Positions 1 through 46,512 of a stretch of DNA of 46,512 bases are shown here, piece by piece (position 1 is the stretch's first letter; each line of letters opens with the position of its first letter). The notes under the pieces were generated by a model. The model saw only the letters and a program-made list of their open reading frames with translations, had not been told where the DNA came from and did not search any database. Origin of the DNA: an uncultured Gemmiger sp. (GTDB lineage Bacteria > Bacillota > Clostridia > Oscillospirales > Ruminococcaceae); contig CASFJO010000081.1 of assembly GCA_949295035.1 (NCBI GenBank), positions 1 through 46,512 on the forward strand, read 5' to 3'. A program made the position numbers and the translations under genes.

Positions 1-1430
1 CCCTCTGGCTGGACGCCGGATTTCTGCTTCTGGTCACCCTCATCGCGCTGTTCGCGGTGGGCCCCGCGTCGGCGGGGCTGGCGGCCGCGGGCGGCGCGGG
101 GCTCGTGGCGGCAGGCCGGGCGCTGCGGCGGATGCCCGCCGCCCGGGCGGACCGGATCTTTTGGGTGTGCTACGGGCTGTTCGTACTGCTTGCCGGATGG
201 TTTGCCTTTGCGGTGCGGGTGGAGCCCGCCTGGGACTTTGGCCGGGTCTACCACGGCGCGCTGGAGATCACCACCGCCGGCCGTATCCAGATCGACGCGG
301 TGTATTTTCTGGAATCCAACAACAACTTTTTCCTGGCGCTGATGCTGGCGCCTGTTTTTGTGGCCGGCAGCCTGGCGGGGCTTTCGCCGCTGTCCAGCGG
401 GATCCTGTTGAACCTGGCCTCCATCGACCTGTCGGTGCTGCTGCTGTGGGCGCTGGCCCGCCGCCGCTTTGGCCCACGCAGCGGGCTGGCGGCGGGGCTG
501 GCGGCCTGTGGCTGCGCGGGCCTGTGGCTCTACGGGCCTATCTTTTACACCGATACCCTTTCGATGCCTTTTGTCTGCCTGGGGCTTTTTCTCGCCTCGG
601 AATGGGCCCGCTCCCCCCGCCGGCCGCTGTGGCGGATGCTGGCGGCGGGGCTGTGCGCCTTTTTTGCTTTTCGGATCAAGCCCACCGCCCTGATCCCGTT
701 TGTGGCCCTGCTGCTCTGGTGGCTGTTCAGCGGCGCGGCCGGCCGGCGCCGGGTTCTGGCCGGCGTGGCGCTGTTCGCGGCGTGCATGCTGGGCTGGCAG
801 ATCTGGCTGCCTGTCAACCCCATTCTGGATATGACCGATCTGGACCGCTACCGTCTGCCGCCGCTGCACTATGTCATGATGGGGCTGAAAAACCCCGGCG
901 GCTACAATGAGGCGGATCACATGGCCAGCCGGGCATTGCCCGACGCCGCCGCCCGCACCGCCCGGGCAAAAGAACAGATCGCCGCCCGCCTAAAGGCTTA
1001 CGGCCCCGCCGGCCTGCTGGACCACATCCGGCGCAAGTTGGCCTACACCTGGGCGGACGGCACCTATTTCGGCTCCTATAAATTGTCGATCGATCCGATC
1101 CGGCCGGGCCCGCTGCAGGCCTGGGTCACTTCGGAGGGGGACCACTGGCCGGTCTTTCGCTGCCTGGCCAACGCGCAGCAGCTGATCCTCTGTGCCGGCG
1201 CGGCCATCGCGGCCGTGGCCGCTGCCCGCCGCCGTTCTCTGTGCGGGCTCAGTTGGGTCTGTCTGACCTCCCTGCTGGGGGCGGGGCTGTTCTTTCTGGT
1301 ATGGGAGACCCGCTCCCGCTACCTGGTCAACCTGCTGCCGCTGCTGCTGCTTGAGGCGTCCCGGGGCATCCGCTCGGTGTGCGCCGCCCTACCTGCCCCG
1401 CCATGGCGCGGCTTATTCCCGCGCCGCTGA
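1..1430 (+). CDS. Membrane glycosyltransferase-like protein (GT39/ArnT type), 5' end missing
   Basis: The reading frame is open from base 3, so the gene begins upstream of the window. About 475 residues are visible, ending in TGA at 1428-1430. The protein is rich in hydrophobic helices separated by short loops. An early extracytoplasmic segment (DFGRVYHGALEI followed by ESNNNFF) and a late ETRSRY motif before the last helix resemble the undecaprenyl- or dolichyl-phosphate sugar transferase families (GT39/PMT/ArnT-like) of clostridia. Such proteins transfer a sugar from a lipid carrier to an extracytoplasmic acceptor. Substrate and acceptor cannot be read from the sequence. The family assignment is from overall pattern and is moderate; that it is a polytopic membrane protein is firm. 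Confidence 0.65.
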   Translation, partial: LWLDAGFLLLVTLIALFAVGPASAGLAAAGGAGLVAAGRALRRMPAARADRIFWVCYGLFVLLAGWFAFAVRVEPAWDFGRVYHGALEITTAGRIQIDAVYFLESNNNFFLALMLAPVFVAGSLAGLSPLSSGILLNLASIDLSVLLLWALARRRFGPRSGLAAGLAACGCAGLWLYGPIFYTDTLSMPFVCLGLFLASEWARSPRRPLWRMLAAGLCAFFAFRIKPTALIPFVALLLWWLFSGAAGRRRVLAGVALFAACMLGWQIWLPVNPILDMTDLDRYRLPPLHYVMMGLKNPGGYNEADHMASRALPDAAARTARAKEQIAARLKAYGPAGLLDHIRRKLAYTWADGTYFGSYKLSIDPIRPGPLQAWVTSEGDHWPVFRCLANAQQLILCAGAAIAAVAAARRRSLCGLSWVCLTSLLGAGLFFLVWETRSRYLVNLLPLLLLEASRGIRSVCAALPAPPWRGLFPRR

Positions 1431-1459
1431 ACTTTCACATTTTTTTCACAAATTAGTCA

Positions 1460-1487
1460 TAGACGGACTTCTCAAGATTGTTATAAT
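1460..1487 (+). promoter_or_regulatory. Putative sigma-A promoter of the lipoprotein gene
   Basis: TAGACG (1460-1465) lies 16 bp upstream of a perfect TATAAT (1482-1487). Transcription would start near 1494, so the transcript would open with the hairpin at 1502-1521. Confidence 0.5.
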
Positions 1488-1501
1488 AGTTTATTGGGGA
1501 G

Positions 1502-1528
1502 GCCTCGCACCATTGCGAGGCTGTTTTT
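1502..1528 (+). terminator. Hairpin plus U-tract: terminator of the upstream gene or leader attenuator
   Basis: GCCTCGCA (1502-1509) pairs perfectly with TGCGAGGC (1514-1521) around a CCAT loop and is followed by TGTTTTT. This is an intrinsic-terminator shape, but it lies downstream of the TATAAT at 1482. It could therefore attenuate the lipoprotein transcript as well as end the upstream gene. A second perfect 7-bp hairpin, GCCGGAA/TTCCGGC at 1529-1551, follows just before the ribosome site. Confidence 0.6.
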
Positions 1529-1577
1529 GCCGGAAGAGTGGACTTTCCGGCGCACTTTGAAAGGAGTATGACATCCC

Positions 1578-2663
1578 ATGAAAAAGTTTGTTTCCATTCT
1601 TGCGGCCGGCGCTCTGCTGGCCACTCTGCTGGCGGGCTGCGGCTCGAACAGCGGTTCTTCTTCTGCCGCGACCGGCAGTTCCGCTCCGGAGAGCGCTCCC
1701 GCTTCCGAGCCTGCCTCTGAGCCTTCCAGCGAGAGCACCGAGGGCACCGGCCTGAAGTTCGGCCTGGGCCTGGTGACCAGCCTGAGCGGCTCTGACGCCA
1801 CCGCCGACAAGGACGGCAGCGCCGAAGCCGACGTGACCGCCGCCAGCGTGCTGGTGGACGGCGAGAACAAGGTTGTTTCCTGCTACATCGACGTGATGCA
1901 GGTCGCTATGCCGTTCACCGCGGCCGGCGCTATGAACATCGCGGATGACGCCGTTTTCAATTCCAAGCAGGTGCTGGGCACCGCGTACGGCATGAAGGAC
2001 ATCTCGCCCATTGGCAAGGAATGGGACGAGCAGGCCGCCGCTTTCTGCGCCTGGGCCGTAGGCAAGACCGCTGACGAGATCGCCGCCGGCATGGGTGAGG
2101 ACGGCAAGTCTTCCGACGCCGACCTGTCCGCCGGCTGCACCATCATCATCAGCGCCTTTGTTGAGGCGATGGACAAGGCGATGGCCAACGCGACCGCCTG
2201 CGACGCCGCCGCTACCGATACCGTTCAGATGGCCATGGTCACCAACACCGGTTCCAGCAAGGACGCCACCGCCGATAAGGACGGCACCGCCCAGGCTGAT
2301 GTGACCGTGAGCGCCGTGACCCTCAACGCCGAGGGCGTTGTGACCGCCTCCGCGCTGGACGTTGTGCAGGCCAAGATCAGCTTCAGCGCCGCCGGCGCCG
2401 TGACCGCCGACCTGGCCACCGCTCCTTCCACCAAGCAGGAGCTGGGCAATGACTACAACATGAAGGGCGCCTCCCCCATCGGCAAGGAGTGGTACGAGCA
2501 GGCTGACGCCTTCACCGCCTGGACCATCGGCAAGACCGCCGATCAGATCGCTGCCGGCGTGGGCGAGGATGGCAAGGCTTCCGACGCCGACCTGGCCGCC
2601 GGCTGCACCATCACCGTGTCCGACCTGATCACGGCTGCTTCGACTGCCGCCACCGTGGGCTGA
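1578..2663 (+). CDS. Lipoprotein with a duplicated ~145-residue module
   Basis: This 361-residue protein starts with a lipoprotein signal peptide ending in lipobox LAGC (Cys21), so it is probably exported and lipid-anchored. A Ser/Glu/Pro-rich linker (about 22-55) leads to two homologous modules, roughly 60-205 and 213-361. Each opens with DATADKDG, has LG-Y-MK then SPIGKEW-EQ in the middle, and ends with DADL-AGCTI. I recognise the SPIGKEW module only as a recurrent clostridial extracytoplasmic domain and cannot name its ligand; FMN-binding-like folds are a possibility, but the covalent-flavin motif is absent. The start follows GAAAGGAG by 11 bases. It sits alone between a probable promoter and a strong terminator. 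Function unknown; lipoprotein status is confident. Confidence 0.85.
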   Translation: MKKFVSILAAGALLATLLAGCGSNSGSSSAATGSSAPESAPASEPASEPSSESTEGTGLKFGLGLVTSLSGSDATADKDGSAEADVTAASVLVDGENKVVSCYIDVMQVAMPFTAAGAMNIADDAVFNSKQVLGTAYGMKDISPIGKEWDEQAAAFCAWAVGKTADEIAAGMGEDGKSSDADLSAGCTIIISAFVEAMDKAMANATACDAAATDTVQMAMVTNTGSSKDATADKDGTAQADVTVSAVTLNAEGVVTASALDVVQAKISFSAAGAVTADLATAPSTKQELGNDYNMKGASPIGKEWYEQADAFTAWTIGKTADQIAAGVGEDGKASDADLAAGCTITVSDLITAASTAATVG

Positions 2664-2708
2664 TCCGTCTGATCGGACCCCGGCGGGCACAAGTACCCCA
2701 AAATCGCA

Positions 2709-2748
2709 CAAGGCCTCCCGTGCCGCGCACGGGAGGCCTTGTTTGTTG
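2709..2748 (+). terminator. Intrinsic terminator of the lipoprotein gene
   Basis: CAAGGCCTCCCGTG (2709-2722) pairs with CACGGGAGGCCTTG (2728-2741) around a 5-base loop and is followed by TTTGTTG. A perfect 14-bp stem. Confidence 0.9.
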
Positions 2749-2813
2749 TCCGCGCTTCTCCTTGGCGGGCTGACGGCCGCGGCGAAACGCGGGCGGGATC
2801 GCCGGGAGCGCAT

Positions 2814-2854
2814 AAAAAGCCCGCAGGCTCTCCGGGGAGAGCTTGCGGGCTTTT
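2814..2854 (-). terminator. Terminator of the giant surface-protein gene
   Basis: On the minus strand, AAAAGCCCGCA and TGCGGGCTTTT arms enclose a second stem of AGCTCTCC/GGAGAGC type, followed by a T run. It lies 40 bp after the stop codon at 2894 and is nearly symmetrical, so it may stop transcription from both sides. Confidence 0.85.
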
Positions 2855-2893
2855 GCCATACCGCCGCGCGCCGGGGAGCACCGCGGCGTGGGA

Positions 2894-5800
2894 TCATTCC
2901 CCGCCGGAACTCTGCGGCCCCCGCGTCTGGCGGGAAAAGCGGAAGGCCAGAACTACAAGCAGCGCGATCGGGAGCGTCCAGATGTCGGCCAGCGCCAGAC
3001 CGCTCCAGCCGCCGGTGAGAAGGGTGACCGCCAGCGCGCACACCGCGCAGACGGCCGAACCCCCCCGCGCTCTGCCTCGGCTTGTGGCAAAGAACGCCAT
3101 CAGCAGCCCCAGCAGGGAAGCCGCCGCGTTCAGCAGCACGAATGGTTTTCCGCCGCGCTGCTCCGCCAGGGGCTGCGGCTGGTCCGCCTCGCTCTCCTCC
3201 TGACGCGGCGGTTCCGGCCCAGAGAGCGGTGCCTCGGTCTCAAACGTTGCCGCCGGCGTCGAAGCCGGCTCCTCCGCCGGGTCCTTTTTGTTGGCGTCAG
3301 GGTCGGCAGCCTCCAAAACAGCCGGGGGCATGGCGGGCGTTTGTTCCTCCGGCAGGGTCGGCGCCGTCTGGCCGCCGGCGGCCGGAAGGGCGTTGGCGTA
3401 AAGCACCGAATACAGGGAAAATTGCCGGGCAAAGATGGTCAGGACCGTTCGGCTCTCGTTCACCACGAAATATTCGCCCTGCGCATTGGCTTCTGTTCCG
3501 ATCTCGTCCACCGTGCCCTCATGCTGGCGCAGCACCCGATAGCCGCGGCAGTTTTGCATCGCGCCGTTCAGCGGGATCACGACCTCAATGAGCAGGTTGG
3601 ACTCGGTAACGGGCCGCTCGTCCACAGACGCACCGTCGGCGTCGGTCCGTGTTTTGTTCAGGGTCAGATCGAGGGTGAGCCCCTCGGCGAATCCGCCAGA
3701 CAGTTTTTCCAGGGCATTGCCCATGGGGCTGTCCGGCGCGGGGTCTTCCCGGGCCACCGTCATGCGGATCTCCACCGTGCCGCCGCTCTTGACAAGCCGG
3801 CGGTCCTCCTCGGTATACACCTCGTCGGGCTGCGGGGTAAAAACATTGTCCAGATTCCCCACCACCACCGGCGGCGCCCCGTCCAGAACCTTCAGCACCG
3901 AGTTGGTATTGCCTTCGGGCAGCTGAATGCGGCACTGGTTTTGATCCCGGTCGATCAGTTCGACCTTTTGGGTCTGCACGATCCCGCCATAGGCCGCCAC
4001 CAGGTTATACAGCCCGGCGCTCACCTGCTGGAAAGAAAATCCTCCGTCCGGCCCGGTGAGGGTCTGGGCGATCTGCTCGTTTCCGCGCATGAGGGTGATC
4101 AGCACATCCCCCACCGGCCGCGGATCGTTTTCCGGCCCGGTCGTCTCCCAGACCACCGACCCGCCTATCGCGTAGGCCGCCTCGGTCCAAACGGCGGTAA
4201 AGTTCACATCTTCCGCCGGCATCACAAAGGCCGACCCGGCCGCATAGACCCGGCCCTTATATTGCCAGCCGGCAAACCGGTGCCCCGCCCGTTCCAGCCC
4301 CGCCTGATCCGGAAGGATGTACACACTGCCCGCAAGGCCCGCCGGCAGGCTTGGCGGCGAACCGGCCGCATCCTCGGCCCCGGGCAGGAATGTCAGGGAA
4401 TACTCCGCCGGCGCGGCGGAATCGTAGATCTCCAGCACGCCGATCTGCCGCGCGGCGTGATCGGCCCCGCCGCTGTGCCGGTAATTGGGGTCGGCGATCT
4501 CCGCCAGGATCTGATAGCGGCCGGCTTCCACGGGCTGCGCTGTTTCCATCCCGTCCATGGTCTGGTAACGGACGGTAAAATCGTCAAAGTCCTGCCCCAG
4601 CGCCTGGGCGGTGACCTGGGCCGTATGGGGCTGCCCGTCGTACCGGACGCTGTTGTTCTCCACCCGGAAGGTGACCGTGGCCGGGCGTATGACAAACGAC
4701 GCGGTATCGTTGCGAAGGATATAGTTATGGGCCTGTTCGCCGGTAAGGCGGGCCCGGGCGGAATAACTGCCGGCCTGGATTTGCGCGCTCTGTGCCGCAA
4801 GGGCTTCTACCTTCCCGGCGTCCGTTTGCTGCACGCCGATCAGCCCGACGATCCGGGGCGCCTGCGCGGCCCCGTTGTACACCATGTCCTGCAGGTCCCA
4901 GGTGGCGCTGATCTCTCGTTTTGCGATGGTGAACGGATAGGTCCTGTCGTCGGTGCCGCCGTCGGCCCACTGGCAGTTGGCCTTGTCGTCCAGGGAGACC
5001 GTGACCGTATAGCTGCCCGCGTCCCGCCGGGTGCTGCCGCTGACGATATACCGGGCGTCGGGGCGGATCGCGTAGGTCTGCTCCCGGCCGTTGTAAACAA
5101 AGGCCGTTTCATCCGCCGCCGGCACCGGCACCAGCGATCTGCCGATGGCAAACTCCGCCCGCACCGTTACCGCCCGGTAGTTGTTGGTGGCGGCAAACAC
5201 CGCCTGCACCTGGTAGCGGCCCGCGTTGGCGGGCGGATCGGCGGAATCGTAGGGGGTAACACCGTCCGCCAGAACGCCGGTATACCGGTATGTGACCGCC
5301 TCCGTGCCGTTGGTGGCCGAATCGGCCGCCGGCCGGGCAGGCGTCTGCCCGTAGGTCCAGCTGTCCATGGTCAGTGTGGCCTCCCCCTGGGCGGGGGTGA
5401 TGGTCACGGTGACATAGTCCGGCTGCCGGAGGGTATAGTTGGCCGCGTCCGCCCCTGTCAGGGCATAGCCGCCGACCGTGACCGCCAGGTTTTCCCCCGC
5501 GTCCGGCGCGGCTAGGCGGCCCTGCGCTTTGGCGGCGTCGGGCGCCACCTCGTCCGGCGCACCGTCCCGGTTCACGATCCCCTCCAGGCTGCCGCCCGAA
5601 AGGGCCACGGCGGTGTTCCCCGGCTCATAGTCCCGGCTCGCGGCGGTCACGCCGGCGAGGGTCAGTTCCCGGGGCGCCACCTGCACCGCGACGATCTGCT
5701 CCACCGGCGCGTAGTTTGGGTCGTTGGGGGTAAAGACCACCGTGTATCCCCCGTTGTTCACCGTGGGCATGACGCTTTCGTCTTTCCAGGCATACCGGCC

Positions 5801-8800
5801 GGAGGCCGCCTGGTCACCGCCGGTGAGGGCGCTTTCCCCCAAGGTCTGGCCGTAGGTCAGTTCGCCGGCCACCGGCCAGGTCATTGTCCCTCCGGCCGGA
5901 TAGGGAACGCCCTTGATTTCCAGCGTGCCGACCTGTTTTTCCCGCACCCCGTCCGATTCCCCGGCAAAGGTCAGGTTGTCGTTTTGCAGGGCCACGATAA
6001 CGGCATAGCTGCCCACACGAACCGGCGTGACGGTCTGGCCGTTCAGCTCGTAGCGCAGGGCGTAATCTCCGTCGGCCACCGTCAGGCCGCTCACCTCGCT
6101 GCGCGGGGTCACGACCGCGGCCTTTTCCAGCGCGTCGTAGTCGTGGGAATTTTCGGTGACCGCAAAATCCACCGCCGCTTTGGCGATAACAAACGGATAG
6201 GTCCGGTCGGCGTTGGAGCCGTCGGCCCACTGGTAGTTGGCCTTGTCGCCCAGGGAGACCGTGACCGTATAGCTTCCCGCGTCCCGCCGGGTGTTGCCGC
6301 TGACGGTATACCGGGCGTCGGGGTCGATCGCGTAGGTCTGTTCCCGGCCGCTGTAAACAAAGGCCGTCTCATCCGCCGCCGGCGCCGGCACGGTCTGTTT
6401 TTGGATGGTGGCGCGCGCCGTTTCGGTGGCGGCGGCGGTGCGGCCGTCGCTGTCGATCGCGGTGACCTCGCAGGAGTACTGATATTCCCCGGCGTTCGCC
6501 GCCGGCAGGGTAAAGTTCTGCCCCGTCGCGCCCTCAACAGGGGTCCCGGCCGCATCCAGCCACTGGTAGGTATACCGGATCCCCCCGGCGGAATGGGTGG
6601 GCCGGGCCGTAAAGACCAGGTCCCCTTTATTATAGGTAAAATCATCCCGGCCGCCGGCGTAGGCCGCGGTGACCGAAACCTCGGGGGCGTCCAGCGTCCA
6701 GGCGGCGGTGAGGGTAAAGCTGCCGGTCACAGGGGTGCTGAACGTATAGGCCCCGCCGTCCTTCTGCCAGCCGGCAAAGTGATAGCCGGTACGGACGGGG
6801 GCCTCAGGCTGGATCACCTGACCGCCCTCCCGTATGAGACGGAACGATGGATCGCCGGCCTGGGCAAAGTCCACCCGATGCAGCACCGCCGTCTGCACCG
6901 CGCTCTCGGTTCCCGCGCCGCTGACCGCCTTAAACGAGTAGGTCCCCGGCTCGGTAAGCACCAGTTTCCCGGCGGACAATGCCGTATACCCGGCGCCGTT
7001 GATCGAGTAGAACAACGAAGCCCCCGATTCGCCGCTCTGAACGCTGATCTCCAGTTCAGCCTGCTCCCGCTGCGCCGCCAGCGTTTCCGGCTGCCGAATT
7101 TGCACCGAAGGCACTTGCGTATCCACGTAAATCGGCCCGAAAAATCCGTCGGTGCCGTTGCCGACCGCATCGGTCACCCGATAGTACAGATACCGCTGAT
7201 CCGAATTTTCAGCGGTGACCGTAACGCTCCCCTGTACGGCGGTCTGGCTTTGCAGTTCGATATCGGCCGGGACGCTCCGGCTTTCGGTAAAGGCCGTATG
7301 TACCGTCCGCACGCCGCTGCCGCCATCCGCCACGGCAAAGGTGATGTCCAGCGCGGCGGGATACCAGCCGGCAGGGATCGAGGAGGTCAGCGAGACCTGG
7401 GGCGGGTCGGTGTCGATGCCGGAAATGGTGAAACTTTTCCAGGTCTGGTTGCCCGCGTGATCGGTAAGGATCAGGAAATAGCTGCCATTCCGGTCTATGG
7501 CAAAGCTGTCACCGGAAATTTCCGTTAGTTTTTCCGAGCCTACTTCTTTATACTGCTTGGCGGCGATGCCGCTGCCGCCGTAACCGGTAACGGCTCCCTT
7601 GTCATTATACAGCGCGGTGGAATCGTCGCTGAGGCCCAGGAGGGTGACCGTCTGGGCCTGATCGGTCCAGCCGTCGGACACTTCGATCGCCGAAACAAAG
7701 GGGGCTGTGGCGTCAATGGAATTGACAAGGATGGCCGCTTCCCCGGTGCGGCCCCGCCGGTCAACGGCGGTGACGGTATACAGGCCGTTCCGGCTCACGG
7801 TGAAGCTGCCGGAGGTGTTCCCGCTTTGCATCGAGCCCGCGTCCGAAACCCCGTACAGGGTAAAGGGGCCGTCGCCGGTCTCGCCGCTCAGGGTCCAGGT
7901 GAGTTCGGCGCTGCCGTTCTGCCAGCTTTGGGGCGCGCCGGAAAGGGCGATATCCAGCCGGCCTTCCGGGGCCGCCTGCACGGTGTAAGCGCGGGACGTG
8001 GCCGTGACGCTGTTGCCTGCCTGGTCGGTGGCCCGCAGGTGCAGATAGAGGGTCTCCGGGGTCTGGCTCACGGAAGCATAGGCAAACAGATACCGCCCGC
8101 CCGCCTCGTGCGCCGTCTGCCAGAGCCCCGCCGGGGCGGTGGCCGAACCGCTGAAGCAGTATTCCACCGTCTTTACCCCGGAATCCGCGTCCGATACCGT
8201 CGCGGTGAGGGTCAGGCTTTCCCACGGCACGGCGCCCTGGTCCGGCCGGTCCAGATCCACCACGGGGTCCACCCGGTCGATCTGTGTTACCTCCACCGCC
8301 TGGGTCAGGGTCTCCTCCCCCGCTTTCAGGATAAAGGAATACCAGCCGTTTTGGGTCACGGTCGGGTCGCCGGTCACCGGTTGCGCGCCGCCGTCCGGCC
8401 CGGTCATGGTGACCGCCGCGCCGTCAGGGGTATAGGCAAGCGCAATGGTGCGCTGCCGCGCCCATCCGTTGTTTGCCACCGAGACCTCCAGGGTGGGCAG
8501 TACGGCATCCGCCCTGTTCGGGAAGTAAGCTTGCCAGTATTGATGGGTGACCGCCCCGGTGGCGCTGTACTGCGCCAGGATGTGCAGATACCAGGTGCTG
8601 CCCGCCGTCTGCCGGGTGGAGAGGGTGTCGCCGCTTTGGAAATCCTGCCAGCCGTTCACCGGCAGGGCCGTGCTTTGGGTCCAGACATACTGCGCGGTGG
8701 TGGCGTTTTGCACCGTTACCGTCGCGCTGGCCACGCTGCCGTTCACCGCCTGATTTGTGATGCCGATGACCGGCACGGTGGTATCCACGCTCGCGGAGAC

Positions 8801-11800
8801 GCTTGCGCTGCCCGCAGGGGCGTTGCCTTTCGGAGCGCACATGTCCTGGATGAAGCCCGCGTTGTTAATGCCGTTGAGGGTAATGGCAGCGCCGGCATTT
8901 GCCGGCACGGTACCGGTAAAGTACAAAACGTTGGTATCCGCGCCCCCGGCATAGGTAAACTCGCCCCAGCTGGTATCCAAAGAAACCGTATCCAGGCTGC
9001 CGCTGTTTGTACTGTCCACGATCTCATCAAACACCAGCGAGAGGGTCACCTGGTCCCCGGGCTTGTAGGTGGAGCCTGCCAGCGGGGCGATGCCCAGCAG
9101 CTGCGGCTCCTGCGCATCGTAGACCTGGATGTGATGAACGATATTCCGGGTCATCCACTTGTCGTTTCCGGAACCACTGGCCCCGAATCCGACGGTGATC
9201 TTGGCCGTATCCGCGTCAAAGAGCAGCGCATCGCCGGACTGACCGGTGCGGTAAAGATACCCGGTCAATGTGGAGCCGCTCTGAAAACCGACCCCGTTGG
9301 CGGGGAATGTGTAGGAAAGATAGCTGGTGTTCTTGTCCGTCTGGCCGTGTTCAAACAGGGCGGCGTAATATACCTGGCTCTGGTCTATGGAGGATATGTC
9401 CCGAAACTTCAGGTTCTTCTCGTAGGGATACACCCGGGTATCCAGCGTGGTTCCGGGCAGGATCTGAACGGCCTGGTATCCGCTGTCCACTTCTCGCCCC
9501 TCAAAGGTGAGGTAGTAGCGGATCCCCTGGGCGGTATACTTCCAGTACTCCGCCCCGTCCTGTTCTATGGTCACGGTCTCGATGGCCGCGCTGCCGATCT
9601 CGTTCGCGCCGCTGCTCCATCCCAGTTTATCATCGTCGTAGTCGCCGCGGGTGGTTTCGGCCGTCGTTCCGTTTTTTTCATACTCCTCAAACAACGTGCG
9701 GTCCACCGTCCGGTTGCCTGTCAGGGTGCGCGTGGCGCGGCTGGTCCCAATGGTGGCGCCGCCCTCCACCCGGTAGATCTCCACCTGATAGGTGCGGGAG
9801 GCATTGCTGAACCCGGTGGCGGGATCGCCGCCGTGTACGGCGTTCACCCCCTGCTCGGGGATGGTGATGGTCTGGGTGGCGGTCATGGCCCCGTCCGGGA
9901 TGGTCACCTGCCCCACCTGATGGGTGAAATGGGTGCCCCCCACCGCCGAACCGTTCACGGTGCGGTAATAGACCGTCTGCGCCCCGTCGGTGCCGGTCCG
10001 GCGAACAGTGAAGCTGTTGTCCCCGTTGTTTTGGATCGAGACCACGCCGTAGTTTTTGGCGTCGATGGCAAAACTCGCCTGCTGGCTGTAGTAGGTCGTC
10101 CCATCCGCCACCAGATACGCCCGTGCGTAATAGGTCACCCCGTCCACGATCTTTGCTGTGGCGGTGATGGTGTCCCCGGCGCCGGCGGCAGGCTGAGAAA
10201 CCGCCCGCCCGTTGTTGAGCGCGGTGGTGGGATTCTGCATCACGCCCCACACAAAGCCGGTTTCGGTTACCGTCAGCCCGCCGGTGGAGGCCAGCAGAGC
10301 CGTCAGGGTAAAGTCATTGGTCGTGCCGTTGCGCCGGGCCTGGGCCGCCTCCAGCTGCAGCGGCGGCACAAACGGCTCGATCGAGACCGTCTTTGTCGCC
10401 TGGTTCCCCGCCTTGTCGGTGGCGGTGATGGTGGCGGTGCCGCCGGCAGCGGCAATGTCGGAGACGCTCAGCCGGCAATCGGTAGTGGCCACCCCCGCGT
10501 AGAGGTCTTTGCCTCCGGGGGAGACCGCGTCGGTGATGATGACCTGATTCAGCACCTGCTCCCGCACCCAGTCGTCGGTAACGCCCTGCGGCACCGTCAG
10601 GGATGAGGCGATCTCGATAGCAGGCGCGACCCGGTCAACGTTCTGGATGTTCACCCCCAACTGGAGCACTTCCGTCTTGCTCTCCCCGTGCAGGGTATAC
10701 TCTGCACGCAGCTCGACGATCGCGATATTTTCCGTCACCGTACAGGTGAGGCTGTTCCCCTCCACCGCCGGCGTTTGTCCGCTGAGATTTTGTATCGAAA
10801 GCCGCTGCACCTCGATCCCCTCGGTGGGGATCTCGGTGATGGTCAGCCCGACCTCCCGAACCGCTTTGTCGGAGGGGGTGACCGCAATCTCCATCGCGGG
10901 GATGCGTTTGGTGGGATCGTTCGCGTCACAGTACCAGTTCACCTCGTCCTGGGCCAGGATCTGCTCTGTATCCGGGTCTTTGAGCATCCCGACCACCCGG
11001 TACAGGCCGGTTTTCAGATCCCGTCCGGGGATGGTCAGCTGAACGGTGCCGGTGTTGCTTCGGGAGGCGGTGCCAAAGGCGGCGGCGACGGAGTTTCCCT
11101 CCTGATCCAGCAGGGCGAACTCGGTCATATACTCGCGTTCCTCACTGGATTCGATCTGGACGCTCACCGGCAGGCGAACGTTCAGACGACTGCCCGCCGC
11201 GTTCTTCTCCTCGTCGACCTGCCCCAGTTCCAGTGAAAAGGATTGCAGGTTCTCGTCTTTTGTTCCTCCGTCCAGCAGAAGCTGCACCCAGTCCACATTG
11301 ACCACCCAGCCATTGCTGATGGTGATGGTCAGGTAGTTGCTGCCGCTCTTTACCAGGTCCGTCGGTACCGTCAGAATGGTGGTGTTCCAGGTCTGATTGG
11401 TGCCGGACAAGCGCCCAATCTCCACACCGTTCCAGTATACGATGTCCTTTTCGCCGCTTTCCTCGTCCACGTCAAAGGCCTTGATGGCCAGCACGGCGCT
11501 GGTTGTGGGAAGCTGCGACGGATCCACATCCAGCCGCACCTCAATGGGGTACTGGGGATAATAATTGCCCAGGGTCTTGTCCATATCCCCGTCAGCGCTG
11601 CCGCCGTGCACATTGTTTTCGTTGTCCTGCGTGATCAGGATCGTGCTGCCCGAGAGGCCGCTGGTCATCAGCATGGCGCTGCGCAGCGAACCCATACCCT
11701 GCTCCAGCACCAGTTCTTCCAGATTCAGCGGCTGCGGATCCGGATCGGGCCGGGCGTCCGGGTTCGCGTCCAGTTCCTCCGGCAAATCCTCCCCCGCGGC

Positions 11801-12160
11801 AAGGCTGTTCTCCGGGCTGGCCGCCGGAGACGGGCTGGCCGCCGGAGACGGGCTGGCCGTCGGGGCCGGGCTGGCTGTCGGGGTCGGGCTGGCCGTCGGG
11901 GTCGGGCTGGCCGCCGGGGCCGGGCTGGCCGTCGGGGACGGGCTGGCCGCCGGGGCCGGGCTGGCTGTCGGGGCCGGAGCGGACGGATTCCCGTCCAAAT
12001 CTTCCGTGCCGGGGTCTGGCGCCGGGGTCTGGCCGCTCACGATCTCCGCCGGCTGGCTCCCGCCGCTGTCGGAAACCGCAAAAATGCCTGGGGAATACGC
12101 CGTGCCCACCAGAGCCACGGCCAGCAACAAGGATACGGTGCGGCGGAATATTCTCTTCAT
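2894..12160 (-). CDS. Giant multi-domain surface protein (3,088 residues) with Ig-like and MBG/YDG-type repeats and a C-terminal membrane anchor
   Basis: The start is ATG at 12160, after AGGAGG, opening a signal peptide (MKRIFRRTVSLLLAVALVG, cleavage near residue 28). The longer upstream reading frame has no signal peptide and is not used. Order along the protein: nine (A/T)ASP(A/S/T)P hexapeptides (about 62-116); a galactose-binding-like segment (170-300); a Calx-beta-like domain (about 700-775); many bacterial Ig-like modules; an InlB/Flg_new-type repeat ending in AGWQ...LTAAW (about 1773-1823); MBG/YDG-like modules (about 1900-2420); a second InlB-type repeat (about 2610-2657); a carboxypeptidase-regulatory/Cna-B-like domain (about 2660-2737); and a Pro/Glu-rich linker. 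Hydrophobic helices at about 3005-3080 include DIWTLPIALLVV, like the multi-helix anchors of clostridial giant proteins. No LPXTG motif is present. The likely role is adhesion or surface structure; the ligand is unknown. The divergent LytTR system probably controls it. Confidence 0.93.
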   Translation of the reverse strand: MKRIFRRTVSLLLAVALVGTAYSPGIFAVSDSGGSQPAEIVSGQTPAPDPGTEDLDGNPSAPAPTASPAPAASPSPTASPAPAASPTPTASPTPTASPAPTASPSPAASPSPAASPENSLAAGEDLPEELDANPDARPDPDPQPLNLEELVLEQGMGSLRSAMLMTSGLSGSTILITQDNENNVHGGSADGDMDKTLGNYYPQYPIEVRLDVDPSQLPTTSAVLAIKAFDVDEESGEKDIVYWNGVEIGRLSGTNQTWNTTILTVPTDLVKSGSNYLTITISNGWVVNVDWVQLLLDGGTKDENLQSFSLELGQVDEEKNAAGSRLNVRLPVSVQIESSEEREYMTEFALLDQEGNSVAAAFGTASRSNTGTVQLTIPGRDLKTGLYRVVGMLKDPDTEQILAQDEVNWYCDANDPTKRIPAMEIAVTPSDKAVREVGLTITEIPTEGIEVQRLSIQNLSGQTPAVEGNSLTCTVTENIAIVELRAEYTLHGESKTEVLQLGVNIQNVDRVAPAIEIASSLTVPQGVTDDWVREQVLNQVIITDAVSPGGKDLYAGVATTDCRLSVSDIAAAGGTATITATDKAGNQATKTVSIEPFVPPLQLEAAQARRNGTTNDFTLTALLASTGGLTVTETGFVWGVMQNPTTALNNGRAVSQPAAGAGDTITATAKIVDGVTYYARAYLVADGTTYYSQQASFAIDAKNYGVVSIQNNGDNSFTVRRTGTDGAQTVYYRTVNGSAVGGTHFTHQVGQVTIPDGAMTATQTITIPEQGVNAVHGGDPATGFSNASRTYQVEIYRVEGGATIGTSRATRTLTGNRTVDRTLFEEYEKNGTTAETTRGDYDDDKLGWSSGANEIGSAAIETVTIEQDGAEYWKYTAQGIRYYLTFEGREVDSGYQAVQILPGTTLDTRVYPYEKNLKFRDISSIDQSQVYYAALFEHGQTDKNTSYLSYTFPANGVGFQSGSTLTGYLYRTGQSGDALLFDADTAKITVGFGASGSGNDKWMTRNIVHHIQVYDAQEPQLLGIAPLAGSTYKPGDQVTLSLVFDEIVDSTNSGSLDTVSLDTSWGEFTYAGGADTNVLYFTGTVPANAGAAITLNGINNAGFIQDMCAPKGNAPAGSASVSASVDTTVPVIGITNQAVNGSVASATVTVQNATTAQYVWTQSTALPVNGWQDFQSGDTLSTRQTAGSTWYLHILAQYSATGAVTHQYWQAYFPNRADAVLPTLEVSVANNGWARQRTIALAYTPDGAAVTMTGPDGGAQPVTGDPTVTQNGWYSFILKAGEETLTQAVEVTQIDRVDPVVDLDRPDQGAVPWESLTLTATVSDADSGVKTVEYCFSGSATAPAGLWQTAHEAGGRYLFAYASVSQTPETLYLHLRATDQAGNSVTATSRAYTVQAAPEGRLDIALSGAPQSWQNGSAELTWTLSGETGDGPFTLYGVSDAGSMQSGNTSGSFTVSRNGLYTVTAVDRRGRTGEAAILVNSIDATAPFVSAIEVSDGWTDQAQTVTLLGLSDDSTALYNDKGAVTGYGGSGIAAKQYKEVGSEKLTEISGDSFAIDRNGSYFLILTDHAGNQTWKSFTISGIDTDPPQVSLTSSIPAGWYPAALDITFAVADGGSGVRTVHTAFTESRSVPADIELQSQTAVQGSVTVTAENSDQRYLYYRVTDAVGNGTDGFFGPIYVDTQVPSVQIRQPETLAAQREQAELEISVQSGESGASLFYSINGAGYTALSAGKLVLTEPGTYSFKAVSGAGTESAVQTAVLHRVDFAQAGDPSFRLIREGGQVIQPEAPVRTGYHFAGWQKDGGAYTFSTPVTGSFTLTAAWTLDAPEVSVTAAYAGGRDDFTYNKGDLVFTARPTHSAGGIRYTYQWLDAAGTPVEGATGQNFTLPAANAGEYQYSCEVTAIDSDGRTAAATETARATIQKQTVPAPAADETAFVYSGREQTYAIDPDARYTVSGNTRRDAGSYTVTVSLGDKANYQWADGSNADRTYPFVIAKAAVDFAVTENSHDYDALEKAAVVTPRSEVSGLTVADGDYALRYELNGQTVTPVRVGSYAVIVALQNDNLTFAGESDGVREKQVGTLEIKGVPYPAGGTMTWPVAGELTYGQTLGESALTGGDQAASGRYAWKDESVMPTVNNGGYTVVFTPNDPNYAPVEQIVAVQVAPRELTLAGVTAASRDYEPGNTAVALSGGSLEGIVNRDGAPDEVAPDAAKAQGRLAAPDAGENLAVTVGGYALTGADAANYTLRQPDYVTVTITPAQGEATLTMDSWTYGQTPARPAADSATNGTEAVTYRYTGVLADGVTPYDSADPPANAGRYQVQAVFAATNNYRAVTVRAEFAIGRSLVPVPAADETAFVYNGREQTYAIRPDARYIVSGSTRRDAGSYTVTVSLDDKANCQWADGGTDDRTYPFTIAKREISATWDLQDMVYNGAAQAPRIVGLIGVQQTDAGKVEALAAQSAQIQAGSYSARARLTGEQAHNYILRNDTASFVIRPATVTFRVENNSVRYDGQPHTAQVTAQALGQDFDDFTVRYQTMDGMETAQPVEAGRYQILAEIADPNYRHSGGADHAARQIGVLEIYDSAAPAEYSLTFLPGAEDAAGSPPSLPAGLAGSVYILPDQAGLERAGHRFAGWQYKGRVYAAGSAFVMPAEDVNFTAVWTEAAYAIGGSVVWETTGPENDPRPVGDVLITLMRGNEQIAQTLTGPDGGFSFQQVSAGLYNLVAAYGGIVQTQKVELIDRDQNQCRIQLPEGNTNSVLKVLDGAPPVVVGNLDNVFTPQPDEVYTEEDRRLVKSGGTVEIRMTVAREDPAPDSPMGNALEKLSGGFAEGLTLDLTLNKTRTDADGASVDERPVTESNLLIEVVIPLNGAMQNCRGYRVLRQHEGTVDEIGTEANAQGEYFVVNESRTVLTIFARQFSLYSVLYANALPAAGGQTAPTLPEEQTPAMPPAVLEAADPDANKKDPAEEPASTPAATFETEAPLSGPEPPRQEESEADQPQPLAEQRGGKPFVLLNAAASLLGLLMAFFATSRGRARGGSAVCAVCALAVTLLTGGWSGLALADIWTLPIALLVVLAFRFSRQTRGPQSSGGE
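4932..5130 (-). repeat. Intragenic direct repeat, copy B
   Basis: This 199-bp segment matches 6192-6390 at a constant offset of 1,260 bp. I count 16 differences, about 92% identity. It encodes the module beginning ADETAFVYNGREQTYAI and running through the QWADG motif. Identity this high suggests recent duplication or gene conversion. Confidence 0.9.
6192..6390 (-). repeat. Intragenic direct repeat, copy A
   Basis: Partner of 4932-5130. It encodes the module beginning ADETAFVYSGREQTYAI. The 1,260-bp distance equals exactly 420 codons, so recombination between the copies would remove or add 420 residues without a frameshift. Confidence 0.9.
11814..11975 (-). repeat. 18-bp tandem repeat, nine units, inside the surface-protein gene
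   Basis: GGGCTGG recurs every 18 bp from 11814 to 11958 on the plus strand. Each unit encodes a Pro/Ala/Ser/Thr hexapeptide of the N-terminal stalk. Unit length is a multiple of three, so copy-number change alters stalk length but keeps frame. Confidence 0.92.
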
Positions 12161-12261
12161 GAGGACCTCCTGAACGATCAAAAGCCGTGCGGCGGCCGCA
12201 GGGCCAGGGCGCTTCCTCGCAAAACCCCGGCCGCTCCGGGCCGCTGTTCCATACTGCTTTG

Positions 12262-12327
12262 AGTGTACTCCCAAACCCATCCGGTTTGCGCCTTTTGGGC
12301 AAAGTCCGCATACGTCCGCGCAATATT
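12262..12327 (-). promoter_or_regulatory. Downstream LytTR-like operator and -10 element for the surface-protein gene
   Basis: On the minus strand, AATATTGCGC (12327-12318) is followed after 11 bp by GACTTTGCCC (12306-12297). These are imperfect copies of the repeats at 12524-12554. The element TACACT (12267-12262) begins 29 bases after the second repeat. The layout is the same as in the upstream set (21-bp register, then 28 bases to TACAAT). Repeat match is weaker here, about 7 of 10 bases in the second half-site. Confidence 0.45.
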
Positions 12328-12489
12328 TGCCAAACCGGCATCGAAAAGGGCGCGGCGGGGAAACATCTTTTCCCAACCCGCTTTTTCGCGGGGCGCCTTG
12401 CCCGGCAGGGCCCGGCGCGAACGGGCAGCTTCCGCGGGCGGCCTCTTGAACCCTCCCACTTGACGACTCTGCGCTTCCATGCTATTTTC

Positions 12490-12554
12490 ATTGTACAAAC
12501 AGCTGCAAAAATATAGGATGGTCGCGCAAAATTTGATGCTGTATGCGCAAAATT
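12490..12554 (-). promoter_or_regulatory. Upstream LytTR-like operator and -10 element for the surface-protein gene
   Basis: AATTTTGCGC occurs twice as a perfect direct repeat on the minus strand (12554-12545 and 12533-12524), with starts 21 bp apart, two helical turns. TACAAT (12495-12490) starts 28 bases after the second repeat. The intervening -35 region is poor, as expected for an activated promoter. AgrA/LytTR regulators are known to bind paired direct repeats in this register. The stretch from 12161 to 12583 holds no gene; apart from these two sets I see nothing else in it. Confidence 0.6.
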
Positions 12555-12583
12555 CGTTCCCGATTCTCAAAAGGAGGTCCCCA

Positions 12584-13321
12584 ATGCTTCGGATCGCGAT
12601 ATGCGACGATGAAGAAAAACAACTTCATCAGACAGCGGCGCTGGTGAACGCGTATTTTCAGTCCCGCCCGGGCATAAGCGGACAGGTCGAGACCTTTACC
12701 AGCGGCGCCGCTCTTGTTGCGCGGGCGGAGGATATTTCCGGCTTCGACCTCTATGTGCTGGACATCCTCATGCCGGGGATGAGCGGCATCGAGACCGGCC
12801 GCCGTCTGCGGGCGCTGGGCGGGAGCGGGGAAATTTTGTATCTCACCAGTTCCAACGACTTTGCCGCCGACAGCTACGATATCCGCGCTTTTTTCTATCT
12901 GCTCAAACCGGTAGAGGAATCAAAACTTTTCCGGGTATTGGACGAGGCGGTGGAGAAGCTGGCCAGGCGGCGAAACAGCTCGATCGTGGTGACCACGGCG
13001 GACGGCCCCCGCCGCATCCCGCTGGAACGTCTGCTGTATGTGGAGCGTGTGGGGCGGTGTGCGCGCTATTTCTGCACCGACGGCATCGTGGATTCCCTGA
13101 CGATCCGTACCTCTTTTCGCGCCACGGCCGCCCCGCTGCTGGCCGACCGGCGTTTTTGCCTGTGCGGGGCCAGCTTTGTGCTGAATTATCAGCATGTCAC
13201 CGGCGTGAAGGGCCAGCAGGCTCTGCTGGACAACGGCCAGATCATACCGCTGCCGCGAACGGCTGCCACAGAATTCAAGCGGGTCTGGGGACGCTACTGG
13301 CTGGAGGAACATTCACAATGA
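12584..13321 (+). CDS. LytTR-family response regulator (AgrA/LytR type)
   Basis: The 245-residue protein starts at ATG 12584, six bases after AAGGAGG; longer upstream reading adds unrelated residues. The receiver domain (about 1-120) shows the acidic pocket CDDEE, the phospho-acceptor Asp in VLDILMPGMSG, and Lys in LLKPVE. The C-terminal half (about 130-240) is a LytTR DNA-binding domain, with LLYVERVGR near its start and FVLNYQHVTGV followed by IIPLPRTA near its end. It overlaps the kinase gene by four bases (ATGA), so the two are translationally coupled. No AgrB- or AgrD-like gene is present beside it, so the signal may not be a cyclic peptide. The divergent surface-protein gene is the obvious target, with paired direct repeats in between. 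Confidence 0.93.
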   Translation: MLRIAICDDEEKQLHQTAALVNAYFQSRPGISGQVETFTSGAALVARAEDISGFDLYVLDILMPGMSGIETGRRLRALGGSGEILYLTSSNDFAADSYDIRAFFYLLKPVEESKLFRVLDEAVEKLARRRNSSIVVTTADGPRRIPLERLLYVERVGRCARYFCTDGIVDSLTIRTSFRATAAPLLADRRFCLCGASFVLNYQHVTGVKGQQALLDNGQIIPLPRTAATEFKRVWGRYWLEEHSQ

Positions 13322-14595
13322 CGAACGAAGCGTTTCTTGTCTTTCGCATTTTTTTGATCACGATCATGACGGTGGGGATGATGGCCAGCATGACCGAGTT
13401 TCGGTTCGGCCTGCGAAAACTGCTGAAGATCATGGCGGTCTACAGCGTTTGGGTGATCGTTTCCTGCCTGGTTTTGCTGCGGCTTGGCGGAGAATTGCTG
13501 ATGCTCCGCCTGTTTTTTCTCACCATTTCTCTTCCGGCCATCGTGCTTACCTACTGGGCTGCCAACGATACCCCGGCCCAGGCGGTTTTCAACTATATCA
13601 CACAGATCATGCTGTCGGTGCTGGCCGCCTCCGTGATCCGCCTGCTGACCGAGTGCCTGGGCCTCTCGGCGCTGGTGAATCTTTTATTGATGGGCCTGTT
13701 CTACGGGGCGGCGATTTATCTGGAATGGCGTTTTCTGCGGCAGCCGTTCCGTATGCTGATCAAGGTGATGCCCGCCCGCTGGGGCGTGCTCACCCTGATC
13801 CCCTGCGCATTCTGCGGTTATTTGATTTTTGTGGCTTCCTGGCCGGACAGTTATCTGGAAAACATGCCGCAAAGGGTGTACGGCTATGCCGTGGTGGTAC
13901 CGCTGGTCCTTGTCTATATCGCCGTGTTCAAAAGCCTGTCCGGCCAGTACAAGGCCCAGATGGAGCGGCAAAGCGTCACACTGCTGACGATGCAGATCTC
14001 AGCCCTGAAAGAAAAGCTGCAAAAGGTCAAGGAGATGGAGGAAAGCATCCGGATTCAGCGCCACGACCTGCGCCACCAGCTTCAGGCCGTTACGGAACTG
14101 GTGCGACGCGGCGACCGGGAAACGGCTCTCGCCTCTCTGGACACCGCCCAAAAGCGGCTGGACGAGCACAAAGAGATCCGCTGGTGCCGCCCGCCGGTGC
14201 TGGACGCGGTGTTTTCTTCCTATTTCAGGCAGGCCCAAAAGCAGGGGATCCGGGTGGAGGCGACGGTCTCCCTGCCCGACGCTCTTCCGGCAGATGAGGG
14301 AGAATTGGCCATCGTTGTGGCCAACGCGCTGGAAAACGCCATCCGCGCCAATCTGGCGCTTTTGCCGGAACAGCGAAAAATCTTCTGCAAGATGATCGGC
14401 TCCCCCAGCATCATGCTGGAGATCTCCAATCCCTACACCGGCCACGTTGTGTTTGACAGAAAGGGTCTGCCGGTGGCCCAGCGGGAGGGGCACGGCCTGG
14501 GGGTACAGTCGATCTCCGCCTTTTGCCACAAAAACGGTGCCGTCTGCCAGTACGTTGCCAAGGACGGTCTCTTTTCCTTCCGCATGATCTTGTAG
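13318..14595 (+). CDS. GHKL-type sensor histidine kinase (AgrC-like)
   Basis: The 425-residue kinase starts at ATG 13318, overlapping the regulator stop codon. The N-terminal half contains about six hydrophobic helices (residues about 8-205) and no large extracytoplasmic domain. A coiled region containing KEKLQKVKEMEESI leads to the histidine box QRHDLRHQL, the presumed phosphorylation site. The ATPase domain carries the N box VVANALENAI and the G box GHGLGVQSI, typical of the HATPase_c_5/GHKL group that pairs with LytTR regulators. The nature of the signal cannot be told. The gene ends at a strong terminator, so the two genes form a bicistronic unit. Confidence 0.92.
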   Translation: MTNEAFLVFRIFLITIMTVGMMASMTEFRFGLRKLLKIMAVYSVWVIVSCLVLLRLGGELLMLRLFFLTISLPAIVLTYWAANDTPAQAVFNYITQIMLSVLAASVIRLLTECLGLSALVNLLLMGLFYGAAIYLEWRFLRQPFRMLIKVMPARWGVLTLIPCAFCGYLIFVASWPDSYLENMPQRVYGYAVVVPLVLVYIAVFKSLSGQYKAQMERQSVTLLTMQISALKEKLQKVKEMEESIRIQRHDLRHQLQAVTELVRRGDRETALASLDTAQKRLDEHKEIRWCRPPVLDAVFSSYFRQAQKQGIRVEATVSLPDALPADEGELAIVVANALENAIRANLALLPEQRKIFCKMIGSPSIMLEISNPYTGHVVFDRKGLPVAQREGHGLGVQSISAFCHKNGAVCQYVAKDGLFSFRMIL

Positions 14596-14610
14596 CGCGC
14601 CCCGGCAGCG

Positions 14611-14653
14611 AAAAAGGCCCCGGAAAACGATCGTTTTCCGGGGCCTTTTTTTG
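14611..14653 (+). terminator. Terminator of the two-component operon
   Basis: A perfect 40-bp palindrome (14611-14650), AAAAAGGCCCCGGAAAACGA and its reverse complement, runs into additional Ts. It could stop both strands. Confidence 0.93.
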
Positions 14654-14675
14654 CTGTAAAAAAATAGAACAGGCA

Positions 14676-14724
14676 CAAAAACAAATCCGAACCCATCGCC
14701 GATCGGCACAAGGTTCGGATTTGT
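14676..14724 (-). terminator. Terminator of tRNA-Val
   Basis: On the minus strand, ACAAATCCGAACC (14724-14712) pairs with GGTTCGGATTTGT (14693-14681), followed by TTTTG. The 13-bp stem closes an 18-base loop and begins a few bases after the tRNA CCA. Confidence 0.85.
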
Positions 14725-14730
14725 TTGTTT

Positions 14731-14807
14731 TGGTGGAGAATTAGGGACTCGAACCCCAGACTTCCTGCGTGTGATGCAGGCACTCTAACCAGCTGAGCTA
14801 ATCCTCC
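14731..14807 (-). tRNA. tRNA-Val, anticodon CAC
   Basis: The 77-base gene folds as a full cloverleaf. The acceptor stem GGAGGAT pairs with ATTCTCC (one G-U pair), followed by discriminator A and encoded CCA. The anticodon stem CCTGC/GCAGG holds the loop ATCACAC, giving anticodon CAC, which reads GTG. The T arm contains GGTTCGAGTCC. GTG is a frequent Val codon in this GC-rich sequence. It stands alone with its own promoter and terminator. Confidence 0.97.
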
Positions 14808-14820
14808 GGGAACAGGCATT

Positions 14821-14849
14821 ATTATACCATGGCCCCACAGAAAATGCAA
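14821..14849 (-). promoter_or_regulatory. Promoter of tRNA-Val
   Basis: On the minus strand, TTGCAT (14849-14844), 17 bp, then a perfect TATAAT (14826-14821). The -10 ends 13 bases before the mature tRNA 5' end. Confidence 0.85.
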
Positions 14850-15026
14850 GCCTTTTTTTCGCAGTTTTTCAAAGCCGCAAAAGCCGCGTTCTGCCGCGGT
14901 TTTTGCAGTCCGAGCCGGATTTTTTTTGCCCGGATGCTTGCCCCCGGGCCCGGAATATGGTACGCTTATAGGCAGTTGTGCGCGGCCAAAGCGCCGCGGA
15001 TGTTTCGTAAAGTTGGGGGAACGTTT

Positions 15027-16505
15027 ATGGAGATCGGGTTCGACAACAATTTGTATGTGCAAAAGCAGACCGAAAAGATCCGGGAACGGATCGCGCAGTT
15101 TTCCGGCAAGCTGTATCTGGAGTTCGGCGGCAAGCTGTTTGACGACTACCACGCGGCCCGGGTGCTGCCCGGCTTTCACGCCGACGGCAAAATCCGGCTG
15201 CTGCAGGCCATGAAGGACCAGGCGGAGATCATCTTTGCCATCTCGGCCGGGGACATTGAAAAGACCAAGATCCGGGCGGATCTTGGCATCAGCTACGACA
15301 TGGAGGTGCTGCGCCTGATCGACGACATCACCGAGACCGGCCTGTCGGTCAACAGCGTGGTCATCACCCAGTACACCGGCCAGCCCGCCGCCGACGCGTT
15401 TGCCAAAAAGCTCACCAGCCGCGGGGTGCGCAACTACATCCACCGGCCGATCGCCGGCTATCCGGCGGCAGTGGAGCACATCTGCAGCGACGAGGGCTAC
15501 GGTTCCAACCCCTATATCGAGACTACCAAGCCGCTGGTGGTGGTCACCGCACCCGGCCCGGGCAGCGGCAAGCTGGCCACCTGCCTGAGCCAGGTGTACC
15601 ACGAGTACCGCCGGGGGATGATGGCCGGCTACGCCAAATTTGAGACCTTCCCCATCTGGAACCTGCCCCTGAAGCATCCGGTGAATCTGGCTTACGAGGC
15701 CGCCACCGCCGACTTGAACGATGTGAACATGATCGACCCATTCCATCTGGAGGCCTACGGCAAGACCACCGTGAACTACAACCGGGACGTGGAGGCCTTT
15801 CCCATCGTGCAGACCATCCTGGCGCGGATCACCGGCAACAAGGAGTACTACCGCAGCCCCACCGACATGGGCGTGAACATGGCGGGCTACGCGATCTTTG
15901 ACGACGAGGTGGTGCGCGCCGCCGCCTGCGAGGAGATCCTGCGCCGCTACTACAAGGCCGCCTGCGACTGCAAGCAGGGCAAGGGCTCGGAGGAGGCGCT
16001 GCACAAGATCGAGAACATCCTGCAGCAGCTGAATCTGCAGCCCACCGACCGGTCGGTGGTGGCGCCGGCCCTGAAACGCCGGGACGAGACCCACCAGCCG
16101 GCGGCGGCCATTCGCCTGCCGGACGGCCGAATCATCACTGGCCGGGCCAGCAATCTGATGAGCGCCTGCAGCGCCACCGTGCTCAACAGCATCAAGGCCA
16201 TCGCCGGCATCCAGGACATCACCCTGATCCGGCCCGAGGTGCTGGAACCCATCCTGCGGATGAAGATCGACATTCTGGGCAGCCGCTCCAGCGTGCTGAA
16301 GGTGGACGACACCCTGGCCGGCCTGGCGGTGACCGCCGCCAGCGATCCGGTGGCCGCCAAGGCGATGGCCGCGCTGCCCCTGCTGCGGGACTGCGACATG
16401 CACTCCAGCCAGATGCTCCACTCCGGCGACGAGGGCACCCTGCGCAAGCTGGGCCTGCGGCTGACCATGGAGCCGGTGTATCCCAGCAAGGACCTCTATT
16501 TCTGA
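15027..16505 (+). CDS. DUF1846 (UPF0371) family protein
   Basis: The 492-residue product matches the DUF1846 family in length and in its opening, MEIGFDNNLYVQKQTEKIRE. Members are widespread in Firmicutes, have known crystal structures, and remain without a firmly assigned reaction. A phosphate-binding-like loop, TAPGPGSGK, lies near residue 175, and the C-terminal third contains RSSVLKVDDTLAGLAV. The protein has no signal peptide or membrane segment, so it should be cytoplasmic. The ATG at 15027 is chosen because the conserved N-terminus begins there; the ribosome site GGGGGA is only moderate. It stands alone, bounded by the divergent tRNA promoter and a terminator. Confidence 0.9.
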   Translation: MEIGFDNNLYVQKQTEKIRERIAQFSGKLYLEFGGKLFDDYHAARVLPGFHADGKIRLLQAMKDQAEIIFAISAGDIEKTKIRADLGISYDMEVLRLIDDITETGLSVNSVVITQYTGQPAADAFAKKLTSRGVRNYIHRPIAGYPAAVEHICSDEGYGSNPYIETTKPLVVVTAPGPGSGKLATCLSQVYHEYRRGMMAGYAKFETFPIWNLPLKHPVNLAYEAATADLNDVNMIDPFHLEAYGKTTVNYNRDVEAFPIVQTILARITGNKEYYRSPTDMGVNMAGYAIFDDEVVRAAACEEILRRYYKAACDCKQGKGSEEALHKIENILQQLNLQPTDRSVVAPALKRRDETHQPAAAIRLPDGRIITGRASNLMSACSATVLNSIKAIAGIQDITLIRPEVLEPILRMKIDILGSRSSVLKVDDTLAGLAVTAASDPVAAKAMAALPLLRDCDMHSSQMLHSGDEGTLRKLGLRLTMEPVYPSKDLYF

Positions 16506-16514
16506 TAACGGCCG

Positions 16515-16541
16515 GGCCGGGGGCGCTGCCCCCGGCCTTTT
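16515..16541 (+). terminator. Terminator of the DUF1846 gene
   Basis: GGCCGGGGGC (16515-16524) pairs with GCCCCCGGCC (16528-16537), loop GCT, then TTTT. Confidence 0.85.
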
Positions 16542-16627
16542 CCGGCGGGACGCGGCCTTCGTCTCCCGCCGGATCTTTGCGCCGCGCCATCCGACCCCTT
16601 TCGCTGGCGCGGCGGGATGGTTTGTGG

Positions 16628-16633
16628 TATAAT
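16628..16633 (+). promoter_or_regulatory. Extended -10 promoter of the MBL-fold gene
   Basis: TATAAT preceded by TGG gives an extended -10 element. The -35 region 17 bp upstream (TGGCGC) is poor, which is usual for extended -10 promoters. Confidence 0.65.
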
Positions 16634-16681
16634 AGCGCTATGCTTTATGCCCGGCCGCGCCGGGCGAAGGAGGGTCGTTCG

Positions 16682-17557
16682 ATGCGCCACACCATGCGCC
16701 ATGTGAGCCTGTTCATCTGCATCCTGCTGATGGCGGGCGCCGCCGCCCTGATCGGCTCCCGGGGGCAGAGCCTTTCCAACCAGGAACTGGGCCAGCTGCA
16801 GGTCACCTGCTTTTCGCTGGAAGAGGGGCAGGCCACGCTGCTCCAGTGCGGCGGCCACGCGGTGCTGATCGACGCGGGCAGCGCCGCCGACGCGCCCGCC
16901 CTGCTGCAAAAGCTGGCCGACCGGCAGGTCACCCGGCTGGACGCGCTGGTGCTGAGCTATTTTTCCCCGCTGCGGATGGGCGGCGCGGCCCAGCTGCTGC
17001 GCAGCCTGCCCACCCAGGCGGTCTACGCGCCGGACTACGATCCCCCTGCCGACAGCCAGGGCGATTACCGCCGGCTGCTTCAGGCCATCGAGGGGGCGGG
17101 CATCCCGGTGCGGCTGCCGGATGAGGAGGGCGATACCCTGACCCTGGGCGACGCCCAGCTCACCCTGGAGCGGCCGCTGCAAGGCCACTATGAGGCGGCG
17201 GAGGGGGATTATTCCCTGGCCGCCAGCCTGGAACACGGGATGTTCTCCTTTCTGTTTCCCGGCGACGCGGGCGAGCAGCGGCTGGGTGAGTTGATGGCCC
17301 AGCTGCCGCTGAGCCACACGGTGCTGGTGCTGCCGGAACAGGGCGCCGTGCGGGAGAATACCAAGGCGTTTCTGCGGGCGGTGAATCCCGAGATCGCGGT
17401 GCTCACCGGCGCCGAGCCCCCCAGCCAGGACCTGCTGGACCTGCTGAACGGCATGGAGGACCTGGCTCTGCGGGAGCTGCTCCGCACCGCCCAGGGGGAC
17501 GTGACCTTTACCAGCAACGGCCTGGACGAACTGTCGGTCACCCAGGCGGAGGGCTGA
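16682..17557 (+). CDS. ComEC-like metallo-beta-lactamase-fold protein lacking the metal site
   Basis: The 291-residue protein starts at ATG 16682 behind GAAGGAGG. An N-terminal signal anchor (about residues 6-26) suggests it is membrane-bound or exported. The rest follows the ComEC C-terminal/MBL pattern: FSLEEGQATLLQCGGHAVLIDAG, then LDALVLSYFSPLRMGGA, FLFPGDAGEQRL and VLPEQGAVREN. In active members the second element reads THxHxDHxGG and the last PHHGS. Here every His of the HxHxDH motif and of the late motif is replaced, although LIDAG and GDA are kept. It is therefore probably a non-catalytic member acting by binding. It is flanked by its own promoter and a bidirectional terminator. Confidence 0.85.
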   Translation: MRHTMRHVSLFICILLMAGAAALIGSRGQSLSNQELGQLQVTCFSLEEGQATLLQCGGHAVLIDAGSAADAPALLQKLADRQVTRLDALVLSYFSPLRMGGAAQLLRSLPTQAVYAPDYDPPADSQGDYRRLLQAIEGAGIPVRLPDEEGDTLTLGDAQLTLERPLQGHYEAAEGDYSLAASLEHGMFSFLFPGDAGEQRLGELMAQLPLSHTVLVLPEQGAVRENTKAFLRAVNPEIAVLTGAEPPSQDLLDLLNGMEDLALRELLRTAQGDVTFTSNGLDELSVTQAEG

Positions 17558-17564
17558 ATCCACG

Positions 17565-17607
17565 AAAACGCCGGGCGGCGGTCGCTTTGACCGCCGCCCG
17601 GCGTTTT
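17565..17607. terminator. Bidirectional terminator between the MBL-fold and flippase genes
   Basis: A 19-bp stem (17565-17583 with 17589-17607) around the loop GCTTT starts with AAAA and ends with TTTT, so it works on both strands between convergent genes. Confidence 0.92.
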
Positions 17608-17619
17608 GTATCCGGCGCT

Positions 17620-19047
17620 TTATCCGGCTGCTTTCTTTTGCCCGGGCAGCCGCAGCCCCACCAGCCGGGTCAGGCTCCACACGCCCTTGAAGTTGAACAG
17701 GATCACCACGCCGGTGAGCAGGGTGGTCCATACCGGCCAGCCGGCGGGCTGGGCCAGCATGACGGCGGATTCCACCAGCAGCAGCAGGGTGTTGGCGGTA
17801 AGGCGGTTCAGGCTGAAGTCCACCCGCAGCAGGCCCCGGGTGTTCACCGCCCGCAGCGCGAACACCAGCACATAGCTCAAAAGGCTGGCCACGGTGGCGC
17901 CGTTGGGGCCCATGACCGGGATCATGAGCCAGTTCATGACGCAGTTGGCCAACGCGCCGGCCAGCATGGTGTACAGGCTCAGGGTGCTGCGCTTTTCCAC
18001 CACATAGATGGTGTTGAGGAACTGGTTGAAGCAGCTGAACACGGTGGCGACGGCCAGCATCGGCACAAACTGCCAGGCCTCATAGAAGTTGGAACGGAAC
18101 AGCAGCATCAGCGGGCGGCACAGCCAGATGATGCCCGCCCCGCAGCAGAATATGACCGCCTGGTACACCCCAAACACCCGGCTGAAAAAGGCCTCCCGGC
18201 GGCTGCGCTCGGTGACCGCCGACAGCTGCCAGGCCTCGTAGAAGATGGTGCCCAGGGTGGTGAGGATGGTGGGAAGAAAATAGCCGGTGCCCAAAAGGCC
18301 GGACCAGTAGGTGCCCTCGTCCCCCATCATGCCGGCCACGAAGAACAGGTCGCTGGCGTTGATGACCCAAAAACTGATCTGGGCGGGGATCATGGGCAGG
18401 GCGTACCGCAGCATGGCCCGCCACAACCGCCGGTTGAAGTGCCCCAGATCCAAATAGCGCCACAGCCCCGCGGCGCAGAAAACGAACAGGGTGCTGCACC
18501 CGTCGCCGCAGATAATGGCCAGCAGGTAGCCGGTGGCGCCCAGGGGCTTCACCACCAGGAACAGGATATAGAACAGCAGGGTGGCGCCGGTGCATAAGAT
18601 GCCGTCGATGGCCACCAGCCGGTTGAGCTGCCGGCTGCGCACGAACTGGGTGCAGAGGGTGCGCAGGCAGCTGACCAGCACGTACACGTACAGCAGCGCC
18701 GCATAGTCCGAGAACACCGGCAAAAGCCGGATCAGCGGATAGGCCAGCAGCATGAGCACAAAACCCATCAGGATGGTGACCAGCCCGCTGGTGAACACCT
18801 GCCGCTTGTTGTTGGCCCGGTCCAGCCCGAAGCGGATCACCGCAAAGCTGGTGCCCAGGCTGACCAGCGGGATCAGCAGGTTGGCGCACTGGCTGGTGAG
18901 CTTGGTGATGCCCACCTCCTGCACCTCTTTCATGGCGTAGGTCAGGAAGGGCTGAATGAACAGGCTCAGCAGCTTGGAGGAGAAATTGCTGATGGCGAAG
19001 ATCACCGTGTTCCCCGCCAGCTTTTTGTATCGGTTTTGCTCGGCCAC
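17620..19047 (-). CDS. Polysaccharide flippase (MOP/Wzx-type) family membrane protein
   Basis: This 475-residue protein has about 12-14 hydrophobic helices and the N-terminal pattern of the polysaccharide-synthesis/MOP flippase family (KLAGNTVIFAISNFSSKLLS). Such proteins move lipid-linked oligosaccharides across the cytoplasmic membrane. The start is GTG at 19047, seven bases after AAGGAGG. It lies 43 bp after the YgjP-like gene on the same strand with no terminator between them, so they form an operon. No glycosyltransferase genes adjoin it, so the cargo cannot be inferred. Confidence 0.88.
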   Translation of the reverse strand: MAEQNRYKKLAGNTVIFAISNFSSKLLSLFIQPFLTYAMKEVQEVGITKLTSQCANLLIPLVSLGTSFAVIRFGLDRANNKRQVFTSGLVTILMGFVLMLLAYPLIRLLPVFSDYAALLYVYVLVSCLRTLCTQFVRSRQLNRLVAIDGILCTGATLLFYILFLVVKPLGATGYLLAIICGDGCSTLFVFCAAGLWRYLDLGHFNRRLWRAMLRYALPMIPAQISFWVINASDLFFVAGMMGDEGTYWSGLLGTGYFLPTILTTLGTIFYEAWQLSAVTERSRREAFFSRVFGVYQAVIFCCGAGIIWLCRPLMLLFRSNFYEAWQFVPMLAVATVFSCFNQFLNTIYVVEKRSTLSLYTMLAGALANCVMNWLMIPVMGPNGATVASLLSYVLVFALRAVNTRGLLRVDFSLNRLTANTLLLLVESAVMLAQPAGWPVWTTLLTGVVILFNFKGVWSLTRLVGLRLPGQKKAAG

Positions 19048-19090
19048 AGCGCGGCCTCCTTCCTATCTATACGGGAGCGGCGGCAAAGCC

Positions 19091-19642
19091 CTACCCGCGC
19101 AGACGGGCCCGGCGCTCTTTCCAGTCAGGCATATACCGGGCCACCAGCGCCCAGAAATGGGGCTGATGGTCCGGCCAGACGAAATGGCAGTATTCATGCA
19201 GCATCACATAATCAATGAGTTCCGGTTCCCGGGCGGCCAGCCGCAGCGCCAGGGTGATGCGGTTTTGGGCCGGGCAGCACACACCCCAGCGGCTGCGCAT
19301 CTCCCGCACCCGCAGCTCAGGCGGCGCCGGCCGGATATCGGCGAACAGCGGCCAGATCCGGGCGCTGGAGGCAGCGAACAGAGCCAGGGCGGCCGCCTTG
19401 TCCGGCACGGGGCGGGCGGCCTCGGCGGCGGCCCGGTCAGCCTGCTTTTGCCGGGCGGCGGCGATCCAGCCGGCCCGGCCGGCCACAAACTCGTCCACCC
19501 GGGCGGTGGCGGTACGGGCCGGGGCGCTCACCGCCACCGTGCCGTCCGCCCGCACCCGCAGATTGATGTTGCGCACCCGCTTGCGGGTCAGTTCATACCG
19601 TACCCCGCCGGCGCTGCGGTACTGCACCGTCTGCTCTGCCAT
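19091..19642 (-). CDS. YgjP-like (DUF45) zinc metallopeptidase
   Basis: The 183-residue protein carries the zinc motif HEYCH in VMLHEYCHFVWPDHQPHFW, where the D-x-x-P-HFW continuation is characteristic of YgjP/SprT-like (WLM) metallopeptidases. An upstream segment, MRSRWGVC, is also typical. ATG 19642 is preferred because it follows AAAGGGGG and lies just downstream of a good promoter; an upstream extension of 26 codons would begin before the -10. It has no export signal. The substrate is unknown for this family. It is the first gene of a two-gene unit with the flippase. Confidence 0.88.
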   Translation of the reverse strand: MAEQTVQYRSAGGVRYELTRKRVRNINLRVRADGTVAVSAPARTATARVDEFVAGRAGWIAAARQKQADRAAAEAARPVPDKAAALALFAASSARIWPLFADIRPAPPELRVREMRSRWGVCCPAQNRITLALRLAAREPELIDYVMLHEYCHFVWPDHQPHFWALVARYMPDWKERRARLRG

Positions 19643-19665
19643 CCGCCGCGCCCCCTTTCGCGTGT

Positions 19666-19694
19666 ATTGTACCACAATTCCCCCGCGCAAACAA
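19666..19694 (-). promoter_or_regulatory. Promoter of the ygjP-like/flippase operon
   Basis: On the minus strand, TTGTTT (19694-19689), 17 bp, TACAAT (19671-19666), with TGG immediately before the -10. Confidence 0.7.
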
Positions 19695-19782
19695 GGAACG
19701 CGCATCCGGGCGTGCCGCAAAATCTCGGCACTGTGCTACAGTTTCGCCAAAATTTCGCGCAAAATGTTGGCGGCCCCGTTTC

Positions 19783-19812
19783 TTGACACGGTACTATATA
19801 TGGTGGCATAAT
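19783..19812 (+). promoter_or_regulatory. Promoter of the nrdD operon
   Basis: TTGACA (19783-19788) and CATAAT (19807-19812) are 18 bp apart. The spacer contains a NrdR-box-like palindrome, so repressor binding would cover the promoter. Confidence 0.8.
19791..19806 (+). promoter_or_regulatory. NrdR box 1
   Basis: The 16-mer GTACTATATATGGTGG matches the NrdR consensus acaCwAtATaTwGtgt at about 12 positions, including the central CTATATAT. NrdR is the universal bacterial repressor of ribonucleotide reductase genes. Confidence 0.7.
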
Positions 19813-19830
19813 AGAAAACGTTAACGAAAA

Positions 19831-19846
19831 ACACAAGATATATGGA
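19831..19846 (+). promoter_or_regulatory. NrdR box 2 (weaker)
   Basis: ACACAAGATATATGGA matches the NrdR consensus at about 12 of 16 positions. It begins 40 bp after box 1, close to four helical turns; the usual spacing is about three. Confidence 0.5.
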
Positions 19847-19901
19847 TTCGCCGCCGCTCCCCGTCCGGAGCAGGACCGAAGCCGTAGGCAAGGAGAGAAG
19901 C

Positions 19902-22193
19902 ATGATCACAAGCATTATGAAGCGCGACGGCCGGGTGGTGCTGTACGACGCGGGCAAGATCGCATCCGCCATCCTGAAGGCGCTGGAGGCCGCCGGCGAG
20001 GGGGACGCCGCCGAGGCGGCCCGGGTGGCCAACCGGGTGGAGCGGGAACTGGCGCTGGAGTGCGGCTCCGGTACCCCCCGCATCGAGCAGATCCAGGACC
20101 TGGTGGAGCGGCAGCTGATGGAGTGCGGCCACGACGAGGCAGCCAAGCGGTACATCCTGTACCGGGCCAACCGCACCCGCATCCGGGAGGCCAACTCCCA
20201 GCTGATGAAGACCATCGACGAGATCACCAACGTGGACGCCCGGCTGTCCGACATGAAGCGGGACAATGCCAACATCGACGGCAACACTGCCATGGGCAGC
20301 ATGCTGCAGATCGGCACCGCCGGGGCCAAGGCCTACAACGCGGCCTATCTCCTCACGCCGGAACAGGCCAAGGCCCACCGGGATGGCGACATCCACATCC
20401 ACGATTTCGACTTCTACTCTCTGACCACCACCTGCACCCAGATCGACATTCTGCGGCTGTTCCACGGGGGCTTCTCCACCGGGCACGGTTTTCTGCGGGA
20501 GCCCAACAGCATCGGCAGCTACGCGGCGCTGGCGGCCATCGCCATCCAGTCCAACCAGAACGACCAGCACGGCGGCCAGAGCATCCCGAACTTTGACTAC
20601 GGCATGGCCGAAGGGGTGGCCAAGACCTTTGCCAAGGCCTATGTGACCAAGCTGGCCGAGAGCGCTGAGGATATCCTGAGCAGCGAGGACGAGGGCGCCG
20701 CCGCCCGCGCCGCCGTGACCGAGGCCGCCCGGGCCACCGGCCACAACGCCCGCCTGGGCGAGGGGGACAGCGAGGCGGAGTTCGACCGGATCGCGGCCGA
20801 GGCCCTGGCCCGGGCCACCCGCCTGGACGGCGAGACCGCGGCCCGGCTGGTGGCCACCGCCCGCCGCCGGGCCTGGCGGCAGACCGACCGGGAGACCTAC
20901 CAGGCGATGGAGGGTTTTGTGCACAACCTGAACACCATGCACAGCCGGGCCGGCGCCCAGACCCCCTTCAGCAGCATCAACTACGGCACCGACACCAGCC
21001 CCGAAGGCCGCATGGTCATCCGGAACATCCTGATGGCCGAGGACGCGGGCCTGGGTTTTGGCGAGACCCCCATCTTCCCCATCCACATCTTCAAGGTCAA
21101 GGAAGGGGTCAACTACAACGAGGGCGATCCCAACTACGATCTGTTCCAGCTGAGCATGAAGGTCAGCGCCAAGCGGCTGTTCCCGAACTATGTGTTCCTG
21201 GACGCGCCTTTCAACCTGCAGTACTACAAACCCGGCCATCCCGAGACCGAGGTGGCCACCATGGGCTGCCGCACCCGCGTGATGGGCAACGTCTACGATC
21301 CCCAGCGGCAGATCGCCTACAGCCGGGGCAATCTGAGCTTCACCTCCATCAACCTGCCCCGGCTGGCCATCGAGGCCCACGGGGACGAGGCCAAATTCTA
21401 CGCTTCTCTGGACGAGAAGATGGAACTGGTAGCCCGGCAGCTGCTGGATCGGTTCGAGATCCAGGCGGCCAAGCGGGTGTACAACTACCCGTTCCTGATG
21501 GGCCAGGGCGTCTGGCTGGACAGCGACCAGCTGGGCCCCGCCGACGAGGTGCGGGAGGTGCTCCGGCACGGCACCCTGTCGATCGGGTTCATCGGCCTGG
21601 CCGAGACCCTCACCGCCCTGTACGGCCACCATCACGGCGAGAGCGACGAGATGCAGCGCAAGGGCCTGGAGATCGTGGGCCACATGCGCAAATTCTGCGA
21701 CGAAAAGAGCCAGGCCATGAAGATGAACTTCACCCTGCTGGCCACCCCGGCGGAGGGGCTGTCCGGCCGGTTCACCCGGATGGACCAGAAGCGGTACGGC
21801 TCCATCCCCGGCGTGACCGACCGGGAATACTACACCAACAGTTTCCACATCCCGGTGTGGTACCCCATCTCGGCCTACGACAAGATCCAGAAAGAGGCCC
21901 CCTACCACGCCCTGACCAACGCGGGCCACATCAGCTACGTGGAGCTGGACGGCGACACCGCCCACAACCTGGAGGCTTTTGAGAGCGTGGTGCGCTGCAT
22001 GCACGACGCGGGGGTGGGCTACGGCAGCATCAACCACCCGGTGGACCGTGACCCGGTGTGCGGCTACGTGGGGGTCATCGGGGACGTGTGCCCCCGGTGC
22101 GGCCGCCGCAGCGGCGAGGCCCTGCCGCCGGAAAAGCTGGCGGAACTGCGCAAAAAGTTCCCCGGCGTGCCCAGTTTCTGCGGCTGTGAATGA
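19902..22193 (+). CDS. nrdD: Anaerobic ribonucleoside-triphosphate reductase, large part without the glycyl-radical domain
   Basis: The 763-residue protein reduces ribonucleotides to deoxyribonucleotides under anoxia. It starts at ATG 19902 behind AGGAGAG. Residues 1-95 form an ATP-cone (SIMKRDGRVVLYDAGKIASA). The catalytic barrel includes SIGSYAALAAIAIQSNQNDQ and the cysteine in VATMGCRTRV. The tail has the zinc-site cysteines DPVCGY and DVCPRCG, where normal NrdD proteins continue within some tens of residues to the glycyl-radical motif RxTGYLVGT. Here the chain instead runs into an unusual tail (LPPEKLAELRKKFPGVP then FCGCE) and stops. The missing glycyl domain is encoded by the next gene, 22280-22426. 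NrdR boxes lie in the promoter. Confidence 0.95.
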   Translation: MITSIMKRDGRVVLYDAGKIASAILKALEAAGEGDAAEAARVANRVERELALECGSGTPRIEQIQDLVERQLMECGHDEAAKRYILYRANRTRIREANSQLMKTIDEITNVDARLSDMKRDNANIDGNTAMGSMLQIGTAGAKAYNAAYLLTPEQAKAHRDGDIHIHDFDFYSLTTTCTQIDILRLFHGGFSTGHGFLREPNSIGSYAALAAIAIQSNQNDQHGGQSIPNFDYGMAEGVAKTFAKAYVTKLAESAEDILSSEDEGAAARAAVTEAARATGHNARLGEGDSEAEFDRIAAEALARATRLDGETAARLVATARRRAWRQTDRETYQAMEGFVHNLNTMHSRAGAQTPFSSINYGTDTSPEGRMVIRNILMAEDAGLGFGETPIFPIHIFKVKEGVNYNEGDPNYDLFQLSMKVSAKRLFPNYVFLDAPFNLQYYKPGHPETEVATMGCRTRVMGNVYDPQRQIAYSRGNLSFTSINLPRLAIEAHGDEAKFYASLDEKMELVARQLLDRFEIQAAKRVYNYPFLMGQGVWLDSDQLGPADEVREVLRHGTLSIGFIGLAETLTALYGHHHGESDEMQRKGLEIVGHMRKFCDEKSQAMKMNFTLLATPAEGLSGRFTRMDQKRYGSIPGVTDREYYTNSFHIPVWYPISAYDKIQKEAPYHALTNAGHISYVELDGDTAHNLEAFESVVRCMHDAGVGYGSINHPVDRDPVCGYVGVIGDVCPRCGRRSGEALPPEKLAELRKKFPGVPSFCGCE

Positions 22194-22279
22194 GGGTTGC
22201 CGCCGCAACAGCCTTTTTGCCTTTCCCCTGCTATAGTAAGCGGGAAGAAAACGAATCATACCTACAGGAGGAACAGAAA

Positions 22280-22426
22280 ATGTCTGCTATGCAAAAACAG
22301 TCGGTCGTGGGCAAGGACGTGCCCTTTGAGCGCATCCGCCGGATCACCGGATACCTGGTGGGCACCATGGACAAGTGGAACGACGCCAAAAAGGCGGAAG
22401 AGCGCGACCGCGTCAAGCACCTGTAA
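22280..22426 (+). CDS. Stand-alone glycyl-radical domain of anaerobic ribonucleotide reductase
   Basis: This 48-residue protein begins at ATG 22280, eight bases after ACAGGAGG. It consists of the normal NrdD C-terminus: VPFERIRRITGYLVGT, with the glycine of GYLVG expected to carry the radical, followed by NDAKKAEERDRVKHL. It lies 86 bp after nrdD in another frame and three bases before nrdG. A separate ribosome site and a clean break in the linker between the zinc and glycyl domains argue against a sequencing error. NrdG would have to activate this peptide and the peptide would have to dock on NrdD, as YfiD does for pyruvate formate-lyase. An ATG at 22190 overlapping the nrdD stop is an alternative, less likely start. 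Confidence 0.9.
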   Translation: MSAMQKQSVVGKDVPFERIRRITGYLVGTMDKWNDAKKAEERDRVKHL

Positions 22427-22429
22427 GCC

Positions 22430-22936
22430 ATGCGGATCGCAGGACTGGCCCACGACAGCATCGTGGACGGCCCCGGGCTGCGCCTGACGGTGTTTTTCCA
22501 GGGCTGCCATCACCATTGTCCCGGCTGCCAGAACCCGGCCACCTGGCCCTTTGAGGGCGGCGAGGAATACACGGCGGAACAGCTGGTGGCCCAGGCGAAG
22601 AAGAGCCCGCTCTGCCGGGGGGTGACCCTCTCGGGCGGGGAACCCTTCGATCAGGCCGCCGGGGCGGCGGCCCTGGCGGCGGCCCTGAAGGCCGCGGGCT
22701 ACGAGGTGGCCGCCTATACCGGCTTCACCTTCGAGCAGCTGCTGGAGGCCGACGAGGCCCGCCGGGCGCTGCTGGAACAGCTGGACGTGCTGGTGGACGG
22801 GCCTTTTCTCCAGGAGGAGATGAGTTTGGACCTGCGCTTTCGCGGCAGCCGCAACCAGCGCATCCTGGACGTGCCCGCCAGCCTGGCCGCCGGCAGCGCC
22901 GTCTGGGTCACCGCCCCCCGCTGGGTGGGCGAATGA
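22430..22936 (+). CDS. nrdG: Anaerobic ribonucleotide reductase activating radical-SAM enzyme
   Basis: The 168-residue protein has the radical-SAM iron-sulfur motif Cx3CxxC in QGCHHHCPGCQNP and the SAM-binding TLSGGEPF, with the family opening IAGLAHDSIVDGPGLR. It abstracts hydrogen from the NrdD glycine to form the stable radical. ATG 22430 follows the stop of the 48-residue gene by three bases and lacks a ribosome site, so its translation probably depends on coupling to the glycyl-domain gene. Gene order nrdD, glycyl domain, nrdG. Confidence 0.95.
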   Translation: MRIAGLAHDSIVDGPGLRLTVFFQGCHHHCPGCQNPATWPFEGGEEYTAEQLVAQAKKSPLCRGVTLSGGEPFDQAAGAAALAAALKAAGYEVAAYTGFTFEQLLEADEARRALLEQLDVLVDGPFLQEEMSLDLRFRGSRNQRILDVPASLAAGSAVWVTAPRWVGE

Positions 22937-23118
22937 TGGGCTGATTCCGGGGGGCAGAACCTGTCTCCCCGATGCTGCGGGCGCAACAAGGATGCGCCCG
23001 CCCGGCTGTGCCGACCGCGTTGCCGGTCCAGAGCCCCACCGGGGCTTTGGCTGCTTCGCAGACCCGGCCCCCGGAACACATGGCCGGACATCTTCAGCCA
23101 TAGGGATTTCATAAGCCA
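22937..23118. other. Intergenic segment with several GC-rich hairpins
   Basis: No gene is visible. An imperfect GGGGGG...TCTCCCC hairpin lies at about 22948-22970. GCGGGCGC pairs with GCGCCCGC near 22977-23001, and AGCCCC pairs with GGGGCT near 23033-23047. It leads into the repeat core at 23119 and seems to be a degenerate left arm of the composite repeat. Confidence 0.5.
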
Positions 23119-23224
23119 ATAAGGCCGGTGCGTAAACGGATCACGCACCGGCCTTATCGTTTGTCTTTATCCCCCTGGCCGGAGTATTCCGGCCAGGGTT
23201 TACGGTATGGGGGACAGAGCCCCC
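23119..23224. repeat. Composite intergenic repeat, copy 1
   Basis: The core ATAAGGCCGGTGCGT pairs with ACGCACCGGCCTTAT around the loop AAACGGATC (23119-23157). It is followed by a hairpin CCCTGGCCGGA/TCCGGCCAGGG with loop GTAT (23173-23198) and GGGGG/CCCCC (23209-23224). It lies between the convergent nrdG and flavin-reductase genes and probably terminates both. Confidence 0.85.
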
Positions 23225-23226
23225 GC

Positions 23227-25540
23227 TCAGCCCATCACAGCCGCGGCGGCGTTGGCGCCGGCCAGCCGGCCGGAGGTGAAGGCAAAGCCCTGATCCACGC
23301 CGCCGTAGGTGACGTAGGGCTTCTTCTCGCTGTACAGCACGCCGGAGCAATCCAGGCCGGCGGCATAGACGTTCTCCATGACCGAGCCGTCCGCCAGCAG
23401 CACCTGGAACTGTTCATTCACATCCAGGGCGGCGCAGGTGCTGTAGCATGGTGATCATGTAGTAGGGGCCGTCGCCGGCGATGGGGGCCAGGTAGGCGGC
23501 GTCCTTGCCGAACTCCTCGTCCACGCCGGCCTCACAGGCAGCGTTGTAGTCGGCCACGGTCTGTTCCAGCACCGCCGGGTCCATGCCCAGCTGTTCGGCC
23601 AGGTCGGCCAGGGTATCGGCCTTGTACACATACCCGGCCTCCACCGCCGCATCCATCACCTCGGTGGCGTTGGGGATGGGGGTACCTTCCGGCGCCCAGC
23701 CGCAGGCGCCCAGGTTCACCGTCTGCATATAGGCGGGCTGGGTGCGGATGCCCCGCTCCTCCACCTCTTTAATCTGGGCGTCGGAGTAGAGGGTGTAGAA
23801 GGTCGGGCCGGACATCCATCCGTTGAAGCCCACGTTCTGCTCGCTGGTGAACCGCTCGCCCTCGGTGTTCACCACCAGGCTGTCGGGGGCGTTGCCCAGA
23901 TAGTTGGGCAGGTCGCCCTCGGTCCAGACGGTGTTCCGGTCGGTCTGGGCACAGTAGGTGTCCAGCTCATGGTACTCGAACTGGGTCAGGAAATCGGCCG
24001 CGCCGGTGATATGCACCACCGGGCACATGCCGATGCTGTAGGTGCCCGCGCCGTCGTCCAGGGCCGCCTGGATCATCTTGCCGTCGTTCTGGCGCATGCC
24101 CACCATGCTCCACTCGCCGGAGAGCGGATAGTACTCGTCGCTCAGGTACTCCTTCTCCATCTCCGCGTTGGCGCCGAAGCCGCCGGTGGCCAGGATGATG
24201 GAGTCGGCATAGATCTCATACTCGGTGCCGTCGTTGGTGTTGCGGGCCTTCACGCCCACCGTCTTGCCGTTTTCGTCCTGGATGAAGTCGTAGGCGGCGG
24301 TCTCCAGCTGGTACTTGCCGCCCATCTCGGTGAACTGCTCGATGCAGTTGTCAAAGAAGGTGATGTTGTGCCGCCGGCGCACGGTCATGCCTTCGGCCGC
24401 CGGCGCGTAGGAGAAAAGCACGATGTTGGAGTCGCCCTCGGTCAGGCCGCCCTTCGGCTGCTCCAGTTCCAGGCCGTAGTCGTAGACCAGCCAGTCCAGG
24501 GTCTCGCCGCAGTTGTCCAGCAGCAGTTCCACCATCTCCTGCTTGGCATCGCCCTCGGTGTAGTCCATCCAGTCGGCCAGCAAAGCGTCCCTGTCCACCC
24601 AGTCGTTGCCGCCGTTGAACTCCGCCGCCAGCTTGGGCGGGTTCACCGCGAACACACCGGAGCACAGAAAGGACGCGCCGCCGTACCGGCCGGCCTTGTC
24701 GATGGCCAGCACGCTCACGCTGTCCGGGTCGGCCTCGTACATGGTCTCGGCGGCAGAGAGGGCCGCGGTGGTGCCGGCCGCGCCCATGCCCACCACCAGC
24801 ACGTCGGTCTCGATGGTCTCCACCGCGTCGCTCTTGGCGGGCGCGACCTGGAAGGCCGCGATGGCCGCCGGATCGCTGCCGCCGGCCTCCAGGGCCTGGG
24901 TCAGCGCCTGCTTGACCGCCTCCTTGATGGCGTTGCTGGAGACGGTGGCGCCGCTCACCGCGTCCACCGCCACCGACTGGCTTTCCAGGATGCGGGGCAC
25001 GGTCAACGCAATGGCGCTGTCAATGATGCCCACCGTGTCGGCGGTGTCGGTCACCTGGATGTCGGTGATGCGGGTCTGGTCCGCCGTCACGCTGACCTTC
25101 ATCGGCCAGGCACTGCGGAACCCGGTGGCCTGCCCCTCATAGGTGCCGGGCGCCATGCTGACGGTCAGGTCGGTGGTCACCCCGTTCAGTTCGTTCCAGG
25201 CCTGCCCGGCCGCCGCGAGCACCGCGTCGGAGGTCACGATGGCGCCGGCCACCGCGTCCACCTCCACGCTGCCGGCCTCCTTCATGGCCGCCTGCAGGGT
25301 GGGGATCGCCTTGCCGCCCACGTCGGGGGTCTCGCCGTCGCCGGTGACGGCCACATCGGTCAGGTTGCCCTCGGCGTCCATGGTCAGGGTCACCGACACC
25401 TGGCCGCCAAAGCCCGACGCCGTGCCGGTGGCGGTGCGGGCATCGGCGCTGCCGCCGCTCTGCGCCGTGCCGCAGCCGGCCAGTATGGCCGCGCAGAGCA
25501 CCACGCTCAACAGCCGGGACAAAATCTTCGCATGTTTCAC
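23227..25540 (-). pseudogene. Extracellular FMN/FAD-dependent reductase (fumarate/urocanate reductase type), frameshifted near the 3' end
   Basis: GTG 25540, seven bases after AAGGAGG, opens a lipoprotein signal (LAGC). Two FMN-binding domains follow. The second carries DAVSGATVSS, matching the covalent flavinylation motif Dxx(S/T)GAT; the first has DAVAGAIVTS, with Ile at the acceptor position, so it is probably not flavinylated. A FAD-binding reductase domain begins at about residue 245 (VLVVGMGAAGTTAALSAAE). The frame ends early at 23414, but the neighbouring frame continues from about 23440 to 23227 with the expected C-terminus (YAAGLDCSGVLYSEKKPYVTYGG, then SGRLAGANAAAA). One extra base (or two missing) near 23440-23447 explains this; the restored protein would be 770 residues. 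Such enzymes use external electron acceptors; the substrate is unknown. The truncated form lacks the last FAD-contact segment. Confidence 0.82.
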
Positions 25541-25585
25541 GTTTCTTCCTCCTTGTTCCCAATTCCGTTTTCCGGGATCGTCACA

Positions 25586-25614
25586 ATTCTAACACACTTT
25601 TTCCGCCGGCTGAA
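25586..25614 (-). promoter_or_regulatory. Probable promoter of the flavin reductase gene
   Basis: On the minus strand, TTCAGC (25614-25609), 17 bp, TAGAAT (25591-25586). Confidence 0.55.
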
Positions 25615-25655
25615 TCAACTCTTTGTTACCCCTTTCACAACATCCGGTTGGCCGA

Positions 25656-25684
25656 TTGACAGCGGTTTTGCGCCATGTTAGACT
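25656..25684 (+). promoter_or_regulatory. Promoter of the LysR-type regulator gene
   Basis: A perfect TTGACA (25656-25661), 17 bp, TAGACT (25679-25684). It is divergent from the reductase promoter about 40 bp away, the usual arrangement for a LysR regulator and its target. Confidence 0.75.
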
Positions 25685-25722
25685 GAGAGCGCGATGGAAC
25701 GACGGAAAAAGGAGGCCCGGCC

Positions 25723-26626
25723 ATGGACGCGATCCAGCTGCACTATTTCAAGGCTGTCTGCGAGACGGGGAGTTATTCCCGCGCCGCGGAACAGCTCTAC
25801 ATTTCCCCCCAGGGCATCAGCAAGGCGATCCACAAGCTGGAGGATGAGCTGGGGCGTGCCTCTGTTCACCCTGACCCAGGCGGGCCTGGCGTTGACCGAT
25901 TACGGCCAGCTGCTGCGCAGCCGGGCGGACGAGTACCTGCGCCAGCACCACCGGGTTTTGAACGAGATCCGCCAGCTGCGCGAAGCCTCGGACAACGTGC
26001 TCACCATCGGGATACGGGCCGGTTTTTCCGAGGGGATGGGCAAGGACTTTCTTCTGAACTTCATTCTGGAGAATCCGGACCTGGTGGTGCGGGTGCGCTC
26101 CTTTTCCCACGACCGGATGGAGGAGGGCATGCGCCAGACCGACATCCCGGTGTGGGTAGCCCCCGGCGGGTACGATGAGAGCCGGTTCATCCCGCTGTAC
26201 GAGCACACCGAAAAGCTGTTCTTGCTGGTGAGCGAGGACCATCCCCTGGCCCGCCGGCAGACGGTGCGGGTGGAGGGTCTGGACGGCTATCCCCTGATCT
26301 CGCTGCCCCACAACATCGGCCAGCAGCCGGCGGTGGACTGGGCGGTGAACCGGCGGGTGCAGACGGTGCCGGATTTTCTGCTGGACGCCTCCGACCGGCC
26401 TTTCCTCATGCGGCTGGTGCAGACCGGCAAGAAGGCCATCAGCTTCAACTCCGGCTGGCACTACAAGGAATACCCGGGCATCCGGCGGATCGACCCGGTG
26501 GATCTGGACCTGACCATCCGCGCCTATGTGCTGCAGCGCCGGGACGCCGCCCGCAGCCTGGCGCTGGACCGGTTTTGCGCCTATGTGCGCACCGTTTTGG
26601 GCGATACGGGCTCTTCTTCCCAATAA
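25723..26626 (+). pseudogene. LysR-family transcriptional regulator with a one-base frameshift
   Basis: ATG 25723 lies eight bases after AAAGGAGG. It opens a standard LysR winged helix-turn-helix (IQLHYFKAVCETGSYSRAAEQLYISPQGISKAIHKLEDELG). The expected continuation, GVPLFTLTQAGLALT, is found one frame away: at about 25852-25857 the sequence GAGCTGGGGCGTG needs one G fewer. Without it the ligand-binding domain (to 26626) is out of frame. The corrected protein would be 300 residues. It is divergent from the flavin reductase, its likely target, which is also frameshifted. Either both genes are decaying together or the sequence has two errors here. Confidence 0.85.
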
Positions 26627-26641
26627 CCCCATAAACCGAGA

Positions 26642-26680
26642 CCAGGGCCGGTGCGCAAACGGTTTGCGCACCGGCCCTGG
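26642..26680. repeat. Intergenic repeat core, copy 2
   Basis: CCAGGGCCGGTGCGCAAA pairs perfectly with TTTGCGCACCGGCCCTGG around CGG. It shares the GGCCGGTGCG(C/T)AAACGG core of the other copies but has no side hairpins and no T run. It separates the convergent lysR and dnaJ genes. Confidence 0.88.
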
Positions 26681-26700
26681 CCATACTGTCCGGATCGGTT

Positions 26701-27864
26701 TTACTTGTCGCCCTTTTCGAACTTGTCGCGCAGGTTTTTGAAAAATCCCTTGCGCTGTTCGTAGTTGTCGTCCTTCAGGCTGTCCTCAAAAGCCTTGAGG
26801 GCCTCCCTCTGGGCACGGGTGAGCTTTTTGGGGATCTCCACCGAGACCTTGACGTACTGATCGCCCCGGCCCCGGCCGCCCAAATACTGGATGCCCTTGC
26901 CCCGCAGCCGGAAGGTGGTGCCGCTCTGGGTGCCCTCCGGCACGGTGTACTCCACCTTGCCGTCCACAGTGGGCACCACCACGTCGGCGCCCAGCACGGC
27001 CTGGCTGTAGGTGATGGGCACGGTGACCCACACGTCGTAGCCGTCCCGCTCAAACATCGGGTCAGGCCGCACGGTCACGATCACGATCACGTCCCCGTTG
27101 GGGCCGCCGTTGGCGCCCGCGTCGCCCTGGCCGCGCAGCGCGATGCTCTGATCGTCGTTGATGCCGGCCGGGATCCGCACCTCCAGGCGCTTCTTCACCG
27201 GGGTGCGCCCGCTGCCGTGGCAGTGGTCGCAGGGGGTCTTTACGATCTTGCCCTTGCCGCCGCAGCGGGTACAGGGCTGCTGGCTCTGCATCACGCCGAA
27301 GGGGGTGCGGGTCTGCCGCACCACATAGCCGCGGCCGCCGCAGTCCGGGCAGGTCTCGGGGCTGGTGCCCTTGGCCGCGCCGGTGCCGCCGCAGTCCGGG
27401 CAGGTCTCCTGCCGGGTCAATGTAATGGTCTTGGTGCAGCCGTGCACCGCCTCCATAAAGCTCAGCACCACGCTGACCCGCTGGTCGGCGCCCTTGCGGG
27501 GGGCATTGGCGCTGGCGGTGCGCTGCGCGCCGCCAAAGCCGAAGCCGCCGCCGAAGATGTCCCCGAAGATATCCCCCAGGTCCACCCCGCCGAAGCCGCC
27601 GCCAAATCCGCCGCCGGTCCCCGCGCCGTAGCTGGGGTCCACACCGGCGAACCCGAACTGGTCATACTTGGCCTTTTTATCGGGATCGCTCAGCACCTCG
27701 TAGGCCTCGCCCACCTCCTTGAACTTCTCCTCGGCGGCCTTGTCGCCGGGGTTCAGGTCCGGGTGGTACTTTTTGGCCAGCTTGCGGTAGGCACTCTTGA
27801 TCTCGGCCTCGGACGCGCCTTTGGCAATGCCCAAAACCTCATAATAATCACGTTTGTCTGCCAT
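26701..27864 (-). CDS. dnaJ: Chaperone DnaJ (Hsp40)
   Basis: The 387-residue co-chaperone stimulates the ATPase of DnaK and delivers unfolded clients. It has a J domain with HPD (residues about 4-70), a Gly/Phe-rich stretch ([20 protein letters not shown]), four zinc-finger repeats ([32 protein letters not shown]), and two C-terminal beta-barrel domains ending with a charged tail. ATG 27864 is chosen because it follows GGAGAGG and gives the family start [12 protein letters not shown]. It is last in the hrcA-grpE-dnaK-dnaJ cluster, 115 bp after dnaK. A GC-rich hairpin without a T run (27929-27954) lies in that gap and may lower dnaJ expression relative to dnaK. Confidence 0.97.
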
Positions 27865-27979
27865 ATACCTCTCCACCTGTCATGCGCCGGACGCACCGGC
27901 CCCGCGCGATGTATAAGGGACGGGAACAGCCGCCCGGCTATCCGGCCGGGCGGCCTTGCTTACCTGTTCCCCGGTTGGA

Positions 27980-29915
<1,936 letters not shown>

Positions 29916-29920
29916 GCCGG

Positions 29921-30556
29921 TTATTCGGCCACCACCACGGTGGCGTGGCGGATCACCCGGTCGCCCAGGCGATAGCCTTTCTGGTACACCTGCACCACGG
30001 TGCCGCTCTCTACCCCGTCCCCGGCGGGCACCTGCTGCACCGCCGCGTGCAGGTTGGGATCGAAGGGCTGGCCCTGGGCGGGGATCTCCTCCACCTTGAG
30101 GGCGTTCAGCGCGGCGTCCGCCTTGCTGAGGGTCATGGTCACGCCCTTTTTGTAGTTCTCGTCGGTGGTGGGGGCGCCGGCCGCCATCTCCAGCGTGTCC
30201 AGAATGCTCAATATCTGGCTCACCGCGAAGCCCACCCCGTTGTTGAAGGAGGCGTCCTGTTCCCGGGCGCTTCGCTTGCGGAAGTTGTCGTACTCGGCGG
30301 CGGTGCGCAGCAGCTGGTCTTTCAGCTCGGCGGCCTTTTTCTCCGCCGCGTCCAGCTTGGCCTGCAGCGCCGCTTCCTGGCCGGCCGCTTTCTTTTTGTG
30401 CTTGGTCTCGGGCGCCGGTCCCCCGTTGGCCTGCTCCCCGGAAGTTTGGGTCTCCGGGGTCTGCGCCTCGGCGGCCGGTTCCGCCGAAGCGGTCTTGGGT
30501 TCCGTCTCAGGCACCTCCGGCTGCGGGGCGTCGGTGCGGTTTTCCTGTTCGCTCAT
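29921..30556 (-). CDS. grpE: Nucleotide exchange factor GrpE
   Basis: The 211-residue protein releases ADP from DnaK. An acidic, low-complexity N-terminus rich in Pro, Glu and Thr (about 1-65) precedes the long coiled coil (about 68-125, including AEYDNFRKRSAREQ). The C-terminal beta domain carries FDPNLHAAVQQV and ends with YRLGDRVIRHATVVVAE, as in the family. Its ATG overlaps the hrcA stop by four bases (ATGA), with AGGAGG just upstream, so translation is coupled to hrcA. Confidence 0.96.
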   Translation of the reverse strand: MSEQENRTDAPQPEVPETEPKTASAEPAAEAQTPETQTSGEQANGGPAPETKHKKKAAGQEAALQAKLDAAEKKAAELKDQLLRTAAEYDNFRKRSAREQDASFNNGVGFAVSQILSILDTLEMAAGAPTTDENYKKGVTMTLSKADAALNALKVEEIPAQGQPFDPNLHAAVQQVPAGDGVESGTVVQVYQKGYRLGDRVIRHATVVVAE

Positions 30557-31584
30557 GTTGCGTCCTCCTGTAGATTACCGGCCATGCTCTGGCCGAGTTT
30601 CAAGGCAAAATAATCCAGACCGGGCATCAGCTTCTGGAAGGGCATCCGGGCCGGGCCCACAATGGCCAGCCCGCCCATCAGGCCGCCGCCGGCCAGATAC
30701 CGTTTGCGGATCACCGACAGCCCCGGGATCGGATCGGCCAGATCCTCGCCCAGCAGCACGTCGCCCCGCTGCCCGGCGCTGGTACACAGCCGGCAGCCGG
30801 TCTCCTCGTTGCCAAAGAGTTCCAGCACCCGGGCCAGGTCGCCGCTGAGTTCCGGCCATTCCAGCAGATGGGCGATACCCTCCACGTGGACCCGGGGCCG
30901 GGCGGCCTCCTCCAGCAGGTCGGCCGCCGCCTGCACGACCCCCCACAATTCCTTGCGGCGGGGCCCCAGGCTCGCGGCCAGATCGGCCAGCAGCGCCTCG
31001 GTCAGATCCGGCGGCGACACAAAGGTCAGGTTTCGGTTCAAAAGGCCGGCCAGCTGCACCGCGTCGGCGCGGCTCAAACCGCCCTCCACCCGGGCCACCC
31101 GGGTGCGCACGCCGCCCGCGCCGGTCACCGCCAGCACAGCCGCCGAGTACCGGCCCACCTGCACCACCTCAAAATGGGCGATGCACAGATCCGGCGCGGC
31201 GGGGGTGGTGGCCACCACCGTGTAGCCGGCCCAGTCGCTCAGCGCCCGGGCCGCGCTCTGGGTAAGCTTGTCGGGTTCGTAATCCATTCCGGCGAACAGC
31301 CGGTCGATCTTGCGCCGCTCGGCAGCGGGCAGGGCGGCGGGAGCGTCCATGTGGTCCAGATAGTACCGGTAGCCCTTGGCGCTGGGCACCCGCCCGGCGC
31401 TGGTGTGGGGCTGCTCCAGCAATCCCAGCTTGGTGAGCGCCGCCATCTCATTGCGCAAGGTGGCGCTGGACACGGCGGAGTCAAAATACCGGCACAGCAG
31501 CCCGCTGCCCACCGGCTCGCCGTCCATCCCGTACAGGGTAACGACTGCCTGCAGCACCCGGCGCTTTCGGTCGTCCATCGCCAT
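30553..31584 (-). CDS. hrcA: Heat-inducible repressor HrcA
   Basis: The 343-residue repressor binds CIRCE and is kept active by GroEL in related bacteria. The N-terminal winged helix shows PVGSGLL and SSATLRNEMAALTKLGLLEQPHTSAGRVPS, matching the family; the C-terminal domain includes GPARMPFQKLMPGLDYFA. ATG 31584 is preferred because GAGGTGG precedes it and family members start just before DDRKRRVL; a GTG nine bases earlier is possible. A perfect CIRCE lies between promoter and start codon, so the operon is autoregulated. The same operator precedes clpB at 43989. Confidence 0.96.
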   Translation of the reverse strand: MAMDDRKRRVLQAVVTLYGMDGEPVGSGLLCRYFDSAVSSATLRNEMAALTKLGLLEQPHTSAGRVPSAKGYRYYLDHMDAPAALPAAERRKIDRLFAGMDYEPDKLTQSAARALSDWAGYTVVATTPAAPDLCIAHFEVVQVGRYSAAVLAVTGAGGVRTRVARVEGGLSRADAVQLAGLLNRNLTFVSPPDLTEALLADLAASLGPRRKELWGVVQAAADLLEEAARPRVHVEGIAHLLEWPELSGDLARVLELFGNEETGCRLCTSAGQRGDVLLGEDLADPIPGLSVIRKRYLAGGGLMGGLAIVGPARMPFQKLMPGLDYFALKLGQSMAGNLQEDAT

Positions 31585-31609
31585 ATCCGCCACCTCGTTT
31601 CCTTTCGGT

Positions 31610-31636
31610 TTAGCACTCTTTGTTCTCGAGTGCTAA
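31610..31636 (-). promoter_or_regulatory. CIRCE operator of the hrcA operon
   Basis: TTAGCACTC, nine bases, GAGTGCTAA: a perfect match to the HrcA operator. It overlaps the predicted transcription start. Confidence 0.98.
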
Positions 31637-31640
31637 TCTT

Positions 31641-31668
31641 ATTCTACTCCAAAAGATGCAGCTGTCAA
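31641..31668 (-). promoter_or_regulatory. Sigma-A promoter of the hrcA operon
   Basis: On the minus strand, TTGACA (31668-31663), 16 bp, TAGAAT (31646-31641), directly upstream of CIRCE. Confidence 0.88.
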
Positions 31669-31806
31669 GACCTGTTCGCAAAATTTTTTCAACTTTAACA
31701 GTTTAGACACAGACCGGGGCGGCGGGCGGGTCTGCACGGGGTGGCGGGGCGGCGCCGGCGGCAGGCCGAGGGGCGCCGGGCACGCGCGGGGCCCGGCCCG
31801 TCTGCC

Positions 31807-31848
31807 AAAAAAGCCCCCGTGGCCGCGGAGAGGGGCGGCACGGGGGCG
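31807..31848 (-). terminator. Terminator of the deoxyinosine glycosylase gene
   Basis: On the minus strand, CCCCCGTGCCGC pairs with GCGGCCACGGGGG (one bulge), followed by CTTTTTT. The GC-rich stretch from 31686 to 31806 beyond it shows no gene or site. Confidence 0.8.
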
Positions 31849-31851
31849 GGA

Positions 31852-32373
31852 TCAGGGCTGCAGAAAGGGCAGAATGGCGGCGTAGGCCTCCACCAGCTGC
31901 CCGAAGGGCACGGCGCAGTTGGCGGCGCTGGGGCTGGGCAGCCGCAAAGCCGCCAGGCCGGTGCGGGGGAACTGGAATTTCTGATAAAAGCGATGGGCGG
32001 CGGCGCCGGTGGCAAAGACGGCCCGGATGGGCGCGCCGGCCAGGATCGGGCTCAAATCGTTGGGCACCGGATCCTGGATGGAAGCGTCGGAAGCGCCGGC
32101 GATGGTGCAGCGGGCCAGCGTGTCCCAAAGGGCGATCCGATGGGCCAGGGCAAAGGCGCGGCGCGCCTCGGGGCCCTGCGGCACCGGCTCGCGGAAGAGG
32201 GCGGCCAGCACCGGCCAGAACCGGTTCTGCGGGTGCATATAATAGAAGCCCGCCTGCCGGGAAGCGGGCGACGGCAGGGTGCCCAGGATAAGCACCCGGC
32301 TGTCGGCGTTCCAGACCGGGGCCAGCGGATGGGATACCGGGCCCGCAGGGGCCGCGGCGCGGCGGTTGGACAT
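31852..32373 (-). CDS. DNA-deoxyinosine glycosylase (uracil-DNA glycosylase superfamily, family 6)
   Basis: The 173-residue enzyme should remove hypoxanthine from DNA, repairing deaminated adenine. It shows the family elements LILGTLPSPASRQAGFYYMHPQNRFWPVL (about residues 27-55), then ALWDTLARCTIAGASDASI, and a C-terminal LPSPSAANC in the position of the catalytic-domain LPSTSP motif. ATG 32373 is chosen because it starts just before the conserved domain and has GGAG about 11 bases upstream. It has no export signal. It is monocistronic between its promoter and terminator. Confidence 0.85.
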   Translation of the reverse strand: MSNRRAAAPAGPVSHPLAPVWNADSRVLILGTLPSPASRQAGFYYMHPQNRFWPVLAALFREPVPQGPEARRAFALAHRIALWDTLARCTIAGASDASIQDPVPNDLSPILAGAPIRAVFATGAAAHRFYQKFQFPRTGLAALRLPSPSAANCAVPFGQLVEAYAAILPFLQP

Positions 32374-32417
32374 GGGGGGCAGCTCCTTTCCGCGCGGAAG
32401 GATCTCCGCGCACTGCC

Positions 32418-32446
32418 AGCATACCACACCTCCGCCGCCGGGGCAA
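32418..32446 (-). promoter_or_regulatory. Promoter of the deoxyinosine glycosylase gene
   Basis: On the minus strand, TTGCCC (32446-32441), 17 bp ending in TGG, TATGCT (32423-32418). Confidence 0.6.
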
Positions 32447-32595
32447 GGTCGCGCCGTACAGGGAGCCAAATCCCCGCATTTGCCCGTGGGGCGTCCGCCC
32501 GGACAGATGTTTCCCGCGGGCCGGGATATCCCGGCCCGCTGAACGGGGGCCCGGGGACGGGCCCCAGCCCGGTCCCGGTCGCCCCGTTCCCCGTC

Positions 32596-33138
32596 TTATT
32601 CTTCCAGCTGCCGGGCCAGGAAGGCGGCGGAGACCGACACCACCCGGTCGGTCTCCGGGGTGGGGCGGGCGGCCTTGTCGCCGCTGAGCACCGCCACCGC
32701 GCCGGCCACGTCCCCGCCGCTCAGGATGGGGGCCATGGCCAACAGATGCCGGTCCGCCCCCTGGCAGGGAAACAGGCAGTCCTCGGCCCGGCCGCTGTGC
32801 CGGAACAGCGCGCGCTGTTCCATCAGCCGTTCCAGCGGCTGCGACACCGGTTTATCCTGATACTCCCGCCGGCCGGGCCCGGCGGCCGCCAGCACCCGTT
32901 CCCGGTCACAGACCAGGGCGGTCGCCCCCAGGCTTTTTGCCAGCACCTCGGCGTACAGCCCGGCGCTGTCGTTCAATTCGCCCAGCGGCGAATACTTTTT
33001 GAAGATGACCTGGCCCTCGGTGCCCACATAGATCTCCAGCGGGTCGCCCTGGCGGATATGCTGGGTGCGGCGGATCTCTTTCGGGATCACCACCCGCCCC
33101 AGATCGTCGATACGGCGTACGATGCCGGTTGCTTTCAT
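32596..33138 (-). CDS. spoVT: Stage V sporulation regulator SpoVT (AbrB-type)
   Basis: The 180-residue protein matches SpoVT in length and layout. An N-terminal AbrB swapped-hairpin DNA-binding domain (MKATGIVRRIDDLGRVVIPKEIRR, residues 1-50) precedes a GAF-like C-terminal domain (about 55-180). In Bacillus, SpoVT modulates late forespore genes. ATG 33138 follows GGAGG by eight bases. A sequence matching the forespore sigma-G consensus lies upstream, supporting real sporulation control here. An AbrB-like paralogue with a non-sporulation role cannot be excluded, but the length and GAF domain argue for SpoVT. Confidence 0.92.
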   Translation of the reverse strand: MKATGIVRRIDDLGRVVIPKEIRRTQHIRQGDPLEIYVGTEGQVIFKKYSPLGELNDSAGLYAEVLAKSLGATALVCDRERVLAAAGPGRREYQDKPVSQPLERLMEQRALFRHSGRAEDCLFPCQGADRHLLAMAPILSGGDVAGAVAVLSGDKAARPTPETDRVVSVSAAFLARQLEE

Positions 33139-33201
33139 AACCAAACGCCTCCGTCTGCGCCCCCGTTCGCGCTGCGCCGGGGCCGCGGTGTGTTTTGGAT
33201 T

Positions 33202-33231
33202 TAGTATCCGCCCCGCCGCCCCGGTTTATGC
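33202..33231 (-). promoter_or_regulatory. Sigma-G-like forespore promoter of spoVT
   Basis: On the minus strand, GCATA (33231-33227), 18 bp, GATACTA (33208-33202). Compared with the sigma-G consensus GMATR-N18-CATNMTA, the -35 matches fully and the -10 in six of seven positions. No sigma-A promoter is evident nearby. Confidence 0.65.
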
Positions 33232-33361
33232 ACCCAAAGACACGGCGGCCCGGGCAAAAACTTCCCTTGCCCGCCGGGCGGGATCCCACGCGCCCTCCCC
33301 TTCCCGAACGGGCCGGGGCTTTCCCGATCGCAAAACCGGCCGCCCGCCTTTTCCGCCGGGC

Positions 33362-33390
33362 TTGACAAACACGTATCTTAATGATATTAT
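33362..33390 (+). promoter_or_regulatory. Promoter of the SPFH gene, with a start-site palindrome
   Basis: TTGACA (33362-33367), 17 bp, TATTAT (33385-33390), with TGA before the -10. The palindrome TTGATATCAA (33392-33401) sits at the predicted start and could be an operator. Confidence 0.85.
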
Positions 33391-33427
33391 TTTGATATCA
33401 ATCAACCCCGTAAAGGAGGAATATCCT

Positions 33428-34459
33428 GTGAGTGAAAAGACCCTGCAAAACAAAAAAAGCGGAATGCCGGTCCTGCTTGCGATCCTGGCCCTGTACGCGG
33501 TGGCCATCCTGGCGCTGCTGTGGGCCGGGGAGGCTTTTGGGCCGGCGGGGCCGGGCCGGCACGCTGCGCGCGGGCTGCGCGGCGCGGTGATGGTGATCAG
33601 CGTGGCTTGGCTGTGCCTGGGCTGGATCTTGGCCTGCGGGCTCAAGGTGCTGCGGCCTCAGGAGGCCCTGGTGCTGACCCTGTTCGGCAACTACATCGGC
33701 ACCCTGAAGGGCGAGGGCTTTTATTTTGTGAATCCCTTCTGCGCGGGGGTGAACCCGGCGGCCCGCACCCGGCTGAACCAGAGCGGCGACGTCAGTGAGC
33801 GGCCGGTGGGGGCCGGCAAGAATGAGCTGAACGTGAACCCGTCCGGCAACAAGCTGAGCCTGAAGGTGATGACCCTGAACAACAACCGCCAGAAGATCAA
33901 CGATTGCCTGGGCAATCCGGTGGAGATCGGCATCGCGGTGACCTGGCGGATCGTGGACACCGCCAAGGCGGTGTTCAACGTGGACAACTACAAGGAGTTT
34001 CTGTCCCTGCAGTGCGACACCGCGCTGCGGAACATCGTGCGCATCTACCCCTACGACGTGGCCCCCAACGTGGACACCACCGGCGACGGCCAGGCGGACG
34101 ACGGCAGCCTGCGGGGCTCCAGCGAGGTGGTGGCGGCCCGGATCAAGGACGAGATCCAGGCCCGGGTGGCCCAGGCGGGCCTGGAGATCCTGGAGGCCCG
34201 GATCACCTACCTGGCCTACGCGCCGGAGATCGCGGCGGTGATGCTGCAGCGCCAGCAGGCGTCGGCCATCATCGACGCCCGCAAGATGATCGTGGACGGG
34301 GCCGTGGGCATGGTGGAGATGGCGCTGGAGCGGCTGAGCGAGAATCAGGTAGTCACCCTGGATGAGGAGCGCAAGGCGGCGATGGTGTCCAACCTGCTGG
34401 TGGTGCTCTGCGGCAACCGGGACGCCCAGCCGGTGGTGAACTCCGGCAGCCTGTACTGA
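33428..34459 (+). CDS. SPFH/Band 7 domain membrane protein
   Basis: The 343-residue protein has two hydrophobic segments (about 14-33 and 56-75). A Band 7/SPFH domain follows ([30 protein letters not shown], then [25 protein letters not shown]). The C-terminal helical region includes [25 protein letters not shown], typical of slipin/flotillin-like proteins that oligomerise on membranes. The start is GTG 33428, eight bases after AAAGGAGG; no better ATG exists upstream. A 66-residue ribbon-helix-helix protein follows after three bases, so both are co-transcribed from the strong promoter at 33362. The cellular role is unknown. Confidence 0.92.
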
Positions 34460-34462
34460 GCC

Positions 34463-34663
34463 ATGGCCGGAGAGAAAAAGCAGATCCCGCTGCGGCTGTC
34501 GGCCAGCCTGTACGCGGCCATCGCCGCTTGGGCGGAGGACGACTTCCGCTCGGTGAACGGTCAGATCGAGTATCTGCTCACCGAATGCGTGCGCCAGCGC
34601 AAGAAAAACGGCCGCCCGGTGCCCCACGAACTGGACGTGCCGCCGGAACTGGATATTGAATGA
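34463..34663 (+). CDS. Small ribbon-helix-helix (Arc/MetJ-like) protein
   Basis: This 66-residue protein opens with a beta strand and two helices ([24 protein letters not shown] then [18 protein letters not shown]), the pattern of Arc-type ribbon-helix-helix DNA-binding proteins. The last 18 residues are polar and acidic. It begins three bases after the SPFH stop, implying joint expression. It could autoregulate the operon through the palindrome at 33392, but this is inference. No toxin gene adjoins it, so an antitoxin role is not supported. Confidence 0.85.
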
Positions 34664-34665
34664 GC

Positions 34666-34704
34666 AAGACCGGGGCCTTCCGCGCAGGAAGGCCCCGGTC
34701 TTTT
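34666..34704. terminator. Bidirectional terminator between the SPFH operon and the MocR-type gene
   Basis: AAGACCGGGGCCTTCC pairs with GGAAGGCCCCGGTCTT around GCGCA, ending in TTTT on the plus strand. It starts immediately after the small gene and abuts the end of the opposing gene. Confidence 0.92.
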
Positions 34705-34707
34705 CGG

Positions 34708-36105
34708 TCATTTCCAAAGCCCGGCCAACAGCGCCGCCAGCGGTTCGGCCTGCCCGGCGGCCAGCGCCCCGTAGCCCATCACCACGGTGGAGGGCGGGCA
34801 GGCCGCGGCCTGGCAGAACTCGCGCAAAGCCGCCAGCCGCACCCCGGCGGCCCGGGCGGCGCGCACCATCTCCCCTTCCGGCGGGCCGCCCTCGATCCGC
34901 AAAAGGAAATGCAGCCCCGCCTGCCGCCCGCCAAAGGTCAGCCGGCCGGGGCCAAAGGCGGCCTCCAGCGCGCCGGTGAGGGCGGCGGCCCGGGCCCGGT
35001 ACTCCTTGCGCATCCGGGCCAAATGCCGGGTGAAATGCCCCTCGGCCATAAACCGGTACAACGTCTGCTGCTCGAACCGGCTCACGGTGGAGGCATAGGC
35101 GGAAAACCGAGCCCGGTAGGCTCCCAGCAGATGCCGGGGCAGTACCATGTAGGCGATGCGGATGCTGGGGGCCAGGCTCTTGGAGAAGGTGGACAGGTAC
35201 ACCACCGGCCCGTCCGGCCCGGCCATGCCCTGCAAACTGGGCAGCGGCCGCACATCGAACCGAAATTCCGAATCGTAGTCGTCCTCCAGGATATACCGGC
35301 CGGGCGCGGCCAGCGCCCAGGCCAGCAGGCCGGCCCGCCGGGGCGCGGGCATGGTCACCCCGGTGGGGAACTGATGGCTGGGGGTCACGTAGGCCAGCCG
35401 CGCGCCGGAGGCGGCCAGCGCGTCCAGGTCCATGCCGCCCGCGTCGATGGGCACCGGCAGGCAGGGCACCCCGCAGTTGCCCAGCACCGCCCGGGGCCGC
35501 AGATAGCCCGGGTCCTCCAGGGCGGCGGGCCCGCCGGGCAGCAGCACCGCCAGCAGGCTCAGCAGGTACTCCGCCCCGGCCCCCACCACCACCTGGTCCG
35601 GGGTACAGGCCACCCCCCGGTAGCTTTGCAGGTATTCCGCGATGGCGCCGCGCAGTTCCGCGTCCCCCTGGGGATGGCCGTGGGCCAGCAGCCCGGGCTG
35701 GGCGTAGAGAAGTTCTTTCTGGATACGGCCCCAGGTGCGGAAGGGGAACAGGCCGGTGTCTACCCCGCTGGTGCCGCAGTCGAACCGCCAGTGGGGGGCG
35801 GCGGGCTCGTCGGGCACGGGCGCGGGTGTAGCGGGCGCATCGGGCAGCGGCAGCGGCGCGCGGCCCGCCACGAAAAAGCCGGACCGGGGCCGGGCGTCCA
35901 GCCAGCCCTCGGCGGCCAGCAGCTGGTAGGCGGTGTCCACCGTGTTGACGCTGACCCCCAGCTGCTCGGCCAGGCTGCGCTTGCCGGGCAATCGGCAGCC
36001 AGCGGGCAGTTCCCCCGCCCGGATGCGCCCGGCCAGCGCCCGGTACAGTTGTTCATACAGCGGCAGCGGACCCGACGGGTCCAGGGAAAACAGCAGCGGC
36101 GGCAT
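34708..36105 (-). CDS. MocR-type regulator (GntR helix-turn-helix fused to an aminotransferase fold), PdxR-like
   Basis: The 465-residue protein has an N-terminal GntR winged helix (PLYEQLYRALAGRIRAGELPAG, then SVNTVDTAYQLLAAEGWL; about 1-75), a linker, and a class-I aminotransferase fold. The PLP lysine is in STFSKSLAPSIRIAYMV, and DDYDSEFRF is the usual active-site region. Such regulators sense PLP or amino compounds, and the PdxR branch controls vitamin B6 synthesis or uptake. Here it is divergent from an ECF S-component gene, with CTGAACCCAT inverted repeats between them, so a vitamin B6 uptake role is plausible though unproven. ATG 36105 follows AGGAG. Confidence 0.9.
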   Translation of the reverse strand: MPPLLFSLDPSGPLPLYEQLYRALAGRIRAGELPAGCRLPGKRSLAEQLGVSVNTVDTAYQLLAAEGWLDARPRSGFFVAGRAPLPLPDAPATPAPVPDEPAAPHWRFDCGTSGVDTGLFPFRTWGRIQKELLYAQPGLLAHGHPQGDAELRGAIAEYLQSYRGVACTPDQVVVGAGAEYLLSLLAVLLPGGPAALEDPGYLRPRAVLGNCGVPCLPVPIDAGGMDLDALAASGARLAYVTPSHQFPTGVTMPAPRRAGLLAWALAAPGRYILEDDYDSEFRFDVRPLPSLQGMAGPDGPVVYLSTFSKSLAPSIRIAYMVLPRHLLGAYRARFSAYASTVSRFEQQTLYRFMAEGHFTRHLARMRKEYRARAAALTGALEAAFGPGRLTFGGRQAGLHFLLRIEGGPPEGEMVRAARAAGVRLAALREFCQAAACPPSTVVMGYGALAAGQAEPLAALLAGLWK

Positions 36106-36121
36106 AGGCGGCTCCTTTCAA

Positions 36122-36167
36122 CTGAACCCATAAAAAATATATATTCTGGGCATTTTCATGGGTTCAG
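36122..36167. promoter_or_regulatory. Inverted-repeat operator and divergent promoters of the MocR-type regulator and S-component genes
   Basis: CTGAACCCAT (36122-36131) and ATGGGTTCAG (36158-36167) form a perfect 10-bp inverted repeat with a 26-bp spacer. A third half-site, TGAACCCA, is at 36267-36274. TATAAT at 36175-36180 is a plus-strand -10. On the minus strand TGAACC (36166-36161), 17 bp, TATATA (36143-36138) forms the opposing promoter. Binding would cover both promoters. Confidence 0.7.
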
Positions 36168-36211
36168 AATCCGATATAATAGAGCATACAGACCGGAGCG
36201 AAAAAAGTCAA

Positions 36212-36385
36212 GGGCAGCTCCGCACAATTCCAGGCGGTGGAGCGCACCAGAAAAATTTTTGTGATATGAACCCAAAAACGCAGGCAAACCCGGGTGGTTT
36301 GCCGAGTATTTTGGGAAAACAGCACGGAATTTTTCGGCGGGATACGCCGCCTGAGCCGTCAGGCGTGAATTGTGCGGTGTTGCCC
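36212..36385 (+). other. 174-nt closed structured element in the S-component leader (RNA element or MITE)
   Basis: GGGCA (36212-36216) and CCGCACAATTC (36220-36230) pair with GAATTGTGCGG (36367-36377) and TGCCC (36381-36385), leaving a 3x3 internal loop. Inside lie GGCAAACC/GGTTTGCC (36283-36303) and CGCCTGA/TCAGGCG (36348-36365); the latter competes with CGGCG/CGCCG (36335-36349). It matches no riboswitch class I can recall. Terminal inverted repeats with short interior DNA would also fit a miniature transposable element; no clear target duplication is seen. Confidence 0.6.
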
Positions 36386-36413
36386 CAAAAGCCCCGGCAG
36401 GGAGGAAAGTTGT

Positions 36414-37004
36414 ATGCGAAATCAAGATCTACATATCCGTCGGCTGACGGTGCTGGCGATGCTGGCGGCGCTGTCTTATGTGGCGTTTGCGGTGCTGCAG
36501 TTCCGCATCCAGCTGCCGGGCGGGGACGCCACCAGCATTCACCTGGGCAACGCGGTCTGCGTGCTGGGGGCGCTGCTGTTTGGCGGGATGTACGGCGGCG
36601 TGGGCGGCGCGGTGGGCATGAGCCTGGGCGATCTGTTCGACCCGGTGTACATCACCTACGTGCCCAAGACCCTGATCGCCAAGTTCTGCATCGGCCTGAT
36701 CACCGGGGCGCTGGCGCACCGGGTGTTCCATATCAGCGAGCAGACCGATCCCCGGCGCCGCACCCTGTACGCCACCATCTCGGCGGCGGCGGGGCTGGCC
36801 TTCAACTGCGTGTTCGACCCGCTGTTCGGGTATTACTACAAGCTGCTGGTGCTGGGCAAGCCCGCCGCCGACCTGACCCTGGCCTGGAACGTGGGCGCCA
36901 CCTGCCTGAACGCGGTGATCAGCACCGCCGTGGGCGTGGCCGCCTACCTGGCCCTGCGCCCCGCCCTCCAGCGGGCCGGCCTGTTCCGGGAACTGCTCAA
37001 GTGA
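36414..37004 (+). CDS. ECF transporter S-component, possibly for vitamin B6
   Basis: The 196-residue protein has about six membrane helices. It shows the substrate-binding-subunit pattern of energy-coupling-factor transporters: DATSIHLGNAVCVLGALLFGG, then GGAVGMSLGDLFDPVY and PKTLIAKFCIGLITGALAH. It would capture a vitamin and pass it to shared EcfT/EcfA modules encoded elsewhere. ATG 36414 has GGGAGG ten bases upstream. The divergent PdxR-like regulator suggests pyridoxine as the substrate; riboflavin, thiamin or another vitamin remains possible. The long leader holds the structured element. Confidence 0.85.
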   Translation: MRNQDLHIRRLTVLAMLAALSYVAFAVLQFRIQLPGGDATSIHLGNAVCVLGALLFGGMYGGVGGAVGMSLGDLFDPVYITYVPKTLIAKFCIGLITGALAHRVFHISEQTDPRRRTLYATISAAAGLAFNCVFDPLFGYYYKLLVLGKPAADLTLAWNVGATCLNAVISTAVGVAAYLALRPALQRAGLFRELLK

Positions 37005-37023
37005 GGGCCGATTTAGGCCAATA

Positions 37024-37137
37024 GGGGGAATCAACGATTCCCCCCATACCCCCCCGGAATCGGGGGCCGAATCCCCGGCCCTCAGGGAAAATATCCATAT
37101 ACAAGGCCGGTGCGTATCCCGTTTACGCACCGGCCTT
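37024..37137. repeat. Composite intergenic repeat, copy 3
   Basis: Hairpin GGGGGAATC/GATTCCCCC with loop AAC (37024-37044) precedes a degenerate GGGGCC...CCCC element and the core AAGGCCGGTGCGTA/TACGCACCGGCCTT (37103-37137). The core is inverted relative to the other copies, since its loop reads CCCGTT. It lies between the convergent S-component and LCP-like genes. Confidence 0.85.
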
Positions 37138-37178
37138 ATTCATATATCAAATCCCTATGATGAAAAAAAGACAAAGCA

Positions 37179-37215
37179 AAGGCCTGCGCAAAAGTTTTTC
37201 CGCTGCGCGGGCCTT
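37179..37215 (-). terminator. Terminator of the LCP-like gene
   Basis: On the minus strand, AAGGCCCGCGC pairs with GCGCAGGCCTT (one wobble), followed by a T-rich tail including TTTTTTT. Confidence 0.8.
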
Positions 37216-37269
37216 AGTATTTAAGATTGCATAGATTCCCGGAGCCGGAGGCGCCCTCCATACCGGCTG

Positions 37270-38160
37270 TCAGCCCGCTTTCTCCGTCTCCCCGCCCGCG
37301 CCGCCCAGCCGCTCGGCGGCGAAGGAAAGGGTCTCGTCGCTGAACTCATAGCGGCCGTCCCGGGCGTTCCAGTCTCCGGGCAGCACACCGCCGTCCACCT
37401 CGCCCTGGCCGTTGACCCAGAACTCCAGCGTTTGGGCCAGGGTGTTGATGTCCAGGGCGGTCAGGTCGGTCAGCAGGCCGCCCGCCGCCCGCACCCCGTC
37501 GGGCAGCACGGTGGGCAGCTGTTCGGCTTTCTGCCGGGCCGCCGCCAGCCACACCGCCGCCCGCACCGCATCGGTCTCGGTGCCCGTACAGCCCAGCTGT
37601 TCCAGCAGTTCGTCCAGCCGGGCCGGCGCCAGCTGCGCCACCGGGTCCTCCGCCAGCCCGGCCCGGGCCAGGCTGGCCGGGTCGGCCACTCCGTCCAGGT
37701 TCACCCGTATCTGCCCCAGCCCGTCGGCGATGGTGCCCCAGCCCGTCCGGGTGGCCGCCAGATAATACCGCACCTCGATACCCAGCGTATCGGCCAGCGC
37801 CTGGGCCGCCCGGCCCGGGCCCGCGTCGTCGTAACAATCCTGCAGGGTCGTGTAACTGCCGGATGTGGTGCGCACCACGCTCTTTGCCGGCACCGTCCAT
37901 ATCTCCAGCGTTCCGCCCGCCGCGTCCGGCCGCACCAGCACAAAGGCCGGGTCCTCCCCGGCCACCACCGCCAGCAGATTGAAGGTATTCTCTCCCGTGG
38001 GCACCTGGACCCGCAGCCCGCTGGTGGACTGCGCCGCCCGCATCGCCTGATCCGCCTGCTGCCATACCGCCCATAAAGCAAAACTGCCCAACAACGGCAC
38101 CACCACCGCCAGGGTCAGAAAAAACGCCAGCCAGAATGCCCGGGGCGTGTTCATCCGCAT
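37270..38160 (-). CDS. LytR-CpsA-Psr-like membrane-anchored protein with degenerate active site
   Basis: The 296-residue protein has one N-terminal membrane anchor (about residues 9-31) and an extracytoplasmic domain. Its strand order resembles LCP ligases, which attach glycopolymers to peptidoglycan: ENTFNLLAVVAG, EIWTVPAKSVV, GWGTIADGLGQIRVNLDG. The LCP hallmark IPRDT reads VPAKSV here, so the catalytic Arg and Asp are missing. It may be a non-catalytic relative; the assignment is by pattern and is moderate. ATG 38160 follows AAAGGATG. It is divergent from a 55-residue gene across a large palindrome. Confidence 0.6.
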   Translation of the reverse strand: MRMNTPRAFWLAFFLTLAVVVPLLGSFALWAVWQQADQAMRAAQSTSGLRVQVPTGENTFNLLAVVAGEDPAFVLVRPDAAGGTLEIWTVPAKSVVRTTSGSYTTLQDCYDDAGPGRAAQALADTLGIEVRYYLAATRTGWGTIADGLGQIRVNLDGVADPASLARAGLAEDPVAQLAPARLDELLEQLGCTGTETDAVRAAVWLAAARQKAEQLPTVLPDGVRAAGGLLTDLTALDINTLAQTLEFWVNGQGEVDGGVLPGDWNARDGRYEFSDETLSFAAERLGGAGGETEKAG

Positions 38161-38181
38161 GCGCTCACATCCTTTTTTGTG

Positions 38182-38222
38182 GATGTATAGAGTGTGGCCG
38201 GCCCGCGCACACTCTATACATC
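38182..38222. promoter_or_regulatory. 41-bp palindrome between divergent genes
   Basis: GATGTATAGAGTGTG (38182-38196) and CACACTCTATACATC (38208-38222) form a perfect 15-bp inverted repeat with an 11-bp GC-rich centre. Each arm ends in an outward-reading TATACAT, a possible -10 for the gene on its side. This suggests a shared symmetrical promoter-operator. Confidence 0.75.
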
Positions 38223-38244
38223 ACCGCAAAGGGAGGGATTGCGC

Positions 38245-38412
38245 ATGAGCGGATTCTGGACCGAACTGTTTGGCAAAAAGGAGCCGGAGGCCGACCCGAT
38301 GGAGATCGCCCGCACCCTGCGGGCCAACGACGAGGCCGACCCGCTGGGCAGCTGGACCGGCACCCCCGCCGACCCGGCCGAGACGCCCCAGCAGGACGCC
38401 GACGACCTGTAA
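38245..38412 (+). CDS. 55-residue acidic protein of unknown function
   Basis: ATG 38245 lies eight bases after GGGAGGG; reading from farther upstream would cross the palindrome. The sequence starts MSGFWTELFGKKEPEADPM, continues EIARTLRANDEADPLGSW, and ends in QDADDL. It has no membrane segment, signal or cysteine. A good ribosome site, a dedicated terminator and non-random composition support a real gene. I do not recognise a function. Confidence 0.75.
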   Translation: MSGFWTELFGKKEPEADPMEIARTLRANDEADPLGSWTGTPADPAETPQQDADDL

Positions 38413-38419
38413 CCGCGCA

Positions 38420-38450
38420 AAACCCCCGGCCAACCGGCCGGGGGTTTGTT
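38420..38450. terminator. Bidirectional terminator between the 55-aa gene and folT
   Basis: AAACCCCCGGCC pairs with GGCCGGGGGTTT around a 4-base loop, with T-rich sequence following on the plus strand. Confidence 0.88.
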
Positions 38451-39014
38451 TCATTGTTTTTGCAGGGCTTTTATCCGTTCCAAACTGCGCAGCACCAGCC
38501 AGATCAGCGCCACGTCCACCGGGAATTTGATGATGTTTTTTACCAGCCGCAGCCCGCTCAGCAGCACAAAAGCCTGGCCGTACATAACGCTCAGCCACAG
38601 CGGGGTCAAAAACAGGTTGAACACCACCGTGACGATCAGCTTGACCGCCACGATACGGCCCACCCGCACCGGCTTTTTGTAGTAGGCCAGGCCGTACAGC
38701 AGCCCCAGCAGGATCGCGCTCAGCGTAAAGCCCGGGAACCAGGGCCCGTTGGGCCGCAGCAGGTAGCCCAGCAGATCGGTGACCACCCCGCTGGTGGCCG
38801 CCGCCACCGGCCCGTACAGAAAGCCGGTGGCCGCGCTGGCTAGAAAATCAAACCCGATCTCCAGATACGGGGATACCGGGATGGTGAACTGGTTCAGCAC
38901 CAGATTCAGCGCCACCAGCAGCGCCGTGCCCGCCAGTACCCGGGGCTTTTTCAGATCGAGGGCGCTGGCGCGAAAACGGCCGCGCCAGTCCACAAACAGT
39001 TGAGAAGCGAACAT
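38451..39014 (-). CDS. folT: Folate-family ECF transporter S-component FolT
   Basis: The 187-residue membrane protein has about five to six helices and the FolT-type sequence (LVLNQFTIPVSPYLEIGFDFLASAATGFLYGPVAAATSGVVTDLLGY). It binds folate for uptake through the shared ECF module. ATG 39014 follows AGGAG; the longer upstream frame would run into the riboswitch region and is not used. The tetrahydrofolate riboswitch at 39118-39217 directly confirms the substrate class. It is transcribed divergently from the oligopeptidase gene. Confidence 0.93.
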   Translation of the reverse strand: MFASQLFVDWRGRFRASALDLKKPRVLAGTALLVALNLVLNQFTIPVSPYLEIGFDFLASAATGFLYGPVAAATSGVVTDLLGYLLRPNGPWFPGFTLSAILLGLLYGLAYYKKPVRVGRIVAVKLIVTVVFNLFLTPLWLSVMYGQAFVLLSGLRLVKNIIKFPVDVALIWLVLRSLERIKALQKQ

Positions 39015-39117
39015 AACAAAAACTCCTTTCATGCGTGTTGCCGCACAAAAGGAGCGATCTTCGGCCTGGGGCGGGCGCGCAAAAGCCCGCAAAGAGCCGT
39101 TCTGCACCCATCATGCA

Positions 39118-39217
39118 GCAGCGGGATGCAGGGCCGGCACCGCAAAGGCATCGCCTTTTTCGTCCGCTTTGCAACTCCCCGTCAAAGCGGCACTTGACGC
39201 GCAGACCCTTACTCTGC
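39118..39217 (-). promoter_or_regulatory. Tetrahydrofolate (THF) riboswitch
   Basis: The minus-strand RNA aligns through the THF-I consensus. GCAG/CTGC closes it (39217-39214 with 39121-39118) and GGGTC/GGCCC forms the next helix. Then come GCGTCAAGTG (consensus GCGUUAAGUG), a CCGCTTTG...CAAAGCGG hairpin containing GGGGAG, ACGAA, GCGGTG and TGCATCCCGCT (consensus UGCAUCCGCU). A GCGGGC/GCCCGC hairpin downstream, before the ribosome site, may be the expression platform. Confidence 0.87.
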
Positions 39218-39228
39218 GATACTCTCTC

Positions 39229-39256
39229 ATTATACCGCCCCTTTTGCGGAATGCAA
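39229..39256 (-). promoter_or_regulatory. Promoter of folT
   Basis: On the minus strand, TTGCAT (39256-39251), 16 bp, TATAAT (39234-39229). Its start would lie a few bases before the riboswitch. Confidence 0.82.
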
Positions 39257-39281
39257 CCTTTTTTTCCGCGGCGGGACGTGG

Positions 39282-39287
39282 TATACT
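39282..39287 (+). promoter_or_regulatory. Extended -10 promoter of the oligopeptidase gene
   Basis: TATACT preceded by TGG; the -35 region is a T run. Confidence 0.6.
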
Positions 39288-39338
39288 GAAAACAATACGG
39301 CAGGCGCGGCCCTCCGCGCCGGAAAGGATCTTTGTATC

Positions 39339-41030
39339 ATGAAACCTTTTTCTCAGATCGAATACACCCGTCCCGACCTGGAAGGGATGCTCGCCCGGCT
39401 GGACGAGCTCACCGCCCGGGCGGCCGCGGCGGCCAGCGGCGAGGAACTGCTGGCCGTCTGCGCGGAGTACGACAAACTCAACCAGCAGTTCGTGACCGAT
39501 TCCAGTCTGTGCTACGTTCGCTACTCCATCAACACCCAGGACGAGTTCTACGCCAAGGAGAACGACTATTACGACGAGAACAGCCCCCGGTTCAACGACA
39601 AATCGCTGGCCTTTTCCCGGGCGGTCCTCGCCAATCCCCACAAACAGGCGCTGGCTGACCGGTGGGGCCAGATCTACCTGGACAAGCTGGATGTGAGCGT
39701 GCGCAGCGCCATCCCCGAGATCCTGCCGCTGATCCAGCAGGAGAACGCGCTCACCAGCCAGTACCAGAAGCTGTACGCTTCCGCGATGGTGGAGTTTGAG
39801 GGCCAGACCCTGCCGCTGCCCAAGCTGGGGCCCTACAAGCAGAGCACCGACCGGGCGGTGCGCAAGGCCGCCTATGAGGCCGAGGGCAAATTCTTTGACG
39901 AGCATCAGGCGGAGTTTGACGAGCTGTACACCAAGCTGATCGAAAACCGCAACGCCCAGGCCCGGGCGATGGGGTATGAGAACTATGTGCCGCTGTCCTA
40001 CCTGCGGATGCAGCGGCTGGGCTACGGCCGCAAAGAGGTGGAGGCCTATCGGGAGCAGGTGGTGCGGGACGTGGTGCCGCTGGTGAGCCGGATCAAGGCC
40101 CGGCAGGCGGGCCGCTGCGGCCTGGCCGACCCGAAGCTGTACGACAGCGCGCTGTATTTTGCCGACGGCAATCCGGACCCCACCGGCACCCCGGAGGAGA
40201 TCCTGGCGGCCGGCCGGCAGATGTACCGCGAACTGAGCCCCGAGACCGCGGAGTTCATTGATTTCATGATGGACAACGAGCTGCTGGATGTGCTGAGCCG
40301 TCCCGGCAAGGCCCCGGGCGGATACTGCACCGCCCTGCCGGACCTGAAGGCCCCCTTTATCTTCAGCAACTTCAACGGCACCTCCGGCGATGTGGACGTG
40401 CTGACCCACGAGGCGGGCCACGCCTTCCAGGCCTACCGGGCTTTCCAGCAGAAGCTGCCGGGCGAACTGGACAGCCCCGGCATGGAGAGCTGCGAGATCC
40501 ACAGCATGAGCATGGAGTTCCTGACCACCCCCTGGCATCATTTGTTCTTCGGCGAGCAGACCGCCAAGTACGCCCTGTCCCACGCGGAGGACGCGCTGTG
40601 CTTTTTGCCCTACGGCTGCATGGTGGACGAGTTCCAGCACATTGCCTACAGCCATCCGGAACTGACCCCGGAGCAGCGCAACGCCGAATGGCTGAAGCTG
40701 GAAAAGAAGTACCGCCCCTGGAACGACATGGAGGGCATGCCCTTCTATGGCCGGGGCGCGGGCTGGCAGCGGCAGCTGCACATCTACCTGTATCCTTTCT
40801 ACTATATTGACTACTGCCTGGCTCAGACGGTGGCGCTGCAGTTCTTCGCGGCGTTCCTGAAAGACCCGAAGGACGCCTGGCGGCGGTACCTGGCCCTGGT
40901 GGACAAGGCCGGCACCCGCACCTACGCGGGCCTGGTGGAGAGCGCCGGCCTCGCGGTGCCCTTCACCGACGGCTCCCTCGCCCCCGTGGCCAAGGCCGTC
41001 AGCGACTGGATCGACGCCCATCAGCTGTAA
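39339..41030 (+). CDS. M3-family oligoendopeptidase (PepF-like)
   Basis: The 563-residue cytoplasmic zinc peptidase has the thimet-type motif HEAGH in DVLTHEAGHAFQAY (about residue 356). The second metal ligand region, SCEIHSMSMEFLT, follows 25-30 residues later. Its length and helical N-terminal half match the PepF/M3 group, which trims short peptides taken up or produced by proteolysis. ATG 39339 follows AAAGGA. No peptide transporter adjoins it. Confidence 0.94.
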   Translation: MKPFSQIEYTRPDLEGMLARLDELTARAAAAASGEELLAVCAEYDKLNQQFVTDSSLCYVRYSINTQDEFYAKENDYYDENSPRFNDKSLAFSRAVLANPHKQALADRWGQIYLDKLDVSVRSAIPEILPLIQQENALTSQYQKLYASAMVEFEGQTLPLPKLGPYKQSTDRAVRKAAYEAEGKFFDEHQAEFDELYTKLIENRNAQARAMGYENYVPLSYLRMQRLGYGRKEVEAYREQVVRDVVPLVSRIKARQAGRCGLADPKLYDSALYFADGNPDPTGTPEEILAAGRQMYRELSPETAEFIDFMMDNELLDVLSRPGKAPGGYCTALPDLKAPFIFSNFNGTSGDVDVLTHEAGHAFQAYRAFQQKLPGELDSPGMESCEIHSMSMEFLTTPWHHLFFGEQTAKYALSHAEDALCFLPYGCMVDEFQHIAYSHPELTPEQRNAEWLKLEKKYRPWNDMEGMPFYGRGAGWQRQLHIYLYPFYYIDYCLAQTVALQFFAAFLKDPKDAWRRYLALVDKAGTRTYAGLVESAGLAVPFTDGSLAPVAKAVSDWIDAHQL

Positions 41031-41040
41031 AATAGCCGAT

Positions 41041-41221
41041 CTGGGGGAGATAACATCTCCCCCAGGCCCCCAAAAATAGTGGGACGGAATTCTCCGTCCC
41101 ACGGAACAAAGCACAAAAAGGCCGGTGCGCAAACGGTATGCGCACCGGCCTTTCTTTCTACTTTTCCCGAGGGCCGAGTATTCGGCCCGACAGATGGGGG
41201 GCTGGGGGACTGGTCCCCCAG
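41041..41221. repeat. Composite intergenic repeat, copy 4 (complete, symmetrical)
   Basis: Five hairpins in mirror order: CTGGGGGAGAT/ATCTCCCCCAG with loop AAC (41041-41065); GTGGGACGGA/TCCGTCCCAC (41079-41102); core AAAGGCCGGTGCGCA/TGCGCACCGGCCTTT (41117-41153); GGGCCGA/TCGGCCC with loop GTAT (41171-41188); CTGGGGGAC/GTCCCCCAG (41202-41221). It fills the gap between the convergent oligopeptidase and clpB genes. Confidence 0.9.
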
Positions 41222-41231
41222 ATCGGCCTGC

Positions 41232-43829
<2,598 letters not shown>

Positions 43830-43988
43830 ACAGCCACCCTCCTTACACATATCGTATCTGTATCTGGCAAAGTCTCGGCGCGTATGCTAATTTCCGCCCG
43901 GCTTTCGGCTTGCCTGCCGCGCTTTTCTCCCGTTTTTGCGGGGTACTCGCCGCCGTGCCGGCGGCGGCCGGCAGGCGGGACAGTCGTT

Positions 43989-44015
43989 TTAGCACTCTCA
44001 CGCTTTGACTGCTAA
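43989..44015 (-). promoter_or_regulatory. CIRCE operator of clpB
   Basis: TTAGCACTC, nine bases, GACTGCTAA: 17 of 18 conserved positions match, with C for G in the second arm. Confidence 0.93.
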
Positions 44016-44018
44016 CAT

Positions 44019-44045
44019 AGTATACCCGCCGCACAGAATTGTCAA
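44019..44045 (-). promoter_or_regulatory. Promoter of clpB
   Basis: On the minus strand, TTGACA (44045-44040), 15 bp, TATACT (44024-44019). TACTAT two bases farther on gives a 17-bp spacer and may be the true -10. It abuts CIRCE. Confidence 0.75.
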
Positions 44046-44095
44046 GAGCCGCAAATGAAAATTTTTTGTGAACAGCGCCGGCCAGCGTTTTTTTC

Positions 44096-44125
44096 TTGAC
44101 CCATCCCCCATAAAAGCGGTATCAT
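44096..44125 (+). promoter_or_regulatory. Promoter of metY-metA
   Basis: TTGACC (44096-44101), 18 bp, TATCAT (44120-44125). The 60-nt leader is too short for an S-box or T-box; none is seen. Confidence 0.7.
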
Positions 44126-44189
44126 AGACGATAAGAGGGGCCGGGAGGCCGATCCGACTTTATTCTGTTATATAAGGAGAACAAAAGCC

Positions 44190-45470
44190 ATGGACCTGCA
44201 TTTGGACAGCGTATGCGTACAGGGGGGCTACACCCCGGGCAACGGGGAGCCCCGCCAGATCCCCATTATTCAGAGCACCACCTTCAAATACGCCACCAGC
44301 GAGGATATGGGCAAGCTGTTTGACCTGGAGGCCAGCGGCTACTTCTATACCCGGCTGCAAAACCCCACCAACGATGCGGTGGCGGCCAAGATCTGCGCGC
44401 TGGAAGGCGGCAGCGCGGCCATGCTGACCTCCAGCGGCCAGGCGGCCAACTTCTGCGCGGTGTTCAACATCGCCGGCTGCGGCGACCATGTGGTGGCCAG
44501 CTCCACCATCTACGGCGGCACCTACAACCTGTTCGCCGTGACCATGAAGCGCATGGGCGTCGAGTTCACCTTCGTCAGCCCGGACGCCAGCGAGGAGGAG
44601 CTGAGCGCGGCCTTCCGCCCCAATACCAAGGCCGTGTTCGGGGAGACCATCGCCAACCCGGCGCTGACCGTACTGGACATTGAGAAATTCGCCCGGGTGG
44701 CCCACCGTCACGGTGTGCCCCTGATCGTGGACAACACCTTCGCCACGCCGGTGAACTGCCGGCCCTTCGAGTGGGGGGCGGACATCGTGACCCACTCCAC
44801 CACCAAGTACATGGACGGCCACGGCGCGGGCGTGGGCGGCTGCATCGTGGACAGCGGCAAGTTTGACTGGACCCGATATCCGGACAAGTTCCCCGGCCTG
44901 TGCACCCCGGACGAGAGCTATCACGGGATCGTGTACACCGAGCGGTTCGGGCTGGCGGGGGCCTACATCACCAAGGCCACGGCCCAGCTGATGCGGGACT
45001 TCGGCAGCATCCAGAGCCCCCAGAACGCCTTTCTTTTGAACCTGGGGCTGGAGAGCCTGCATGTGCGGATGCAGCGTCACTGCGAGAACGCCCAGGCGGT
45101 GGCCGAATACCTGCAGGGGCACGACAAGATCGCCTGGGTGGAGTACTGCGGCCTGCCCGGCAACAAGTACTATGAACTGGCCCAGAAGTATCTGCCCGGC
45201 GGCAGCTGCGGCGTGGTGAGTTTCGGGGTCAAGGGCGGGCGCCAGGCCGCCGAGGCTTTCATGAAGCACCTGAAGCTGGCCGCCATCGAGACCCACGTGG
45301 CCGACGCCCGCACCTGCTGTTTGCACCCGGCCAGCGCCACCCACCGCCAGATGAACGATGAGGAGCTGCGCGCCGCCGGGGTGAGCCCGGACCTGGTGCG
45401 GCTGAGCTGCGGCATCGAGGACAAGCGGGACCTGATCGCCGACCTGGAACAGGCTCTGGCCCGGATCTGA
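44190..45470 (+). CDS. metY: O-acetylhomoserine sulfhydrylase (aminocarboxypropyltransferase)
   Basis: The 426-residue PLP enzyme makes homocysteine from O-acetylhomoserine and sulfide. It belongs to the Cys/Met-metabolism PLP family: YTRLQNPTNDAVAAKICALEGG, ASSTIYGGTYNLF, VDNTFATPVNCRPFEWGADIV, and the PLP lysine in HSTTKYMDGHG. The length and the C-terminal VRLSCGIEDKRDLIADLEQAL favour MetY over MetB/MetC. ATG 44190 follows AAGGAG. It lies 34 bp before metA, whose product supplies its substrate. Confidence 0.95.
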   Translation: MDLHLDSVCVQGGYTPGNGEPRQIPIIQSTTFKYATSEDMGKLFDLEASGYFYTRLQNPTNDAVAAKICALEGGSAAMLTSSGQAANFCAVFNIAGCGDHVVASSTIYGGTYNLFAVTMKRMGVEFTFVSPDASEEELSAAFRPNTKAVFGETIANPALTVLDIEKFARVAHRHGVPLIVDNTFATPVNCRPFEWGADIVTHSTTKYMDGHGAGVGGCIVDSGKFDWTRYPDKFPGLCTPDESYHGIVYTERFGLAGAYITKATAQLMRDFGSIQSPQNAFLLNLGLESLHVRMQRHCENAQAVAEYLQGHDKIAWVEYCGLPGNKYYELAQKYLPGGSCGVVSFGVKGGRQAAEAFMKHLKLAAIETHVADARTCCLHPASATHRQMNDEELRAAGVSPDLVRLSCGIEDKRDLIADLEQALARI

Positions 45471-45504
45471 GCGCCGAACAAATCCCACCGAAGGGAGGGC
45501 CCCC

Positions 45505-46434
45505 ATGCCCCTGATCATTCCCCAGGACCTGCCCGCCTATACCCAGCTGGGCAGCGAAAATGTATTTGTGATGCACCGGCAGCGGGCCGCCACCCAGGAC
45601 ATCCGGCCGCTGCGCATCCTGGTGCTCAACCTGATGCCCACCAAGATCGCCACCGAGACCCAGCTGGCCCGGCTGCTGGCCAACAGCCCGCTGCAGGTGC
45701 AGCTGACCTTTCTGCGCACCGCCACCCACGCGGCGGCGCATGTGTCGGCGGAACATCTGGAGGCCTTCTACACCACCTTTGACCGGGTGAAGGACCAGCG
45801 GTTCGACGGCATGATCATCACCGGCGCGCCGGTGGAGCAGATGCCTTTTGAGCAGGTGGACTACTGGCCGGAACTCTGCCGCATCTTTGAGTTCAGCAAG
45901 ACCAACGTCTACTCCACCCTGCATGTGTGCTGGGGGGCGCAGGCGGCGCTGTACTACCACTACGGCATCCCCAAGATTCCGCTGGAGCACAAGATGTTCG
46001 GCATCTTCCGCCATCGGGTCACCCGCCCGGCGAACCCCCTGGTGCGGGGCTTTGACGAGGAGTTCTGGGCCCCTCATTCCCGGCACACCGGTGTGGACCC
46101 CCAGGCCCTGGCGGCCTGTCCGGAGGTGCGGATGCTGGCCGAGAGCGACGAAGCCGGGCCGTATCTCATGGGCATCGACAGCGGCCGCCAGATCTTTGTG
46201 ACCGGCCACCCGGAGTACGACCGGATGACCCTGGACGCGGAATACCGCCGGGACCTGGCCCGGGGGCTGCCCATCGCGCCGCCGGCCGGCTACTACCCCG
46301 GCGACGATCCCTCCCGCCAGCCGGTACACCGCTGGCGCAGCCACGCGTTCCTGCTTTACGCCAACTGGCTCAACTACTACGTCTATCAGGACACCCCCTT
46401 CGATCTGGAGAAGCTCTCCCCTTCGATGGGCTGA
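45505..46434 (+). CDS. metA: Homoserine O-acetyltransferase (MetA family, acetyl-specific)
   Basis: The 309-residue enzyme activates homoserine for methionine synthesis. Catalytic residues of the family are present: Cys142 in HVCWGAQA, and His and Glu in TGHPEYD. Residue 111 is Glu (GAPVEQMPFE). In characterised MetA proteins Glu111 goes with acetyl-CoA and Gly111 with succinyl-CoA, so this should be an acetyltransferase despite the common succinyltransferase name. That fits the neighbouring O-acetylhomoserine sulfhydrylase. ATG 45505 follows AAGGGAGG. Confidence 0.95.
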   Translation: MPLIIPQDLPAYTQLGSENVFVMHRQRAATQDIRPLRILVLNLMPTKIATETQLARLLANSPLQVQLTFLRTATHAAAHVSAEHLEAFYTTFDRVKDQRFDGMIITGAPVEQMPFEQVDYWPELCRIFEFSKTNVYSTLHVCWGAQAALYYHYGIPKIPLEHKMFGIFRHRVTRPANPLVRGFDEEFWAPHSRHTGVDPQALAACPEVRMLAESDEAGPYLMGIDSGRQIFVTGHPEYDRMTLDAEYRRDLARGLPIAPPAGYYPGDDPSRQPVHRWRSHAFLLYANWLNYYVYQDTPFDLEKLSPSMG

Positions 46435-46445
46435 TACGGCACAAA

Positions 46446-46493
46446 CGCGGCGCGGCCGCCCGAACCACCCGGCGGCCGCGCCGCGGTTGTTTT
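46446..46493 (+). terminator. Terminator of metY-metA
   Basis: CGCGGCGCGGCCGCC pairs with GGCGGCCGCGCCGCG around a 10-base loop, followed by GTTGTTTT. Confidence 0.88.
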
Positions 46494-46512
46494 CGCGCGG
46501 CTCACCCACCCC

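Follow-up and report, generated by a model that had tools for sequence, protein, structure and literature searches.

Class III ribonucleotide reductases are oxygen-sensitive enzymes that supply the building blocks of DNA and, to our knowledge, those studied so far carry the radical glycine within the catalytic chain. In the window analyzed here, by which we mean a whole stretch of 46,512 nucleotides from an uncultured gut bacterium, Gemmiger sp. (contig CASFJO010000081.1), the nrdD gene stops short of the radical loop and the loop is coded by a small gene of its own. This raises the question of whether the locus is a damaged gene or codes an enzyme made of two chains. The second reading is very probably the right one, with the peptide as a radical subunit acting in trans and obligate for the NrdD of the window. 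An obligate, YfiD-like peptide of this kind had been proposed in an earlier note, and the proposal is supported by gene anatomy, conservation, purifying selection, a search in which no fused copy was found, the lack of a frame relation and the recurrence of the split; from these we infer binding of the peptide in trans, its activation by NrdG and its part in catalysis.

Organization of the nrdD locus

The features of the locus, all on the + strand, are the following:

19902..22193 (ATG to stop), +, nrdD body, catalytic chain of a class III ribonucleotide reductase without radical loop, 763 aa (PRK07111, ATP-cone and NRDD profiles)
20265..20273, +, NxN flap, N122-A123-N124, invariant in 45 rows (role from PMC11226230)
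21267..21269, +, Cys456, by homology the likely thiyl-radical cysteine of the finger loop, invariant in 45 rows and paired with MGCRTRV of 8P23 (role inferred from the family)
22050..22100, +, zinc-site region D717..C720..C730..C733, in which three cysteines do not vary over the 45 rows
22110..22190, +, replacement C-terminal tail of NrdD (GE..PEKL..L....P.F.G.E), with a predicted helix at 743-752 and low confidence beyond it
22196..22209, +, small hairpin followed by a T-run between nrdD and the peptide gene, weakly terminator-like (1 found vs. 0.6 expected)
22266..22271, +, Shine-Dalgarno sequence AGGAGG of the peptide gene, the same letters in 4 aligned genomes
22280..22426 (ATG to stop), +, free-standing glycyl-radical peptide gene, 48 aa; Gly24 (codon 22349-22351) is the radical glycine by homology (PF13597 end, 8P23 alignment, purifying selection)
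22430..22936, +, nrdG, radical-SAM activase, 168 aa (TIGR02491, 134.4 bits, cut-off 126.1)

These coordinates bear out the earlier description of an NrdD that ends in an odd tail after its zinc-site cysteines, and of a radical segment that forms its own gene with an AGGAGG and with nrdG starting 3 bases after its stop. The AGGAGG and the ATG are 8 bases apart. The stem-loop bases of the hairpin were unchanged in the 4 aligned genomes. The RNA between nrdD and the peptide gene folded with a z-score of 0.09, the Rfam scan of 17000-24000 gave no matches and no sigma-70 promoter was found in 22100-22460. A TATACT/TATAGT box was noticed by eye, despite the empty promoter scan.

The NrdD body and its missing loop

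The NRDD family profile (PF13597) is divided over the two genes, as positions 1-530 of its 562 matched NrdD (608.1 bits) and positions 532-562 matched the 48-residue peptide (35.8 bits, cut-off 26.2). The window NrdD has the catalytic barrel and the ATP-cone (PF03477) of a class III reductase, scoring 1066.9 bits, above the cut-off, with PRK07111 (model 1-710 of 746), and it keeps the active-site and finger-loop cysteines and the NxN motif; NxN, Cys178 and Cys456 were invariant in the 45 aligned bodies, fused and split. The cognate activase, nrdG, is coded nearby. The glycyl-radical loop expected in the same chain is instead found in the separate gene. The loop-less body is predicted to fold as an NrdD: its AlphaFold2 model had a mean pLDDT of 87.7, and its best PDB matches were P. 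copri NrdD, at 37-41% identity. Against this enzyme (8P23), the body covers chain residues 5-243 and 282-705 and the peptide residues 707-739, so that a single residue is left unmatched at the junction. Gly24 of the peptide aligns to chain residue 715 and Met1 of the body to chain residue 5; given this offset, residue 715 corresponds to Gly711, the radical glycine named in PMC11226230. In the dATP-bound states of P. copri NrdD, according to the same paper, the core is resolved and the radical domain disordered. In S. thermophilus NrdD the position of this domain is constant whatever the state of the cone, as described in PMC12662201, so loose docking is not general.

With respect to the zinc site, three cysteines are present in the window NrdD in place of four. 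Asp717 faces the first zinc cysteine of 8P23, as read from the alignment, and occupies this first ligand position in at least 90% of the 45 rows; being common to fused and split rows, it is a trait of the lineage and not of the split. The suggestion that an extra CxC at the end of NrdD completes the site does not hold in general and was rejected, as CGC was found in only 5 of 16 aligned short tails and Asp717 is also present in fused relatives. In these 16 tails, G1, E2 and L12 were fully shared and P17 and G24 reached 90%. The tail of the window, PEKLAELRKKFPGVPSFCGCE, is without the R..GY radical motif, and no relation was detected when the short tails were compared with the radical loop. 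The short replacement tail and the longer tails have GE.V..EKL..L in common, and the long tails keep conserved glycines. With moderate confidence, the sequences suggest that the longer tails may be decayed attached loops: long tails aligned to the loop in hhalign with P 0.003, at a probability of just 10%, and shuffling gave 0/5000 and 0/1000, in tests on 5 and 7 of the 17 long tails with end points picked by eye after viewing the rows.

Distribution and recurring architectures

The radical segment was detected in 85 of 118 genomes of the family. A free-standing copy was present in 59 of these 85 and a fused copy absent from 42, frames of at least 400 being classed as fused, among them two shorter frames of 401 and 541 and one with an internal stop. 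In total, 74 body-peptide pairs were found in 73 loci, with an nrdG pattern at no more than 400 bases in 49 of the pairs. The earlier note had advised looking for the split in related genomes; with these 74 pairs and 4/4 genomes of the genus, it exceeds chance.

The split of the window is not a one-off. Three architectures recur, and it belongs to the first (type A), in which the split NrdD is operonic. In the second (type B), a protein of 90-100 residues is coded elsewhere and an intact NrdD is also present, as was the case in 8 of 9 chosen type-B genomes; 24 genomes of the family had type B but not type A, and 14 of them also had a fused NrdD, so pure repair use likely exists. The third architecture combines a type-B protein with NrdD genes that stop at about the radical glycine. 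This state accounted for at least 5 changes on a tree of 93 of the 106 bodies (quick search, no bootstrap, state labels assigned by hand from the tails with "short" as default), where the counts are changes of state that may include regains; the 13 bodies omitted to thin the set were a copy of the window's and a partial one, together with 9 that are fused and 2 with short tails. In 9 of 18 chosen genomes the only radical segments were coded away from nrdD, on another contig in 8 and about 39 kb away in 1, and NrdD ended at or near the glycine. Therefore, adjacency to nrdD is not required. Type-B proteins repeat the FERIRRIT segment which glycine-ending NrdD retains. Their structure model reached a pLDDT of 62.8, and the fold search with it gave no matches at E 0.001 or better. 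In addition, 31 of the 34 virus records searched carry the segment without an NrdD body.

Conservation and alternative explanations

It is extremely unlikely that the split arose from faulty sequencing or assembly of an ordinary fused NrdD, or from its decay as a pseudogene, even though the genome is 91.8% complete and lies in 97 contigs, one of which is the window. Independent assemblies refute it: the same split was present in 4/4 genus genomes searched, the window's own among them, and a second collection gave it in 38 of 80 loci by pattern, with 1 more recognized by hand. Moreover, the peptide gene is under strong purifying selection. Each of 3 congeners differed from it by 6 synonymous codons and by no non-synonymous one, and pairs over 8 genomes gave totals of 321 synonymous against 26 non-synonymous differences, with differences by codon position of 12/14/336; RIRRITGYLVG was invariant in 20 aligned free-standing peptides. 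Neither a frame-joining error nor absence from close relatives, both named beforehand as grounds for dropping the idea, is thus compatible with the data. It is also very unlikely that the two genes give one chain by stop-codon readthrough or frameshifting. In the three congeners (G001-G003) NrdD and the peptide do share one frame, interrupted by a TAA and by no other stop, and an uninterrupted frame runs from the NrdD stop into the peptide in 17 of the 74 pairs. Against this, the window peptide is out of frame, the offsets over the 74 pairs (30/25/19) reveal no conserved frame, the gaps range from 0 to 483 bases, 72 of the 74 peptides have a Shine-Dalgarno-like start, and remote copies cannot be joined in this way. 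Readthrough was therefore rejected as the general mode.

Somewhat less improbable, but still unlikely, is that the peptide is a repair part only and the NrdD tail bears the working radical in the undamaged enzyme. The type-B genomes with a fused NrdD and the glycines kept in long tails speak for it; the missing R..GY in the window tail and the few positions shared by the short tails speak against it, as does the own genome, whose NRDD matches are only the body and peptide pieces. No second full-length nrdD, the remaining ground for doubt foreseen earlier, was found there, although the genome is 91.8% complete and one could lie in the missing part. Two congeners at 99% completeness had no further NRDD match above the cut-off, and G001 had one extra match of 18.7 bits. 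Finally, there is hardly any chance that the peptide works for a different glycyl-radical enzyme, for instance pyruvate formate-lyase, the partner of YfiD and Y06I according to PMC8683613: its sole Pfam/NCBIfam matches at E 0.001 are to the NrdD C-terminus, its gene sits between nrdD and nrdG, and the matching NrdD bodies miss exactly this piece. The own genome also codes a class II reductase (TIGR02505), and NrdD is hence not its sole reductase.

Comparison with known systems and proposed mechanism

In class I reductases (NrdA/NrdB) the radical is likewise held on a second subunit, which is an unrelated ferritin-like metal protein with a tyrosyl or metal radical and depends on oxygen. Fused NrdD proteins such as that of P. 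copri (8P23) share with the window their catalytic and allosteric parts as well as the radical segment, with the loop in the same chain instead of a second one. The class II reductases NrdJa/NrdJb also have their C-terminal domain on a separate gene, as reported in PMC5704485; unlike the window peptide, this domain of a B12 enzyme is cysteine-rich and not a radical carrier.

The autonomous glycyl radical cofactors YfiD/GrcA (E. coli) and Y06I (phage T4) are close parallels. These small free-standing proteins likewise repeat the radical segment at the C-terminus of a glycyl-radical enzyme, and they have counterparts in the virus-borne copies and in the type-B copies that accompany an intact NrdD. 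The FERIRRIT repeat resembles the repetition by YfiD of a strand kept by the cleaved enzyme (PMC8683613). The window peptide is a free-standing protein with a glycyl-radical motif too, but by sequence it belongs to NrdD and not to pyruvate formate-lyase, and type A is without an N-terminal domain. Since no intact enzyme gene was found in its genome, it would be a standing subunit and not a spare.

In the two-chain enzyme, NrdD would supply the barrel, the allosteric cone and the zinc region, and the peptide the radical loop (RRITGYLVG) and the C-terminal segment. NrdG would take the hydrogen off Gly24, probably with the peptide docked on NrdD, and the loop, once seated in the barrel, would pass the radical to the finger-loop cysteine. 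Such a system may have originated from a spare-part protein that rescued oxygen-cleaved NrdD, making the attached loop dispensable and open to decay or loss. Taking all the architectures together, we lean towards a wider reading, in which the class III reductase repeatedly became two-component, with a small, exchangeable and disposable radical subunit. NrdD spare parts would have arisen first as repair of oxygen damage. Loss of the loop from the host NrdD would have followed, in several cases through genes that stop at the glycine itself and so resemble an enzyme left for good in the oxygen-cleaved state. The spare radical subunits of phages would serve to maintain the dNTP supply of the host or to bring it back.

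A separate 48-residue protein carrying the radical suggests a replaceable radical unit. With such a unit, installing the radical, adjusting its dose, swapping it and renewing it after damage by oxygen would be independent of the large enzyme. In PMC8683613, the only validated spare parts are the two for pyruvate formate-lyase and others for further glycyl-radical enzymes are raised as a possibility; the split NrdD makes this question testable. No report of a split NrdD or of an NrdD spare part was found in searches of open-licence PMC papers. As a peptide of this size can be synthesized and labelled, the natural split offers a clean system for the study of radical transfer. No Pfam or NCBIfam family is dedicated to the peptide, which matches just the end of full-length NrdD models, so that shortened NrdD genes may be annotated as broken.

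Gene organization and conservation of the split NrdD

The earlier note described an NrdD whose glycyl-radical segment is encoded by a free-standing gene. This was confirmed by the gene layout and by the finding of a split NrdD in all four genus genomes searched, that of the window included. The genes and signals are:

19902-22193, + strand: nrdD, 763 aa
22266-22271, + strand: AGGAGG ahead of the peptide gene
22280-22426, + strand: gene of the radical peptide, 48 aa
22430-22936, + strand: nrdG, starting three bases past the peptide gene

In profile searches, the window NrdD matched the ATP-cone and positions 1-530 of the 562 of NRDD, while the peptide matched positions 532-562. The cut was nearly identical in PRK07111 (NCBIfam), with 1-710 in NrdD and 709-743 in the peptide. 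Against the solved P. copri NrdD structure (8P23), the loop-less NrdD body aligned to chain residues 5-243 and 282-705 and the peptide to 707-739 (E 3.3e-7). Peptide Gly24 thereby falls on Gly711, under an offset of four deduced from the alignment of body Met1 to chain residue 5; Gly711 is named as the radical glycine in PMC11226230. Between nrdD and the peptide gene (22196-22240), a hairpin, a T-run and a TATACT/TATAGT box are conserved in four aligned genomes, and they may form an attenuator and a separate promoter for the peptide and nrdG. A promoter scan over this interval found none.

The genome of the window (2.64 Mb, 97 contigs, 91.8% complete) held no NRDD pieces beyond these two, and one congener (G001) had one further weak NRDD match (18.7 bits). 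The peptide showed 6 synonymous and 0 non-synonymous codon differences from each of three congeners. Over all pairs of eight near genomes (genus and relatives) there were 321 synonymous and 26 non-synonymous codons, the differences by codon position being 12/14/336. For NrdD, the synonymous/non-synonymous counts against the congeners were 119/36, 114/35 and 77/22. Since synonymous differences outnumber non-synonymous ones, both NrdD and the peptide are selected as proteins.

The split enzyme is a class III reductase of a new form. It need not be essential to its host, because a class II B12-dependent ribonucleoside-triphosphate reductase is also encoded in the genome (L208:898-3279, contig C13; TIGR02505, 379.3 bits); a class I small subunit had no match there. 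No report of a split NrdD or of an NrdD spare part was found in the open-licence PMC texts covered, and other literature may hold one.

Operonic pairs in other genomes

A peptide scan of 84,980 species genomes gave at least 592 stretches, at least 552 of them confirmed. By pattern, the best 80 of these loci comprised 38 with a loop-less NrdD body and a separate peptide, 20 fused (loop in the same chain) and 22 with the peptide alone in the fetched stretch; in one of the latter (L082) an upstream NrdD body was present and had been missed by the pattern. The pair set consisted of 74 body-peptide pairs from 73 loci, with two from L046, where one truncated NrdD is followed by two tandem free-standing radical peptides (2920-3556). 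An nrdG pattern lay within 400 bases after the peptide in 49/74 pairs.

In 17/74 pairs the open frame continues unbroken past the NrdD stop to the peptide. Readthrough or frameshifting is nevertheless ruled out as a general explanation, because the frame offsets from the NrdD stop are spread 30/25/19 over the 74 pairs, the gaps span 0-483 bases (median 53.5; 72 pairs with a chosen start) and 72/74 peptides have a Shine-Dalgarno-like start of their own.

NrdD tails, structure and mechanism

In the operonic form, the long NrdD tails (17 aligned) have about the length of the fused loop and keep some of its ends, with the R..GY motif mostly absent. Their profile comparison with the loop was weak (P 0.003, probability 10%); column shuffles were never as good (0 of 5000 and 0 of 1000; 12/17 long tails, end points set by eye). 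The first 13 positions are common to long tails and to the short tails of the window's type (probability 93.5%), and no likeness of short tails to the loop was detected. These alignments suggest, with moderate confidence, that the tails derive from an attached loop that decayed after the free peptide took over. The proposal of the earlier note that an extra CxC at the NrdD end may complete the zinc site was not supported, because the window's CGC occurs in 5/16 short tails and Asp717, in place of the first zinc cysteine, is found in fused relatives too.

The window NrdD without loop was predicted to adopt the NrdD fold (mean pLDDT 87.7; last seven residues <50), the best matches being P. copri NrdD (target TM 0.74 to 0.89 among its chains listed). 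Docking and undocking of the segment is known in one member, since the radical domain is disordered and the core resolved in dATP-bound states of P. copri NrdD (PMC11226230). In S. thermophilus NrdD, the cone has no effect on radical-domain position, according to PMC12662201. The earlier reading of a functional split class III reductase with its radical domain in trans is supported. In the mechanism proposed from the present analysis, the peptide would bind NrdD, NrdG would activate the peptide, and the peptide would pass the radical to the finger-loop cysteine for turnover. The peptide would act in the manner of an autonomous glycyl radical cofactor, but the membership tests place it outside that family.

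Architectures in the family and class

The family search, with an alignment of 20 peptides as query, covered 118 genomes (at least 95% completeness requested; that of the window, 91.8%, included) and matched the radical segment in 85. Assigned by open-frame length, these had fused copies only (26), short operonic peptides only (type A, 32), longer radical proteins encoded elsewhere only (type B, 10), type B and fused (14), type A and fused (2) or all three (1). A free-standing copy was thus present in 59/85 and no fused copy of the segment in 42/85. In some of these 42, G022, G067 and G159 among them, there is a full-length NrdD whose radical segment is of a different kind. At the G022 locus L195, a 961-residue open frame with a full-length NRDD match finishes in a region that by eye resembles thioredoxin or glutaredoxin. 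In the class sample, the segment was matched in 41/118 genomes, with frames below 150 residues in only five of them (the genome of the window, G391, G373, G360, G065). In G373, a type-B-like second radical gene lies directly downstream of a fused NrdD (L153).

Type-B proteins have 90-97 residues (10 aligned). In the three scanned, nothing in Pfam or NCBIfam matched the N-terminal part above cut-off, and in the one modelled this part was predicted as beta-alpha-beta-beta (pLDDT about 80; whole model 62.8).

Among 18 chosen genomes, 12 had only loop-less NrdD bodies and six a full-length NRDD match as well. In 9/12 (G178, G163, G144, G092, G032, G096, G037, G073, G017) a type-B gene is the only source of the radical segment; it lies on another contig than nrdD in eight genomes and, in G178, at a distance of about 39 kb. 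Their NrdD gene stops at or near the glycine (less clearly in G096), with tails such as ...HERIRRITTCG, ...KERIPRITCC, ...HERIKRISCCK and ...FERIKRIR, against FERIRRITGYLVG in fused relatives. Since oxygen cleaves pyruvate formate-lyase at its radical glycine, and every enzyme of this kind is considered liable to such cleavage (PMC8683613), the genes resemble a hard-wired version of the cleaved enzyme. In a tree of 93 bodies (quick search, no bootstrap), the well-supported branches demand at least five changes of state for the 11 that end at or near the glycine, separate losses being the simplest account; the window NrdD falls within a supported group made up of 19 short-tail bodies.

Nine type-B genomes were also chosen and searched whole. 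A full-length NrdD (1-562) was also present in eight; the ninth (L118, genome G459, record titled Selenomonadaceae) had one truncated NrdD and three free-standing radical peptides. In the L051 genome there are two full-length NrdD, together with a short peptide next to nrdG; the genomes of L040, L046 and L109 contain only truncated bodies with their peptides. At two loci (L057:3286-4144, L086:3297-4144) the type-B gene directly follows a gene of rubrerythrin, an oxidative-stress protein, which suggests a context of oxygen damage. Type B in genomes with an intact NrdD, and its rubrerythrin neighbours, are what would be expected of a YfiD-like NrdD repair protein. According to PMC8683613, spare parts had been validated only for pyruvate formate-lyase, and parts for other enzymes are possible.

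Radical segments in viruses

Scanning of virus contigs yielded 404 relatives, and by pattern in the fetched stretch the best 80 comprised 56 with a free-standing peptide only, 17 fused and 7 with body and peptide. Among 34 of these virus records, searched whole, 31 had a radical segment without an NrdD body match, two a split NrdD and one a fused NrdD; since none of these records (10 to 94.6 kb) was counted as at least 90% complete, the body might sit in the missing part. A natural reading is that the virus copies would be spare parts for the host NrdD, because phage T4 encodes Y06I, which serves pyruvate formate-lyase (PMC8683613). In Eggerthella phage EL753P1 (OP172808.1; L289:5873-6086), nrdD lacks the radical loop and a nearby small gene region encodes it, with the frame broken just before the glycine by error, decay or recoding.
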